The notes beneath the pieces are model-generated. The model saw only the letters and a program-made list of their open reading frames with translations, was not told where the DNA came from and did no database searches. This document shows positions 1 through 64,000 of a DNA stretch of 64,000 nt, one piece after another. The first letter of the stretch is position 1, and every line of letters starts with the position of its first letter. Position numbers and translations under genes: made by a program. Location: NCBI RefSeq assembly GCF_012849555.1, contig NZ_CP051685.1, positions 3,720,001-3,784,000 of the forward strand. The letters run 5' to 3'. Source of the stretch: Massilia forsythiae. GTDB taxonomy: Bacteria > Pseudomonadota > Gammaproteobacteria > Burkholderiales > Burkholderiaceae_D.

Positions 1-2
1 AT

Positions 3-1142
3 CTCAAGGCGTCCGGCCTGCGCGGCCGCGGCGGCGCCGGTTTCCCGACCGGCCTCAAATGGAGCTTCATGCCGCGCCAGTACCCGGGCCAGAAATACCT
101 CGTCTGCAACACCGACGAAGGCGAGCCGGGCACGTTCAAGGACCGCGACATCATCCGCTACAACCCGCACGCGCTGATCGAGGGCATGGCCATCGGCGCC
201 TTCGCGATGGGCATCACCGTGGGCTACAACTACATCCACGGCGAGATCTTCCAGGAATACCTGCGCTTCGAAGAGGCGCTGGAAGAGGCGCGCGCCGCCG
301 GTTTCCTGGGCGACAACATCATGGGGTCGACCTTCTCGTTCCAGCTGCACGCGCACCACGGCTACGGCGCCTATATCTGCGGCGAAGAGACCGCGCTGCT
401 CGAATCGCTGGAAGGCAAGAAGGGCCAGCCGCGCTTCAAGCCGCCGTTCCCGGCCTCGTTCGGCCTGTACGGCAAGCCGACCACGATCAACAACACCGAG
501 ACCTTCGCGGCGGTGCCGTTCATCCTGAACATCGGCGCCAGCGAATACATGGCGCTGGGCAAGCCGAACAACGGCGGCACCAAGATCTTCTCGATCTCGG
601 GCGACATCGAGCGTCCGGGCAACTACGAAGTCCCGCTCGGCACGCCGTTCGCGACCCTGATGGAACTGGCCGGCGGCATGCGCGGCGGCAAGAAGATCAA
701 GGCCGTGATCCCGGGCGGTTCGTCGGCGCCGGTGGTGCGCGGCGAGGTCATGATGCAGACCGACCTCGACTACGATTCGATCGCCAAGGCCGGCTCGATG
801 CTGGGTTCGGGCGCGGTCATCGTGATGGACGAGACGCGCTGCATGGTCAAGTCGCTGCTGCGCCTGTCCTACTTCTACTACGAGGAATCGTGCGGCCAGT
901 GCACGCCGTGCCGCGAAGGCACCGGCTGGATGTACCGCATGGTGCACCGTATCGAGAACGGTCAGGGTCGCCCGGAAGACATGGATCTGCTGAACAACAT
1001 CGCTTTCAACATCAAGGGCCGCACCATCTGCGCGCTCGGCGATGCGGCGGCGATGCCGGTGGAAGCGATGATCAAGAACTTCCGCGAAGAATTTGAATAT
1101 CACATCGAGCACAAGCACTGCTTGGTGCCGACTTACCTCTAA
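3..1142 (+). CDS. nuoF: NADH-quinone oxidoreductase subunit F (5' partial)
   Basis: Complex I subunit F of the peripheral arm, which oxidises NADH using FMN and passes electrons into the iron-sulfur chain through cluster N3. The frame is open from base 3, so the true start lies outside the window; 379 residues are visible and about 50 N-terminal residues are probably missing. The visible part begins in the glycine-rich nucleotide loop ([13 protein letters not shown]). The NADH-binding acidic patch ([13 protein letters not shown]) follows, and the N3 4Fe-4S ligands are in [12 protein letters not shown] plus a distal Cys in TICALGD. It ends with TAA 21 bases before nuoG, first of a colinear nuoF-nuoN run. 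Assignment is certain; only the N terminus is unseen. Confidence 0.98.
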
Positions 1143-1163
1143 GCCAGGTCAGGTAACGATCAA

Positions 1164-3518
1164 ATGGTTGAAATCGAATTAGACGGCAAGAAAGTCGAAG
1201 TCCCGCCAGGTTCCATGGTGATGGACGCCGCAAACAAACTGGGAACCTACATCCCGCACTTCTGCTATCACAAGAAATTGTCGATCGCGGCCAACTGCCG
1301 CATGTGCCTGGTGGAAGTGGAGAAAGCACCGAAGCCGCTGCCGGCCTGCGCCACCCCGGTCACCCCGGGCATGATCGTGCGCAGCCACAGCGACAAGGCG
1401 GTGCAGGCGCAGAAATCCGTGATGGAATTCCTGCTGATTAATCACCCGCTGGATTGCCCGATCTGCGACCAGGGCGGCGAATGCCAGCTGCAGGACCTGG
1501 CCGTCGGCTACGGCAAGAGCAACTCGCGCTACGCCGAGGAAAAGCGCGTGGTGGCCCCGAAAGAGGCCGGCCCGCTGATCTCGATGGAAGAGATGAGCCG
1601 CTGCATCCAGTGCACCCGCTGCGTGCGCTTCGGCCAGGAAGTGGCCGGCGTGATGGAATTCGGCATGGTCGGCCGCGGCGAGCACTCGGAAATCACCACC
1701 TTCGTGGGCAAGTCGGTCGACTCGGAAGTGTCGGGCAACATGATCGATCTGTGCCCGGTCGGCGCGCTGACCAGCAAGCCGTTCCGCTACTCGGCGCGTC
1801 CGTGGGAACTGCAGCGCCGCCGCTCGGTGTCGCCGCACGATTCGCTCGGCTCGAACCTGATCGTGCAGGTCAAGGGCGGCAAGGTCATGCGTGTGCTGCC
1901 GCTGGAAAACGAGACCATCAACGAGTGCTGGATCTCGGACAAGGACCGCTTCTCGTACGAAGCGCTGGACAATGCGGCGCGCCTGGTCAACCCGATGATC
2001 AAGCAGGACGGCAAGTGGATCGACATCGATTGGCAGACCGCCCTCGAATACGTCGCGCACGGCCTGCGCAACATCCGCCACGAGCACGGCGCCGGCAGCA
2101 TCGCCGCCGTCGGCACCGCCCACTCGACCGTGGAAGAACTGTTCCTGCTGCAAAAGGCCATGCGCGGCTTCGGCGTCGAAAACGTCGATTTCCGCCTGCG
2201 CCAGAGCGACTTCGCGCTCGATGGCACCGTCGTGCCGTCGCTGGGCATGCCGATCGCCGAACTGTCGAACCTGCAGCGCGTGCTGGTGGTCGGCTCGTTC
2301 CTGCGCAAGGACCACCCGCTGGCCGCGACCCGCCTGCGCGCCGCCGTGAAATCCGGCGCCAAGCTGTCGATCGTGCACGGTTCGCACGACGACAACCTGA
2401 TCCCGACCGCCAACCGCCTGATCGCCGCCCCGAGCGACTGGCTGGCCGCGCTGTCGGAAATCGCCGTGGCCGTGGCGTCCGCCAAGGGCATCGCCGCACC
2501 GGCAGGATTCGACAACGTGGAAGCCGGCGACGCCGCCAAGGGCATCGCCGCCACCCTGGTGGTGGATAACGCCGCGGACCTGCCGGGCGCGGTCCTGCTG
2601 GGCAACGCCGTTTCGCACCACCCGCAAGCCTCCAAGCTGCACGCCGTGGCGCAGTGGATCGCCGAGCAGACCGGCGCCAAGTTCGGCTACTTCGTCGAAG
2701 CGGCGAACACCGTCGGCGGCTACCTGGTGAACGCCACCTCGCCGAACGCCGCCAAGCTGTTCGCCGAGCCGAAGAAGGCCTACGTGCTGCTCAACGCCGA
2801 GCCGGAACTGGACGCCGCCAACCCGCAGCAAGCCGTCAAGGCGCTGCAGGGCGCGGAAATGGTCGTCGTCATGTCGGCCTTCAAGCACGGCATGGACTAT
2901 GCCGACGTGCTGCTGCCGATCTCGCCGTTTTCCGAAACCGCCGGCACCTTCGTCAATTGCGAAGGCCGCGCGCAAAGCTTCAACGGCACCGTGAAACCGC
3001 TGGGCGAGACCCGTCCGGCCTGGAAAGTGCTGCGCGTGCTGGGTAACCTGCTGGGCCTGCAAGGCTTCGACTACGAGAATTCCGAGTCGATCCGCGACGA
3101 GGCGCTGGGCAAGGGCGTGATGGAGCACGGCGACAAGCTGAACAACACCGCCCGCCTGGCGCCGAGCGCTGCCGCCTACGGCAGCGGCGACGGCCTGGAG
3201 CGCCTGGCCGACGTGCCGATCTACTTCGCCGACGCCATCGCGCGCCGTTCGGAACCGCTGCTGCGTACCGCCGACGCCCAGGCGCCGCTGGCGACGATCT
3301 CGGCCAAGCTGGCCGAACGGATCGGCGTCAAGGCCGGCGACGTGGTCACGGTCTCGCAAGGTACGGGAAGCGTCAACCTGGCCGCCGCCATCGACACGCG
3401 CCTGCCGGCCCACGTCGTGCGCGTGGCCGCCGCCCACCAATTGACGTCGGTACTGGGCGATATGTTCGGTCCGATCAGCATCACTAAAGCGCCCGCAGGG
3501 GCAGGGGAGGGCCAATAA
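1164..3518 (+). CDS. nuoG: NADH-quinone oxidoreductase subunit G
   Basis: Large iron-sulfur subunit of the complex I peripheral arm, relaying electrons from NuoF towards NuoI. It has 784 residues. The N terminus carries the 2Fe-2S ferredoxin-like domain (FCYHKK and CRMCLVEVE), then the His/Cys cluster region ([17 protein letters not shown]) and the 4Fe-4S motifs [13 protein letters not shown] and [13 protein letters not shown] by about residue 210. The rest is a molybdopterin-oxidoreductase-like domain that holds no cofactor in this family. The Ala-rich C-terminal half is typical of betaproteobacterial NuoG. Its stop overlaps the nuoH start by one base (TAATG), which suggests translational coupling. 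Confidence 0.98.
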
Positions 3519-4603
3519 TGTCGGTGCCTGACGTAATCAACAACCTGAATGCCGGCGGCGCCAACCTGCTGGGACCGGCCGTGTGGCCGGTGGCGTGGAC
3601 GCTGCTGAAGATCGTGGTGGTGCTGCTGCCGCTGATGGGCCTGGTGGCCTACCTGGTGCTGTGGGAGCGCAAGCTGATCGGCTGGATCCACATCCGCGTG
3701 GGCCCAAACCGGGTCGGCCCGCTGGGCCTGTTGCAGCCGATTTCCGATGCATTGAAACTGCTGCTCAAGGAAATCGTGGTGCCGGCGAAAGCCACCCCGA
3801 GCCTGTTCGTGATCGGCCCGCTCATGACGATCATGCCGGCGCTGGCCGCCTGGTCGGTGATCCCGTTCGGCCCGGAAGTCGCGCTGGCCGACGTCAACGC
3901 CGGCCTGCTGCTGCTGCTGGCGATCACCTCGATGGAAGTCTACGGCATCATCATCGCCGGCTGGGCCTCGAACTCGAAGTACTCGTTCATGGGCGCGATG
4001 CGCGCCTCGGCCCAGATGATTTCCTATGAAATCCCGATGGGCTTCGTGATGGTCGTGGTGCTGATGGTCTCGGGCAGCCTGAACTTCTCCGACATCGTCG
4101 CTTCGCAACAGCGTGGCATGTTCGCCGGCCACGGCTTGAACTTCCTGTCGTGGAACTGGCTGCCGCTGCTGCCGCTGTTCGTCATCTACATCACTTCCGG
4201 CCTGGCCGAGTGCAACCGCCACCCGTTCGACGTGGTGGAAGGCGAATCGGAAATCGTGGCCGGCCACATGGTCGAGTACTCGGGCATGTCGTACGCGATG
4301 TTCATGCTGGCCGAGTACGCCAACATGATCCTGGTGGCGACGCTGGCCGCGATCATGTTCCTGGGCGGCTGGTCGGCGCCGTTCGGCTTCCTGGACATCG
4401 GCGGCGCCTTCGGCGGCTTCTTCTGGCTGTTCCTGAAAGCCTTCCTGGTGGTGTCGCTGTTCATCTGGGTGCGCGGCACCTTCCCGCGCTACCGCTACGA
4501 CCAGATCATGCGTTTGGGCTGGAAAGTCTTCATCCCGCTGACCCTGGTCTGGCTGGTGCTGGTCGCCGGCGTCATGCAGACCCCGTGGAACATCTGGAAG
4601 TAA
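3518..4603 (+). CDS. nuoH: NADH-quinone oxidoreductase subunit H
   Basis: Membrane subunit that joins the peripheral and membrane arms of complex I and forms part of the quinone chamber. The protein has 361 residues and about eight membrane segments. Family hallmarks include the cytoplasmic loop [20 protein letters not shown] near residue 50, the acidic stretch [20 protein letters not shown] near residue 230, and a C-terminal [15 protein letters not shown]. The start codon overlaps the nuoG stop, so the start is well supported. nuoI follows after 13 bases. Confidence 0.98.
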
Positions 4604-4616
4604 GGACGCACACGAA

Positions 4617-5105
4617 ATGACACGCTTTAAAGACTTCGTCGGCAGCCTGATGCTGACCGAACTGATCAAGGGACTGGCGCTGACCGGCAAGTATGCGTTC
4701 TCGCGCAAGATCACCGTCCAGTACCCGGAAGAAAAGACCCCGATCTCGCCGCGTTTCCGTGGCCTGCACGCGCTGCGCCGCTACCCCAACGGGGAAGAGC
4801 GCTGCATCGCCTGCAAGCTGTGCGAAGCGGTGTGCCCGGCCATGGCCATCACGATCGAATCGGCCCAGCGCGACGACGGCACCCGCCGCACCACGCGCTA
4901 CGACATCGACCTGACCAAGTGCATCTTTTGCGGCTTTTGCGAAGAATCGTGCCCGGTCGACTCGATCGTCGAAACGCAAGTGCTCGAATACCACGGTGAA
5001 AAGCGGGGCGACCTGTACTACACCAAGGAAATGCTGCTGGCCGTGGGCGATCGCTACGAAAACGACATCGCTGCCGCGCGCGCCGCGGACGCGAAGTACC
5101 GTTAA
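4617..5105 (+). CDS. nuoI: NADH-quinone oxidoreductase subunit I
   Basis: Ferredoxin-like subunit (162 residues) that carries clusters N6a and N6b between NuoG and the quinone-reducing NuoB. Two classical 4Fe-4S motifs are intact: [12 protein letters not shown] near residue 63 and [12 protein letters not shown] near residue 102. The N-terminal amphipathic part resembles the membrane-association helix of the family. The ATG lies 13 bases after nuoH and the gene is followed by nuoJ after 27 bases. Confidence 0.98.
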
Positions 5106-5132
5106 TAACAAGAGGGCTCCTGCTTACAAGCC

Positions 5133-5810
5133 ATGGATTTCACAACTGTTCTGTTTTACGTCTTCGCGGCCGTGATGGTGCTGGCCGGACTGAGCGTCAT
5201 CACCTCGAAGAACCCGGTACATGCCGCGCTGTTCCTGGTGCTGGCGTTCTTCAACGCGGCCGGCATCTGGATGCTGCTCAAGGCCGAGTTCCTGGCCATC
5301 GTGCTGGTGCTGGTCTACGTCGGCGCCGTGATGGTGCTGTTCCTGTTCGTCGTCATGATGCTCGACATTAACGTCGACCGCATGCGCGAAGGCTTCTGGG
5401 GCTACCTGCCGATCGCTTCCGGCATCGGCGCCCTGATCGTGCTGGAAATGGCGGCCGTGCTGTGGCGCGGCTTCCTGGGCACGCCGGACGCCCCGGCCGA
5501 TGCCGCCGTCGGCCACATCGGCGGCACCAAGCAACTCGGCCTGCTGATCTACACCAAGTACATCTACGGCTTCGAGATCGCCGCCGCGATCCTGCTGGTG
5601 GCGATCATCGCCGCCGTCGCCCTGACCCTGCGCAAGCGCAAGGACAGCAAGGCGATCGACCCGGGCCTGGCGGTCCGTGTCAAGCGCAACGACCGCCTGC
5701 GCATCGTCAAGATGGCGGCGGTGGACCAGAAGGCGATCGACGCCGCCGCCGTAGCCGCCGCGGCTGCCGCGGCAGCACCCGCCGGCACCAACACCAAGGA
5801 GACGCCATGA
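5133..5810 (+). CDS. nuoJ: NADH-quinone oxidoreductase subunit J
   Basis: Small hydrophobic subunit of the complex I membrane arm, 225 residues with about five membrane helices (segments starting near residues 4, 30, 53, 95 and 145). NuoJ contributes to the chain of buried polar residues that couples quinone reduction to proton movement. After the last helix there is a basic, then strongly Ala-rich cytoplasmic tail (about residues 195-215), longer than in E. coli NuoJ but common in betaproteobacteria. The stop overlaps the nuoK start in an ATGA junction. Confidence 0.97.
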
Positions 5811-6115
5811 CCGTATCGCTCGCTCACTACCTGATCCTGGGCGCGATCCTGTTCGCGATCTCGGTGGTCGGTATTTTCCTGAACCGGAAGAACATCATCA
5901 TCCTGCTGATGGCCATCGAACTGATGCTGCTGGCGGTGAACCTGAACTTTGTGGCGTTCTCGCACTATCTGGGAGACGCGGCGGGGCAGATCTTCGTGTT
6001 CTTCATCCTGACTGTCGCGGCCGCCGAATCGGCGATCGGCCTGGCGATCCTGGTGGTCCTGTTCCGCAACCTGGACACGATCAACGTGGAAGACCTCGAC
6101 AGCCTGAAGGGCTGA
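5807..6115 (+). CDS. nuoK: NADH-quinone oxidoreductase subunit K
   Basis: Three-helix membrane subunit of complex I, 102 residues, the usual length. The conserved buried glutamates lie in helices 2 and 3 ([14 protein letters not shown] and [11 protein letters not shown]). The ATG at 5807 sits in an ATGA overlap with nuoJ, which fixes the start. It ends 46 bases before nuoL, the longest gap within this nuo run. Confidence 0.97.
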
Positions 6116-6161
6116 GCGGTTTGTCTGTCAACCTCCTGATAAATAAGACATAAGGTTCAAT

Positions 6162-8318
6162 ATGGCGGGGCAACTCAACCCAACCCTCCTGCTGGCGGTG
6201 CCCTTGGCGCCGCTGGCGGGCTCGGCGATTGCCGGCTTGTTCGGCACCAAGTTCTTCGGCAACCTGGTCGGCCGCACCGTGTCGCACAGCGCGACCATCC
6301 TCGGCGTGCTGGTGGCGCTGATCATCTCGCTGATGACGCTCAATGACGTGCTGCACGGCGCCGGCTTCAACGGCGACGTCTACACCTGGATGACCATTGG
6401 CAGCATGAAGATGACGGTCGGCTTCCAGATCGACTCGCTGTCGGCGATGATGATGTGCGTGGTCACGTCGGTCTCGCTGATGGTGCACATCTACACGATC
6501 GGCTACATGGCCGAGGACGACGGCTACAACCGCTTCTTCTCGTACATCTCGCTGTTCACGTTCTCGATGCTGATGCTGGTCATGTCCAACAACTTCCTGC
6601 AGCTGTTCTTCGGCTGGGAAGCGGTGGGCCTGGTCTCCTACCTGCTGATCGGCTTCTGGTACACCCGTCCGACCGCGATCTTCGCCAACATGAAGGCCTT
6701 CCTGGTCAACCGCGTCGGCGACTTCGGCTTCATCCTCGGCATCGGCCTGCTGCTGGCCGCCACCGGCACCATGAACTACGGCGAGACCTTCGCCAAGGCG
6801 CAGGCGCTCTCCAGCATGTTCGTGCCGGGCACCACCTGGCCGCTGCTGACCGCGGCCTGCATCTGCCTGTTCATCGGCGCGATGGGCAAGTCGGCGCAGT
6901 TCCCGCTGCACGTGTGGCTGCCGGACTCGATGGAAGGCCCGACCCCGATCTCGGCGCTGATCCACGCGGCGACCATGGTCACCGCCGGCATCTTCATGGT
7001 GACGCGCATGTCGCCGCTGTTCGAGCTGTCGGACACCGCGCTGTCGTTCATCATCGTGATCGGCTCGATCACCGCGCTGTTCATGGGTTTCCTGGGCATC
7101 ATCCAGAACGACATCAAGCGCGTGGTCGCCTACTCGACCCTGTCGCAGCTGGGCTACATGACCGTGGCGCTGGGCGTCTCGGCCTACAACGTGGCCGTGT
7201 TCCACCTGATGACCCACGCGTTCTTCAAGGCACTGCTGTTCCTGGGCGCCGGTTCGGTCATCATCGGCATGCACCACGACCAGGACATGCGCAACATGGG
7301 CGGCCTGCGCAAGTACATGCCGATCACCTGGATCACTTCGCTGCTCGGTTCGCTGGCCCTGATCGGTACGCCGTTCTTCTCGGGTTTCTATTCGAAGGAT
7401 TCGATCATCGAGGCGGTGCACGCGTCCCACCTGTGGGGTTCGGGCTTCGCGGCGTTCTCGGTGACCGCCGGCGTGTTCATCACGGCGTTCTACTCGTTCC
7501 GCATGTACTTCCTGGTCTTCCACGGCAAGGAGCGCTTCGGTCTAGGCCACGGCCACGGCCATGATCATGCGCACGATGCCCACGGCGCCGGCCACGCGGT
7601 TGCCCATCACGCCGACCAGCCGCACGATACCCACGGCACTGCCGTGCACGATCCGCACGCGCTGCACGATTCGGCTGCGCACCACGAAGAATCCGAGGAA
7701 GACGACCACGGCCACCACGGCCTGGCCCCGGGCCAGAAGCCGCACGAGTCGCCGCTGGTGGTGACGCTGCCGCTGATCCTGCTGGCGATCCCGTCGGTCG
7801 TCATCGGTTTCTTCGCGATCGGCCCGATGCTGTTCGGCGACTTCTTCAAGAACGTCATCTACATCGGCGAGAACCACGAAGCGATGCGCGAGCTGGCGGA
7901 AGAGTTCCACGGCGCCGCCGCGATGGGCGTGCATGCGCTCACCAGCGTACCGTTCTGGCTGGCCCTGGCCGGCGTGGTCGCCGCCTACTACTGCTACATG
8001 ATCAATCCGCGCGTGCCGGCCTGGTTCTACGCCAAGCTGCGTCCGATCCACACCCTGCTCGACAACAAGTACTACATGGACAAGTTCAATGAAGTCGTGT
8101 TCGCCGGCGGCGCCCGTGCGCTGGGCAAGGGCCTGTGGCAGGTGGGCGACCGCGCGCTGATCGACGGTCTGCTCGTCAACGGCAGCGCCAAGCTGGTCGG
8201 CTGGTTCTCGACCATCACGCGCACCTTCCAGACCGGCTACATCTATCACTATGCGTTCGTGATGATCCTGGGCGTGCTGGGTACCCTCGTGTACTTCTTC
8301 CCGTTCTGGCGCGCTTAA
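6162..8318 (+). CDS. nuoL: NADH-quinone oxidoreductase subunit L (antiporter-like)
   Basis: Distal proton-pumping, antiporter-like subunit of complex I with 718 residues. The core Proton_antipo_M motifs are present, including the lysine/glutamate-bearing helices (FFGWEAVGLVSYLL near residue 150, PLHVWLPDSMEGPTP near 250) and the long C-terminal lateral helix region. E. coli NuoL is about 613 residues; part of the excess is a histidine-rich acidic insertion at about residues 460-522 (bases 7542-7730) with repeats such as GHGHGHDHAHDAHGAGH. The function of that loop is not established here. nuoM follows after 15 bases. Confidence 0.97.
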   Translation: MAGQLNPTLLLAVPLAPLAGSAIAGLFGTKFFGNLVGRTVSHSATILGVLVALIISLMTLNDVLHGAGFNGDVYTWMTIGSMKMTVGFQIDSLSAMMMCVVTSVSLMVHIYTIGYMAEDDGYNRFFSYISLFTFSMLMLVMSNNFLQLFFGWEAVGLVSYLLIGFWYTRPTAIFANMKAFLVNRVGDFGFILGIGLLLAATGTMNYGETFAKAQALSSMFVPGTTWPLLTAACICLFIGAMGKSAQFPLHVWLPDSMEGPTPISALIHAATMVTAGIFMVTRMSPLFELSDTALSFIIVIGSITALFMGFLGIIQNDIKRVVAYSTLSQLGYMTVALGVSAYNVAVFHLMTHAFFKALLFLGAGSVIIGMHHDQDMRNMGGLRKYMPITWITSLLGSLALIGTPFFSGFYSKDSIIEAVHASHLWGSGFAAFSVTAGVFITAFYSFRMYFLVFHGKERFGLGHGHGHDHAHDAHGAGHAVAHHADQPHDTHGTAVHDPHALHDSAAHHEESEEDDHGHHGLAPGQKPHESPLVVTLPLILLAIPSVVIGFFAIGPMLFGDFFKNVIYIGENHEAMRELAEEFHGAAAMGVHALTSVPFWLALAGVVAAYYCYMINPRVPAWFYAKLRPIHTLLDNKYYMDKFNEVVFAGGARALGKGLWQVGDRALIDGLLVNGSAKLVGWFSTITRTFQTGYIYHYAFVMILGVLGTLVYFFPFWRA

Positions 8319-8333
8319 AAGAGAGAACAACAA

Positions 8334-9836
8334 ATGCAGTCTACGATTTCCCATTTCCCTCCCTACCTGAGCCTGTCGGTCTGGCTGCCGATCCTGTGCG
8401 GCGTGATCGTGCTGGCGATGGGCCGCGACAGCCGCGCCGGTTTCACCCGCATGCTGGCGCTGGCAGGCGCGGTGGTCAGCTTCCTGCCGACCATCCCGCT
8501 GTTCACCAATTTCAGCAATGCCGCCCACGGACCGCAGTTCGTGGAAAAGGCATCCTGGATCGAGCGCTTCAACATCCAGTACTACCTGGGCATCGACGGC
8601 CTGTCGTTGTGGTTCGTGCCGCTGACCGCGTTCATCACGATCATCGTGATCATCTCGGCCTGGGAAGTGATCCAGGAACGCGTGGCCCAGTACATGGGTT
8701 CCTTCCTGCTGCTGTCGGGCCTGATGATCGGCGTGTTCGTGTCGCTCGACGGCCTGCTGTTCTACTTCTTCTTCGAAGCCACGCTGATCCCGATGTTCAT
8801 CATCATCGGCGTGTTCGGCGGCCCGAACCGCGTGTACGCGGCCTTCAAATTCTTCCTGTACACGTTCATGGGTTCGCTGCTGACCCTGGTCGCGATCATC
8901 TACCTGTACAACAAGTCGGGCGGCAGCTTCGACGTGCTGGCATGGCACCGCCTGGAACTGACGATGAAGGAACAGGTCCTGATCTTCGTCGCCTTCCTGA
9001 TGGCCTTCGCCGTCAAGGTGCCGATGTGGCCGGTGCACACCTGGCTGCCGGACGCCCACGTGGAAGCGCCGACCGGCGGTTCCGTGGTGCTGGCCGCGAT
9101 CATGCTGAAGCTGGGCGGCTACGGCTTCCTGCGGTTCTCGTTGCCGATCGCGCCGGACGCCTCGCACTACCTGGCTCCCTTGATCATCGTGCTGTCGCTG
9201 ATCGCCGTGATCTACATCGGCCTGGTGGCGATGGTGCAGTCGGACATGAAGAAACTGGTGGCCTATTCGTCGATCGCGCACATGGGCTTCGTCACCCTGG
9301 GCTTCTTCATCTTCAACGAAATCGGCGTGCAGGGCGGCATCGTGCAGATGATCTCGCACGGCTTCGTCTCGGGCGCCATGTTCCTGTGCATCGGCGTGCT
9401 GTACGACCGCATGCACTCGCGCCAGATCGCCGACTACGGCGGCGTGGTGAACCGCATGCCGAAGTTCGCCGCGTTCTCGGTGCTGTTCGCGATGGCCAAC
9501 TGCGGCCTGCCGGCGACGTCCGGCTTCGTGGGCGAGTTCATGGTGATCCTGGGCAGCGTCCAGTTCAACTTCTGGACCGGCCTGCTGTCCGCCACCGCCC
9601 TGATCCTGGGTGCTGCGTACTCGCTGTGGATGGTCAAGCGCGTGGTGTTCGGCAAGATCGGTAACAAGCACGTCGCCGAACTGACCGACCTGAACGGCCG
9701 CGAGTTCTTCATGCTGGGCGTGCTCGCCATCCTGACCATCTACATGGGCCTGTATCCGGCGCCGTTCACCGATCCGCTGCAAGTGTCGGTGGCCGACCTG
9801 CTGCAGCACGTGTCGGTCAGCAAGCTGCCGCACTGA
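8334..9836 (+). CDS. nuoM: NADH-quinone oxidoreductase subunit M (antiporter-like)
   Basis: Proton-pumping antiporter-like subunit of the complex I membrane arm, 500 residues, with about 14 predicted membrane helices. Family motifs include FFFEATLIPMFIIIG near residue 145, VKVPMWPVHTWLPDAHVEAP near 225 and the broken-helix lysine region SDMKKLVAYSSIAHMGF near 305. The start ATG follows a GAGAACAAC leader 15 bases after nuoL. Nothing unusual was seen. Confidence 0.98.
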   Translation: MQSTISHFPPYLSLSVWLPILCGVIVLAMGRDSRAGFTRMLALAGAVVSFLPTIPLFTNFSNAAHGPQFVEKASWIERFNIQYYLGIDGLSLWFVPLTAFITIIVIISAWEVIQERVAQYMGSFLLLSGLMIGVFVSLDGLLFYFFFEATLIPMFIIIGVFGGPNRVYAAFKFFLYTFMGSLLTLVAIIYLYNKSGGSFDVLAWHRLELTMKEQVLIFVAFLMAFAVKVPMWPVHTWLPDAHVEAPTGGSVVLAAIMLKLGGYGFLRFSLPIAPDASHYLAPLIIVLSLIAVIYIGLVAMVQSDMKKLVAYSSIAHMGFVTLGFFIFNEIGVQGGIVQMISHGFVSGAMFLCIGVLYDRMHSRQIADYGGVVNRMPKFAAFSVLFAMANCGLPATSGFVGEFMVILGSVQFNFWTGLLSATALILGAAYSLWMVKRVVFGKIGNKHVAELTDLNGREFFMLGVLAILTIYMGLYPAPFTDPLQVSVADLLQHVSVSKLPH

Positions 9837-9867
9837 GCGTGGCGCATCAAGGAACCGATAAGACACT

Positions 9868-11391
9868 ATGAATCCGATAATCAATCACCCCGCAGTCGAG
9901 ACGGCCGCCACCAACCTGGCGCCCGTCCATGCCGAAATCTTCCTGCTGGTCGCGGCGTCGGCGATCTTGCTGATCGACATGTTCCAGAAGGAAGGCAAGC
10001 GCAATCTCACCTACATCCTGTCGCTGCTGACGCTGGGCGGCTGCGCCGTGTTCAGCTTCCTCGACTTCCAGTCGGGCGCCACCGTGCACACGTTCTACGG
10101 CATGTACGTGTCCGACCCGATGGCCAACCTGCTGAAGTTGTTTACTTACCTGGCCGTGGCCGTGACCCTGGTGTATTCGCGCCAGTACGCCGACGAGCGC
10201 GGCATGATGTCCGGTAACATGGGCGGCGAGTTCTACGTGCTGGCGCTGTTCGCCACGCTGGGCCAGATGATCATGATCTCTGGCAGCAGCATGCTGTCGA
10301 TCTACCTTGGCCTGGAACTGATGTCGCTGTCGCTGTACGCGCTGGTGGCGATCCGCCGCGACCATGCGATCTCGACCGAAGCCTCGATGAAGTACTTCAT
10401 CCTGGGTTCGCTGGCCTCCGGCTTCATGCTGTACGGCATTTCGATGGTGTACGGCGCCACCGGTTCGCTGGACATCGCCAGCATCGCCCGCGCCGCCGGC
10501 TCCAACAGCGCCAACCACACCATCCTGGTGTTCGGCCTGGTGTTCCTGGTGGCCGGCCTGGCCTTCAAGCTGGGCGCGGTGCCGTTCCACATGTGGGTGC
10601 CGGACGTCTACCAGGGCGCGCCGACCGCGGTGACCCTGCTGCTGGGCGCGGCGCCCAAGCTGGCCTCGTTCGCCATGCTGATCCGCATCCTGGTGGAAGG
10701 CTTGCTGCCGCTGGCCTTCGACTGGCAGCAGATGCTGCTGGCGCTGGCCGTGCTGTCGCTGGCCGTGGGCAACCTGACCGCGATCGCCCAGAGCAACCTG
10801 AAGCGCATGCTGGCCTATTCGACCATCGCCCAGCTCGGCTTCGTGCTGCTCGGCATGATGGCCGGCGTGGTCGGCGGCAGCATCGCCAACGCCCCGGTCG
10901 CCTACAGCGCCGCGATGTACTACACCATCACCTACGTGCTGACCACGCTGGGCAGCTTCGGCCTGATCATGATGCTGGCGCGCGCCGGTTTCGAGGCCGA
11001 GGAAATCGCCGACTTCAAGGGCCTGGCCAAGCGCAGCCCGTGGTACGCGATCGTCATGACGGTGTTGATGTTCTCGCTGGCCGGCGTGCCGCCGATGATG
11101 GGCTTCATGGCCAAGTGGGCGGTGCTGCAGGCGGTGGTCGCCACCGGCCAGCTGTGGCTGGCGATCGTGGCCGTGCTGTTCTCGCTGATCGGCGCCTTCT
11201 ACTACCTGCGCGTGGTGAAGACCATCTGGTTCGACGACGTGGCCGACGCCTCGCCGATCGCGACCCCGATGGACATGCGCGCCGTGCTGTCGCTGAACGG
11301 CGTGCTGGTGGTCGGCCTGGGCGTGCTGCCGGGCCCGCTGCTGGCGGCTTGCCTGAGCGCCATGAAGGCGACGCTGGGCATGGGCGCGTAA
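9868..11391 (+). CDS. nuoN: NADH-quinone oxidoreductase subunit N (antiporter-like)
   Basis: Antiporter-like proton-pumping subunit of complex I nearest the NuoAJKH module, 507 residues. Visible hallmarks are [15 protein letters not shown] near residue 150, [20 protein letters not shown] near 235 and the lysine helix [18 protein letters not shown] near 310. It is the last structural gene of the nuo cluster. A small membrane-protein gene begins six bases after its stop. Confidence 0.98.
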
Positions 11392-11397
11392 GGGCTG

Positions 11398-11724
11398 GTG
11401 GACCTGTCCCTGGCCACCTGGTTGGTGATCGCGGTCGCGATCGCGCTCGCCAACCTGCCGTTCCTCAACGAAAAGCTGTTCGGCTTCATCCCCCTGCCCG
11501 CCGCGGGCAGGGGCGAGTCCCCCGGCGCCGTGCGCGCCAAACCGTTCGCACTGCGCCTGCTGGAACTGCTCGGCCTGTACTTCGTGGTCGGCCTGCTGGG
11601 CTGGTGGCTGGAGTCGCGCATCGGCAACGTGTTTCCGCAGACCTGGGAGTTTTATGCGATCACCGGGTGCCTGTTCCTGGTCCTCGCGTTTCCGGGCTTC
11701 GTCCTGCGCTACCTGAAGCGCTGA
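11398..11724 (+). CDS. DUF2818 family small membrane protein
   Basis: A 108-residue membrane protein starting with GTG six bases after nuoN, so almost certainly co-transcribed with the complex I genes. Hydrophobic helices lie near residues 4-20, 50-70 and 85-103, separated by a basic, Gly/Pro-rich linker (about residues 33-47). Length, context and sequence (LANLPFLNEKLFGF, WEFYAITGCLFLVLAFPGF) match DUF2818, which in betaproteobacteria commonly follows nuoN. Its role is unknown; an accessory or assembly role for complex I is only inferred from position. An intrinsic terminator lies about 30 bases downstream. Confidence 0.8.
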   Translation: MDLSLATWLVIAVAIALANLPFLNEKLFGFIPLPAAGRGESPGAVRAKPFALRLLELLGLYFVVGLLGWWLESRIGNVFPQTWEFYAITGCLFLVLAFPGFVLRYLKR

Positions 11725-11752
11725 AGCCAGTTCCTCATCGACAGCGCGTCCC

Positions 11753-11779
11753 GCCGCCGTTTTCCGGCGGCTTTTTTTT
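11753..11779 (+). terminator. Intrinsic terminator of the nuo operon
   Basis: A 7-bp perfect GC stem (GCCGCCG / CGGCGGC) with a short T/C loop is followed directly by eight T residues (11772-11779). It lies about 30 bases after the DUF2818 gene and upstream of the Nudix gene, so it should end the long nuo transcript. Confidence 0.85.
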
Positions 11780-11863
11780 GTCCGTGCTTCCCGGTGTGCG
11801 CTGCCAGTCGCGGTCTCATGTAAGCTGCGGGATATCGATCGACATATCCTTGCCGGAGCCTTC

Positions 11864-12460
11864 ATGACCGACCAGTACCCAGCCCAACAACCTGACCAGC
11901 CATCCGACGCGCACCTGCGCGAAACCCGCATCGACGGCGCACTGGCCTACGACGGCCACTTCCTGAAAGTCTCGCGCGACCGTGTACGCCTGCCGGACGG
12001 CAAGGAGACCGGGCGCGAGTTCATCCGCCATCCTGGGGCCGTGGTGATCCTGCCGCTGCTGGACGACGGCCGCGTGCTGCTCGAACGCCAGTACCGCTAT
12101 CCGAACGACCGCGTGTTCATCGAATTCCCGGCCGGGAAGATCGATGCCGGCGAGGCATCCCTGGCCAGCGCCAAACGCGAACTGGAGGAGGAAACCGGCT
12201 ACACGGCATCCGACTGGCATTTCGTCTGCACGATCCACAATGCGATCGCCTATTCGGACGAGCACCTGGACCTGTTTCTGGCGCGCGGGCTGGTGGCGGG
12301 CGAGGCCAGGCTGGACCAGGGCGAGTTTCTGGAAACCTTCACGGCGACGGTGCCGGAGCTGCTGGAGATGGTCAAGCGAGGCGAAATCACCGATGTGAAG
12401 ACGGTGATCGGCACGTTCTGGCTGGAGAAGTTCGCGAGCGGCGCGTGGAAGCCGGATTGA
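11864..12460 (+). CDS. Nudix hydrolase, ADP-ribose pyrophosphatase type
   Basis: A 198-residue Nudix enzyme. The Nudix box is complete (GKIDAGEASLASAKRELEEE then TGY, near residues 89-111), with the catalytic REXXEE core. The family cleaves nucleoside diphosphates linked to another group; the size and the preceding LLERQYRYPNDRVFIEFPAG strand are typical of the ADP-ribose/NudF branch. It stands alone between the nuo terminator and a repeat-containing gap. Substrate assignment is by family resemblance only. Confidence 0.85.
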   Translation: MTDQYPAQQPDQPSDAHLRETRIDGALAYDGHFLKVSRDRVRLPDGKETGREFIRHPGAVVILPLLDDGRVLLERQYRYPNDRVFIEFPAGKIDAGEASLASAKRELEEETGYTASDWHFVCTIHNAIAYSDEHLDLFLARGLVAGEARLDQGEFLETFTATVPELLEMVKRGEITDVKTVIGTFWLEKFASGAWKPD

Positions 12461-12525
12461 GGTACGAGGTGCCGTCGTTTGTGCGACGTGCGTCGATCAA
12501 GAAGGATAGACCGGCAAGTAGTCAC

Positions 12526-12653
12526 CGTCGCCCCCGCGCAGGCGGGGGCCCATGCCGAGTAACTGGATTCCGGGTAGGGAACCGACCGTAGAATGCAACT
12601 AGGACCAACGTTGGCACCGATGCGTGGGTTCCCGCCTGCGCGGGAACGACGAA
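12526..12653. repeat. Inverted pair of REP-like palindromes
   Basis: Two GC-rich hairpins in opposite orientation: GCCCCCGC-GCAG-GCGGGGGC (12530-12549) followed by CCATGCCGAGT, and GTTCCCGC-CTGC-GCGGGAAC (12628-12647) preceded by the inverted counterpart CGATGCGTGGG. Reverse-complementing the second gives almost the same unit as the first. A third and fourth related unit lie at 51891-52005. This looks like a dispersed REP doublet. The second unit abuts the start codon proposed for the next gene. Confidence 0.7.
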
Positions 12654-13387
12654 TGTCGCCGTCGTATTGGCAGCAAGCGCTGGTCGCTCTCATGCTGACA
12701 TCGGGCGCCGTCATCCATGCCCACGCCGCCACCGCGTTCCAGCAACGCTGCGAACAGATGGCGGCGAGCAGCGGCAGCGCCGCGCGCTTCGCCTCGCGCG
12801 CCAACGGCTACCGCATCGACAACGGCATCTCGTACGTGGCGCTGACGCAGATGAAACGCCCGCCGCAGCAGGCCGGCCTGGTGCTGGGCCTGACGCGCGC
12901 CGAATCGCGCGTCGACCTGCAGATCGACGGCCCCACGCTGCAGGACCCGGCCAGCGGCATCGAATGCGCGGCGCCGCGCATCACCGTCACGCTGTCGTAT
13001 CCGCCGATCGTGGTGTATGTCGGGCGCGAGTTCGCCGCCGGCACCTGCGCGTACCGGGAGATACTTGCGCATGAGATGCGCCATCTCAAGTCGTATACCG
13101 ACGCGCTGCCGAAAGTGGAAGAGCAGGTGCGCGAACGGCTGGGACGCCGCTTCGACGGCAAGCCGCTGTACGCGCGTGCCGGCCAGGCGCGCGGCTTGCT
13201 GCAGCAAGAGATCAACGGCAACTGGCTCCCCTACATCAACAACGAGATGCTGAAGATCGAGAAGCTGCAGGAAGGGATCGACAGCCCGCAGGAATATGCG
13301 CGTCTCAGCAAAGTTTGCGCAGGTGAGGTACAGTCTCTTATTGGATCGACAAGACGCACCAGATCATCGCCTCAACCAGCACCATAA
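12653..13387 (+). CDS. Exported protein with HExxH motif, function unknown
   Basis: A 244-residue protein. The proposed ATG gives a clear signal peptide (hydrophobic ALVALMLTSGAVI, then AHA-A). A longer reading from 12593 would run through the REP repeat and is less likely. An HEMRH motif at about residues 140-144 matches the zincin HExxH pattern, inside EILAHEMRHLKSY; several cysteines (about residues 33, 106, 132 and 217) could form disulfides. A zinc-dependent peptidase-like activity in the periplasm is possible but unproven, and no named family was recognised. It ends four bases before ispD. Confidence 0.6.
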   Translation: MSPSYWQQALVALMLTSGAVIHAHAATAFQQRCEQMAASSGSAARFASRANGYRIDNGISYVALTQMKRPPQQAGLVLGLTRAESRVDLQIDGPTLQDPASGIECAAPRITVTLSYPPIVVYVGREFAAGTCAYREILAHEMRHLKSYTDALPKVEEQVRERLGRRFDGKPLYARAGQARGLLQQEINGNWLPYINNEMLKIEKLQEGIDSPQEYARLSKVCAGEVQSLIGSTRRTRSSPQPAP

Positions 13388-13391
13388 GTAC

Positions 13392-14096
13392 ATGACCCAA
13401 GCACCACGTTATTTCGCCCTGATCCCCGCCGCCGGCGTCGGCGCCCGCATGGGCGCGGCCAGTCCCAAGCAATACATGAAGATCGGCGGCCGGCCGATGC
13501 TGCGCCACACGCTCGACGCCTTCTTGTCGAGCGATTTGGTCGCCCACACCTTCGTCGTGGTCAGTCCCGACGACCCCTACATCGACGCCGTCGCGCCCAG
13601 CCACGGCGTGACCATCCTGCGCTGCGGCGGCGACAGCCGCATGGAATCGGTGCGCAACGGCCTGGCGGTGCTGGCCAGCACGCTGGGGCCGGACGACTGG
13701 GTGCTGGTGCACGACGCCGCCCGGCCGGGCCTGACCGCCGACCTGATCGAGAAACTCGTCAGCGCCATCGGCGACCACCCGGCCGGCGGCCTGCTGGCGC
13801 TGCCGATCGTGGACACGGTGAAGCGCTGCATCGACGGCGAAGCGGCCGGCACGGTGCCGCGCAAGGGCTTGTGGCTGGCGCAGACGCCGCAGATGTTCCG
13901 CTACCGCCTGCTGAGCCAGGCGCTGGCCGCCACCACCGATCCGAACGCGATTACCGACGACGCCAGTGCGGTTGAAGCGCTCGGATTGAGCCCGAAATTA
14001 GTCGAAGGACATCCCCGCAACCTGAAAGTCACGCTGCCCGAGGACATCCGCATCGCCGAGATGTACCTGGCCGTGTCCCAACCGGAATTCGTATAA
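13392..14096 (+). CDS. ispD: 2-C-methyl-D-erythritol 4-phosphate cytidylyltransferase
   Basis: IspD (234 residues) transfers CMP from CTP to methylerythritol phosphate, the third step of the non-mevalonate isoprenoid pathway. The ATG at 13392 is preferred because it opens directly into the CTP-binding loop [20 protein letters not shown]; an upstream extension to 13296 overlaps the previous gene. Other family marks are [19 protein letters not shown] near residue 110 and the C-terminal [15 protein letters not shown]. ispF starts four bases after the stop, the usual adjacent pair. Confidence 0.96.
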
Positions 14097-14100
14097 CACC

Positions 14101-14613
14101 ATGGCACTCGCATCCTACAACCCGACCCCGCCGTTCCGCATCGGTACCGGCTATGACTGCCATGCGCTGGTCGAGGGGCGCAAGCTGATCGTCGGCGGCG
14201 TCACCATTCCGCACCGCCTGGGCCTGCTCGGCCACTCCGACGCCGACGTGCTGCTGCACGCGGTCATCGATTCGCTGCTGGGTGCCGCCGGCCTGGGCGA
14301 CATCGGCAAGCACTTCCCGGACACCGACCCGATGTTCGCCGGCGCCGACTCGCGCACGCTGCTGCGCGAGGTGGCGCACCGCGTGCTGGGCACCGGCTAC
14401 ACCATCGGCAACATCGACGCCACCATCATCGCCCAGCAGCCGAAGATGGCGCCGCACATCCCGCAGATGGTGTCGCGCATCGCCGAAGACCTGGGCGTCT
14501 CGCCGCAGCAGGTCAACATCAAGGCCAAGACCAACGAAAAGCTGGGCTGGCTGGGGCGCGAGGAAGGCATGGCGGCGCAATCGACCGCGCTGCTGATCCG
14601 CGCCCAGCAGTAA
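14101..14613 (+). CDS. ispF: 2-C-methyl-D-erythritol 2,4-cyclodiphosphate synthase
   Basis: IspF (170 residues) cyclises CDP-ME-2-phosphate with release of CMP in the MEP pathway. The metal-binding signature is intact: GTGYDCHAL near residues 15-23 and [14 protein letters not shown] near 41-54. The C-terminal [18 protein letters not shown] is also conserved. It lies four bases after ispD and is about ten residues longer than E. coli IspF at the N terminus. Confidence 0.97.
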
Positions 14614-14630
14614 GCCGGGCCGCTGTCCCG

Positions 14631-14948
14631 ATGGCGCGCGATCCCTGGGCTTACCGCGAGGTGGCGGTGGAATCGGTGGCGATCGGCGGGGAAGGTGCGG
14701 GCGCGCGCCTGCGCATCCGGCCCGTGGCGGGGCAGGCCTATGCCACCTCGATGCGCGTGCAGTGTTCGCGCGCGCTGGCCGATCCGGCGCGCTATCCGGC
14801 CGGCACCCGCTTCCTGATCCGCGCCAAGCTGACCGACCGCAACGGCGGCGCGCCCTTCCTGTACGCCTGGCATGGCGATCCAATCAAGGTGCTGTCGCCG
14901 CGCGAGGCGCGTTCCTTCCTCGACGAATACCGCCGGCGCCGCATCTGA
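14631..14948 (+). CDS. Hypothetical protein downstream of ispF
   Basis: A 105-residue soluble protein starting 17 bases after ispF, without signal peptide or membrane segment. It is rich in Arg and aromatic residues and ends in a basic helix (SFLDEYRRRRI). No family was recognised. Same-strand spacing suggests co-transcription with ispDF, but no link to isoprenoid synthesis can be read from the sequence. Confidence 0.6.
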   Translation: MARDPWAYREVAVESVAIGGEGAGARLRIRPVAGQAYATSMRVQCSRALADPARYPAGTRFLIRAKLTDRNGGAPFLYAWHGDPIKVLSPREARSFLDEYRRRRI

Positions 14949-14964
14949 ATCCCGCTTTTGAAGG

Positions 14965-15891
14965 CTAGCGCTGCTCGATCACCAGGCGGTTGACGTAACG
15001 GTCGAAGACGCCGCCGCCGCGGTACGGCAAGGGCGTGTAGTCGTACAGCAGGCAGGGCAGCAGCGAATACTGCACCACCAGCAGCAGGCGCGCCCCGCGC
15101 GCCGGCGGCGTGCCCTTGTAGATGCCCTTGCTGTCGATGGCGAAGGCGGTGCCGGCCGCGCCCGTGACCACCTCGGCGGCGCCGTGCGTGCGCGCCACCT
15201 CGTCGTCCTCGTAGCGGCGCAGGCGCAGCGGCATGCGGTCGCGGTGGCTGCCGGCCACGAAGCTGTGCGGGCCGGACAGGGCGTCGACATCGGTCAGGTA
15301 CACCAGCATCTTGATGCAGCCGGGCTCGGAATCGCGGTGGAAGGCCTGCACCATGCCGTCCGCGGCAGCGCCGGCGAACGACCAGCGCAGGCCGATCAGC
15401 GTAATGATCGGCGTGTAGCCGAGATAGTCCCGCGCCAGGCGCAGCATGGTAGGGTGGTTCGCCAGCGCCATGATGTGCGGGCAGTCGACGACAATGCCGA
15501 GCGGCACGTCGCCGATGCCGACGCCGGGCGGCGCGCTGTCCAAGCGGAAGGTCCTGCCGTCGCCGCGCGCGGCCACCAGGTCGCGGTGGCGCAGCCAGGC
15601 GCGCACCTCGGCGCAGTGCGCGGGCGGCAGCAGGCGGCCGAGCGGCGCGATGCCGCGCTCGCGCAGCGCCTGTAGCGCGGGGGGCGTGGCGGCGGCGTGC
15701 GGCGCCTGCTGCAAGGGATCGGGCAGGGTGGCGCGGGCCGGGCTGCCGTGCAATCGGTGCAGCACCGCGATGGTGGCGCGCGTGGCGGCGCGCCTGAGCC
15801 TGCGGCTGGTGACGGCGCGCTGCAGGTAGTAGTCCAGCAGCTTGAGCCGGGCATGGCGCGACCGGCTGGCGAGCGTCAGGATCGAGACCAT
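14965..15891 (-). CDS. PhyH (phytanoyl-CoA dioxygenase)-like protein
   Basis: A 308-residue protein resembling 2-oxoglutarate/Fe(II) oxygenases of the PhyH family. The HxD iron motif appears in AFHRDSEPG (about residue 195), followed by VYLTDVDALSGPHSFVAGSH. In related proteins the distal iron-binding His sits in a D-x-x-G-x-H-K-G segment; here that segment reads DSKGIYKGTPP, with Tyr in place of His. Catalysis is therefore uncertain. The ATG at 15891 is preferred over an upstream one at 15981 that only adds a basic tail. The gene is convergent with the small gene after ispF. Substrate unknown. Confidence 0.65.
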   Translation of the reverse strand: MVSILTLASRSRHARLKLLDYYLQRAVTSRRLRRAATRATIAVLHRLHGSPARATLPDPLQQAPHAAATPPALQALRERGIAPLGRLLPPAHCAEVRAWLRHRDLVAARGDGRTFRLDSAPPGVGIGDVPLGIVVDCPHIMALANHPTMLRLARDYLGYTPIITLIGLRWSFAGAAADGMVQAFHRDSEPGCIKMLVYLTDVDALSGPHSFVAGSHRDRMPLRLRRYEDDEVARTHGAAEVVTGAAGTAFAIDSKGIYKGTPPARGARLLLVVQYSLLPCLLYDYTPLPYRGGGVFDRYVNRLVIEQR

Positions 15892-16034
15892 GTGCCTCCG
15901 GCGCGAAAAAGGAAGGGGGTGCCGGCGGTTGTTTCCTAAACGCAAGCCAGACGAGCTTACGACAGATTTTTTACGGCGCAATGATCCACTTGGGTAAAGA
16001 AACGTAAATATCGATCGCCCGCTCCGGCGCAGGC

Positions 16035-16946
16035 TCAGGGCGCGGCCGGCGCATCCGGCGCGAACACCAGCGCCGCCTGTTCCAGGATGCGCTGCACCGC
16101 CGGGTGGTCGACGCGGCGCGCCACCGTCACCGCATGGAACTGCTCGGCGATCGTGCCGACCTCGCCCAGCGCTTCCAGGCCGTATTCAGCGCAGATGGTG
16201 GGCGCCAGCACGGTCGGCGCCAGCACGAAGCCGGCGCCCTCGCGCGCGAACGACATCAGCAGCGCGCCGTCGTCGAACTCGCCGACCACGATCGGCCGCA
16301 GCGCCTCGCGCTCGAACCAGGCGTGCAGCTGGCTGTGCACGGCGGCGTCGGCGCCGGGCAGCAGGAAGGGCGCGCCCGCCAGGCAGCGCGGAAAGGCGCC
16401 GGGCCAGGCGCGGCGCAGGTCCGGGTGCCCGAGCACGGTCTGGGTGCTGGCGCCCAGCAGGTGGGTGTGGCCGCGCACCGCACCGCCGGGCGGCAGGCCG
16501 CGGTCGGCGATCACCAGGTCGAGGCGGTGCGCGCTCAGTTCCAGCATCAGCGCGTCCAGCCGGCCTTCGCGGCACACCAGGCGCATCGCCAGCCCGGCGC
16601 CGCGCGCCGGCTGCAGCAGGCGGAAGGCCATCGTCTTCGGGATCATGTCGCACACGCCCACGCGCAGCGTCTCGGGCGCGCGCAGCAGGCCGCGGCGGAC
16701 GTTCTGTTCGAGTTCGTTGCCGAGGTCGAAGATGCGCTCGGCATACAGCAGCACCGTCTTGCCGGCCTCGGTCAGCTCCAGCAGCCGGCCCTTTTTGCGG
16801 AACAGCGCCTCGCCCATCTGCGCTTCCAGCAGCTGCAGCTGGCCGCTGATCGCCTGCGCCGTCACGTGCAGGCGCTTGGACGCGGCGGCGATCGTGCCGC
16901 TGCTAGCCACGGCATAAAAATACTGGAGGTGCTTGTAATTAATCAA
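16035..16946 (-). CDS. LysR-family regulator, NhaR-like
   Basis: A 303-residue LysR-type regulator. The N-terminal winged helix (about residues 1-60: YFYAVASSGTIAAASKRLHV, then ISGQLQLLEAQMG) is close to E. coli NhaR, an activator of Na+/H+ antiporter genes, and the rest is a LysR substrate-binding domain. It starts with TTG, supported by a GGAG seven bases upstream. It is divergent from a TerB-like gene across about 100 AT-rich bases, where it may bind. No antiporter gene is next to it, so the NhaR resemblance should not be read as a proven role. Confidence 0.85.
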   Translation of the reverse strand: MINYKHLQYFYAVASSGTIAAASKRLHVTAQAISGQLQLLEAQMGEALFRKKGRLLELTEAGKTVLLYAERIFDLGNELEQNVRRGLLRAPETLRVGVCDMIPKTMAFRLLQPARGAGLAMRLVCREGRLDALMLELSAHRLDLVIADRGLPPGGAVRGHTHLLGASTQTVLGHPDLRRAWPGAFPRCLAGAPFLLPGADAAVHSQLHAWFEREALRPIVVGEFDDGALLMSFAREGAGFVLAPTVLAPTICAEYGLEALGEVGTIAEQFHAVTVARRVDHPAVQRILEQAALVFAPDAPAAP

Positions 16947-17047
16947 GAAACAACTCCAAAAAAATTGATGATCATTAAAGATAAATCGATTTTACTTTAG
17001 ATCGTGCGGGCCTTAATCTGCCGTCATCACTTTTCAAGGAGAACACC
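16947..17047. promoter_or_regulatory. Divergent AT-rich control region
   Basis: This roughly 100-base gap between the divergent LysR-type gene and the TerB-like gene is distinctly AT-rich against its surroundings and contains interrupted ATCGAT/GATC-type repeats near 16966-17005. A LysR-type regulator often controls its divergent neighbour from such a gap. No specific box could be fixed by eye. Confidence 0.35.
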
Positions 17048-17452
17048 ATGCGCACTTACACCACCGACAGTCCCGACGCCGTCAGCCGGATGCTGGCCCT
17101 GACCATGATGGTCGACGGCCACCTCGATCCGGAGGAAGTCGACGCGATGCGCTCCTCCGGCATCCTGCGCCGCGCCTGCATCGACGACGCGCGCTTCGAC
17201 CGGGTGGTGCAGGGCTTGTGCGAAGACCTGCTGTCCACCGCCACCCGGCGCTGCGCCGGCGACGTCGAGATCGACGCCGCGCTGCTCGACGAACTGCTGC
17301 GCGAGGTCGCCGATCCGGCGCTGCGCATGAGCACCATGAAGGCGATGCTCGACATCGTCCATGCCGACGGCGTGCTGGACGGGCGCGAGACCCTCTTGAT
17401 CGAGCGCGCCTTCAAGGCCTGGGGCGAGCCGCCGCGCCTGCGCGCCGCCTGA
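17048..17452 (+). CDS. TerB-like (tellurite-resistance fold) protein
   Basis: A 134-residue soluble helical protein with a good AAGGAG ribosome site. Two similar segments, LALTMMVDGHLDPEEVDAM near the N terminus and MLDIVHADGVLDGRETLLI near the C terminus, each have a hydrophobic helix followed by an acidic D-G-x-L turn, as in TerB/DjlA-type domains that bind metal. TerB proteins occur in tellurite and stress systems, but no other ter genes are present. Function beyond the fold is unknown. Confidence 0.75.
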   Translation: MRTYTTDSPDAVSRMLALTMMVDGHLDPEEVDAMRSSGILRRACIDDARFDRVVQGLCEDLLSTATRRCAGDVEIDAALLDELLREVADPALRMSTMKAMLDIVHADGVLDGRETLLIERAFKAWGEPPRLRAA

Positions 17453-17550
17453 GTATGACCCGGGCGGCGGCGCGGCCATCGTGTCCGCCGCGCCCTTGAA
17501 AAAATCGCTACACTCCAGGCACCGCATCCGTCACAGCAAAAAGGAACGAC

Positions 17551-18105
17551 ATGGCAACGAGGAAGATCGCAGTACTGGTGGGCAGCCTGCGCAAGGACTC
17601 GTTCACGCGCCGGCTGGCGAAGAACCTGATGCTGCTGGCGCCGCCGACGCTGGAACTGGAGATCGTCGACATTTCCCAGCTGCCGATGTACAACCAGGAC
17701 GACGAGACCGACACGCCGCCGCCGACGTGGACCGAGTTCCGCGGCCGTATCCACGACGCCGACGGCATCCTGTTCTGCACGCCCGAATACAACCGCTCGC
17801 TGCCGGCGGTGCTGAAAAACGCCATCGACGTCGGCTCGCGCCCGTACGGCCAGGCCGCCTGGAGCGGCAAGCCGTGCGCGGTGGTCAGCAATTCGCCGGG
17901 CGCGCTGGGCGGCTTCGGCGCCAACCACGCGGTGCGCCAGTGCCTCGTGTTCCTCAACATGCCGTGCATGCAGGCGCCGGAAGCCTACATCGGCGGCATC
18001 GCCACCAAGCTCGACGGCGACCGCCTGACCGACGACGGCTTGCGCGCCTTCCTGCAGCAGTTCATGGAATGCTTCGCCACCTGGGTCGAGCGCCACGCCG
18101 ATTGA
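17551..18105 (+). CDS. NADPH-dependent FMN reductase family protein
   Basis: A 184-residue flavodoxin-like reductase of the ChrR/YieF/azoreductase type. The FMN phosphate loop is GSLRKDSFTRRLAKNL near residue 11 and the second flavin loop is TPEYNRSLPAVLKNAIDVGS near residue 80. Such enzymes reduce quinones, azo dyes or metal ions with NAD(P)H in the cytoplasm; the physiological substrate cannot be told from sequence. It starts with ATG after AAAAAGGAACGAC. Confidence 0.88.
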   Translation: MATRKIAVLVGSLRKDSFTRRLAKNLMLLAPPTLELEIVDISQLPMYNQDDETDTPPPTWTEFRGRIHDADGILFCTPEYNRSLPAVLKNAIDVGSRPYGQAAWSGKPCAVVSNSPGALGGFGANHAVRQCLVFLNMPCMQAPEAYIGGIATKLDGDRLTDDGLRAFLQQFMECFATWVERHAD

Positions 18106-18144
18106 GACAGGTACCGTTGAAAGCGTTGTAATGAAAGCTGGATC

Positions 18145-19113
18145 GTGAAATCGCGCGCAAACAAGCCGCGCGAGCAGGAGGGGACTGCGCAGGCGCCTGC
18201 ACGGCCTTATGTATCGCAGGTGCCGGACACCTACGGCAAGCCGCCGGCCGGCTGGCGCCGCCACATGTTCGACGTCATCTTCGAGGCCGACACGCCCGCC
18301 GGGCGCCGCTTCGACATCATCCTGGTGTGCCTGATCATGCTCAGCATCCTGGTGGTGGTGCTGGACAGCGTGCCGGACCTGCACCGCGAATACGGCGGCC
18401 TGCTGCACGTGGCCGAATGGGGCTTCACGCTGCTGTTCACGGCGGAATACGCGGCGCGCGTACTCTGCGTGCAGCGGCCGTGGCGCTACATGACCGGCTT
18501 CTACGGCGTGATCGACCTGCTGTCGGTCGTCCCCGCCTATTTCTCGCTGCTGGTGGCGGGCAGTGCGCTGCTGCTGGACATCCGCATCCTGCGCCTGCTG
18601 CGGGTATTCCGCATCTTCAAGCTGACCCTGTACATCGAGGAATACACGCGCCTGGGCGAGGCGCTGGCGGCCAGCCGCCGCAAGATCATGGTGTTCCTGT
18701 CGGTGGTGCTGATGGCGATCCTGATCTTCGGCACCGTCATGTACGTGGTCGAAGGCCCGCAGAACGGCTACACCAGCATTCCGGTGGCGATGTACTGGGC
18801 CACGGTGACCATGACGACGGTCGGCTACGGCGACATCACGCCGCACACCCACCTGGGCAAGGCGATCTCCTCGTTCATGATGCTGATCGGCTGGGGCATC
18901 CTGGCGGTGCCGACCGGGATCGTGACCGCCGAGATGACGCTGCGCCGCGGCGACCTGCGCCCGGGACCCTTGCCGGGCCTGACACCGCCATCGCCGCCGC
19001 CGGCGCAGGCAGGCATGCGTACCTGCCCCGCCTGCGGCAGCGGCGGCCACGAGGCCGGCGCCGGCTTTTGCAAGGATTGCGGCGCCGCCTTGCCGGCGCG
19101 CGAGCCCGCCTGA
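18145..19113 (+). CDS. Voltage-gated potassium channel with C-terminal zinc ribbon
   Basis: A 322-residue six-helix channel. S1-S3 span about residues 54-135, the arginine-bearing voltage sensor S4 is RILRLLRVFRIFKL near residue 148, and the selectivity filter is TTVGYGD near residue 224 between the two pore helices. After S6 a Pro-rich linker leads to CPACGSGGHEAGAGFCKDCG (about residues 295-314), a CxxC-CxxC zinc ribbon not found in standard Kv channels. The start is GTG. It is convergent with the TonB-dependent receptor gene. K+ selectivity is inferred from the filter. Confidence 0.9.
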   Translation: MKSRANKPREQEGTAQAPARPYVSQVPDTYGKPPAGWRRHMFDVIFEADTPAGRRFDIILVCLIMLSILVVVLDSVPDLHREYGGLLHVAEWGFTLLFTAEYAARVLCVQRPWRYMTGFYGVIDLLSVVPAYFSLLVAGSALLLDIRILRLLRVFRIFKLTLYIEEYTRLGEALAASRRKIMVFLSVVLMAILIFGTVMYVVEGPQNGYTSIPVAMYWATVTMTTVGYGDITPHTHLGKAISSFMMLIGWGILAVPTGIVTAEMTLRRGDLRPGPLPGLTPPSPPPAQAGMRTCPACGSGGHEAGAGFCKDCGAALPAREPA

Positions 19114-19118
19114 GCAGT

Positions 19119-19137
19119 GCCGCCGGCCATCGGCGGC
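19119..19137. terminator. Hairpin between convergent genes (weak terminator candidate)
   Basis: A 7-bp perfect stem (GCCGCCG / CGGCGGC) with a five-base loop fills the 25-base gap between the convergent channel and receptor genes. There is no T-tract on either strand, so intrinsic termination is doubtful. Confidence 0.3.
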
Positions 19138-19138
19138 C

Positions 19139-21640
19139 TCAGAACTTCACGCCCACCCGCCCGTAGTAATACCCGCCGTTGATCCCGAACGGCGAGAAGG
19201 TCGGGTACACCGTCACCGCCGCATTGTCCAGGTTGGCGCGCCGCTCGGCCTGCAGCTGGGCGTTCACCTGGTCCGGATAGCGGTTGAACAGGTTGTTCGC
19301 GCCCACCGACACGGTCCAGGCGCGGCCGATGCGGTAGCTCACTTCCAGGTCGGTGATGGCGGCCGGCTTGATCTCGGTCTTGTAGTAGGTCGATCCGTCC
19401 GAGGAATCCAGCGCCGACGACCTGCCGTAGAACGCCTCGCGCAGGTTGACGGTCCAGTTCCCGAAGCGCCACAGCGCGCCCAGGTTCACGCGCACCCGCG
19501 GCGACGCCGTCTCCAGGTCGGCGATGGCGCTGGCGTCGAGCAGGGTCTGCGGCTGCAGCTGCAGCGGCGCCTGGTTGATCTTGATGACCTGCACCTTGTT
19601 GTAGTTGGCCGCCAGCGACCAGTCGACCTTGCCGGCCGCGCCGTAGCTGCTGTTCAGGGTGGCGACGAATTCCAGGCCGCGCGAGCGCGTGTTGACGGCG
19701 TTCGAGAAGATGTTGATGCCGGTTTGCACCACGGTCGGGTCGAGCACGTTGCCGTTGGCGATGATCGCCGCGGTGACCGCCGGCGAGTTCACCGCGCCGC
19801 CGGAACCGTACAGCGCGCCGGAGCCGACGATGCGGTCGCGGATCGTGATCTGGTAGGCGTCGGCGGTGATCGCCAGGTCCGGCGCCGGATTCAGGACGAT
19901 GCCGGCGCTGACGTTGGTCGAGGCTTCCGGGCGCAGACCGTTCACGCCGACCAGGCGCGCGCCGGGCGAATTCGGCGGCAGCTGCACGAAGGCGCTGCGC
20001 GGCGAGACGTTGGTGGCCGAATAATACGATTCGGCCAATGTCGGCGCGCGGAAGCCGTTCGAGTAGGTGGCGCGCACCGCCACCGCCGGCGAAAAGTCGT
20101 AGCGGCTGGTGAGCTTGCCGACGCGGGCGCTGCCGAAGTCGCTGAAGTGCTCGTAGCGGCCGGCAAGGTCGACCGTCCAGCCCTTCAGCGGCTGGCCGGC
20201 CAGGTTGGCGTAGGCGGCGCGGTTGTTGCGGCTGTGGCTGCCGGCGTCGGTCAGCGAAAAGCCGGGGAAGGATTGCGAGCCTTCCTTATAGCGCGAGGCG
20301 GCGTCGCCGGCGCCGATTTCGTACTCGTCGCGGCGCTGTTCCAGGCCGAGCGCGAAGTTCAGCGGCGCCGACCAGCCGACGTCGAACTCGCGGCTGAGGT
20401 CGAGGTTGTTGGTCCACTGGCTGGCGACGAACTTGCCGGCGTAGAAGGTCAGCGGGGTGCTGCCGGTGTCGGCGTACAGCGAGACGTTGGCCGAGTGCGC
20501 GACGCCGAGTTTCGCAGTGTCCTTGCCGTAGGTGCTGGACAGGTCCCAGCGCCAGTCGCCGGCAAGACGCCCCTTGATACCGGCGGTGAAGGCATAGTCT
20601 TCCTCGTCGAAGGTTTCCTGCGGCGAGAAGCCGGTCGGGTAGATCGCCGGCAGGCGGTCCGGCATGCGGTAGTTCTCGAAAGCGCGCGCTTCCTTCTTGC
20701 CGTAGGTGCCGAAGGCGTACAGCTGCAGGTCCGGATTCAGGTCGACGCCGAAGTTGGCGGCGCCGATGTGCTGGCGGTACTGGGCGTCGCCGGCGATGTG
20801 GTTGACGTACGGGTAGCCGGCGGCATTGCGCAGCTGCGGCAGGGCGGCCAGGCGCGCCGGGCTGATCACGCGCGGGTCGATGCCGCCGCGATCGGAAAAG
20901 CCGTGGTACTTGGTTTCCAGCGTCAGGTTCAGCCAGGCGTCGCCGAACGGCGCCAGGCCGAGGTTGATGCTGCCGTCGCCGGTGTGACCGCCGCCTTCGC
21001 GGCCGTCCTTGTCGCGGTAGCCGCCGCCGTTCAGGTTGATGTTGCCGCCTTGGGCGTTCTGCTTGAGGATGATGTTGACCACGCCGGCGATGGCATCGGT
21101 GCCGTACTGGGCGGCGGCGCCGTCCTGCAGCACCTCGATGTGGTCGATGGCCGAGACCGGGATGTAGTTCAGGTCGGCCGCGGCGCCGCCCTGGTAGGGG
21201 CCGCCCAGCACCGCCAGGTTCGAAGTGCCGTGGCGGCGCTTGCCGTTCACCAGCACCAGCGTGTTGTTGGGCGACAGGCCGCGCAGGCGCGCCGACAGCG
21301 TCATGTTGGCCATGTCGCCGCCGAAGGCCTGGGCGTTCAGCGACGGCAGGTTCTGCGACAGCGCCTGCAGCAGGTCGGGCTGGCCGGTGCGGCCCAGCGA
21401 GGTCGCGTCCAGCACCTGTACCGGCGAAGCGCTGTTCTCGACCTTCAGGCCGGCGGCGCGGGTGCCGGTGACGATCACGACGCCGGCGTTGGCCGGGCCG
21501 GCTTCGACCGCTGCCGGCACGGCTGCGGCGGGCGTGTCGGCCGGCGCGGCGGCCGGCTTGTCGTCGGCGGCCTGCGCCAGGCCCAGGCCGCAGGAAAGGA
21601 CGCCGGCGGCGACGCCGGAATGGAGGATGGCCTTGTGCAT
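19139..21640 (-). CDS. TonB-dependent outer-membrane receptor
   Basis: An 833-residue receptor: signal peptide (GVAAGVLSCGLGLAQA), Pro/Ala-rich linker, a TonB-box-like stretch (GVVIVTGTR near residue 53), a plug domain to about residue 190 with VEVLQDGAAAQYGTDAIAGV-type motifs, and a beta-barrel ending in the usual C-terminal Phe (GRVGVKF). It imports an unidentified substrate with energy from TonB-ExbBD. It is the fourth gene after the amine oxidase, cytochrome c and RidA genes on the same strand, but 154 bases separate it from RidA. The context suggests uptake of the amine substrate; this is inference. Confidence 0.92.
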   Translation of the reverse strand: MHKAILHSGVAAGVLSCGLGLAQAADDKPAAAPADTPAAAVPAAVEAGPANAGVVIVTGTRAAGLKVENSASPVQVLDATSLGRTGQPDLLQALSQNLPSLNAQAFGGDMANMTLSARLRGLSPNNTLVLVNGKRRHGTSNLAVLGGPYQGGAAADLNYIPVSAIDHIEVLQDGAAAQYGTDAIAGVVNIILKQNAQGGNINLNGGGYRDKDGREGGGHTGDGSINLGLAPFGDAWLNLTLETKYHGFSDRGGIDPRVISPARLAALPQLRNAAGYPYVNHIAGDAQYRQHIGAANFGVDLNPDLQLYAFGTYGKKEARAFENYRMPDRLPAIYPTGFSPQETFDEEDYAFTAGIKGRLAGDWRWDLSSTYGKDTAKLGVAHSANVSLYADTGSTPLTFYAGKFVASQWTNNLDLSREFDVGWSAPLNFALGLEQRRDEYEIGAGDAASRYKEGSQSFPGFSLTDAGSHSRNNRAAYANLAGQPLKGWTVDLAGRYEHFSDFGSARVGKLTSRYDFSPAVAVRATYSNGFRAPTLAESYYSATNVSPRSAFVQLPPNSPGARLVGVNGLRPEASTNVSAGIVLNPAPDLAITADAYQITIRDRIVGSGALYGSGGAVNSPAVTAAIIANGNVLDPTVVQTGINIFSNAVNTRSRGLEFVATLNSSYGAAGKVDWSLAANYNKVQVIKINQAPLQLQPQTLLDASAIADLETASPRVRVNLGALWRFGNWTVNLREAFYGRSSALDSSDGSTYYKTEIKPAAITDLEVSYRIGRAWTVSVGANNLFNRYPDQVNAQLQAERRANLDNAAVTVYPTFSPFGINGGYYYGRVGVKF

Positions 21641-21698
21641 GGATTACCCCTTGTTGTGGATTGCGTTTTGGACGATGCGTGACGACGCCGCGGTTGGC

Positions 21699-21725
21699 GG
21701 CTGTGCGCGCGCGACGCGCGCAGCC
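21699..21725 (-). other. Strong hairpin in the RidA-receptor gap
   Basis: An 11-bp stem with one G-U wobble and a five-base loop sits between the RidA-like gene and the downstream receptor gene. Without a T-tract it is not a clear terminator. It could lower read-through or stabilise the upstream mRNA, allowing different expression of the receptor. Confidence 0.4.
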
Positions 21726-21794
21726 GTCCCCGCGCCGCCCGGATGGGCGGCGTTGCGTCGGATTTTCCGGAACGGCCGGCGCCGCGGCGGCGCG

Positions 21795-22301
21795 TTATTT
21801 TTTGGCGGCCACCACCTCGATCTCGACCAGCCAGCCCGGATTCGACAGGCCGGCCACCTGCACCACGGCGCGCGCCGGCAGGTTCGGTTGGGCGCCGCCG
21901 AAGAACTGGGTATACGCTTCCATGAAGCCGGCCACGTCGCCCTTGCCGCCCTTGGCCGGGTCGCCCACCAGGAACACCTGCATCTTGACCACGTCGCCCA
22001 TCGACAGGCCCATGCCCTTGAGGATGTCCTGGATCTTGGTCAGCACCCCCATGGTCTGGGTGCGGGTGTCGCCGAAGGCGGCCAGGGTGTTCTGGTCGGC
22101 CGTCTTGCTGACCGCCGGCGGCACCTGGCCGCTGATGAAGTGGATGGTGGTGCCGGGCGGCAGGGTGACCGCCTGGGCGATCGGGAAGTCGGAGTTCGGC
22201 AGCTTGTGGCGCACGATGGCCTGGGCCGAGGCGGGCGGCAGCGCGGACAGCAGGATGGCGGCGCAGGTAGCAAGGGGGGCGATGCGGGAGCGGAGCGTCA
22301 T
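21795..22301 (-). CDS. Exported RidA family protein (imine deaminase type)
   Basis: A 168-residue Rid-family protein with a signal peptide (LATCAAILLSALPPASAQA), which is unusual since classical RidA is cytosolic. The Rid domain spans about residues 35-165; the conserved arginine that binds the substrate carboxylate is present in LPARAVVQVAGL, followed by WLVEIEVVAA. Rid proteins hydrolyse reactive enamines and imines to keto compounds and ammonia. It lies 32 bases after the cytochrome c gene in an operon headed by a flavin amine oxidase, an enzyme that would produce such imines. Confidence 0.85.
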   Translation of the reverse strand: MTLRSRIAPLATCAAILLSALPPASAQAIVRHKLPNSDFPIAQAVTLPPGTTIHFISGQVPPAVSKTADQNTLAAFGDTRTQTMGVLTKIQDILKGMGLSMGDVVKMQVFLVGDPAKGGKGDVAGFMEAYTQFFGGAQPNLPARAVVQVAGLSNPGWLVEIEVVAAKK

Positions 22302-22333
22302 GGAAGGCTTTCGTCGGGTTGCGTGAATGGGTT

Positions 22334-22765
22334 TCAGTGCTTATTTCCGAAGCGGCTGTGCGAGGCCGGCGCCACCCCGAGGGCGCTGCGCTGGGCGGCG
22401 ACGTCCGGTGCGGCCAGCGGCGCCGCGGCGTTGCCCCAGCTGCTGCGCACGTAGCTCAGCACCTGGGCGATGTCGCCGTCGTCGAGGCTGCCGGAAAAGT
22501 CGGGCATGCCGCCGCGGCCCTTGAGCAGCACCGTCGCGACTTCCAGCGGCGCGCCCTGCACGAAGGCGTTGCCGGCCAGGGCCGGAAAGGCGCCCGGGAT
22601 ACCCTGGCCGTTGGCCTGGTGGCAGGCGGCGCAGTTCTTGGCGAACAGGGTCTTGCCGTCGACTGCCGGCGGCGCGGACTGGGCGTGTGCGAAGCCGGCC
22701 GCGCTGGTCGCCAGCACCAGGCCGATGGCAACCGCTGCGCGCAGGATGGATGCGTTGCGTGTCAT
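22334..22765 (-). CDS. c-type cytochrome, exported
   Basis: A 143-residue monoheme cytochrome c: signal peptide (VAIGLVLATSAAGFAHA), heme motif CAACH near residue 46, and a probable axial Met in GGMPDFSGSLDDGDIAQVL near residue 90. Its ATG overlaps the amine oxidase stop (ATGA), so the two are translationally coupled. A longer upstream reading exists but runs through the amine oxidase. The pairing suggests it accepts electrons from that flavoenzyme, as CycN does for NicA2. Confidence 0.92.
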   Translation of the reverse strand: MTRNASILRAAVAIGLVLATSAAGFAHAQSAPPAVDGKTLFAKNCAACHQANGQGIPGAFPALAGNAFVQGAPLEVATVLLKGRGGMPDFSGSLDDGDIAQVLSYVRSSWGNAAAPLAAPDVAAQRSALGVAPASHSRFGNKH

Positions 22766-24342
22766 GCGCTGGCCCTCTTGTGGAGTTGTTCGATCTGCTG
22801 CCAGGCCGATTCGATGGCGCCGGCCTGCCAGCCGGTCAGGTAGCTCAGGTGTTCGCCGGCCAGCAGCACCCGGCCTTCGCCTTCGAGCAGGACCGGGTAG
22901 GCGTTCTTGCGCCCGGCCTCGTCCCACTCGGCCCAGCCGCCCAGGTTGTACTGGACCCGGTGCCAGGCCACCGAAAAGGCGTTCTCGTAGGCGTCGCGGT
23001 ATTGCGGGAAGATCCTTTCGCCGGCGCTGACCGCGAACTCGGCGCGCTCGGCTGGCGACAGGGCGCTGGCTTCGATCGCGTCCAGCGCGTAGTGGTAGTA
23101 GCCGAGGACCACGCCTTTCCTGCTTTGCCAGCCGGACGAGGGCAGGGAAATGGTGTTGATGCCCTTGATGTCGGTGAGCACGTGGCCGCCGTAGATCTGG
23201 TCGTCCTCTTCCCAGAAGCGGCGCTTCATCTGCAGGCCGATCTTGCCGACCGGCGCGTACGATACCGCCTTCATCGCGCCCTTGAAGCGCTCCGAGAAAT
23301 CGGTGTCGATGGTGCGCAGCACCGACAGCGGGATCGCGCACAGCACGTAGTCGGCGCTGACGCTGGAGAGCTTGCCGCTGGCGACGTCCTTGAGCGCGAC
23401 GGTGACCCCGTCCGGCGTCTGGCGGATGCGCTGCACTTCCTGGCCGTAGCGGATCTTGCCGCCCAGGCGGCTGGCGAAGCCCTGGGCGATGCGGTCCATG
23501 CCGCCCACCGGCTGGAACATGGTGGTGTGCATCGGGAATTCCTGCACCGCGCTGTAGACCTTGCCGACCTTGGACGACAGCAGGTCGCGGAAGGCGAGCG
23601 GATCGGACGCCGTGCCGGGACGCAGGCCGGCGCCCGGATTGACCGCCCAGCCGCGCCCGTTGCGGCCCTTGTAGGCCAGGTCCTTGGCGTTCAGCGCGCC
23701 CTCGTGCGCCAGGTAATCCAGCAGTAGGCGCTGGTCGTCCGGGTTCAGGCGCGTGTCGAGCAGCTTGTCCTGCACCGACTTGGCCAGCAGCTCGGCCACG
23801 TGGCCGCGCATGTCGGCCTTGACCTGTTCCGGGCGCAGGCGCCGTTTGGAAAACGGCCCGGCGTCTTCCATGTAGACCCAGGCATGATCGTTCTCGTTGA
23901 CCATGACTTCCAGCGGCACGTCGAACTGGCGCGTGTAGTACAGCGTCGACTGGTGGTCGAGCGGAATGCGCCAGGGGCCGTGGTTGATGTACTGGCCTTC
24001 GTCGAAGCGGCAGGTCTGCGCCTCGCCGCCCAGTTCCTGCAGCGCGAAGCCCTTGCGCGCCGTCTGGCAGCGTCCGCCGGCGAAGGGACGCGCTTCCAGC
24101 ACCTCGACCTGGTAGCCGAGTTTCGACAGTTCGTAGGCGGCGGTCATGCCGGCCAGGCCGGCGCCCAGCACCGCCACCTTCTTGCCCCTGCCGCTGCCGG
24201 ACAGCGCGGGCGGGGCATTGACCGTGGAGGCGATCCCCATCCCCCAGGCGTTCATCGTGTTGAGCAACAGGGCCGTACCGCCCACCGCGGCGGCACGGTA
24301 CAGGAATTCGCGTCGCGTCAGCGACGGAGACAAACGTTTCAT
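22762..24342 (-). CDS. Exported flavin-containing amine oxidase/dehydrogenase
   Basis: A 526-residue FAD enzyme of the monoamine oxidase family. The N terminus has a Tat-like signal (TRREFLYRAAAVGGTALLL). The FAD-binding loop is VAVLGAGLAGMTAAYEL near residue 55, followed by VEVLEARPFAGGR; the C-terminal FAD motif is RVLLAGEHLSYLTGWQAGAI. The family oxidises amines to imines. ATG at 24342 is chosen because AGAGGTG lies just upstream; a GTG six bases earlier is possible. It heads an operon with cytochrome c, RidA and a TonB receptor, suggesting a cytochrome-coupled periplasmic dehydrogenase. Substrate unknown. Confidence 0.88.
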   Translation of the reverse strand: MKRLSPSLTRREFLYRAAAVGGTALLLNTMNAWGMGIASTVNAPPALSGSGRGKKVAVLGAGLAGMTAAYELSKLGYQVEVLEARPFAGGRCQTARKGFALQELGGEAQTCRFDEGQYINHGPWRIPLDHQSTLYYTRQFDVPLEVMVNENDHAWVYMEDAGPFSKRRLRPEQVKADMRGHVAELLAKSVQDKLLDTRLNPDDQRLLLDYLAHEGALNAKDLAYKGRNGRGWAVNPGAGLRPGTASDPLAFRDLLSSKVGKVYSAVQEFPMHTTMFQPVGGMDRIAQGFASRLGGKIRYGQEVQRIRQTPDGVTVALKDVASGKLSSVSADYVLCAIPLSVLRTIDTDFSERFKGAMKAVSYAPVGKIGLQMKRRFWEEDDQIYGGHVLTDIKGINTISLPSSGWQSRKGVVLGYYHYALDAIEASALSPAERAEFAVSAGERIFPQYRDAYENAFSVAWHRVQYNLGGWAEWDEAGRKNAYPVLLEGEGRVLLAGEHLSYLTGWQAGAIESAWQQIEQLHKRASA

Positions 24343-24476
24343 CGGCACCTCTTTGGACTGGGAAAACTCTTATTGCGAAAACGTGTTTGCTTATTTGTGT
24401 TTCAGCAATACCCGTGCCAGCGAGAGGTGATAGATCCGGTTCTGCACAGTAAAAAATAAAGTATTTTTCCTTTTAT

Positions 24477-24492
24477 TCGAACGTAAGTTCGA
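24477..24492. promoter_or_regulatory. Palindrome, candidate operator of the amine oxidase operon
   Basis: The sequence TCGAAC-GTAA-GTTCGA is a perfect 6-bp inverted repeat about 135 bases upstream of the amine oxidase start in AT-rich DNA. Position and symmetry suit a dimeric regulator. The regulator is not identified. Confidence 0.4.
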
Positions 24493-24583
24493 TGTAATGA
24501 TTTATTTTCAAATAAAGTTTGTTCTGGCCTGCTTTTGCGCCGGTCGACGCAGATGCCGGGTGCACCGGTCGGCCGAGCCGGCG

Positions 24584-24618
24584 CCAGACTTTATTTTTCT
24601 TCGTCCAGACTTTGTTTT
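24584..24618. repeat. Direct repeat CCAGACTTT, 21-base period
   Basis: CCAGACTTTATTTT (24584-24597) and CCAGACTTTGTTTT (24605-24618) are near-identical copies 21 bases apart in the AT-rich gap next to a TnsB-like gene fragment. Spacing near two helical turns is typical of multi-site protein binding; transposase sites are one possibility. Confidence 0.45.
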
Positions 24619-24735
24619 CGCGATGGCGCGCTGCGTCGCCATGCCTGCCACGTGTTGCAAAGTGGAAGCGATCGACAGCCTTTTTTTATCCTTGTTTTGC
24701 ACTGCACCATCGTGGCCCGGACTGCACTCGATTGG

Positions 24736-25503
24736 TCATATTGCAACATCGTGTTGCACCGCAAACGCCGTCGCCCGCGCTTCCGGCATGCCGTCCCGGT
24801 CCAGCCAGTAACTGAACTGGCCGAAGCTGGGCACGGCGCCGGCATCGTGCCCGTCGAAGAATTCGCGCAGCATCTGGCGGTAGGCGGCGCGCCGCGAAAA
24901 GCCGGCGCCGGCGGGCTGGACGGCGCGGTGGCGCGTTACCGCGCTGCGGAAGATGGCGCGCGTGGCGGCGTCGATGTTCAGCCCCGGATGCATGCCCGCC
25001 TTGCGCGGCCGGCCGCGCTTGACGCCCTCGGTGGCGGCGCGCACCTTGCCGCGCGCGCCCGAGTTGCCGTAGTCGGGCAGCAGCGCGTCGATGGTCTGGC
25101 CGCGCTCCCAGAAGCGGCGCAGGTAGCGCAGCACGCTGGGCCGCGACACGCCGTGTTCCAGCGCGCACTGCGCCACCAGGGCGGCGCGCTCGCGCGGCCG
25201 GTATAGCGCCGGCGCCTGCTGCTGCAGCGTGTTCACGATGCGCCAGGCCTTGTTCTGCAGCGCGCGGTGGCGGGCGGGCAGGTGCGGCGGCGGCGGCGGC
25301 GCCGCATACGGGTCGTGCGCCAGCAGGCGCGCGCGCCGCCCCAGCACGTCGTCGGCCAGCGTCTGCAGCGGGATGCTGCGCGGCTGGCTGTGCTCGATGC
25401 CGAGCTCGAAGGTCCAGGCCAGGGCAAGCCGGTGGTCGATCCACAGGATGCGCAGCGTGCGCTGCAAAGCCACATACGCGATCACATCGTTTCGCAGGAA
25501 CAT
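24736..25503 (-). pseudogene. Truncated TnsB/Mu-type transposase (N-terminal region only)
   Basis: A 255-residue open frame resembling the N-terminal DNA-binding part of TnsB-like transposases: RTLRILWIDHRLALAWTFEL, then the helix-turn-helix segment GVSRPSVLRYLRRFWERGQT, ALLPDYGNSGARGKVR, KRGRPR and a final FGQFSYWLD. Full TnsB-like proteins continue for hundreds of residues with a DDE catalytic core, which is absent; the frame stops in AT-rich DNA. It is therefore probably a remnant, unless the fragment was kept as a DNA-binding protein. ATG at 25503 is preferred to a GTG at 25563. Family assignment is from remembered motifs. Confidence 0.6.
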
Positions 25504-25619
25504 GAGCGGCCTCCGCAAGGATTCAGGTAATGCGGGCCGAATGCAAGTATCAAGCCAGAGCACAATGTTTTTGAAGATACAAGCCCAACACTATTGGCGC
25601 AGATCAAACATTAACGTCG

Positions 25620-25665
25620 TGCCGCACTTACTCTGTGAGCTTCGTGCCGCAGACGATTTGCGGCA
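25620..25665. promoter_or_regulatory. Repeated TGCCGCA motif upstream of phasin gene
   Basis: TGCCGCA occurs at 25620-25626 and 25645-25651, and inverted (TGCGGCA) at 25659-25665, within 95 bases of the phasin start. Phasin genes are often controlled by the repressor PhaR, whose known sites are TGC/GCA-rich. This could be such an operator; the match is suggestive only. Confidence 0.35.
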
Positions 25666-25712
25666 TCGCAGCAGGACCTTTCGAACAACCCATCAATCCT
25701 ATGAGGTAACGC

Positions 25713-26333
25713 ATGTTCCCATTTCCACAAAGCATTAATCCGGCAGTGCGCACCCATGTCGATGCCCAGACTGCCTTCATGAACGACATCTCGAAATCGA
25801 TGTTCCGCTCGTTCCAGCAGATGTGCGACCTGAACATCCAGCTGATGCAGACGCTGCTGGAAGAATCGGCCCTGGCCGGCAAGCAGATCATGAGCGTCGA
25901 CCGCCAGTCGGAACTGCTGAGCGCGGCATCCTCGCGCGCCCAGCCGACCAGCGACAAGCTGCGCGCCTACCAGCAGCACATCTCGCGCCTGGCCGCCGAT
26001 GCCCAGGTCGACATGGCGCGCGTGACCGAGCAGCACGTGCAGACCACCACCCGCACCGCCCGCGCCCTGGCCGACGAAGTGGCGCGCGACGCCACCGAGC
26101 AGACCGAGCGCGGCCTGCGCGCCCAGCAGGAAACCGTGCGTCAGTATGCCGATCCGTTCACCCGCGGCGACGGCGCCGGCGCCAAGGCACGTGCCGGCAG
26201 CGGCGACGGCGCGGCGTCGGCCGAGTTCACCGCATCCGCCGACGGCGCCTCGGCCACCGTCAGCGGCCAGTACACCCCGCCGGGCCAGGGCCAATCGTCC
26301 GGGCAGCGCGACCGCGGCACGTCGGCGCACTGA
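25713..26333 (+). CDS. Phasin family protein
   Basis: A 206-residue phasin-like protein of the type that coats polyhydroxyalkanoate granules. Residues 1-150 are a long amphipathic helical region (DISKSMFRSFQQMCDLNIQL, TSDKLRAYQQHISRLAADAQ). The last 55 residues are Gly/Ala/Ser-rich and probably disordered. The ATG follows TGAGGTAAC. PHA synthesis genes are not in the window. It is convergent with the LytTR regulator gene. Confidence 0.85.
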   Translation: MFPFPQSINPAVRTHVDAQTAFMNDISKSMFRSFQQMCDLNIQLMQTLLEESALAGKQIMSVDRQSELLSAASSRAQPTSDKLRAYQQHISRLAADAQVDMARVTEQHVQTTTRTARALADEVARDATEQTERGLRAQQETVRQYADPFTRGDGAGAKARAGSGDGAASAEFTASADGASATVSGQYTPPGQGQSSGQRDRGTSAH

Positions 26334-26358
26334 CCCGCCTGCGGCAGGCGATCCGGCA

Positions 26359-27084
26359 TCACAGCCGTTCCAGCACCGCTTCCCGGTACTGGCGGCTGCA
26401 CGGCACGCGCGCACCGCCGCGCAGCAGCAATTCGCAATCGCCCTTGTCCAGCACCAGCACGCGCTCGATGCTGGGCAGGTGCACGGCGGCACGGCGGTGG
26501 CAGCGCATGAAGGCGGGTCCGAGCTGCGGCAGCAGCGCCGCCAGCGTCCGGCGCAGCAGCGGGCTGGCGGCGCCGGTATGCAGCACCACGTAGTTGTCTG
26601 CGGTCTCGATCCACTGGATGTCGCTGGTCCGCACCACGCGCGTGCCGCCGCGCTCGGGCACCAGCAGCTGTTGCAGAGGCTGTGAGGGCCGTGCCGCGGC
26701 CGGGGCGGACCGATGCTCGCGCAGGCGAGCCTGATGGCGTGCCTGCACACGCTGTAGCGTGCGCCGCAGGCGCGCGGCGTCGAAGGGTTTGGTCAGGTAA
26801 TCGACGGCATCGGCATCGAAAGCCTGCAGCGCGTAGCGGTCGTGGGCGGTGACGAACACGATCAGCGGCGCCGGGTCGGGCAGGGCCGCCGCCAGTTCGA
26901 TGCCGGACAATTCAGGCATGGCGATGTCGAGGAACAGCACGTCGGGCAGGAAGCCGGCGATGCACGCCAGCGCTTCGAGGCCGTCCTGCGCTTCGGCCAG
27001 CGCCTCGATGCCGTCCTGCGGCGCCAGCATGCGGCGCAGGCGCGCACGCGCGGGCGCTTCGTCGTCGACGATCAAGATGCGCAT
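26359..27084 (-). CDS. LytTR-type response regulator
   Basis: A 241-residue response regulator. The receiver (residues 1-115) has the acidic pair in ILIVDDE, phospho-acceptor Asp in VLFLDIAMPELSGIE and the conserved Lys in DYLTKPF. The C-terminal LytTR DNA-binding domain (about 140-240) shows IQWIETADNYVVLHT and MRCHRRAAVHL. Its start overlaps the end of the upstream LytS-type kinase gene by 13 bases, marking a cognate pair. Target genes are unknown. Confidence 0.93.
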   Translation of the reverse strand: MRILIVDDEAPARARLRRMLAPQDGIEALAEAQDGLEALACIAGFLPDVLFLDIAMPELSGIELAAALPDPAPLIVFVTAHDRYALQAFDADAVDYLTKPFDAARLRRTLQRVQARHQARLREHRSAPAAARPSQPLQQLLVPERGGTRVVRTSDIQWIETADNYVVLHTGAASPLLRRTLAALLPQLGPAFMRCHRRAAVHLPSIERVLVLDKGDCELLLRGGARVPCSRQYREAVLERL

Positions 27085-28331
27085 GCCGGCGCTCCGCCAT
27101 CGTCCGGCGCCGCCCGGCAGGGCAGGCGCAGTTCGGCGCGCACGCCGCCGCCCGGGCGCGCTTGCAGGCTGAGGCTGGCATCCTCGCCGTACAGGGCGGC
27201 CAGGCGCGCGCGCAGGTTGGACAGGCCGATGCCGCCGCCCGCACGCGGCGCCGCCAGGCCATCGCCGCTGCCGCTGTCGGTGCCGTTACCCGTGTGACCG
27301 TCCATGCCATCGCCGGCAGCATCGCGCAGGCGGCCGGCATCGTCTTCCACGCTCAGCACCAGCATGCCGTCGCGGCGCCGCACCGCGACCGCGATGCGGG
27401 TCAGGCCGCGGCGCCGCTCCACCGTGTGCTTGAACACGTTTTCCAGCAGCGGCTGCAGGCTCATCACCGGTACCGGCACGCCGGCCAGCGCGCCGGCAGG
27501 CAGTGTTTCGCCGGGCAGCATGCCGGCGTGCGCTCCGGCCTCGCCAAGCGCATCGTCGCGCTCTTCGTCCAGGCACAACTCGTCCTGGATGCTCCAGCTG
27601 ATCTCCACCCGTCCCGCGAAGCGTTCCGCCATCACGCCGGCGTAGCCGCGCGCCAGGCGCAGCTCGGCCGCCAGCGGCGCCTGGTGCCGGTGCCCCAGTT
27701 CCAGCGTGGCGCGCAGCACGTCGGCCAGCCGCACCAGGGCGGCGTCGGCGCGTCCGACGTCGGCGTACATCAGTTCCGAAATGGTGTTGAGCGCATTGAA
27801 CAGGAAATGCGGCTGCATCTGGCTGGTCAATTGCTGCAGCTGGGCCTGGCGCAGCAGGGCGTCGGCCTGCTCGGCGCGCAGCCTGGCGTCCAGCAGCGCG
27901 CGGTAGGACTCGACCCCGAAGCGGATCGCGGTGAACAGGCCGACGAACAGCGAAATCTTCATCGACTCGTACAGGAACAGGCGCGGCAGCGGATCGTGGC
28001 GGTATACCTGGCCGGCCAGCGCGTACACGCCGTGGCGCACGCCGAACGCCAGCGGCACGAAGGCGATCCAGTACAGCGGCAGCCAGCGCGCCTGGCTGGC
28101 GAACCAGCGCGCCGGCGTGCCCAGCAGGCGCGCATCGGCGCGCGAACCGCGCAGCTGGACCAGCGCCAGCACGGTGGTCACCAGCGCCGACGAGCCTTCC
28201 CACAGCACCGGTTTCCAGAGTTCGCTGTCGTGCTCGTTGCGGATGAAGTCCTGCACCGCGACCAGGATCATCAGGGTCCAGAACAGGATCCAGGCCAGGA
28301 CGAACACGAGGTTGCGGCGTAGCGGGTGCAT
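27072..28331 (-). CDS. LytS-type sensor histidine kinase
   Basis: A 419-residue membrane kinase. About four hydrophobic segments occupy residues 8-140. The His_kinase domain follows, with the phospho-acceptor His in MQPHFLFNALNTISELM near residue 175, and an HATPase region with PLLENVFKHTVERR and the G-box-like GGGIGLSNLRARL near residue 380. The gene overlaps the LytTR regulator by 13 bases and is divergent from another kinase gene. The stimulus is unknown. Confidence 0.92.
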   Translation of the reverse strand: MHPLRRNLVFVLAWILFWTLMILVAVQDFIRNEHDSELWKPVLWEGSSALVTTVLALVQLRGSRADARLLGTPARWFASQARWLPLYWIAFVPLAFGVRHGVYALAGQVYRHDPLPRLFLYESMKISLFVGLFTAIRFGVESYRALLDARLRAEQADALLRQAQLQQLTSQMQPHFLFNALNTISELMYADVGRADAALVRLADVLRATLELGHRHQAPLAAELRLARGYAGVMAERFAGRVEISWSIQDELCLDEERDDALGEAGAHAGMLPGETLPAGALAGVPVPVMSLQPLLENVFKHTVERRRGLTRIAVAVRRRDGMLVLSVEDDAGRLRDAAGDGMDGHTGNGTDSGSGDGLAAPRAGGGIGLSNLRARLAALYGEDASLSLQARPGGGVRAELRLPCRAAPDDGGAPACAS

Positions 28332-28467
28332 GCGCCGATGATGGGCGATTCCCGCCGCGTTGTCAAAATGTCTCCATCCCGGCAGCGCTGTGCCATTTAT
28401 TTAAGATTCAGGTAATTCGGCGCCGGTAAAATGCGTCGACCACGTACATACAGGAGCTGCATTCGTC

Positions 28468-30063
<1,596 letters not shown>

Positions 30064-30136
30064 TCCGCGCGGGCGTACCGGCCTTGCAAGGGAAACAGCG
30101 CAGCGGGGCGGCGCGCCTGCGCCCCGGGGAAGAAGA

Positions 30137-30784
30137 TTACAGCTCGCCGTCCAGCGCCGGCTCGGCCAGGGGGGTCATCATGTGGCCCAGCTTGGCCTGC
30201 TTGGTGTCCAGGTAGCCGTTGTTGAAGGCGTTGCGGTTGACCAGCAGCGGCACGCGCTCGGCCACCCGGATGCCGAGCTTTTCCAGCGCGGCGATCTTGC
30301 GCGGGTTGTTGGTCATCAGGCGCACCGCTTCGACGCCGAAGCGCTGCAGCATCGGCAGCACCAGCTCGTAGTTGCGGGCGTCGGCATGGAAGCCCAGCTG
30401 CAGGTTGGCCTCGACCGTGTCGGCGCCGGCTTCCTGCAGGCGGTAGGCGCGGATCTTGTTGACCAGGCCGATGCCGCGGCCTTCCTGGCGCAGGTACAGC
30501 AGGATGCCGCGTCCCTCGTCGGCGATGCGCTTCAGCGCGCCTTCAAGCTGGGCGCCGCAGTCGCAGCGCTGCGAAAACATCACGTCGCCGGTCAGGCATT
30601 CCGAATGGATGCGCGCCAGCGGCGGCGCGCCCGCCAGGTCGCCCAGCGTCATGGCCAGGTGCTCCTTGCCGGTGCCGTGCTCGACGAACGCGTGCAGCGT
30701 GAACTGCGCCCACGGCGTCGGCAGCGTGCACGAGGTGACGTAGTCAAGGATGGCGGATGGCGCGGCGGCGGCGGTGTCTTGCAT
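30137..30784 (-). CDS. ribA: GTP cyclohydrolase II
   Basis: RibA (215 residues) opens the GTP ring in the first committed step of riboflavin synthesis. The three zinc cysteines are in [20 protein letters not shown] near residues 62-81, the catalytic region [19 protein letters not shown] follows, and [17 protein letters not shown] is near residue 156. It is a stand-alone RibA, not fused to RibB. No other rib gene or FMN riboswitch was seen nearby. Confidence 0.96.
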
Positions 30785-30968
30785 GGCGGTGTTCCCGGAA
30801 CGGTAGCGTGAAGCGAAGTGACAATGACCGGCAAGTTTACCGGAAAACGTCCCGCTCCGTGCGGCGGCCGCTCGCCGGCCAGGATGGGTGCATGCCGCAT
30901 TGCAACAAATTGTCCTCCATGCATGCTTGCTGTGCTACGCTTGCGCCAGCGTTTTTTTCCCCTTGCCG

Positions 30969-33317
30969 ATGCCGTTTTCCCTTGCCTTCCTGCGCCGCCT
31001 GCCGCCGCGCGCCCTGAGCGCCTGGATGGCGCTCGCCTTTTCCCTGCTGTCGATCGTGCTGACGCTGGTGCTGACCGCCGCCATCGAGCGCAAGGCCACC
31101 GAGCAGGTCAAGACCAGCATCGGCCACGGCCTGGCCGAACTGGCCGCGCAAACCTCCGACAAGCTGGAGCGCGGCATGTACGAGCGCTACCGCGAAGTCG
31201 CGCTGATCGCCCAGCGCGCCGACCTGGGGCCGGATGCGCCGCATGCGCAGCGGCGCGCGGCGCTGGACCGGGTGCGCGCCAGCTACGACTACTACAGCTG
31301 GATAGGCATGGCCGGCATGGACGGCACCGTACAGGTGGCGGCGCAAGGCTTGCTGGAAGGGGCGGACGTGTCGCGCCGTCCCTGGTTCCGCGACGCCCTG
31401 CGCGGCGTCCACGCCGGCGACGTGCACGACGCCAAGCTGCTGGCCAGCCTGCTGCCGCGCCAGGCCGAGCCGCTGCGCTTCGTCGACGTCGCCTTTCCCT
31501 GGCTGGACGCGGCCGGGGCGCCGCGCGGCGTGCTCGGCGTGCACCTGTCCTGGCAGTGGGCGCGCGACGTCGAGCGCTCGGTGATGCGCGGCGTCACCCA
31601 GCGGCGCCAGGCCCAGGCGCTGATCGTCGACGCCGGCGGCACCGTGCTGCTGGGACCGCGCGCGCTGCTGGGCACGCGCCTGGCGCTGCCCAGCCTCGGC
31701 GCCGCGCAAGCCGATGCCAAGGCCGCCGCCGACGGCGGCTACCTGGTCGAGCGCTGGCCGGACGGCGCTTCCTACCTGGTCGGCTACATGCGCGGGCACG
31801 GCTACGGCGCCTATCCGGGGCTGGGGTGGACCGTGCTGGTGCGCCAGAACGTGGCCGACGCCTACGCGCCGGTGCGGCGCCTGCGCGAGTACGGCCTGGT
31901 GGCAGGCGTGCTGCTGGCGGCGCTGTTCTCGCTGGCCGGGGTGCTGGTGGCGCGCCGCATCACCCGCCCGCTGGGCGAGCTGGCCCAGGCGGCGCAGCAG
32001 ATCCGCGCCGGCCAGCCGGCCGCCATCGAGGCCGGCCATGGGCGCTATACCGAGGTGCGCGCGCTGGCCGGCGCGCTGGGCGCGCTGGTGGACGACCTGG
32101 TGCGCCGGCGCGCGGAACTGGAAGAACTCAACGCCACGCTGGAGCAGCGGGTCGGCCAGCGCACGCGCGAGCTGGAACAGGCGCTGGCCACGGTGCGCGC
32201 CAGCGAGCAGCGCGTCGCGGTGATCCTGGAGACCGCGCAGGACGCCTTCATCCGGGTCGACCTGCAGGGCCTGGTGCGCGACTGGAATCCGGCCGCCGAG
32301 CAGATGCTGGGCTGGACCCGCGCGCAGGCGCTGGGCCGGTCGGTGGCCGAACTGGTGGTGCCGGAGCAATTTCGTCCGCTCACCCGCGCCGCCTTGCGCC
32401 AGTTCCTGCAGACCGGCGACCACGAGATCGTCGGCCAGCGCGTCGAGCGCGTCCTGATCACGCGCGACGGCGCCGAGGTGCCGGTCGAGATGACCACCGG
32501 CGTGGCCGGCACCGCCGACGGCGCCTTCTTCAGCATCTTCCTGCACGATATCTCGGGCCGGCGCCAGGTGGAGCGCATGAAGAACGAATTCGTGGCGACC
32601 GTCTCGCACGAGCTGCGCACGCCACTGACCTCGATCAGCGCCTCGCTGGCGATGCTGGCCGACGGCATGGCCGGCGACCTGCCGCCCGCCGCGCGCGGCC
32701 TGGTGGGCGTGGCCAACGCCAGCTCGGAGCGCCTGATCCGCCTGATCGGCGACGTGCTCGACATCCAGAAGATGGAGGCGGGCAGGACGCCGATCGAGCG
32801 CACGGTGCAGCCGCTGGCGCCGATCGCCGTCGACGCGGTCGCCGCGATGCGCGGTTTCGCCGCCCAGGCCGGGGTGGCGCTGGCGCTGGACGCCAGTGAC
32901 GGCGCCGGCGCCAGCGAGGCCGCGCCCTGCGCCGCGGTCGACCGCGACCGCATTACGCAAGTGCTGACCAACCTGCTGTCGAACGCGGTCAAGTTTTCCA
33001 GCCCGGGCACCACCGTGCACACCCGCATCGAGGCCGCGCCCGGCAAGGTGCGGCTGGCGGTGGCGGACCAGGGCGCCGGCATTCCCGAGGATTTCCGCGA
33101 ACGCGTGTTCCAGCGCTTCGCCCAGGCCGACGCCGCCGATTCGCGCCGCAAGGGCGGCACCGGACTCGGATTGAGCATCTGCAAGGCGATCGTCGAGGAG
33201 CATGGCGGCACGATCCGCTTCGAGAGCCGCAGCGGGGAAGGGACCACGTTCATCGTCGAATTGCCGGCGGCGCCGGCAACCGACATGGCTGTGGTTGCGC
33301 ACGGCAACGCATCGTAG
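30969..33317 (+). CDS. Cache-HAMP-PAS sensor histidine kinase
   Basis: A 782-residue kinase. An N-terminal membrane helix (residues 18-40) precedes an extracytoplasmic double-Cache-like domain (about 60-285: YYSWIGMAGMDGTVQVA, RPWFRDALRG). A second membrane helix (about 305-325), HAMP (RRITRPLGELAQAAQQI), a coiled coil (375-410), PAS (near 420-530), HisKA with His 547 (TVSHELRTPLTSI) and HATPase_c follow. ATG at 30969 is preferred over 30888 because the upstream extension is unrelated Cys-rich sequence. The TAG stop lies inside a REP-like repeat. It probably senses a small periplasmic ligand. Confidence 0.92.
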   Translation: MPFSLAFLRRLPPRALSAWMALAFSLLSIVLTLVLTAAIERKATEQVKTSIGHGLAELAAQTSDKLERGMYERYREVALIAQRADLGPDAPHAQRRAALDRVRASYDYYSWIGMAGMDGTVQVAAQGLLEGADVSRRPWFRDALRGVHAGDVHDAKLLASLLPRQAEPLRFVDVAFPWLDAAGAPRGVLGVHLSWQWARDVERSVMRGVTQRRQAQALIVDAGGTVLLGPRALLGTRLALPSLGAAQADAKAAADGGYLVERWPDGASYLVGYMRGHGYGAYPGLGWTVLVRQNVADAYAPVRRLREYGLVAGVLLAALFSLAGVLVARRITRPLGELAQAAQQIRAGQPAAIEAGHGRYTEVRALAGALGALVDDLVRRRAELEELNATLEQRVGQRTRELEQALATVRASEQRVAVILETAQDAFIRVDLQGLVRDWNPAAEQMLGWTRAQALGRSVAELVVPEQFRPLTRAALRQFLQTGDHEIVGQRVERVLITRDGAEVPVEMTTGVAGTADGAFFSIFLHDISGRRQVERMKNEFVATVSHELRTPLTSISASLAMLADGMAGDLPPAARGLVGVANASSERLIRLIGDVLDIQKMEAGRTPIERTVQPLAPIAVDAVAAMRGFAAQAGVALALDASDGAGASEAAPCAAVDRDRITQVLTNLLSNAVKFSSPGTTVHTRIEAAPGKVRLAVADQGAGIPEDFRERVFQRFAQADAADSRRKGGTGLGLSICKAIVEEHGGTIRFESRSGEGTTFIVELPAAPATDMAVVAHGNAS

Positions 33318-33442
33318 GGTAGACGGCTCCGCCGTCTACGCGGTGATCGTCGGCGGCGGGATCATCCGGCGCGAAAACGGAGCCGATATCAATCGACGCG
33401 TGGACGGCGGAGCCGCCTCGCCGGCCACGTCCACCCTACGCC
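33312..33442. repeat. Inverted pair of CGTAGGGTRGACG repeats between convergent genes
   Basis: Unit 1 (33314-33342) reads CGTAGGGTAGACGG and folds into the perfect hairpin TAGACGGC-TCC-GCCGTCTA (33320-33338). Unit 2 is the inverted counterpart (about 33397-33442), with CGTAGGGTGGACG on the minus strand and GCTCCGCCGTCCACGC. The two face each other in the gap between convergent genes. The TAG in each CGTAGGGT word is the stop codon of the adjoining gene (33315-33317 plus strand; 33436-33438 minus strand). Confidence 0.75.
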
Positions 33443-35613
33443 GGGGCGACCGTCAACGCGTTCGGCCCGGCGCCGTACAGGCGCTCGAACTCGTCCAGCG
33501 GCACCGGCCGGCCCAGCAGGTAACCCTGCAGCGCATCGCAGCCGCAGGCCAGCGCGAAGCGCCGCTGCGCTTCCTGCTCCACGCCCTCGGCCACCACTTC
33601 CAGCCCCAGCTTGCGCGCCAGCGCCACGATGGCTTCGACGATGGCGCCGCCGGCATCGCCGTCCTGCACGAACGCGCGGTCGATCTTGACCGCCGCCAGC
33701 GGAAAGCGCAGCAGGCAGGCCAGCGACGACTGGCCGCTGCCGAAATCGTCCAGCGAAAAGGCCACGCCCTGGTCGCGCAGCTGGCGCATGTGCAGGCTCA
33801 GTCCCTGCACGTTGCCGGCGAAGACGCTCTCGGTCAGCTCCAGGCACAGGCGGTCGGCGCTGGCGCCGGTGGCGGCCAGCAGCGCCGCCACCGTGCGCGG
33901 GAAATCCGGGTCGCGCAGTTGCTGCACGCTGACGTTGACGGCCAGCTTGACGCGTCCCAGCGCCGGCAAGGCAGACCAGCGCGCCAGCGCGCGGCAGGTT
34001 TCTTCCAGCACCTGCAGGCCGAGCGGCACGATCAGGCCGGTGGTCTCGGCCTGGCCGATGAATTCGCGCGCGCCCACCAGGCCGTGCTCGCGGTGCTGCC
34101 AGCGCGCCAGCACCTCGGCGCCGACCAGGCAGCCGGCGCGGTCGAACTGCGGCTGGCAGAACAGCACGAACTGGCGCCCGGCCAGGCCGTCGCGCAGGGC
34201 GCTGTCGAGCGCCGCCTGGCGGTCGGCCGCCGCCTGCATGCTCTGGTCGAAGAAACGCGCGGTGTTCCTGCCGTCGCCCTTGGCGCGGTACATGGCCAGG
34301 TCGGCCTGCTTGAGCAGGGTGTCGATGCCGCCGCCGGCGCCGTCGAACAGCGTGATGCCGATGCTGGGCGTGCTGGCGCCGGGGCTGCCGGGCAGGTCGT
34401 ACGGCTGGCCCAGCAGCCCCAGGATCTTGCGCGCCACCTGGCCGGCGTGGAAGGTGGCGTCGTCGCGGCCGGCGCCCAGGTTTTCCAGCACCACCACGAA
34501 CTCGTCGCCGCCCAGGCGCGCCAGCTGGTCGCTGTCGCGCAGCGCCTGGCGCAGCCGCTGCGCCACCTGGCGCAGCAGCATGTCGCCGACGTCGTGGCCC
34601 ATGGTGTCGTTGAGCAGCTTGAAGTTGTCGAGGTCGATGAACATCACCGCGCCCAGCTGGCCGGAACGGCTGCTGCGCGCCAGCGTCTTGTCCAGTTCCT
34701 CGATCAGGAAGCGCCGGTTGGGCAGGCCGGTCAGGTGGTCGAAATACGCCAGTTCGTAGATGCGGCGCTCGGCGCGCTTGCGCTCGGTGAGGTCGGTGAC
34801 GGTGCCGGACAGGCGCAGCGCGCGCCCGTTCGCATCGCGCAGCACGAATCCCTTGGCCAGCACGGGCACGTCGTGGCCGTCGCGGTGGCGCAGGCGGAAT
34901 TCCAGGCTGTAGCTCTGTCGGCCGTCGCCCAGCAGGTGCACCAGGAAGGCGGTGCAGTGCGGCAGGTCGTCCGGATGCATCAGGCGGCGCCAGGTGCCGG
35001 CGTCGGCCGGCAGCTCGCCCGGGTGGTAGCCGAACATGTCCCACCAGCGTTCCGAATAATAGGTTTCGCCGCTGGCCAGGTCCCAGTCCCAGGGCGCGTC
35101 GCTGGTGCCCTGCAGGATCAGGCGCAGGCGTTCCTCGGATTTCTGCAGGCGCCGCTCGGTGTCGACCAGGCCGGTGCATTCGGTGAAGGAAATCACCACG
35201 CCCTGCATGCGGCCGTCGTCGCCGCATTCCGGATAGGCGTTGCACAGCAGCCAGCGGCGCTCGCCGTGGCCGTCGACGGGCACGCCGACGATCGTGCCGG
35301 ACACCTTGGCGCCGCTGCGCAGCACCTGGATGACGGGGTAGGCCTCGATCGGCATCGGCGCGCCGTCCTGGTACACCAGGCCCCATTCCGCGGCGTCGAC
35401 CGCGGTGCCGACCAGGGCGTCCACGCTGCGCTCGAGCAGGCATGCGGCCAGGCGGTTGGCGCTGACGATGATGCCATCCGTACCATGGACGACGACGCCG
35501 GCCGGCAGGTGCTCGAGCAGGTCGCCGAAGCGCTGCTGCAGGTCGTCCGGCGGGAGTGGGGCCGTGGCTGGTTCGGAGAGTGGTGGCATACGCGAGGTCC
35601 GCTTTTTGAACAT
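33436..35613 (-). CDS. PAS-PAS-GGDEF-EAL cyclic-di-GMP enzyme
   Basis: A 725-residue soluble protein without membrane segments. Two PAS domains (about residues 28-150 and 165-290) are followed by a GGDEF domain with intact ARLGGDEF near residue 370 and an EAL domain with GAEVLARW near 500 (EVL instead of EAL, a common variant), LDDFGSG near 640 and VVAEGVE near 690. Both diguanylate cyclase and phosphodiesterase activity are plausible. It probably links an intracellular signal to motility or biofilm control. Its TAG stop lies in a REP-like repeat. Confidence 0.92.
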   Translation of the reverse strand: MFKKRTSRMPPLSEPATAPLPPDDLQQRFGDLLEHLPAGVVVHGTDGIIVSANRLAACLLERSVDALVGTAVDAAEWGLVYQDGAPMPIEAYPVIQVLRSGAKVSGTIVGVPVDGHGERRWLLCNAYPECGDDGRMQGVVISFTECTGLVDTERRLQKSEERLRLILQGTSDAPWDWDLASGETYYSERWWDMFGYHPGELPADAGTWRRLMHPDDLPHCTAFLVHLLGDGRQSYSLEFRLRHRDGHDVPVLAKGFVLRDANGRALRLSGTVTDLTERKRAERRIYELAYFDHLTGLPNRRFLIEELDKTLARSSRSGQLGAVMFIDLDNFKLLNDTMGHDVGDMLLRQVAQRLRQALRDSDQLARLGGDEFVVVLENLGAGRDDATFHAGQVARKILGLLGQPYDLPGSPGASTPSIGITLFDGAGGGIDTLLKQADLAMYRAKGDGRNTARFFDQSMQAAADRQAALDSALRDGLAGRQFVLFCQPQFDRAGCLVGAEVLARWQHREHGLVGAREFIGQAETTGLIVPLGLQVLEETCRALARWSALPALGRVKLAVNVSVQQLRDPDFPRTVAALLAATGASADRLCLELTESVFAGNVQGLSLHMRQLRDQGVAFSLDDFGSGQSSLACLLRFPLAAVKIDRAFVQDGDAGGAIVEAIVALARKLGLEVVAEGVEQEAQRRFALACGCDALQGYLLGRPVPLDEFERLYGAGPNALTVAPA

Positions 35614-35684
35614 ACTAGCAGTTACCTGGACAGTATGGCGCGGCCGTGCGTGCGGCCCCCGGACGGGCCGCCGTCATGCCGTCG

Positions 35685-36068
35685 TCAGGCGGCGGGCTGC
35701 AGGTAACGGCGCAGGCGCGCCAGCAATTCCTGCGGCTGGAACGGCTTGATCACGAAGTCGTCGGCGCCGGCGTCCAGCGCGCGCACGGTGTCGCGCTCGG
35801 TGTTCTTGGCGGTCAGCATTAGCACCGGCACCGCCTGCCAGGCGGCCTGGGCGCGGATCAGGGCGATGATCTCGAAGCCGTCCACGTAGGGCAGCATCAC
35901 GTCCAGCAGCACCAGCTGCGGCGGCGGGTTGGCGATCACGTAGGCGGCCGCGGCGCGGCCGTCGGCCATGTGGATGGCCTGGTAGCCCTGGTGCTCCAGC
36001 AAGAACATCAGGACGTGGGCGATGTGGACGTCGTCCTCGACGACCAGCACGGTGGAGGTGGCGCTCAT
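35685..36068 (-). CDS. Stand-alone CheY-like receiver protein
   Basis: A 127-residue single receiver domain. All phosphorylation residues are present: acidic pair in VLVVEDDVHI, Asp in LVLLDVMLPYVDGFE near residue 54, Thr in LMLTAKN and Lys in DFVIKPFQP. It has no output domain. It lies 71 bases downstream of the GGDEF-EAL gene start on the same strand, so the two may be partners. Other kinases in the island may also phosphorylate it. Confidence 0.9.
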   Translation of the reverse strand: MSATSTVLVVEDDVHIAHVLMFLLEHQGYQAIHMADGRAAAAYVIANPPPQLVLLDVMLPYVDGFEIIALIRAQAAWQAVPVLMLTAKNTERDTVRALDAGADDFVIKPFQPQELLARLRRYLQPAA

Positions 36069-36233
36069 GGCATGGGTGCGGAAAGTGGCTCCAGCGTCCG
36101 ATTATAGCGCGCGCCGGGGCCGTATCGACGGCGCCGCGCGGCGGCATGCGGCCGGCGGCCGTCGCCGGTTTCGCGACAGCGCGGCTTCAGGGGATGGCGT
36201 ATCGCGGTAGCATGGTTGCAGGAGGAAAGAATC

Positions 36234-36656
36234 ATGCAAACCGATTTCAACCTGGAGCGCTTCGTCGAGGCGCAGCAAGGCGTCTACGACAAGGCGCTGG
36301 CCGAGCTGCAGGCCGGCCGCAAGCGCAGCCACTGGATGTGGTTCATCTTTCCGCAGGTGGCGGGCCTGGGCGGCAGCGCCATGGCCCAACGGTACGCGAT
36401 CGCCTCCGGCGAAGAAGCCGCCGCCTACCTGGCGCATCCGCTGCTGGGACCGCGCCTGCGCGCCTGCGCTGCGGCCGTGGCAAGCCATGGCGAGCGCGCC
36501 ATCGGCGAGATACTCGATCATCCCGACGACCTCAAGTTCCGCTCCAGCATGACGCTGTTCGCCGACGTCGCTCCGGACGAGGCGCTGTTCCAGCGCTGTA
36601 TCGACCAGTTCTTCGGCGGCGAGCCCGACGCCGCCACGCTGGCGCGGCTGGGCTGA
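36234..36656 (+). CDS. DUF1810 family protein
   Basis: A 140-residue soluble protein of the DUF1810 type, recognised by FNLERFVEAQ near the start, RKRSHWMWFIFPQ near residue 30 and DDLKFRSSMTLF near 100. The start at 36234 follows a strong AGGAGGAAAG ribosome site. The family has no established reaction. It is convergent with a hybrid kinase, with only four bases between the stops (palindrome TGAGCGCTCA). Confidence 0.9.
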   Translation: MQTDFNLERFVEAQQGVYDKALAELQAGRKRSHWMWFIFPQVAGLGGSAMAQRYAIASGEEAAAYLAHPLLGPRLRACAAAVASHGERAIGEILDHPDDLKFRSSMTLFADVAPDEALFQRCIDQFFGGEPDAATLARLG

Positions 36657-36660
36657 GCGC

Positions 36661-39600
36661 TCAGCGCGCCGGCTGCGCGGCCATCTGCGCCACCCGCTGC
36701 GCCAGCGCATCCAGCGCGAACGGCTTGGTCATCAGCTGGGTGCCGTCGTCCATGCTGCTGCGCTCGACCAGCTTGGCCTCGGCATAGCCGGTGATGAACA
36801 GCACCTTCAAGCTGGGACGCAGCTGGCGCGCCGCCTCGGCCAGCTGGCGGCCGTTGGTGCCGCCGGCCAGGCCGATGTCGGTGACCAGCAGGTCGACCGT
36901 GGCGCCGGTATTCAACGCGCGCAGGGCGCCGACGGCGTTGCCGGCCTCGATCACGTGGTGGCCCAAGCGCATCAGCGCCTCGGCCATCAGGCCGCGCAGC
37001 GCCGCCTCGTCGTCGACCAGCAGCACGGCGATGCCGTCCTGCACCGCCGGCGTTGCCGGGACGGCCTTGCCATCGTCCGCCATGCCCGCATCGCCGTGCC
37101 AGCGCGGCAGGACCAGGTGCATGGTGGTGCCGCGGCCGGGGCTGGAGTCGAGGCGCACATGGCCGCCCGACTGGCGCGCGAAGCCGTAGATCATCGACAG
37201 CCCCAGGCCGGTGCCCTGGCCGATCGGCTTGGTGGTGAAGAACGGGTCGAACACCTTGGCCGCCACTTCCGGCGTCATGCCGGTGCCGGTGTCGCGCACG
37301 CTCAGCCGCACGTAGTCGCCGGCGGGCAGTTCGTAACCCATCGCTTCGTCCGCTTCCAGTACCGTATTCGCCATGCCGATATACAGACGGCCGCCGTCCG
37401 GCATGGCGTCGCGCGCGTTGATGCACAGGTTGAGCAGGGCGTTCTCGAGCTGGTTGGGGTCGGCCAGCGTCGGCCACAATCCCGGCTGGCCGGTCACGTC
37501 CAGCGTGATTTCCGGACCGATGCTGCGCCGGACCATGTCGAGCATGCCCGCCACCAGCCGTTCGACGTCGACCGCGCGCGCATCCAGCGGCTGGCGCCGC
37601 GAGAACGCCAGCAGCCGGTGGGTCAGCGCCGCGGCGCGCTTCACCGCGCCCTGGGCGATGTCGACGAAGCGCGCCAGGTCGTCGGTCTTGCCCATGCGGA
37701 CGCGCAGGCCGAGCAGGTCCAGGCTGCCGCCGATGCTGGCCAGCAGGTTGTTGAAGTCGTGCGCCAGGCCGCCGGTGAGCTGGCCCACCGCTTCCATCTT
37801 GGCGCTCTGGCGCAGCCGTTCCTCGGCCTCCAGCAGCGCGGCGGCGCGCGCCTTGTCGGCGCTGACGTCGCGCCCGACCGCGACGATAACGCCGTCGCCC
37901 TTGTTGGCGTTCCAGGAAATCCAGCGGTAGCTACCGTCGCGGTGGCGATAGCGGTTCTCGAAATTCGGCGCCAGCTCGCCGGTCACGTCGAGGCTTTGTG
38001 CGCCCTCGATGGTGTGGGCCAGGTCGTCCGGATGCAGCAGGTCGAACAGGTTGGCGCCGAGCAGGTCGCTTTCCTGCCAGCCGAGCACGGCGGTCCAGGC
38101 CGGGTTCACCGCCGTGATGGCGCCGTCGAAGCCGGCCACCAGCATGATTTCCTGGGATAGTTGCCACAGGCGGTTGCGGTCGACCGTGGTGGCGGCCACC
38201 TGGCGTTCCAGGTCGAGGTTGAGTTCACGCAGCGCGCGGGCGGCGTCCAGGCGCGCCATTTCGGCCCAGGTGCGGTCGGCCACGCCCTTGATGAAGGCGA
38301 TATCCTCTTCGCTCCAGGCGCGTGGACGTTCGTCGTTTACCAGGAATACGGCGGCCAGGCCGCCGCTGCCGAGCAGCGGCACGTTCAGCAGCGCGGTGAT
38401 GTGCAGTGCATGCATGGCCCCCTGGGTAGGGACGGTGCGCGGGTCGGCGCCGACGTCGGCGATCGCCACGGTGTTGCCGCGCAGCAGGTCGGCCAGGTAG
38501 GAACCGTAATCCGAAAAATGGTGCAGCCCAGCGATGCTGCCGATGGCCGGACCGGCGCACCAGTCGTCGGCGACCTCGATGGTGCCGGCGATGCGGTCGA
38601 CCCGGCCGAAGCCGGCGCGCGCCGCGCCCAGCGTGGCGCCGGCGATCGCGCCGGCGATGCGCACGGCATCGTCGGCTTGTTCGGCCTGGCGCAGGCGGTC
38701 GCCCAGGTGCAGCAGCGCAGCCTGGCGCGCCTCGCGCTGCTTGCGCGCCTCGATGTCGACGATCACGCCCGGAAAGGTCAGCGGCTGGCCGTGCGCATCG
38801 TGGTCGACGTGGCCGTTGGCTTCCACCCAGCGGTAGCCGCCATCGCCCTGGCGCACCCGGTATTCGGCGCGGTAGTGGCCGCCGCGCGCCATGGCTTCGC
38901 CGATCAGGCGCGCCACCATCGGTTCGTCGTCCGGGTGGATCGATTGCACCACCTGGGCCAGCGGCACGCCGCGCTGCAGCGCTTGCGGGTCGAGCGAGAA
39001 GTAGCGCGAGAAACGGCTGTCGGCGGTGAAGCGGTCGCGCACCACGTCCCAATACCAGGTGCCGGCCACCGCGCCGGCATCCAGCGCCAGGGCGATGCGC
39101 TGGTCGGCGCGGCGCAGCTCTTCCTGCGAGCGCTTGCGCTCGGTGATGTCGGTGGCGGTGCCGAACCATTCGCGGATGGCGCCGTCGGCATCCAGCATCG
39201 GCACTGCGCGCGACAGCGTCCAGCCGAACGAACCGTCGGCCCGGCGCACGCGGTGTTCGTGTTCGAACACGCTGCGCGACGCGATGGCGCGGCCGATCGC
39301 CGCCAGCACGCCGGGCTGGTCGTCGGGGTGGATATACTCGTGCAGCCAGTCGCGATTCGGCGCCACGGTGTCGGCCAGGATGCCGTGGCCATTGAGCTGC
39401 TGCATCTCGCTCCAGTCCGGACTCATCCTGTACACCACGCCGGCGCTGGCGAAGGTATGGAAGCGTTCGTCGTTCAACTGCAACGCCTGGGTGGCGCGCA
39501 CGCTCTCGGTGGTTTCGATGACGGTGGCAAACACGCCCTTGACCCGTGCGCCGTCGTAGGCCGGGCTGTAGACCAGGTCGAACCAGGCTTGCTCTGGGAC

Positions 39601-39975
39601 GCCGTTACGCTCCAGCACCACGCTCTGGTGGAAAAACTGGCGCGAACGGCCCTGCAGCACATCCGCATTGACGGGATCGATGAACGGCCTGACCTCGGGC
39701 CAGCATTCGCGGTTGGGCTGGCCGAGTGCGCGCGGATGGCGCGGGCCGCATACCTTGGCATAGCCGTCGTTGTAGATCTGGATGAGTTCGGCACCCCACA
39801 GCAGGACCGTGGGAATCGGCGAATGCACCACCAGGTCGACCAGCGTGCGCAGCGCCGGCGACCAGGCGCCGATCGGTCCGAGGGGCGTGGACGACCAGTC
39901 GAAACCACGGATCATGGCGCCCAGTTCGCCGCCGTCGGCCGGCCACGCAGGGCTGCTAGAAGAAACTTCCAACAT
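36661..39975 (-). CDS. Multi-PAS/GAF hybrid histidine kinase with receiver (paralog A)
   Basis: A 1104-residue soluble hybrid kinase. An N-terminal PAS-like domain (FDWSSTPLGPIGAWSPALRT) is followed by two more PAS domains, a GAF domain (about 430-590), another PAS (about 615-720), HisKA with the phospho-His in TGGLAHDFNNLLASI near residue 737, HATPase_c (NLCINARDAMPDGG, GTGLGLSMIYGFARQSGG) and a C-terminal receiver with VTDIGLAGG near 1025. ATG at 39975 is preferred to TTG at 40065, which would add unrelated sequence. It is closely related to the kinase at 42775-46065. Signal unknown; GAF/PAS suggest a bound small molecule or redox cue. Confidence 0.92.
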   Translation of the reverse strand: MLEVSSSSPAWPADGGELGAMIRGFDWSSTPLGPIGAWSPALRTLVDLVVHSPIPTVLLWGAELIQIYNDGYAKVCGPRHPRALGQPNRECWPEVRPFIDPVNADVLQGRSRQFFHQSVVLERNGVPEQAWFDLVYSPAYDGARVKGVFATVIETTESVRATQALQLNDERFHTFASAGVVYRMSPDWSEMQQLNGHGILADTVAPNRDWLHEYIHPDDQPGVLAAIGRAIASRSVFEHEHRVRRADGSFGWTLSRAVPMLDADGAIREWFGTATDITERKRSQEELRRADQRIALALDAGAVAGTWYWDVVRDRFTADSRFSRYFSLDPQALQRGVPLAQVVQSIHPDDEPMVARLIGEAMARGGHYRAEYRVRQGDGGYRWVEANGHVDHDAHGQPLTFPGVIVDIEARKQREARQAALLHLGDRLRQAEQADDAVRIAGAIAGATLGAARAGFGRVDRIAGTIEVADDWCAGPAIGSIAGLHHFSDYGSYLADLLRGNTVAIADVGADPRTVPTQGAMHALHITALLNVPLLGSGGLAAVFLVNDERPRAWSEEDIAFIKGVADRTWAEMARLDAARALRELNLDLERQVAATTVDRNRLWQLSQEIMLVAGFDGAITAVNPAWTAVLGWQESDLLGANLFDLLHPDDLAHTIEGAQSLDVTGELAPNFENRYRHRDGSYRWISWNANKGDGVIVAVGRDVSADKARAAALLEAEERLRQSAKMEAVGQLTGGLAHDFNNLLASIGGSLDLLGLRVRMGKTDDLARFVDIAQGAVKRAAALTHRLLAFSRRQPLDARAVDVERLVAGMLDMVRRSIGPEITLDVTGQPGLWPTLADPNQLENALLNLCINARDAMPDGGRLYIGMANTVLEADEAMGYELPAGDYVRLSVRDTGTGMTPEVAAKVFDPFFTTKPIGQGTGLGLSMIYGFARQSGGHVRLDSSPGRGTTMHLVLPRWHGDAGMADDGKAVPATPAVQDGIAVLLVDDEAALRGLMAEALMRLGHHVIEAGNAVGALRALNTGATVDLLVTDIGLAGGTNGRQLAEAARQLRPSLKVLFITGYAEAKLVERSSMDDGTQLMTKPFALDALAQRVAQMAAQPAR

Positions 39976-40181
39976 GTTCAATACTAAAGCGAAAGGAAAT
40001 AAACAGGTCCGTGAGAATGGCGCTACGCCGGCGGCATGCAATGAAGAAGCAACATGCGCAATCAAACCACCAAGATTGTATGCGATTCAATGAAATTGAT
40101 GAGGTAGTTGAAAGAAAATTTTGGACAAGGTGAAGAAATCGGGATGATCGGCATTTTTGGTGTGGTTTTTGTCACCTTGCG

Positions 40182-40187
40182 TATAAT
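40182..40187 (+). promoter_or_regulatory. Candidate -10 element of the NYN-LOTUS gene
   Basis: A consensus TATAAT lies 41 bases upstream of the NYN gene start, in an AT-rich divergent gap. No good -35 hexamer was found at standard spacing; TTGGTG at 40157-40162 gives a 19-base spacer. Confidence 0.4.
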
Positions 40188-40228
40188 CGCCGCAAAGTTT
40201 GTCCTTCATCACTACCCAACAACAATTC

Positions 40229-41980
40229 ATGGCTTCATCTTCTGAAAACATCAGCATGGCGGTATTCTGCGACTTCGAGAACGTCGCCCTCGGCGTGCGC
40301 GATGCGAACTACGAGAAATTCGACATCAAGCCGGTCCTCGAACGCCTGCTGCTCAAGGGCAGCATCGTGGTCAAGAAAGCCTATTGCGACTGGGATCGCT
40401 ACAAGAGCTTCAAGGGACCGATGCACGAGGCGAATTTCGAACTGATCGAGATTCCGCACGTGCGCCAGTCCGGCAAGAACTCGGCCGACATCCGCATGGT
40501 GGTGGATGCGCTCGACCTGTGCTACACCAAGGCCCACGTCGATACCTTCGTGATCATCAGCGGCGACTCCGACTTTTCGCCGCTGGTGTCGAAGCTGCGC
40601 GAAAACGCCAAGAAGGTGATCGGCGTCGGTGTCAAGCAATCGACCTCCGACCTGCTGGTGGCCAACTGCGACGAATTCATCTTCTACGACGACCTGGCGC
40701 GCGAAGTGCGGCGCGCGGCCGCCAAGCGCGACGAGCGCCGCGCCCAGCCGCAGCAGCGCCGTCCGTCCGACGAGGCCAACCGCAAGCGCGAAGAAATGGA
40801 AACGCGCAAGCTGCAGGCGCTGGAAATGGTGGTCGAGACCTTCGACGCGCTGGTCTCGGAGCGCGGCGATACCGGCAAGATCTGGGCCTCGCTGCTGAAG
40901 GACACGCTGAAGCGCCGCCGTCCGGATTTCTCGGAAACTTATTATGGCTTCCGCACTTTCGGCAATTTGCTGGAAGAGGCGCAGACGCGCGGCCTGTTCG
41001 AATTCGGCCGCGACGAAAAGTCCGGCACCTACGTGTACCGCACCAGCCAGGCCGCCGAGGCAATGCCCGGCGGCGTGGAGCTGGAACAGGCGGCAGCGCC
41101 GGGCGCCCTCGACGCGGAAGCGGCGGATGCTGCCGAGCAGGGCGCCGATGCCGCGCCGGCGGCCGTGGAAGCGCCGGTACGCGAAGCGCGCGGCCGTGGC
41201 CGCGGGCGCGGACGCAAGGGCCGCGAGCAGCAGGCCGAGCAGCCGTCCGAAGCCAGCGGCGCCGCTGCGGCGCCGGGCGCGCGCGACGATGGCGTGCGCG
41301 CCGACGACGCGGCGGTGCAGGCGCCGGGCGCGTGGACGGCGCCGACGCCGGACCTGGCGGAAGCCGGGCCGGTCGAGGCCTCGCCGGTGGCTTCGCTGAT
41401 CGATGCCGCCGCGGCCGCAGCGGCCGCCACGATGCCGGATGCGGGCGACGGCCAGCCGGAGGCTGCCTCCCGGGCGGTGGACGCGGCGGACCAGGTGCCC
41501 GGCGCGCAGCAGCCGCCGGCGGACGTCACGCCGTCGCCGAAGGAACGCCGCCGCGCCCCGCGCGCACCGCGCAAGACGGCGGCGCGCAAGGATGCCGGTG
41601 CACAGGGCGCCGACACCGCCGCAGCCGCCACGCCGGCCGCCGTGACGCCGCCGGCCGATGCCGCCGGCGCGCCGGCAAGCGCATCGTCCAGCGGCGACGG
41701 CGCGGCAGCGGGCGCCGCCGAGCCGGAACACCAGCAGGACGGCGCCGCGGCGACGGCTGCGGCGGTCGACACCGCGGCGGTCGAAACCGCGGCGGCCGGC
41801 ACTGCGGCGCTCGGCACCGATGTTGCCGCGGACGCCGAGCCGGGCGAAGGCGAGGACGCCCAGGCCGACCAGGCAGCGCGCAAGAAGTCGTCGCGTCCGG
41901 CCCACAAGGCGCCGTCGCGCAAGCCGGCCGCGCGCTCGCGCCGTCCGGCCAAGCCGAAGGCCACGCCGGAAAACGGCTGA
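40229..41980 (+). CDS. NYN (PIN-like) nuclease with LOTUS domain and histone-like tail
   Basis: A 583-residue protein in three parts. The N-terminal NYN/PIN-like domain has the acidic cluster AVFCDFENVALG (Asp 15), SADIRMVVDALDL and IISGDSDFSPLV (Asp 113 and 115), expected of metal-dependent RNases. A LOTUS/OST-HTH domain follows at about residues 195-270 (GFRTFGNLLEEAQTRGLFEF), an RNA-binding fold. Residues 271-583 are Ala/Pro-rich and disordered, with an RGRGRGRKGR patch and a Lys/Arg-Pro-Ala tail resembling histone H1-like proteins. ATG at 40229 is chosen over TTG at 40199. RNA cleavage or RNA-protein granule roles are inference. Confidence 0.88.
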   Translation: MASSSENISMAVFCDFENVALGVRDANYEKFDIKPVLERLLLKGSIVVKKAYCDWDRYKSFKGPMHEANFELIEIPHVRQSGKNSADIRMVVDALDLCYTKAHVDTFVIISGDSDFSPLVSKLRENAKKVIGVGVKQSTSDLLVANCDEFIFYDDLAREVRRAAAKRDERRAQPQQRRPSDEANRKREEMETRKLQALEMVVETFDALVSERGDTGKIWASLLKDTLKRRRPDFSETYYGFRTFGNLLEEAQTRGLFEFGRDEKSGTYVYRTSQAAEAMPGGVELEQAAAPGALDAEAADAAEQGADAAPAAVEAPVREARGRGRGRGRKGREQQAEQPSEASGAAAAPGARDDGVRADDAAVQAPGAWTAPTPDLAEAGPVEASPVASLIDAAAAAAAATMPDAGDGQPEAASRAVDAADQVPGAQQPPADVTPSPKERRRAPRAPRKTAARKDAGAQGADTAAAATPAAVTPPADAAGAPASASSSGDGAAAGAAEPEHQQDGAAATAAAVDTAAVETAAAGTAALGTDVAADAEPGEGEDAQADQAARKKSSRPAHKAPSRKPAARSRRPAKPKATPENG

Positions 41981-42083
41981 TCCGCCCGCGCGCGGCGCGC
42001 CGGCCGGCGCCGCCCGTGTGCAATAATGACAATGCAGGGGCGCCGGCGTCCCTGCATTCCGTCTGCCACTGCCAGGAGCCGCC

Positions 42084-42569
42084 ATGCGAACGCCCTCCGC
42101 ATCGATCGCGCGCCAGCCCGTTGCGCTGGCCGCCGCATTTGCCGCTGCCTGTCTTGTGTCGGCGGCGCTGCAGCCGGCATGCGCGGCGCCGGCATCCGCT
42201 GCCACCGCCCCGCCCGCATCCCATCCGCTGCTCGGCATCTGGACCCTGAGCATCCCCCAGCTCGGCTGCTCGGAAACCTATCATTTCCGCGGCGACGGCA
42301 CCACGCTGGTCAAGAGCGCGCAGGAGATCTCCGAGAGCGAGTTCACCGTGGACGTCAAACCCAGCGCCAGGGGCTTCTACAAGCTGCAGGACCGCATCGT
42401 CAAGGACAACGGCAAGCAGGATTGCTCGGGCGAGATCATGAAGGTCGGCACGCGCGCCACCAATTTCCTGCGCTTCCACCCGTCCGGCGCGCGCTTCGTG
42501 ATGTGCCAGGACGAGACCATGGCCGCCTGCATCGGCCCGTTCGAGCGCATGCCGGGCCAGGGCATCTGA
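42084..42569 (+). CDS. Exported hypothetical protein
   Basis: A 161-residue protein with a signal peptide (VALAAAFAAACLVSAALQPACAAPA). The mature part has a WTLSIPQLGCSETYHFRGDG opening and four cysteines (near residues 82, 133, 151, 158) that could pair. The start resembles small lipocalin-like or beta-strand periplasmic proteins (GIWTLSIP, then a YHFRGDGT strand), but no family was identified. It is followed by a large hybrid kinase gene, with a 205-base gap. Confidence 0.65.
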   Translation: MRTPSASIARQPVALAAAFAAACLVSAALQPACAAPASAATAPPASHPLLGIWTLSIPQLGCSETYHFRGDGTTLVKSAQEISESEFTVDVKPSARGFYKLQDRIVKDNGKQDCSGEIMKVGTRATNFLRFHPSGARFVMCQDETMAACIGPFERMPGQGI

Positions 42570-42774
42570 TCCTCGTTCCCGGGCGCAGCGCCGGGATGGC
42601 GGCGCCGGCTTGTGGCATCGCTGCAACCGGCGCCGGCCGCCGGGCAGCGCCCGCCTTTCCGGATTGTCCTGTCCATACGATATTGTGTATCCTGTCGCCC
42701 ATTGCGTCTGCAAGCAATAGGCAGCGCTCCGCCATACCGTTCCCCTTCCATCGCGCCCCGGACGGCGCCCGCCC

Positions 42775-45700
42775 ATGCCCGACAGCCATACCATCACCGA
42801 CCGCCAAGCCCGCCTGATCATCGACAATGCGGTCGACTACGCCATCATCGGCCTCGACCTGCACGGCGTCATCACCTCGTGGAACGTCGGCGCCGCCAAC
42901 GTCATGGGCTGGTCGGCCAGGGAGGCGATCGGCCGGCCGGCGCAGATGATCTTCACGCCGGAAGACGTCGATGCGCACATCCCGGCCGCCGAGATGAGCG
43001 CCGCCATCCGCACCGGGCGCGGCATCGACGAGCGCTGGCACCTGCGCAAGGACGGTTCGCGCTTCTGGGGGAATGGCGAGATCATGCCGCTGCGTAACGA
43101 GCGCGGCGAGCTGGAAGGCTACATGAAGATCCTGCGCGACCGCACCGCGCAGCACGAGGTCGCCACCGCGCTGGTGGAAAGCGAAGACCGCTACCGCACC
43201 CTGCACGATGCGATGGAAGAGGGCTTCTGCCTGATCGAAGTGCGCTGCGGCGACGACGCCAGGCCGATCGATTACCGCTTCCTGGAAACGAACGCCGCGT
43301 TCGAGCGCCACACCGGGCTGGCGGACGCGGTCGGCGCCTGGGTGCGCGACCTGTTGCCGCAGCACGAGCAGCACTGGTTCGACATCTACGCCCGCATCGC
43401 GCTGACGGGCGAGTCGGCGCGCTTCGAACTGCCGTCGCAGGCGCTCGGGCGGCGCTACGAAGTGTTCGCCTACCGCGTCGGCGACCCGGACAAGCGCGTG
43501 GTCGCGGTCCTGTTCAGCGACATCACGCTGCGGCGCGCCAAGGATGCCCGGCTGAAGGACAGCGAGGACCACCTGCGCCAGCTGAACGGCATGTTGCGCG
43601 GTAACGAAGCCAACCTGCGCCTGTTGCTGGACACGATCGGCGAAGGTTTCTATGCGGTCGACCGCGACGGCCTGACCACCACCTGCAACGCCGCCTTCCT
43701 GCGCATGATGGGCTTCGCCCGGGTCGAGGACGTGGTCGGGAGCAGGCTGCACGACCTGATCCACCATTCGCACCCGGGCGGTGCGCCCTATGCCGAGGCC
43801 GACTGTCCGATCTACCTGGCGGCCAGCGCCGGCATTCCCGCCCATGTGAAGGAGGAACTGTTCTTTCCGCTGCATGGGGCGCCGCTGTGGGTGGAGTACC
43901 GGGCCACGCCGATCCTGCAGGACGGCGTGCTGCAGGGGGCGATCTGCACCTTCCAGGACGTGTCGGAGCAGCGCCGGCGCGATCAGGCGCAAAAGAAGGC
44001 GGAGGCATTCGGCACGGCCCTGCTGCAGCTGAGCGACAGCCTGCGCGACCTGCAGGACGTCGCCGCCATGCAGGCGGCCGCGACCGGCGTCATCGGCGCC
44101 ACGCTCGAGGCCGGCCGGGTCGGTTACGGCCTGGTGGCCGCGGACAACCAGACCTTCACCGTGCCGCAGGACTGGACCGCGTCCGGCTTCCCCTCGCTGG
44201 CCGGCGCCTACCGGCTGGACGATTACGGCCTGTACGCCGCCGACCTGCGCGCCGGCAGGACCGTGGTCATCGACGACGTGCGCGTCGACCCGCGCACCGC
44301 CGCCGATCCGGAACCGCTGGTGGCGCTGTCGGTCGGCGCGCTGATCAACCATCCGGTGGTCGAGCAGGGGCGCATCGTCGCCGTCCTGTACGTCAACGAT
44401 GCCCACGCGCGCGCCTGGCGCGACGACGAGGTCGCGTTCGTGCGCGACGCCGCCGACCGCCTGCGCCAGGCGAGCGAGCGGCGGCGCGCCGAACTGGACC
44501 TGCACGACCTGAACGCCAGGCTGGAAAGCGAGGTCGAGGCCCGTACCGCCGAACGCGACCGCATGTGGAACATTTCGCCGGACCTGATGGTCGTCATGGC
44601 CCCGGACGGCACCTACCGGCGCGCGAATCCGGCCTGGAAAACGGTACTCGGCTACGAGCCGGCCGAGCTCGCCGGTATCGGCGCGGCGCACCTGGCGCAC
44701 CCGGACGACAGCGCGGCGACGCAGGCGGCGCTCGGGCTGGCGCAGAACAATGCGCTGCCGTCCTTCGAGAACCGTTTCCGCCACAAGGACGGCAGCTACC
44801 GCTGGATCCAGTGGGCGGCGGCGCCGGGCGGCGATGAGATCTTTGCCATCGGGCGCGACGTGACCGCATCCCGCGAAGCCGCCGAGCGCCTGGTACAGGC
44901 CGAAGAACAGCTGCGCCAGAGCCAGAAGATGGAAGCGGTCGGCCAGCTGACCGGCGGCCTGGCCCACGATTTCAACAACCTGCTGGCCGGCATTTCCGGA
45001 TCCATCGAGCTGATGCAGATGAGGATGCAGCAGGGGCGTCTCGCCGATCTCGGCCGCTACCTCACGGCGGCGCAGGGCGCGACCAGGCGCGCCGCCGCCC
45101 TGACGCACCGGCTGCTGGCGTTCTCGCGGCGCCAGACGCTCGATCCGAAACTCACCGACGTCAACCGGCTGGTGGGCGGCATGCAGGACATGATCCAGCG
45201 CACCGTCGGCCCCGCCGTCGCGCTGGAGGTGGTGGGCGCGGCCGGGTTGTGGCCGGTGCTGGTGGACCCGTCGCAGCTCGAGAATGCCTTGCTGAACCTG
45301 TGCATCAATGCGCGCGACGCGATGCCGGATGGCGGCCGCGTCACGGTGGAAACCATGAACAAGTGGTTCGATGCGCGCGCGGCGCGCCTGCTCGACATGC
45401 CGGAAGGAGACTACGTGTCGTTGTGCGTCAGCGATAGCGGCACCGGCATGACCCCGGAAGTGGTGGCGCGCGCGTTCGAACCCTTCTTCACGACCAAGCC
45501 GATCGGCGAGGGCACCGGCCTGGGCCTGTCGATGATCTACGGTTTCGCCCAGCAATCGGGCGGCCAGGTGCGCATCTACTCGGAAGTGGGCGAGGGCACC
45601 ACCGTGTGCATCTACCTGCCGCGCCGCCGGGGCGAAGCCGATGCCGGCGCGGCCGCCGGGGAGGGCGCGCTGCCGTATGCGCAGCGCGGCGCCACGGTGC

Positions 45701-46065
45701 TGGTGGTGGACGACGACGCCACCGTGCGCATGCTGGTGGTCGACATCCTGGAAGAACTCGGGTATGCGGCGATCGAGGCGGCCGACGGCAGGGAGGGCCT
45801 GAAGATCCTCGCGTCGGACCGGGCGATCGACCTCTTGATCACGGACGTCGGCCTGCCGGGCGGCATGAACGGCCGCCAGATGGCGGATGCCGCGCGCGTC
45901 CAGCGGCACGGCCTGAAAGTGTTGTTCATTACCGGGTACGCGGAAAACGCCGTGATCAGGAACGGCCACCTGGATCCGGGCATGGCGGTGCTGACCAAGC
46001 CGTTCGCGATGGACACCATGGCGGCGCGCATCCAGGCGCTGATCGACGCGCCGCCGCAGGGCTGA
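42775..46065 (+). CDS. Multi-PAS/GAF hybrid histidine kinase with receiver (paralog B)
   Basis: A 1096-residue soluble hybrid kinase: PAS (about 10-125), PAS-like (140-260), PAS (275-400), GAF (415-560), PAS (585-690), HisKA with phospho-His 731 (TGGLAHDFNNLLAGI), HATPase_c (NLCINARDAMPDGG, GTGLGLSMIYGFAQQSGG) and a receiver with Asp 1024 (ITDVGLPGG) and TKPF. From GAF to receiver it runs parallel to the kinase at 36661-39975, while the N-terminal PAS sets differ. It is convergent with a degenerate receiver gene. Signal and output are unknown; the DNA-binding partner is not apparent. Confidence 0.92.
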   Translation: MPDSHTITDRQARLIIDNAVDYAIIGLDLHGVITSWNVGAANVMGWSAREAIGRPAQMIFTPEDVDAHIPAAEMSAAIRTGRGIDERWHLRKDGSRFWGNGEIMPLRNERGELEGYMKILRDRTAQHEVATALVESEDRYRTLHDAMEEGFCLIEVRCGDDARPIDYRFLETNAAFERHTGLADAVGAWVRDLLPQHEQHWFDIYARIALTGESARFELPSQALGRRYEVFAYRVGDPDKRVVAVLFSDITLRRAKDARLKDSEDHLRQLNGMLRGNEANLRLLLDTIGEGFYAVDRDGLTTTCNAAFLRMMGFARVEDVVGSRLHDLIHHSHPGGAPYAEADCPIYLAASAGIPAHVKEELFFPLHGAPLWVEYRATPILQDGVLQGAICTFQDVSEQRRRDQAQKKAEAFGTALLQLSDSLRDLQDVAAMQAAATGVIGATLEAGRVGYGLVAADNQTFTVPQDWTASGFPSLAGAYRLDDYGLYAADLRAGRTVVIDDVRVDPRTAADPEPLVALSVGALINHPVVEQGRIVAVLYVNDAHARAWRDDEVAFVRDAADRLRQASERRRAELDLHDLNARLESEVEARTAERDRMWNISPDLMVVMAPDGTYRRANPAWKTVLGYEPAELAGIGAAHLAHPDDSAATQAALGLAQNNALPSFENRFRHKDGSYRWIQWAAAPGGDEIFAIGRDVTASREAAERLVQAEEQLRQSQKMEAVGQLTGGLAHDFNNLLAGISGSIELMQMRMQQGRLADLGRYLTAAQGATRRAAALTHRLLAFSRRQTLDPKLTDVNRLVGGMQDMIQRTVGPAVALEVVGAAGLWPVLVDPSQLENALLNLCINARDAMPDGGRVTVETMNKWFDARAARLLDMPEGDYVSLCVSDSGTGMTPEVVARAFEPFFTTKPIGEGTGLGLSMIYGFAQQSGGQVRIYSEVGEGTTVCIYLPRRRGEADAGAAAGEGALPYAQRGATVLVVDDDATVRMLVVDILEELGYAAIEAADGREGLKILASDRAIDLLITDVGLPGGMNGRQMADAARVQRHGLKVLFITGYAENAVIRNGHLDPGMAVLTKPFAMDTMAARIQALIDAPPQG

Positions 46066-46110
46066 CGGGTTGCGGCCGCGTGCGCCATGCGCCGCGCAGC
46101 CGGCGCCGCG

Positions 46111-46476
46111 CTACCCGTGGCGCCAGGTGTGTTTTGCCTGCAGCAATGCGATCACGGCTTCGACTTCGTCCAGCGAAAACGGCTTGGGCAGCGCCATGTC
46201 GAATCCGTCCGGTACGCCGCCTTGCGCCGCGCTTGCCTTGGTCGTGACCAGGGCGGCCAGGGGTTGCAGCGCGCGCGCCGCCGCCGCGAACGCCCGGCCG
46301 TGCTGGTCGACCGGGTCGATGTTGGTGAAGATGACGTCGGCCCGCTGCTGCGCCAGGACCGCCAGCGCTTCGGCGGCGGTGCGCGCCACGGCGACCTCGT
46401 GCCCCTTCAGGCGCATCATGTCGCGCACCGCTGCGCTCACCTCGGAATCGCTGTCGACTATCAGGAGCTTAGCCAT
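46111..46476 (-). CDS. Degenerate stand-alone receiver (phospho-Asp replaced by Asn)
   Basis: A 121-residue receiver-like protein. The strand that should carry the phosphorylated Asp reads DVIFTNIDPVDQHG; aligned with CheY, Asn occupies the phospho-acceptor position. The acidic pair is reduced to VDSDSE. The conserved Thr (VTTKA) and Lys (ALPKPF) remain. Normal phosphorylation is therefore unlikely and a phosphorylation-independent pseudo-receiver is suggested. It lies 48 bases downstream of the RsbRD-type kinase gene on the same strand. Confidence 0.8.
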   Translation of the reverse strand: MAKLLIVDSDSEVSAAVRDMMRLKGHEVAVARTAAEALAVLAQQRADVIFTNIDPVDQHGRAFAAAARALQPLAALVTTKASAAQGGVPDGFDMALPKPFSLDEVEAVIALLQAKHTWRHG

Positions 46477-46524
46477 TGGAAATCGTCGTTCGCATGGTTG
46501 GTTGACGCTGCTGCCGGGCGTGCG

Positions 46525-47673
46525 CTAGCGCGCCGCCAGCGAATGGCCGCTGGCGCTGCCGACGAAGGGCGTGCAATCCACCGGTATGTCGATCAGGAAG
46601 GTGGTGCCGGTCTCGGGCGCGCTGTCCACGGCGATGCTGCCGCCGTGGCTCTCGGCCACGCGCTTGACGAACGGCAGGCCCACGCCCCAGCCCTCGGCCG
46701 CTGCGGCGGCGCCGTCGCGCGTGAGGTAGTCGAAGATCGGTCCGTAGCGCTCCTTCGGGATCGGGTTGCCGGTGTTGTGCACCGACAGCATCAGGCGGCC
46801 GCGGGTATGTGCCGCCACGATGCCGACAGCGCCGCCGTCGCCGTACTTGATGGCGTTGTTGATCAGGTTTTCCAGCGCGCGGCGCATGGTGCGCCGGCAC
46901 CAGAAGCCGTGGATCGGCTCGGTGCGCGCGCAGACCTCGACCCCGCCCGATTGCCGGTACTCGGCCGACACTTCGGCGACCAGGTCGGCCATGTCGAATG
47001 CAGACAGTTCGAGCGGCAGTTGTTCGCCGGCGTTCGAGGTCAGCGCGTCGAGCAGCTCGGTCATCATGTGCGCCAGGCGCTGCGCGTTGGATGCGATCTT
47101 GGCCGCGGCGCGCCTGGCGATGGCGGGATCGGACGCGATCTGCACCACTTCGGCGCCGTTCATGATCACCGCCAGCGGCGTGCGCATGTCGTGCGACAGC
47201 GAGGCGGCGAGCTTGCGGCGCAGGTCGTCCTGGATGAGCACGAATTCGCGCACCGCTTCGCGCACCGCATGGTTGATGGAGCGGTCGATGACGTTCCAGT
47301 CGGCCGCCGTCAGCGCGACGCGCCCGTCCGCTTCCGCCGCGATCGACTCGCGCAGGATCTGGTATTCGTGGATCACCTGGTCGGGGCCGAACGGGGTCAT
47401 GCGCGCGCGCTCGCTGCCGTGGACGGCGGCGGCGTTGGTGTTGCTGGTGGCATCCTGGCGGCAATGGCCGGGGCTGAGCGCTTCCGCGATATTGTCGAAA
47501 AACGCCGGGAGGGTGTTGGTCAGCACCGGACTGCGCAGGGCGTCGGCGCCTTCGACGCGCGAGCGGATCTCGCGTTCCCAACGCGTCATGGTCGCATCGC
47601 GCAGGGCGAGGAATTGCCGCGCCGTTGCGGACAAGCCGCGCTCATTGCAATTTTGGTCGGTAGCCAGGTTCAT
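46525..47673 (-). CDS. Soluble histidine kinase with RsbRD-like N terminus
   Basis: A 382-residue kinase without membrane segments. The N-terminal 150 residues (MTRWEREIRSRVEG, LPAFFDNIAEAL, QVIHEYQILRESI) resemble the RsbRD sensory domain of stressosome-type proteins. HisKA has the phospho-His near residue 161 (SLSHDMRTPLAVIM), and HATPase_c has RALENLINNAIKYG and a GWGVGLPFVKRVAESHGG box. ATG at 47673 is chosen; the longer reading to 47871 adds low-complexity sequence. It is flanked by two stand-alone receivers, one degenerate downstream and one intact and divergent. Confidence 0.85.
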   Translation of the reverse strand: MNLATDQNCNERGLSATARQFLALRDATMTRWEREIRSRVEGADALRSPVLTNTLPAFFDNIAEALSPGHCRQDATSNTNAAAVHGSERARMTPFGPDQVIHEYQILRESIAAEADGRVALTAADWNVIDRSINHAVREAVREFVLIQDDLRRKLAASLSHDMRTPLAVIMNGAEVVQIASDPAIARRAAAKIASNAQRLAHMMTELLDALTSNAGEQLPLELSAFDMADLVAEVSAEYRQSGGVEVCARTEPIHGFWCRRTMRRALENLINNAIKYGDGGAVGIVAAHTRGRLMLSVHNTGNPIPKERYGPIFDYLTRDGAAAAAEGWGVGLPFVKRVAESHGGSIAVDSAPETGTTFLIDIPVDCTPFVGSASGHSLAAR

Positions 47674-47875
47674 GAAGTGCTCGATGGAAAGCCGGCGTGC
47701 GGACGTTGATGGACCGCGGCCGCACGGCGCGTGCGCCGGAGGCGCGGTATGCTGCCGCGGGGCTGGGCGAACGGCATGTCGATGTTGCGGGCATGATTTT
47801 ACATTCAATTCGCTGAGCATGCCTGTCGCCGCGCGGCCGGACAGCCGGGACCGGCGTTCGATTGAATGCAACAGT

Positions 47876-47905
47876 TGTCAATATTATGCGACTCGGGCAT
47901 ATAAT
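47876..47905 (+). promoter_or_regulatory. Sigma-70-type promoter of the receiver gene
   Basis: TTGTCA (47876-47881) and TATAAT (47900-47905) are separated by 18 bases, a near-consensus housekeeping promoter, and the ATG of the receiver gene follows 34 bases later. It is one of the best promoter matches noticed in the window. Confidence 0.7.
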
Positions 47906-47939
47906 CGGCACATACAGCGAAATTTTTGATAGGCAAGCC

Positions 47940-48326
47940 ATGGGCCAGCTCTATTCTTCCCGCCGTGTTTTGGTCGTCGACGACAATTCGGATGCCGCCG
48001 CACTGGTGGCGGAACTGCTGTCGCTGCAGGGCTACGCCGTCGCCGTGGCGCATGGCGGCCGCGAGGCCTTGGCCGTCGCCAGGGAATTCGTGCCGGAAGT
48101 GGTGTTCCTGGATATCGGCATGCCGGAAATGGACGGCTACGAAGTCGCGACCGCGCTGCGCCGCGCCGCCTGGCTGCCGGCGCCGCGCATCGTCGCGCTG
48201 ACGGCGTGGGGCAATGCCCAGGCGCGCGCGCGCAGCGCCGCCTGCGGTTTCGACGCGCACCTGGTCAAGCCGGCGCGCGTGGATACCCTGCTGAGCGAAG
48301 CGGCGTCCGGGCACCAGGTCCATTGA
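47940..48326 (+). CDS. Stand-alone CheY-like receiver protein
   Basis: A 128-residue single receiver domain with all catalytic residues: VLVVDDNSD, phospho-acceptor Asp in VVFLDIGMPEMDGYE near residue 58, Thr in ALTAWG and Lys in HLVKPARV. ATG at 47940 is chosen because it lies just before the domain and 34 bases after a strong promoter; the frame is open upstream to 47862. Divergent from an RsbRD-type kinase, which is a candidate phosphodonor. Confidence 0.88.
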   Translation: MGQLYSSRRVLVVDDNSDAAALVAELLSLQGYAVAVAHGGREALAVAREFVPEVVFLDIGMPEMDGYEVATALRRAAWLPAPRIVALTAWGNAQARARSAACGFDAHLVKPARVDTLLSEAASGHQVH

Positions 48327-48405
48327 CGCCTTCCGCAGCGCCGTCCGGGCGGCTGCGGGCCATGGTGTATATTGCCGGTCGGTTCGACCACATTGATTCT
48401 TCGGC

Positions 48406-49911
48406 ATGTCTCCAGCTTTACTGTTCTGCATCCTGATCGGCTATTTCGCGCTGCTGCTCGGCGTCGCCTGGGCCACCGCGCGCCATGCCGACAACAACGC
48501 CTTTTTCATCGGTAACAAGAGCAGCAACTGGATGCTGGTCGCCTTCGGCATGGTCGGCACCACGCTGTCCGGCGCCACCTTCATCAGCGTGCCGGGCGCG
48601 GTCGGCGCCGACGGCTTCGGCTACCTGCAGATCCTGATCGGCTACGTGGCCGGCTACGTCGCCGTGGCCTACCTGCTGCTGCCGCTGTATTACCGCATGG
48701 GGCTGACCTCGATCTACCATTACCTGGACGTGCGCCTGGGCCGGCGCGCCTACCAGAGCGGGGCCGGCTTCTTCATCCTCTCGCGCCTGTTCGGCGCCAC
48801 CGCGCGCCTGTACCTGGTGGTGGCGGTGCTGCAATCGATCATCCTCGACAGCCTGGGCGTGCCGTTCTGGCTGACCACCCTGGTCATCCTCGGCATGATC
48901 CTGCTGTATACCTACCGCGGCGGCGTCAAGACCATCGTCTGGACCGACACGCTGCAGACCAGCTGCATGCTGTTCGGCCTGTTCGCCTGCGTGGCCTGGC
49001 TGCTCGGCCAGCTCGATTTGTCGCCGGCGCAGGCGCTGGCGCGCATGCACGAGCAGGGGCTGGCGCGCGTGTTCACGCTGGATGCGAACAGCCCCGGCTT
49101 CTGGCTCAAGCAGATCGTGGCCGGCATCTTCATCGTCATCACCATGACCGGCCTGGACCAGGAAATGATGCAGAAGACGATCTCGGTGAAGACCCTGCGC
49201 GACTCGCAGAAGAACCTGCTCGCCCTGACTGCGGTGCTGGTGGTGGTGCTGTGCTCGTTCCTGTTCCTGGGCGGCCTGCTGTACCTGGTTGCGCCCACGG
49301 TGGGCGTGACGGCGAGCGGCGACAAGATCTTTTCCACGATCGTGATGGGCCACCTGCCGGCGGCGGTGCAGATCGTCTTCCTGGTCGCGCTGGTCTCGGC
49401 GCTGTTCCCGAGCGCCGACGGCGCCATCACCGCGCTGACGTCCACCTTCTGCATCGACATCCTCGGCATCCAGCGCCGCACCGACCTGTCCGAAGCCGGC
49501 CGCGTGCGCCTGCGCCGCCGCGTGCACCTGGCGTTCGCGCTGCTGTTCCTGGTGATAGTGCTGGTGTTCAAATTGGTGGACAATCCCAGCATGATCAACG
49601 TGATCCTCAAACTGGCCGGCTATACCTACGGTCCCTTGCTGGGCCTGTTCGCCTTCGGCATGTTCACGCGGCGCGTGCTGGCGGACCGCCTGGTGCCGCT
49701 GGTGACGGTCGGCGCGCCGCTGCTGTGCGCGCTGCTGGAGTTTAACCAGCGTATCCTGCTCGGCAGTTACCGCCTCGGCCTGGAACTCTTGATCGTCAAC
49801 GGCGCGCTGGTGTTCGCCGGGCTGCTGGCGATCTCGCGCCGCCGCACGGACGCCGAGGCCGCTGCCGATGCCGATGCCGCCCCGGCGGTTTCCGGCAAGC
49901 TCGCCGGCTGA
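48406..49911 (+). CDS. Sodium:solute symporter (SSS family)
   Basis: A 501-residue transporter with about 13 membrane helices. SSS family motifs include the helix-1 region GTTLSGATFISVPGAVGADG near residue 52, YTYRGGVKTIVWTDTLQTS near 165 and SADGAITALTSTFCIDIL near 340, whose Ser/Thr residues form the Na+ site in this family. Substrate (sugar, amino acid, organic acid or other) cannot be read from sequence. sppA starts 35 bases after its stop. Confidence 0.9.
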   Translation: MSPALLFCILIGYFALLLGVAWATARHADNNAFFIGNKSSNWMLVAFGMVGTTLSGATFISVPGAVGADGFGYLQILIGYVAGYVAVAYLLLPLYYRMGLTSIYHYLDVRLGRRAYQSGAGFFILSRLFGATARLYLVVAVLQSIILDSLGVPFWLTTLVILGMILLYTYRGGVKTIVWTDTLQTSCMLFGLFACVAWLLGQLDLSPAQALARMHEQGLARVFTLDANSPGFWLKQIVAGIFIVITMTGLDQEMMQKTISVKTLRDSQKNLLALTAVLVVVLCSFLFLGGLLYLVAPTVGVTASGDKIFSTIVMGHLPAAVQIVFLVALVSALFPSADGAITALTSTFCIDILGIQRRTDLSEAGRVRLRRRVHLAFALLFLVIVLVFKLVDNPSMINVILKLAGYTYGPLLGLFAFGMFTRRVLADRLVPLVTVGAPLLCALLEFNQRILLGSYRLGLELLIVNGALVFAGLLAISRRRTDAEAAADADAAPAVSGKLAG

Positions 49912-49946
49912 CCGGCCCAATCCAATTTCAACCAAGCGGAGTTTCG

Positions 49947-51833
49947 ATGTCATCCAAGCCCAAGTCTTCCCTGCGCCGCGGAATCGGCGCGTTCTGGCGC
50001 GGCCTCGACGCCACCCGCCGTTTCCTGCTGAACCTGCTGTTCCTGCTGTTCCTGATCGTGCTGCTGTGGGCGATCTTCGGCGGCGGCCTGAAACCGCTGG
50101 CGCCGAAGACGGCGCTGGTGCTGGACCTGAAGGGCGAGCTGGTCGAGGAACGCGCCGGCAGCGTGCGCGATTCGCTGGTGGCCGGCCTGAGCGGTAATGC
50201 GCGCCACCTGGTGCAGCTGCGCGACGTGCTCACCGCACTGGACAGCGCCGCCAAGGACGCCAGCATCAACAGCGTGGTGCTGCTGCTGGACGAACTGGAT
50301 GGCGGCGGCCTGGCCTCGCTGCGCGAGATCGGCGCCGCGGTCGAGCGGGTGAAAGCGGCCGGCAAGCCGGTGGTGGCCTGGGGCGGCAGCTTCGACCAGA
50401 AGCGCTACCTGGTGGCGTCGCACGCCAGCGAGGTCTACCTGCACCCGATGGGCATGGTGATGATCGAGGGCTTCGGCCACCACCGCAACTACTACCGCGA
50501 CGCGCTCGACAAGGTCGGCGTCACGGTCAACCTGATCAAGGTGGGCACGTATAAAAGCTTTGCCGAGCCGTACATCGGCAACGGCCCGTCGCCGGCGGCG
50601 CAGGAGGCCGACAGCTTCCTGTACAACGCCCTGTGGACCAACTACACGAACGAGGTGGAAAAGGCGCGCAAGCTGGCGCCGGGCGCGCTGGCGGCCGGCA
50701 TCGAGCAGCTGCCGCAGCTGATGGCGGCGGCCAACGGCAACGCCGCCAAGGTGGCGCTCGACGCCAGGCTGATCGACGGCGTCAAGACCCGCGACGAAGT
50801 GCGCGCCATGATGGTCAAGCGCGGCGCCTGGGACGAGGCCAACAAGACCTTCCGCCAGGTCGGCCTGGACGACTACGTCGGCCGCCATCAGCCGAAGATG
50901 ACCGGCGACGCGGTGGCGGTGGTGGTCGCGGCCGGCGACATCACCGACGGCACCGGCGGCCCCGGCATGGTCGGCGCCCAGACCACCTCGAACCTGATCC
51001 GCACCGCGCGCGAGGACAAGCAGGTCAAGGCGATCGTGCTGCGCGTGAATTCGCCGGGCGGCAGCGCCTTCGGCTCGGAACTGATCCGGCGCGAGCTGGA
51101 ACTGGCGCGCGCCGCCGGCAAGCCGGTGGTGGTGTCGATGGGCGACGTGGCCGCTTCCGGCGGCTACTGGATCTCGATGGCGGCTGACGAGGTGATCGCC
51201 GACCAGTCGACCGTGACCGGCTCGATCGGCGTGTTCGCGATCTTGCCGACCGCGGAAAAGGTGGGCGACAAGCTGGGCATCCACACCGCCGGCGTGACCA
51301 CCACCTGGCTGGCCGACGCCTACAACCCGCTGCGTCCGCTGGACCCGCGCTTCAGCCAGCTGATCCAGTCCAGCATCAACCACGTGTACGACGAATTCAC
51401 CACCAAGGCCGCGATCGCGCGCCGCACCTCGCCGGAAAAGATCGACGCCGTCGGCCAGGGCCGCGTGTGGACCGGCGCGCAAGCCAGGGAGCGCGGCCTG
51501 GTCGACCGCCTGGGCAGCTACGACGACGCCCTGCGTTCGGCGGCGAAGCGCGCCCACCTGGGCGACGACTTCCGCGTGGCCTATGCCGAACGTCCGGGCT
51601 CGCTGGCCGAGCGCTTCCTGGAACGCCTCGGCTTTTCCGACGTGCAGGTGCTGAACGTGCAGGTGAAACTGGGCCTGCTGCCGGACCCGGCCGCCGACGC
51701 GGCGCTGGCGTCCACCGCCTTGTCGGCCGGCGCCGTGGGCGGCGTGGCGCGCGACCTCGGCTGGCTGTCGCGCGTGGCCGCACGGCGCGAGCCGTTCGCG
51801 GCGGTGACGCATTGCTTGTGCGAGATTCCTTGA
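49947..51833 (+). CDS. sppA: Signal peptide peptidase SppA, 67K type
   Basis: A 628-residue inner-membrane protease that degrades cleaved signal peptides. A single N-terminal membrane anchor (residues 30-50) precedes two tandem ClpP-like domains. The catalytic Lys is in VGTYKSFAEPY (residue 203) of the first domain and the nucleophile Ser in VAASGGYW (residue 404) of the second, followed by TVTGSIGVF. Length matches E. coli SppA (618). A strong terminator lies about 230 bases downstream. Confidence 0.95.
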   Translation: MSSKPKSSLRRGIGAFWRGLDATRRFLLNLLFLLFLIVLLWAIFGGGLKPLAPKTALVLDLKGELVEERAGSVRDSLVAGLSGNARHLVQLRDVLTALDSAAKDASINSVVLLLDELDGGGLASLREIGAAVERVKAAGKPVVAWGGSFDQKRYLVASHASEVYLHPMGMVMIEGFGHHRNYYRDALDKVGVTVNLIKVGTYKSFAEPYIGNGPSPAAQEADSFLYNALWTNYTNEVEKARKLAPGALAAGIEQLPQLMAAANGNAAKVALDARLIDGVKTRDEVRAMMVKRGAWDEANKTFRQVGLDDYVGRHQPKMTGDAVAVVVAAGDITDGTGGPGMVGAQTTSNLIRTAREDKQVKAIVLRVNSPGGSAFGSELIRRELELARAAGKPVVVSMGDVAASGGYWISMAADEVIADQSTVTGSIGVFAILPTAEKVGDKLGIHTAGVTTTWLADAYNPLRPLDPRFSQLIQSSINHVYDEFTTKAAIARRTSPEKIDAVGQGRVWTGAQARERGLVDRLGSYDDALRSAAKRAHLGDDFRVAYAERPGSLAERFLERLGFSDVQVLNVQVKLGLLPDPAADAALASTALSAGAVGGVARDLGWLSRVAARREPFAAVTHCLCEIP

Positions 51834-51862
51834 AGGCGTTTTGAGTTGATGGCCCAAAAACC

Positions 51863-52012
51863 GTCGTTCCAGGCATTGCCTGAAACGACTCCCCGCGCAG
51901 GCGGGGACCCATGCTGAGTCTACAAAGTCGGCATCGTCAAAGTATTCGAGTAATTTCCGATATATCGAATTTGGTCGCTCAGTATGGGTCCCCGCCTTCG
52001 CGGGGACGACGG
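51863..52012. repeat. REP-like palindrome cluster downstream of sppA
   Basis: Three hairpins. The first (51863-51889) is a near-perfect 13-bp inverted repeat, GTCGTTCCAGGCA against TGCCTGAAACGAC. The next, CCCCGC-GCAG-GCGGGG (51891-51906), is followed by ACCCATGCTGAG. The third, CCCCGC-CTTC-GCGGGG (51990-52005), is preceded by the inverted CTCAGTATGGGT. The last two are the same unit in opposite orientation and match the family at 12526-12653. Confidence 0.75.
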
Positions 52013-52060
52013 GGTATGGGTTTGTAACAGTATGTACACCGGCAAACCCCTGCCGGCATG

Positions 52061-52090
52061 ACGGGCGCAACGGCTGTTGCGCCCGTTTTT
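52061..52090 (+). terminator. Intrinsic terminator downstream of sppA
   Basis: A perfect 11-bp stem (ACGGGCGCAAC / GTTGCGCCCGT) with a GGCT loop followed by TTTT. It should end the symporter-sppA transcript and insulate the efflux operon. Confidence 0.88.
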
Positions 52091-52289
52091 GTTTCCATTT
52101 CCCGCCTTCAGGCAGTCATCGGTGTCAAATCGTGTAAAGCCCCCGCCGCCGACGCACGCCGCCGTGCCGCCGATATTGCCGCTCCGGCTATCTTCTATAC
52201 GAAATGAAACATAAGCGCGGCCCGCGCCATGCTACAGTCGCTGGACTTTTTTTATCGTGCATTCGCACGCCCGCCCGCCAAGGACCAGC

Positions 52290-53627
52290 ATGGATTCGAC
52301 CGTCACACCCGACAAGGAAAAGACTTCCACCCAGCCCAAGCATTCGCGCCGCTCGCGCGTGATCGGCACCATCGTCGCGGTGCTCGCGATGGCCGGGCTC
52401 GGTGCGCTGGCCTGGCACCTGACCCACCGCGATCCGCAGGGCGGGGCGGGGGCGCAGGGCCAGGCCGGGCAGGGCGGCGGCGGGCCGGGCGCGGGCGGCC
52501 CCGGCGGCGGCCAGGGCGGCGGGCGCCGCGGCGCGCCGGCCACCACGGTCGGCGTCGGCAAGGCGGAGCGCACCGATATCCCGATCATCCTCGACGCGCT
52601 GGGCACGGTCACGCCGGCGGCGGTGGCCACCGTGCGCCCGCAGGTATCGGGCGTGCTGCAGAAGATCAATTTTACGGAGGGCCAGCTGGTCAAGGCCGGC
52701 CAGGTGCTGGCGATGATCGATCCGCGTCCGGCCCAGATGGCGCTGCTGCAGGCCACCGGCCAGCGCCAGCGCGACCAGGCGCAGCTGGAAAGCGCACAGG
52801 TGCTGCTGCAGCGCTACCGCACGCTGCTGGACCAGGACTCGATCGCGCGCCAGGACGTCGACACCCAGGCGGCGCTGGTCAAGCAGCTGCAAGGCACCGT
52901 CACCACCGACCGCGCCGCCGAGGGCATCGCCCAGATCAACCTCGGCTACACGCAGGTGCGCGCGCCGATCGCCGGCCGCGTCGGCCTGCGCACGGTCGAC
53001 ATCGGTAACCTGGTGAGCTCGGGCGACAGCACCGGCATCGCCGTGATCACCCAGCAATCGCCGATCGATGTCGAGTTCGCGGTGCCGCAGGACCAGCTGC
53101 CGGCGCTGCAGCAGCGCATCAACGACAACGCCACCATGGCCGCCAGCGCGCTCGACCGCACCCGCACCGACAAGCTGGCCGAGGGCCGCTTCATGGCGCT
53201 CGACAACCAGGTCGATACCCAGACCGGCACCGTGCGCGCCAAGGCGCGCTTCGGCAACGAGGGGCTGAAGCTGTTCCCGAGCCAGTTCGTCAACGTCAAG
53301 CTGCAGGTGAATACCATCAAGAATGCCGTGACGGTGCCGGTGACGGCGCTGCGCCACGGTTCCAACGCCGACTATGTGTACGTGCTGAACCAGCAGAACC
53401 GCACGGTGGCGCTGACCAACGTGAAGCGCGGCCAGGCCGCCAACGAGCGCGTGCAGATCACCGAAGGCCTGCAGGGCGGCGAGACCGTGATCACCGAAGG
53501 CGCCGACCGCCTCAAGGATGGCGCCAAGGTGACGCTGCCGGGCGACCGTCCGGCGGGCGCGCATAGCGGCACGGGCGCGGGCGACCGCCAGCAGCGCCGC
53601 CGCCAGCAGGAGGGCAGCGCGCAATGA
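52290..53627 (+). CDS. mdtA: RND efflux periplasmic adaptor, MdtA-like
   Basis: A 445-residue membrane-fusion protein that links the RND pumps to the outer-membrane factor. It has an N-terminal anchor (VIGTIVAVLAMAGLGALAWHL, residues 26-46), a Gly/Gln-rich linker (55-90), a lipoyl-like domain (VRPQVSGVLQKINFTEGQLV), a helical hairpin and a beta-barrel (VRAPIAGRVGLRTVDIGNLV). The start at 52290 follows AAGGA; an upstream reading from 52257 adds eleven residues. First gene of a four-gene operon. Confidence 0.92.
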   Translation: MDSTVTPDKEKTSTQPKHSRRSRVIGTIVAVLAMAGLGALAWHLTHRDPQGGAGAQGQAGQGGGGPGAGGPGGGQGGGRRGAPATTVGVGKAERTDIPIILDALGTVTPAAVATVRPQVSGVLQKINFTEGQLVKAGQVLAMIDPRPAQMALLQATGQRQRDQAQLESAQVLLQRYRTLLDQDSIARQDVDTQAALVKQLQGTVTTDRAAEGIAQINLGYTQVRAPIAGRVGLRTVDIGNLVSSGDSTGIAVITQQSPIDVEFAVPQDQLPALQQRINDNATMAASALDRTRTDKLAEGRFMALDNQVDTQTGTVRAKARFGNEGLKLFPSQFVNVKLQVNTIKNAVTVPVTALRHGSNADYVYVLNQQNRTVALTNVKRGQAANERVQITEGLQGGETVITEGADRLKDGAKVTLPGDRPAGAHSGTGAGDRQQRRRQQEGSAQ

Positions 53628-53658
53628 GGTTTGAACAACGCGCGCGCCGGGAGCAGCC

Positions 53659-56600
53659 ATGAGTCCATCCGCACCCTTCATCCGCCGCCCGGTCGCCACC
53701 GCGCTGCTGATGCTGGCGATCGTGCTGGCCGGCCTGGTCGGCTATAAACTGCTGCCGCTGTCGGCGCTGCCGCAGGTCGACTTCCCGACCATCCAGGTGC
53801 AGACGCTGTATCCGGGCGCCAGTCCGGAAGTGATGGCGCGCACCGTCACCGCGCCGCTGGAGCGCCAGTTCGGCCAGATGGCCGGCCTGTCGCGCATGAG
53901 TTCCACCAGCGCCGCCGGCGTGTCCGTGATCACGCTGCAGTTCGGCCTGGGCGAGACGCTCGACGTGGCCGAGCAGGAAGTGCAGGCGGCGATCAACGCC
54001 GGCGGCTCGCTGCTGCCGACCGACCTGCCGGCGCCGCCGGTGTACGCCAAGGTCAATCCGGCCGACGCGCCGGTGCTGACCCTGGCCATCACCTCGGACA
54101 CCATGCCGCTGACCGAGGTGCAGAACCTGGTCAACACGCGCCTGGCGCTGAAGATCAGCCAGGTGACCGGCGTCGGCCTGGTGTCGCTGCAGGGCGGCCA
54201 GCGCCCGGCGGTGCGCATCCAGGCGAATACCGATGCGCTGGCTTCCTACGGCCTGGGCCTGGACACGCTGCGCACCGCGATCACCAACGCCAACGCCAAC
54301 AGCGCCAAGGGCAGCTTCGACGGCCCCTCGCGCGCCTACACCATCAACGCCAACGACCAGCTGCTGACGGTGCCCGACTACAAGGGGCTGATCGTCGCCT
54401 ACCGCAACGGCGCGCCGGTGCGTCTGTCCGACGTGGCGCAGGTGGTCGACAGCGCCGAGAACGTCAAGCTGGGCGCCTGGGCCGGCATGAAGCCGGCCAT
54501 CATCCTCAACGTGCAGCGCCAGCCGGGCGCCAACGTGATCGCCACCGTGGACGCCATCAAGGAGCGCCTGCCCGAGCTGCAGGCCGGCCTGCCGCAGAAC
54601 GTGCGCCTGGACGTGCTGTCCGACCGCACCACCGGCATCCGCGCCTCGGTCGAGCACGTGCAGATCGAGCTGGTGCTGGCGGTGCTGCTGGTGGTGCTGG
54701 TGATCTTCGCCTTCTTGCACAGCGTCCGCGCCACCGTCATCGCCAGCCTGGCGGTGCCGATCTCGCTGGTGGGCAGCTTCGGCGTGATGTACCTGCTCGG
54801 CTACAGCCTGAACAATCTGTCGCTGATGGCGCTGACCATCGCTACCGGCTTCGTGGTCGACGACGCCATCGTCATGATCGAGAACATCTCGCGCTACATC
54901 GAGGAAGGCGAGAAGCCGATGGACGCGGCCCTCAAGGGCGCGACCCAGATCGGCTTCACCATCATCTCGCTGACGGTATCGCTGATCGCGGTGCTGATCC
55001 CGCTGCTGTTCATGGGCGACGTGGTCGGCCGCCTGTTCCGCGAATTCGCGGTGACGCTGGCGATCACGATCTTGATTTCGGCGGTGGTCTCGCTGACGCT
55101 GGTGCCGATGATGTCGGCGCGCTGGCTCAAGCAGGAAGACAAGTCGCACGAAAGCGGCTTCGCCAAGAAATTCCAGGGCTTCTTCGACTGGGTCATCAAG
55201 CACTACGACCGCAGCCTGAACTGGGTGCTGGAACGCCAGGGCCTGACGCTGCTGGTGGCGCTCGGCACGGTGGCGCTGACCGCGCTGCTGTGGACCTTCA
55301 TCCCGAAGAGCCTGTTCCCGACCCAGGACACGGGGCAGTTGCAGGCGCGCGTGGAAGCGAGACAAGCGATCTCGTATGCCGCGATGGCCGAGATGCAGCA
55401 GCGCGTGGCGCGCCAGGTGCTGGCCGACCCGGACGTGGCTTCGATCAGCTCGACGGTCGGCGTGGACGCCGCCAACAACACCATGCTGCACACCGGCACC
55501 ATGCTGATCAACCTGAAGGAAGACCGCGCCGGCCAGGAAGAATTGATGGAGCGCCTGCGCCGCCGCGTGACCCAAAACGTGGCCGGCGCCACGCTGTACC
55601 TGCAGCCGACCCAGGACCTGACCATCGACGCCGAGAGCGGGCCGACCCAGTACCGCCTGTCGATCGAGGGCGCGGACACGAAAACCGTGACCGAGTGGGC
55701 CGGCAAATTGTCGGCGGCGATGGCGCGCCGCAAGGAAGTGCGCAACGTGGTGACCGATGCCGGCGCCACCGGCGCGGCGGCCTACGTCAACATCGACCGC
55801 GACAGCGCCTCGCGCCTGTCGGTGACCGCGTCCAACATCGACGACGCGCTGTACAGCGCCTACGGCCAGCGCATCGTCTCGACCATCTTCACCGAAACCA
55901 ACCAGTACCGCGTGATCCTGGAAGCGCGCCAGGACGAGCAGATGTCGCTGGAATCGCTGGCCAACCTGCAGCTGCGCACCGGGTCCGGATCGGCCACGCC
56001 GCTGTCGGCCATCGCCACCGTCACCGAGCAGGCGGCGCCGCTGCAGATCACCCACGTGGCGCAGTACCCGGCCACCACCATCGGCTTCGACACCGCCTCC
56101 GGCGTGAAGCTGGGCACGGCGGTCGCCGCGATCAAGGAAGCGGCCGCCGAGATCAAGCTGCCGGCCTCGGTGACGATGACCTTCCTGGGTGCGTCCGGCG
56201 CCTACCAGTCGTCGCTGTCGAACCAGCTGTGGCTGATCCTGGCGGCGGTGGTGTGCGTGTACATCGTGCTCGGGGTGCTGTATGAAAGCTATATCCACCC
56301 GCTGACCATCCTGTCGACGCTGCCGTCGGCCGGCGTGGGCGCGCTGCTGGCGCTGATGATCAGCGGCCAGGGCCTGGGCGTGATCGGCATCATCGGCATC
56401 ATCCTCCTGATCGGCATCGTGAAAAAGAACGCCATCATGATGATCGATTTCGCCATCGAGGCGGAGCGCGACGAGGGCAAGGACCCGCGCACCGCGATCC
56501 ACCAGGCCGCGATGCTGCGCTTCCGCCCGATCATCATGACCACGCTGGCGGCGCTGTTCGCCGCCGTGCCATTGATGCTCGGCTGGGGCGAGGGCGCCGA

Positions 56601-56859
56601 GCTGCGCCGGCCGCTCGGCCTGGCCATCTTCGGCGGCCTGATCGTCAGCCAGCTGCTGACCCTGTTCACCACGCCGGTGATCTACCTGTCGTTCGACCGC
56701 CTGGCGCGGCGCTGGGGCGGCCAGCCGCCGGCCAAGCCGCACAGCGGCGCCAAGCCCGGACCGGACGGCGGGCAGAAGGGCAAGCCGCCGCATGAACACC
56801 AGCCGCAAGAGCCGGCCCTGCTGAAACCGCCGGTGAATGCGCGCGAGGCCGACGCATGA
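53659..56859 (+). CDS. mdtB: RND multidrug efflux permease, MdtB-like
   Basis: A 1066-residue inner-membrane proton-driven exporter of the HAE1 family with 12 membrane helices and two large periplasmic loops. It opens with [20 protein letters not shown] and [20 protein letters not shown]; helix 4 carries the proton-relay aspartates in [14 protein letters not shown] near residue 400. Sequence and tandem arrangement with a second permease match MdtB of MdtABC, which forms a heterotrimer with MdtC and exports bile salts, novobiocin and other compounds in E. coli. The stop overlaps mdtC (ATGA). Confidence 0.93.
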
Positions 56860-59800
56860 ATTTGTCGAAGCCCTTCGTCAACCGGCCGATCGCCACCATC
56901 CTGCTGACGATCGGGCTGGCGCTGGCCGGCATCGCCGCCTTTTTCGTGCTGCCGGTGTCGCCGCTGCCGCAGGTGGATTTTCCGGCGATTTCCGTCAGCG
57001 CCAACCTGCCGGGCGCCAGCCCGGACACGATGGCGTCGTCGGTGGCGACGCCGCTGGAGCGGCGCCTGGCGACCATCGCCGGCGTCAACGAGATCACCTC
57101 GAACAGCGGCAACGGCCAGACCCGCATCAGCCTGCAGTTCGAGCTGAACCGCCAGATCGACGCCGCCGCGCGCGAGGTGCAGGCCGCGATCAACGCCTCG
57201 CGCGCCGACCTGCCGTCCACGCTGCGCAGCAACCCCACCTACCGCAAGGCCAATCCGTCGGACGCGCCGGTGATCATCCTGGCGCTGACTTCGAAGACCC
57301 GCAGCCCCGGCCAGATCTACGACGAGGTGTCGAACCTGGTGCAGCAGAAGCTGGCCCAGGTCAAGGGCGTGGGCGACGTCGAGATCGGCGGCGGCTCGCT
57401 GCCGGCGGTGCGCGTCGACCTGAACCCGTACCTGCTGAACCGCTACGGCGTGTCCAGCGAAGACGTGCGCGCCGCCATCCAGGCCAGCAATCCGAACCGC
57501 CCGAAAGGCGCGCTCGAAGGCAGCGGCATGCGCCTTCAGATCTATTCGCAGGCGAACACCCCGACGGGCGGCCGCACCGCGGCGGATTATCGCGGCCTGA
57601 TCGTGGCCTGGCGCGACGGCGCCGGTATCCGCCTGCAGGACATCGCCGACGTGACCGACAGCGTCGAGAACATCAACACGCTCGGCCTGTTCAACGGCCA
57701 GCCGTCGGTGATCGTGCTGGTCACGCGCCAGCCGGGCGCCAACATCATCGAGACCGTGGACGGCGTGCGCGCGCTGCTGCCGTCGCTGCAGGCCCAACTG
57801 CCGCAGGACGTCAGCCTGCAGGTGGCCTCGGACAGCACCAATTCGATCCGCTCGTCGCTGCACGAGATCGAGGCCACGCTGGGCATCTCGATCCTGCTGG
57901 TGGTGCTGGTGGTGAGCGTGTTCCTGCGCAGCGTGCGCGCCACCGTGGTGCCGGCGGTGGCCACCGTGGTCTCGCTGCTGGGCACCTTCGGCGTGATGTA
58001 CATGCTCGGCTTCTCGCTCAACAACCTGTCGCTGATGGCGCTGACGGTGGCCACCGGTTTCGTGGTCGACGACGCCATCGTGGTGCTGGAAAACACCAGC
58101 CGCCACGTGGAAGAGGGCATGGACCGCATGAAGGCGGCCCTGCTGGGCGCCCAGGAAGTCGGTTTCACCGTGCTGTCGATCAGCCTGTCGCTGGTGGCGG
58201 TGTTCATCCCGCTGCTGTTCATGGGCGGCCAGGTCGGGCGCCTGTTCCGCGAATTCGCGGTGACGCTGTCGGTGGCGGTGATGATCTCGCTGGTCATCTC
58301 GCTGACCACCACGCCGATGCTGTGCGCCATGCTGCTGAAACCGCCGAAGGAAGGCGAAAGGAAAAAGCAGCCCGGCCGCCTGGCGCGCTGGTCCGAGGCC
58401 GGTTTCGACAAGATCCTGAAAGGCTACGAGCACGCGCTCGACTGGGCGCTGGATGCCAAGCTGCTGGTGATGCTGATCCTGGCCTTCGTGGTCGGCCTGA
58501 ACGTGTTCCTGTTTTCAAGCGCGCCGAAGGGCTTCTTCCCGCAGCAGGACACCGGCCAGATCAACGGCGGCATGCGCGCCGACCAGAGCATCTCGTTCCA
58601 GGCCATGCAGGGCAAGCTGTACCAACTGGTCAACATCATCCGGCGCGACCCGGCGGTGGACACCGTGGTCGGCTTCACCGGCGGCTCGCGCGCCGGCGGC
58701 GGCTTCATGTTCGTCAATTTGAAGCCGGCCTCGCAGCGCAAGAAGGGAGAGAGCGGCCAGGCCGTGATCGCGCGCCTGCGCCCGCAACTGGCCAAGGTCA
58801 CCGGCGTGCAGCTGTTCCTGAACCCGGTGCAAGACTTGCGCATGGGCGGGCGCCAGAGCAATTCGACCTACCAGTACACGATGAAGAGCGACAGCCGCGT
58901 CGACCTGCGCAACTGGGCCACCAGGCTGGCCGACGCCATGCGCACCCGCAAGGAGCTGATCGACGTGGACACCGACCAGGCCGAGAACGGCGTGGAGACC
59001 TACGTCGAGATCGACAAGGACAGCGCCTCGCGCCTGGGCATCTCGGCCAAGGACATCGACAATGCGCTGTACAACGGCTTCGGCCAGCGCCAGGTGGCCA
59101 ACATCTACGACGAGCTGAACCAGTACCACGTGATCATGGGCGTGGCGCAGAAGTATGCGCAGTCGCCGGAAGCGCTGGACGACGTCTACGTGCCGGCCGC
59201 TGCCGCTTCCACCACTTCCACCGCGGCCACCAGTACCGCCAGCACCGCCACGGCCAGCTCGACGGCGACCGCCACTACCGCGTCCACCAGCGGTGGCGGC
59301 GGCACCCCGACCAGTTCCACCAACCTGACCGCGGCGCGCGACCCGTCCAGCGGCTCGGCGCTGTCGACCCGCGCCACCACCATGGTGCCGCTGTCGGCGA
59401 TCGCGCGCTTTGCCGAGCGTTCGACTCCGAGTTCGGTGAACCACCAGGACGGCGAACTGTCGACCACGATCTCGTTCAACCTGGCGCAGGGCGTCTCGCT
59501 GTCGGAAGCGCAGGCGGCCGTGCGCCAGGCCGAGGCCGACATCGGCATGCCGAACAACGTGCGCGGCAGCTTCCAGGGCCAGGCCAAGCAGGCGCAGGAA
59601 TCGAACAAGCAGCAGCCGCTGCTGATCCTGGCGGCGATCGTGGTCATCTACATCGTGCTGGGCATCCTGTACGAAAGCCTGGTGCACCCGGTCACCGTGC
59701 TGTCGACGTTGCCGTCGGCCGGCGTGGGCGCGGTGCTGGCGCTGCTGATGTTCCGGCTGGACTTCTCGATCATCGCGCTGATCGGTGTGTTCCTGCTGAT

Positions 59801-60167
59801 CGGCATCGTCAAGAAGAACGCCATCCTGATCATCGACTTCGCGCTGGAGGCGGAACGCGCGCGCGGCATCTCCGCCACCGAGGCGGTGCGCGAAGCCTGC
59901 CTGCTGCGCTTCCGCCCGATCCTGATGACCACCCTCGCCGCGGCGCTGGGCGCCTTGCCGCTGGCGATCGGCTTCGGCGAAGGCTCCGAACTGCGCCAGC
60001 CGCTCGGCATCGCCATCATCGGCGGGCTGCTGGCCAGCCAGGTGCTGACCCTGCTGACCACGCCGGTGGTGTACGTCTACCTCGACAAGCTGCGCAGCCG
60101 CAAGCCCGACGAGCACGAACTGGCGCGCCACCCGCACGACGCGCAGCCGGCGCCCACCCATTCCTGA
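56856..60167 (+). CDS. mdtC: RND multidrug efflux permease, MdtC-like, with low-complexity insert
   Basis: A 1103-residue HAE1-family permease, partner of the upstream MdtB. It has the proton-relay DD in [14 protein letters not shown] near residue 400 and the usual C-terminal helices ([20 protein letters not shown]). It is longer than E. coli MdtC (1025 residues) mainly because of a Ser/Thr/Ala-rich, then Gly-rich insert at about residues 781-830 (bases 59197-59346) in the second periplasmic loop, just before [12 protein letters not shown]. The function of the insert is unknown. Translationally coupled to mdtB. Confidence 0.93.
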
Positions 60168-60171
60168 CCTT

Positions 60172-61659
60172 ATGAGCATGAAAGCAGCGATGCGCAACAA
60201 ATCCTCCTTCCGTCCCGCCTTGCGTCCGGCACTCAACGCTGTGGCGCTGGCCTGCGCCGTGCTGGCCGCCGGCTGCTCGGTCAGCCCGACCTACCAGCGC
60301 CCGAGCACGCCGGCGCCGGCCGCCTTCAAGGAACTGCAGGGCTGGAGCCCGGCGGCGCCGGCCGATGCCCTCGAACGCGGGCCGTGGTGGGACCTGTTCG
60401 GCGATCCGCTGCTGTCGCAGCTGGCGTCCCAGGTCGAGGTCTCGAACCAGAATGTGGCGGCCGCGGTGGCCGCCTATGCCCAGGCGCGCGCGCTGGTGGC
60501 CCAGCAGCGCGCGGCGCTGTTCCCGACCGTGTCGCTGAGCGGTTCCGGCACGCGCTCGGGCACGCGCGGCGGCGGCGGCAGCGCCAGTGTCGACACCAAC
60601 GGCAACATCGTCGGCGGCAGCGGCGGCGGCAGTGTCGGCAACAACTACCGGCTGTCGATCGGCGGCAGCTGGGAGCCGGACGTGTGGGGGCGCCTGCGCG
60701 CCGGCGTGAATGCCGCGCGCGCCAGCGCCGAAGCCAGCGCCGCCGACCTGGCGTCGGCGCGCCTGTCGGCGCAGGGCGAGCTGGTGCTGGACTACCTGTC
60801 GCTGCGCTCGATCGACGCCCAGCGCGAGATCCTGAATACGACCATCGCCGCCTACGAGCGCGAGCTGAAGATCACCACCAACCGCTTCGACGTCGGCATC
60901 GTGCCGCATTCGGACGTCTACCAGGCGCAGACCCAGCTCTCCACGGCGCGCGCCGACGAACTCGGCCTGCGCAGCCAGCGCGCCCAGCTCGAGCACGCGA
61001 TCGCGGTCCTGGTCGGCAAGGCGCCGGCCGACTTCGCGCTGTCACCGGCGCCGTGGAACACGGTCGTGCCGGCGGTACCGGTCGGGGTGCCGTCGACGCT
61101 GCTGCAGCGCCGCCCGGACATCGCCGCCGCCGAGCGCGCGGTGGCCGCCGCCAACGAGCAGATCGGCATCGCCCGCTCGGCCTACTTCCCCGACATCGGC
61201 CTGAGCGCATCCTACGGCACCGCCGCGACCACGGTGGGCGATTTGTTCAACGCCTCGGCCGCGGCCTGGTCGTTCGGCCTGTCGGCGGCGCAGACCCTGT
61301 TCAACGCCGGCGCCACCCGCGCCGCCGTCGACAGCGCGCGCGCCCAGCAGGAGCGCTACGCCGCGCTGTACCGCCAGACCGTGCTGGCCGCCTTCGCCGA
61401 CGTCGAGAACCAGCTGTCCGCCACCCAGGTGCTGGCCCAGCAGCAAGACCTGCGCCGCCAGGCCTCGGAAGCCGCCGACAAGGTCGAGCAGCAGATCACC
61501 AACCGCTACAAGGCCGGCCAGGTCAGCTACACCGAGGTGGTGCAGGCCCAGATCACCGCCCTGAGCGCCCGCCGCACCCTGGTGCAGGTACAGGCCGACC
61601 GCCAGACCACCGCCATCGCCCTGATCCAGTCCCTCGGCGGCGGCTGGCACACCCCCTGA
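60172..61659 (+). CDS. Outer-membrane efflux lipoprotein, NodT/OprM type
   Basis: A 495-residue outer-membrane factor that completes the mdt tripartite pump. The N terminus has a lipoprotein signal with lipobox LAAGC near residue 36, then the OMF pattern SPTYQRPSTPAP and two repeated helical domains (residues 60-270 and 280-480), including LLQRRPDIAAAERAVAAANE near 308. It starts four bases after mdtC. E. coli mdtABC uses TolC encoded elsewhere, so a dedicated OMF here is a difference in layout. Confidence 0.93.
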   Translation: MSMKAAMRNKSSFRPALRPALNAVALACAVLAAGCSVSPTYQRPSTPAPAAFKELQGWSPAAPADALERGPWWDLFGDPLLSQLASQVEVSNQNVAAAVAAYAQARALVAQQRAALFPTVSLSGSGTRSGTRGGGGSASVDTNGNIVGGSGGGSVGNNYRLSIGGSWEPDVWGRLRAGVNAARASAEASAADLASARLSAQGELVLDYLSLRSIDAQREILNTTIAAYERELKITTNRFDVGIVPHSDVYQAQTQLSTARADELGLRSQRAQLEHAIAVLVGKAPADFALSPAPWNTVVPAVPVGVPSTLLQRRPDIAAAERAVAAANEQIGIARSAYFPDIGLSASYGTAATTVGDLFNASAAAWSFGLSAAQTLFNAGATRAAVDSARAQQERYAALYRQTVLAAFADVENQLSATQVLAQQQDLRRQASEAADKVEQQITNRYKAGQVSYTEVVQAQITALSARRTLVQVQADRQTTAIALIQSLGGGWHTP

Positions 61660-61675
61660 CCGCCATGGCGCAGTC

Positions 61676-61869
61676 AATTCGGGGTCAGAGCACATTGGCG
61701 CTGCATTTCGGGGTCAGAGCACTTTGTCGATCAATGTTACGGAAACAAAGTAGCATCCTGCTTCAGAGGGAAGCGGGTGCTCGCGAAACCGGCAGTGTCG
61801 TGTTTCGGCTGCACTGCGCATTGTGCTCTGACCCCGAATCGGCCGTGCAAAGTGCTCTGACCCCGAATT
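61676..61869. repeat. Repeat element: two direct and two inverted GGGGTCAGAGCAC units
   Basis: Four units with the core GGGGTCAGAGCAC: direct at 61676-61694 and 61705-61725, inverted (GTGCTCTGACCCCGAAT) at 61823-61839 and 61849-61869. About 100 bases lie between the two halves, so the whole is a large imperfect inverted repeat with doubled ends. It ends four bases before the SMR gene stop. This family resembles REP-type elements mobilised by RAYT proteins; no such gene is in the window. Confidence 0.75.
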
Positions 61870-61872
61870 TCG

Positions 61873-62229
61873 TTAATGTCCCGACGACAATTTCATCAAC
61901 ACCAGCCCGCCGACGATCAGCGCGGCGGCGCACAGGCGCATGGGCGTGACGGCTTCGCCCAGCACGACGATGCCGACGGCAAAGCTGCCGATGGCGCCGA
62001 TGCCGGTCCAGACGGTGTAGGCGGTGCCCAGCGGCAGGCTGCGCATCGCGACCGACAGCAAGCCGAAGCTGGCGGCCATGGCGGCCAGGGTGACGAGCGA
62101 GGGAGCGAGCCTGCCGAAGCCGTCCGACAGTTTGAGCGTGTAGGCCCACACGACTTCGAGCAGGCCGGCGGCAAGCAACAGGATCCAGGCGAGGTTGGCG
62201 GACAGGACGGAAGTGAAATGCGAGCGCAT
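61873..62229 (-). CDS. gdx: SMR-family guanidinium exporter (Gdx/SugE type)
   Basis: A 118-residue, four-helix small multidrug resistance protein. The essential Glu of helix 1 (residue 25) sits in GLLEVVWAYTLKLSDGF, the pattern of the Gdx/SugE branch, which exports guanidinium rather than large quaternary ammonium ions. A two-hairpin guanidine-II riboswitch lies just upstream, independently supporting this substrate. Start ATG follows AAGGAG. Members act as antiparallel dimers in the inner membrane, exchanging guanidinium for protons. Confidence 0.9.
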   Translation of the reverse strand: MRSHFTSVLSANLAWILLLAAGLLEVVWAYTLKLSDGFGRLAPSLVTLAAMAASFGLLSVAMRSLPLGTAYTVWTGIGAIGSFAVGIVVLGEAVTPMRLCAAALIVGGLVLMKLSSGH

Positions 62230-62242
62230 GCGGCTCTCCTTG

Positions 62243-62297
62243 CAAGAGCCGGGCCGTCCCGGACATGTTCCACGATGGGGGAGGCCGTCCTCCCGGT
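62243..62297 (-). ncRNA. Guanidine-II (mini-ykkC) riboswitch
   Basis: On the minus strand two GC-rich hairpins each close an ACGG tetraloop: GGGAGG-ACGG-CCTCCC (62294-62279) and CCGGG-ACGG-CCCGG (62262-62249), with a 16-base linker. Paired hairpins with ACGR loops define the guanidine-II class, in which guanidine-bound loops pair and free the ribosome site. Here AAGGAG of the SMR gene follows the second hairpin by about nine bases, so control is most likely translational. TATAAT at 62311-62306 lies just upstream. Confidence 0.9.
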
Positions 62298-62305
62298 GTG
62301 ATGCG

Positions 62306-62311
62306 ATTATA
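62306..62311 (-). promoter_or_regulatory. -10 element of the riboswitch-SMR transcript
   Basis: A perfect TATAAT on the minus strand lies 11 bases upstream of the first riboswitch hairpin and overlaps the stop codon of the SBF gene. The -35 region, inside that gene, is not close to consensus. It would allow the SMR gene to be transcribed separately. Confidence 0.55.
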
Positions 62312-63350
62312 GCGGCAGACCGCGCTGCACCGCGTCCGCCTCGAGCGCGCGCGCCTCCGCCTGGCGCGCCCAGCGCGCCGCCAGCACCGCGCACACCATC
62401 AGCTGGATCTGGTGGAACAGCATCACCGGCAGGATCACCATGCCCAGCGCGCCCGGCGCGAACAGCACCTTGGCCATCGGTACGCCGCTGGCCAGGCTTT
62501 TCTTGGAGCCGCAGAACACGATGGTGATCTCGTCCTCGCGCGAAAAGCCGAGGCGGCGGCTGGTCCAGGTAGCCAGCGCCAGCGCCACCGCCAGCAGCAG
62601 CGCGCACACCACGCCCAGCGTCACCAGCGAGCCGGGCGACAGCTTGTGCCACAGGCCCTCGTTGACCGATTCGCTGAAGGCGGTGTACACCACCAGCAGG
62701 ATCGAACCCTGGTCGACGATCTTCAGCATCGGCTTGTGGCGGTCGACCCATTTGCCGATCCACGGGCGCAGGAACTGGCCGGCCAGGAAGGGCAGCAGCA
62801 GCTGCTCGACGATGCTCCACACCGCATCCAGCGTCGAGCCGGGGCCGTGCGCCGAGCCGCGTACGATCAGGGTCGACACGAGCAGCGGCGTGACGAAGAT
62901 GCCGACGAAGTTGGAGGCCGAAGCGCTGCACACCGCCGCCGCCACGTTCCCGCGCGCCATCGAGGTGAAGGCGATCGAGGACTGCACGGTCGAGGGCAGG
63001 GTGCACAGGAACAGGATGCCGATGTACAGGTTGGCGTCGATCACGCTGCCGGCCAGCGGCTTCAGGGCCAGCCCGAGCAGCGGGAACATGACGAAGGTCG
63101 AGGCCAGCACCAGCAGGTGCAGGCGCCAGTTGGTCAGGCCGGACAGCATGGCTTCGCGCGACAGCTTGGCGCCGTGCAGGAAGAACAGCAGGCCGATGGC
63201 GACCGTGGTCACCTTGCCCAGCACCACCGCGGTCTGGCCGCTGCAGGGCAGCACGCTGGCGAGCGCGACGGTGCCGAGCAGCCACAGGGTGAAGGTGTCG
63301 GGCGCCAGGCGGCGCAGGGAAGCGGTGGACCGTTGCAGGAAGGATGGCAT
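62307..63350 (-). CDS. SBF-type (bile acid:sodium symporter family) transporter
   Basis: A 347-residue membrane protein with about ten helices, of the SBF-like/YfeH type. Recognisable segments are FLHGAKLSREAMLSGL near residue 58, LCTLPSTVQSSIAFTSMARG near 115 with the family's helix-break polar residues, and FCGSKKSLASGVPMAKVLF near 282. The family name comes from animal bile-acid carriers; the bacterial substrate is unknown. It lies upstream of the SMR gene on the same strand with the riboswitch between, so a shared physiological context is possible. Confidence 0.88.
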   Translation of the reverse strand: MPSFLQRSTASLRRLAPDTFTLWLLGTVALASVLPCSGQTAVVLGKVTTVAIGLLFFLHGAKLSREAMLSGLTNWRLHLLVLASTFVMFPLLGLALKPLAGSVIDANLYIGILFLCTLPSTVQSSIAFTSMARGNVAAAVCSASASNFVGIFVTPLLVSTLIVRGSAHGPGSTLDAVWSIVEQLLLPFLAGQFLRPWIGKWVDRHKPMLKIVDQGSILLVVYTAFSESVNEGLWHKLSPGSLVTLGVVCALLLAVALALATWTSRRLGFSREDEITIVFCGSKKSLASGVPMAKVLFAPGALGMVILPVMLFHQIQLMVCAVLAARWARQAEARALEADAVQRGLPL

Positions 63351-63489
63351 GAGCGGCAGGAGACGTGGGGCGGGAGGGACGCCGGACCCATGATTCTAGC
63401 CTCATCCGCGCCGGCGCGCAGCAGCGGCGGCGGCGCTGTTCGCGTTCGTGCTCGGGCTCGTGCCCTACCGATGAAAACCGCCCGTATTC

Positions 63490-63530
63490 CGCCCTGACCC
63501 CGAATCGGCATTCGGCCCTGACCCCGAATG
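63490..63530. repeat. Two tandem CCCTGACCCCGAAT units
   Basis: CCCTGACCCCGAAT occurs at 63492-63505 and 63516-63529, a 24-base period, in the same orientation as the inverted units at 61823-61869. With the copies at 61676-61869 they bracket the SMR-SBF gene pair. Confidence 0.65.
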
Positions 63531-63560
63531 GCGGTGCGGTGGTTTTGTGTGACAAACTTA

Positions 63561-63589
63561 TTTCCAGATATAAGCAGGGCGACTATACT
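63561..63589 (+). promoter_or_regulatory. Candidate promoter of the S46 peptidase gene
   Basis: TTTCCA (63561-63566) and TATACT (63584-63589) are spaced by 17 bases and lie about 30 bases before the proposed start. An overlapping alternative, TTGTGT-N18-TATAAG (63545-63574), also looks plausible. Confidence 0.4.
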
Positions 63590-63620
63590 CGCGCTTGCTT
63601 TTATTTACTGGGGTCTCATT

Positions 63621-64000
63621 TTGTTCAAATCCATTGTCCTGCCCGTCGCGCTGATGGGGGTGGTCACGGCCGCCCACGCCGACGAAGGCCAGTGGCAGCC
63701 GCACCAGCTGCCGCAGTTGAAATCCGAACTCAAGCGCATCGGCATCACCATCCCGGCCGAGAAACTGGCCGATTTGTCGAAGCATCCGATGAGCGCGATG
63801 GTGTCGCTGGGCGGCTGCTCGGCCTCGTTCGTATCGCCGGACGGCCTGGTGGTCACCAACCACCATTGCGCCTACGGCGCGGTGCAGCGCAACGCGACCC
63901 CGGAGCATAACTACATCGTCAACGGCTTCCTGGCCAAGACCCGCGCCGAGGAACTGCCGGGCGGCCCCAACACGCTGGTGTACGTGACCGAGAAGGTCGA
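63621..64000 (+). CDS. S46 family serine peptidase (3' partial)
   Basis: The frame is open to the window end; 126 complete codons are visible. It starts with TTG and a signal peptide (VLPVALMGVVTAAHA then DEG). The mature start WQPHQLPQL and the segment MVSLGGCSASFVSPDGL then VTNHHCAYGAVQ (catalytic His near residue 80) are characteristic of S46 dipeptidyl peptidases DPP7/DPP11, periplasmic enzymes that release dipeptides. Full-length members are about 700 residues, so most of the gene lies outside. The start is less certain because the ribosome site is weak. Confidence 0.88.
   Translation, partial: MFKSIVLPVALMGVVTAAHADEGQWQPHQLPQLKSELKRIGITIPAEKLADLSKHPMSAMVSLGGCSASFVSPDGLVVTNHHCAYGAVQRNATPEHNYIVNGFLAKTRAEELPGGPNTLVYVTEKV

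Follow-up and report, generated by a model that had tools for sequence, protein, structure and literature searches.

The guanidine-II riboswitch class is defined by two G+C-rich hairpins with ACGR tetraloops (PMC5486947). In Escherichia coli, the element of this class (mini-ykkC, RF01068) places two ACGR hairpins directly before the Shine-Dalgarno (SD) sequence of gdx/sugE, and this SD is reported to be exposed upon ligand binding (PMC13064478). The same source describes a 20-bp deletion across P2 that accompanies constitutive gdx expression. In Gloeobacter violaceus, P2 lies near the ribosome site and an exclusive stem loop overlaps both, and an overlap model for the switch was proposed there (PMC5486947). 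On the protein side, W16 is reported to be a conserved residue of Gdx transporters that is Gly or Ala in Qac transporters, and Gdx proteins are reported to move some substituted guanidiniums (PMC7695847).

The window, by which we mean the whole 64-kb stretch of DNA that was analyzed, contains one element of this class. On the minus strand, positions 62296-62249 match the Rfam guanidine-II covariance model, RF01068, over the model's whole length (positions 1-48) with 39.1 bits and an E value of 0.00028, against a gathering score of 32 bits; as a positive control, the same scan detects the E. coli gdx riboswitch with 50.4 bits. RF01068 is the sole Rfam family above its own cut-off in the window, the match is the only one for this model in the 6.37-Mb genome, and the guanidine-I and guanidine-III riboswitch models have no match in the genome. 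Both hairpins are G+C-rich and both loops read ACGG, whereas the E. coli gdx loops read ACGA and ACGG. P1 (GGGAGG-ACGG-CCTCCC) spans 62279..62294 with its loop at 62288-62285, and P2 (CCGGG-ACGG-CCCGG) spans 62249..62262 with its loop at 62257-62254. The aptamer lies by the ribosome site, and the start codon of the SMR gene follows 19 nt after P2. The original prediction, which read two ACGG hairpins ahead of an SMR gene and proposed a search with the guanidine-II model, is borne out in the minus-strand sequence and by that search, but the aptamer itself occupies 62249-62296 and not the full 62240-62300 that had been proposed for the search.

The position of the element is shared by relatives. 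In the genus, 14 of 15 RF01068 matches are closely followed by an SMR gene. At the class level, 13 of 20 RF01068 loci have no SMR gene inside the stretch retrieved. One candidate in our set, locus L013, was rejected as a probable false positive: it scores 31.6 bits, below the cut-off, falls within an open frame of 640 aa, and shows no SMR gene anywhere in its 3-kb locus.

The gene downstream (61873..62229, minus strand) encodes a 118-aa protein of the SugE type, which we call gdx. The earlier identification as an SMR gene is confirmed by PF00893, with 92.9 bits against a cut-off of 23.7. The best of the 21 NCBIfam SMR models is NF008512 (SugE), with 123.7 bits, and the remaining models score at most 68 bits. 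Because 123.7 falls short of the NF008512 cut-off of 126, we place the protein in the Gdx subtype but outside the exact equivalog. Its best solved relatives are 8vxu (98.5 bits) and 6wk5 (95.9 bits), and EmrE scores 43.8. The 6wk-series entries are named Gdx-Clo (PMC9574504). Judging from the alignment, 8vxu appears to be a Gdx-Clo chain as well, and it differs from 6wk5 in the aligned part by Thr at position 60; a literature search found no paper on 8vxu. The window protein shares with Gdx-Clo the subtype residues G10, W16 and K101 (Gdx-Clo numbering), where Qac-like proteins of the genus mostly have I, G and N. Its identity to E. coli Gdx is 59%, and it differs from that protein by a 12-residue N-terminal extension and by Thr60; this position is Ala in both E. 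coli Gdx and 6wk5, and Thr in 8vxu. At the gdx start (62229-62194), the protein begins 12 residues ahead of the usual MAW/MSW start, which is the one found behind the other 27 leaders of the top clade in the genus. By analogy with published work on the class, the gdx product would export guanidinium in exchange for H+.

The original prediction held that annotation as a quaternary ammonium or multidrug resistance gene would be misleading. This is fair, and NF008512 is itself titled ‘quaternary ammonium compound efflux SMR transporter SugE’. However, some substituted guanidiniums are reported substrates of Gdx proteins (PMC7695847), and overexpression of sugE reportedly gives narrow resistance to quaternary ammonium compounds, according to the title of one study. 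A stronger version of the drug-pump reading would make the SMR gene a Qac/EmrE-type multidrug transporter and the riboswitch match a coincidence. PF00893 alone denotes the multidrug family, and position 60 holds Thr in place of the Ala of E. coli Gdx and 6wk5, but the Gdx-Clo and SugE scores far exceed those for EmrE and Qac, the protein carries the Gdx-type residues G10, W16 and K101, and 14 of the 15 riboswitch matches in the genus precede such SMR genes. We therefore consider a coincidental match extremely improbable. A guanidine-II riboswitch directly before a guanidinium exporter gene, as originally predicted, is supported by the RF01068 match, the subtype residues, the similarity to known Gdx proteins and a conserved switch platform. 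The arrangement is real and mostly textbook, and the class is already known. It settles the annotation of the window gene as probably a guanidine-induced guanidinium exporter rather than a general drug pump.

Comparison across the genus shows which protein features go with the riboswitch. A search of 62 genomes gave 132 SMR matches in 59 of them, and we examined 110 of these, leaving out the 22 lowest-scoring. W16 is present in 82 of the 110 proteins. A top clade of 28 proteins combines W16 with Thr60, and 25 of the 28 genes have ACGR hairpins upstream, versus 2 of the 82 other SMR genes examined. Position 60 separates these groups completely, with Thr in 28/28 top-clade proteins and Ala in 82/82 others. 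The remaining W16 proteins, 54 with Ala60, have an ACGR hairpin upstream in a single case. The helix-1 LEVVWA pattern pointed out in the original prediction thus marks the Gdx subtype but fails to mark riboswitch control. The hairpins and the pattern, which had been presented as two agreeing lines of evidence, are less independent than stated, since the LEVVW-type W16 is common to the 54 Ala60 proteins of which one has a hairpin. The same genome carries a second Gdx-type SMR gene with W16 and Ala60 (L166, G000:C1:5732235-5732943), 54% identical and with no guanidine-II hairpins upstream.

We also asked whether Thr60 marks Gdx proteins under riboswitch control in general and rejected this rule, as it holds in the genus sample and fails outside. 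Of the seven guanidine-II loci at the class level that include an SMR gene, five have Ala60 and two have Thr60; E. coli Gdx has Ala60 as well. Of 10 elements with a six-base P1 loop, two stand before genes for Val60 proteins and one before a gene for a Met60 protein. One set of named loci is biased toward Thr because the peptide pattern used for retrieval contained Thr.

Folding the leader provides a potential mechanism. The SD, AAGGAG (62236..62241, minus strand), stands where the original prediction placed it, ahead of the ATG at 62229. It can be enclosed by a hairpin, GGCUCUU-gcaag-GAGAGCC (62232..62250), assigned from predicted folds and opening cost, which shares 62250-62249 with P2 and has a further pair, 62251-62231. 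The 5′ arm of this SD-hiding hairpin draws on the 3′ strand of P2, which makes the hairpin and P2 mutually exclusive in the predicted fold. When the leader is folded alone, P1 and the SD-pairing hairpin are predicted to form and P2 is almost absent. The full SD-hiding hairpin has a predicted energy of -10.0 kcal/mol, and the remnant left when P2 is formed has -3.3. With P1 and P2 imposed, opening the SD core is predicted to take 3.86 kcal/mol instead of 7.04, and a 5-bp hairpin is predicted to persist across the SD. Imposing P1 and P2 itself costs a predicted 4.16 kcal/mol, which the ligand would have to supply.

This behavior is conserved in the genus. We analyzed the SD opening cost in 24 of the 28 top-clade leaders, leaving out L115, in which the SD was assigned within P2, and L119, L121 and L127, in which no P1 was found. 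With P1 and P2 formed, the mean opening cost falls from 6.4 to 2.8 kcal/mol, compared to 3.5 to 3.1 kcal/mol for the same leaders with shuffled tails. The drop exceeds 1 kcal/mol in 22 of the 24 leaders and is absent in L103 and L122. Because the leaders are related, the 24 are not independent, and the low Wilcoxon p-value overstates their independence.

Taken together, these observations make it very likely that the element is a translational guanidine-II ON switch for the guanidinium/H+ exporter gene gdx, transcribed from a start just before P1. This model builds on features that we observe here: the aptamer, the Gdx subtype, the hairpins that exclude each other by folding, and their conservation. 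Transcription would begin just ahead of P1. As long as guanidine is absent, a 7-8-bp hairpin that masks the SD would hold the 3′ strand of P2. Guanidinium would stabilize P1 and P2 through kissing ACGG loops, P2 would reclaim its strand, and the hiding hairpin would lose most of its stability (about -10 kcal/mol before, -3.3 after), so that the SD would be exposed and gdx translated. Ligand binding, loop kissing, the direction of the switch and guanidinium export are drawn in this scheme from published work on the class and would apply here by analogy. Exposure of the SD upon P1/P2 formation is the known ON-switch design of the class. The layout also resembles that of G. violaceus (PMC5486947), but the two differ in overlap distance and sequence, and the Massilia fold is a prediction.

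Upstream of the aptamer, a TATAAT box (62306..62311, minus strand) is a probable dedicated -10 box, as suggested by its sequence and its conservation in the genus. Of 25 leaders in the genus, 15 carry a box of the form TANAAT or TATANT at a distance of 9-24 nt upstream of P1, compared to a mean of 0.28 and a maximum of 3 in shuffled sequences. This count favors a dedicated promoter from which transcription starts at the P1 edge. A -35 box was not recognized before TATAAT, and the promoter listing shows no minus-strand promoter there. As the original prediction stated, the box overlaps the stop of the upstream neighbor, an SBF-like transporter gene (62307..63350, minus strand; PF13593 match): TATAAT at 62311-62306 includes its TAA (62309-62307). 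Only 10 nt separate this stop from the aptamer, with no terminator-like site between them, and the two genes could on that basis form an operon in which the riboswitch acts on two transcripts, as the original prediction allowed, a joint one and one from its own promoter, and ties the SBF transporter to guanidine. We consider this improbable. The proposed control is translational and would be exerted at the start of gdx, behind the SBF-like gene, so that in a transcript reading through from the SBF-like gene the gdx part alone would be regulated. The SBF-like gene is present in 39 of 62 genus genomes, yet among loci L001-L205 it stands beside gdx in this genome only and adjoins gdx in no relative. 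We found no reason for a functional SBF-gdx pair; the SBF-like gene is not likely to be part of the switch and is probably a mere neighbor.

The surroundings of the two genes also contain a REP-like repeat, TTCGGGGTCAGAGCAC, at window positions 61675-61729, 61817-61872 and 63483-63533, often as inverted pairs. This 16-mer has 65 exact copies in the genome, and a reversed control has none. The SBF-gdx pair has related copies on either side.

Two aspects of the system go beyond the textbook, namely the natural pair of ACGG loops (GG type) and P1-loop variants in relatives that the curated model misses. Among constructs of the E. coli riboswitch, GG was reported to have the highest KD (264 μM, compared to 133 μM for AG and 59 μM for AA), and this combination was termed rare in nature (PMC9300104). 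The window element is thus a natural example of a riboswitch type that earlier work examined in the form of an E. coli mutant construct; by analogy with those constructs, a lower affinity is expected. Among distinct Thr60 leaders, in a non-random sample, the loop pairs are AG in 28, GG in 22, AA in 13 and GA in one; a single other genus contributes 19 of the 22 GG leaders, and these were retrieved with a pattern that permits GG.

A weak loop pair combined with a strong SD-hiding hairpin might also mean that the riboswitch is degenerate, insensitive to guanidine and leaving gdx nearly always off. GG has the weakest affinity reported among the constructs (PMC9300104), forming P1 and P2 costs a predicted 4.2 kcal/mol, and some sister leaders (L119, L121 and L127, with a P2 loop of CCGG or CCGT) do appear degenerate. 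Nevertheless, the GG constructs did bind guanidine in the E. coli work (PMC9300104), the window element has kept both stems, the promoter box and the SD hairpin intact, and GG is retained in 22 distinct sampled leaders, with 19 from one other genus. A degenerate element is accordingly very improbable, and we retain the reading as a functional ON switch. As for the three sister leaders themselves, P1 is altered in addition to the P2 loop, and they are apparently decaying riboswitches.

Other relatives depart from the tetraloop consensus in P1. Eight sister leaders (L102, L108, L109, L111, L113, L116, L118 and L120) have a five-base P1 loop, AACGR (AACGT in L102), and a normal P2, and further leaders with such a loop precede gdx in L227, L228 and L235-L237. 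One P1 pair in the pentaloop group varies between G-C, C-G and A-U, as seen in 10 hand-picked leaders. A six-base loop, mostly CCACGY (CCACGT or CCACGC), was first met in named loci, mostly alphaproteobacterial, and precedes gdx in L019, L024, L030, L034, L036, L049, L054, L065, L067 and L269-L278. In upstream sequence that was shuffled, the pentaloop hairpin occurred in a mean of 0.05 of 18 leaders and the hexaloop hairpin in a mean of 0.02 of 16, both groups having been preselected for the hairpin. Two of the pentaloop leaders, L118 (~1351-1485) and L120 (~1345-1481), also contain a long inverted repeat with a sub-cut-off match to MIR8670 on both strands, which is probably a bacterial palindromic repeat.

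Scans with DNA patterns alone recovered the same association with SMR genes. The pentaloop pattern was found in 11 of 294 family genomes, across three genera, and all 11 elements are upstream of an SMR gene; the hexaloop pattern was found in 10 of 398 genomes of the phylum, in every case 13-27 nt ahead of an aligned SMR start. Reversed control patterns gave some matches in both scans, so the match count proves little and the neighboring SMR gene, present for 21 of 21 elements, carries the proof. For the canonical tetraloop pattern, 28 of the 30 matches retrieved precede an SMR gene, with 17 further matches left out. The RF01068 cut-off was reached by none of 20 chosen loci with a non-tetraloop or a single hairpin and by none of 10 hexaloop loci, giving 0 of 30 variant loci overall. 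In a scan of 16 loci at a loose threshold, six scored 24.6-27.2 bits and 10 were unlisted, and the pentaloop leaders that were scanned all stay below the cut-off. A literature search, whose scope did not include the updated consensus figure of PMC12335538, found no description of P1 pentaloops or hexaloops.

We tentatively propose, as a possibility somewhat short of an even chance, that the guanidine-II family is wider than the curated model, with a P1 pentaloop or hexaloop and a canonical P2 in many Proteobacteria. The chief role of P1 would in that case be that of a kissing partner, and such elements may be one-pocket sensors that are less cooperative or differently tuned; the ACGG/ACGG element of the window would be another tuned member. 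The P1-loop variants suggest that guanidine-II control of gdx is more frequent than surveys based on Rfam indicate, and this undercount bears on how guanidine-responsive transporters are distinguished from multidrug SMR genes.
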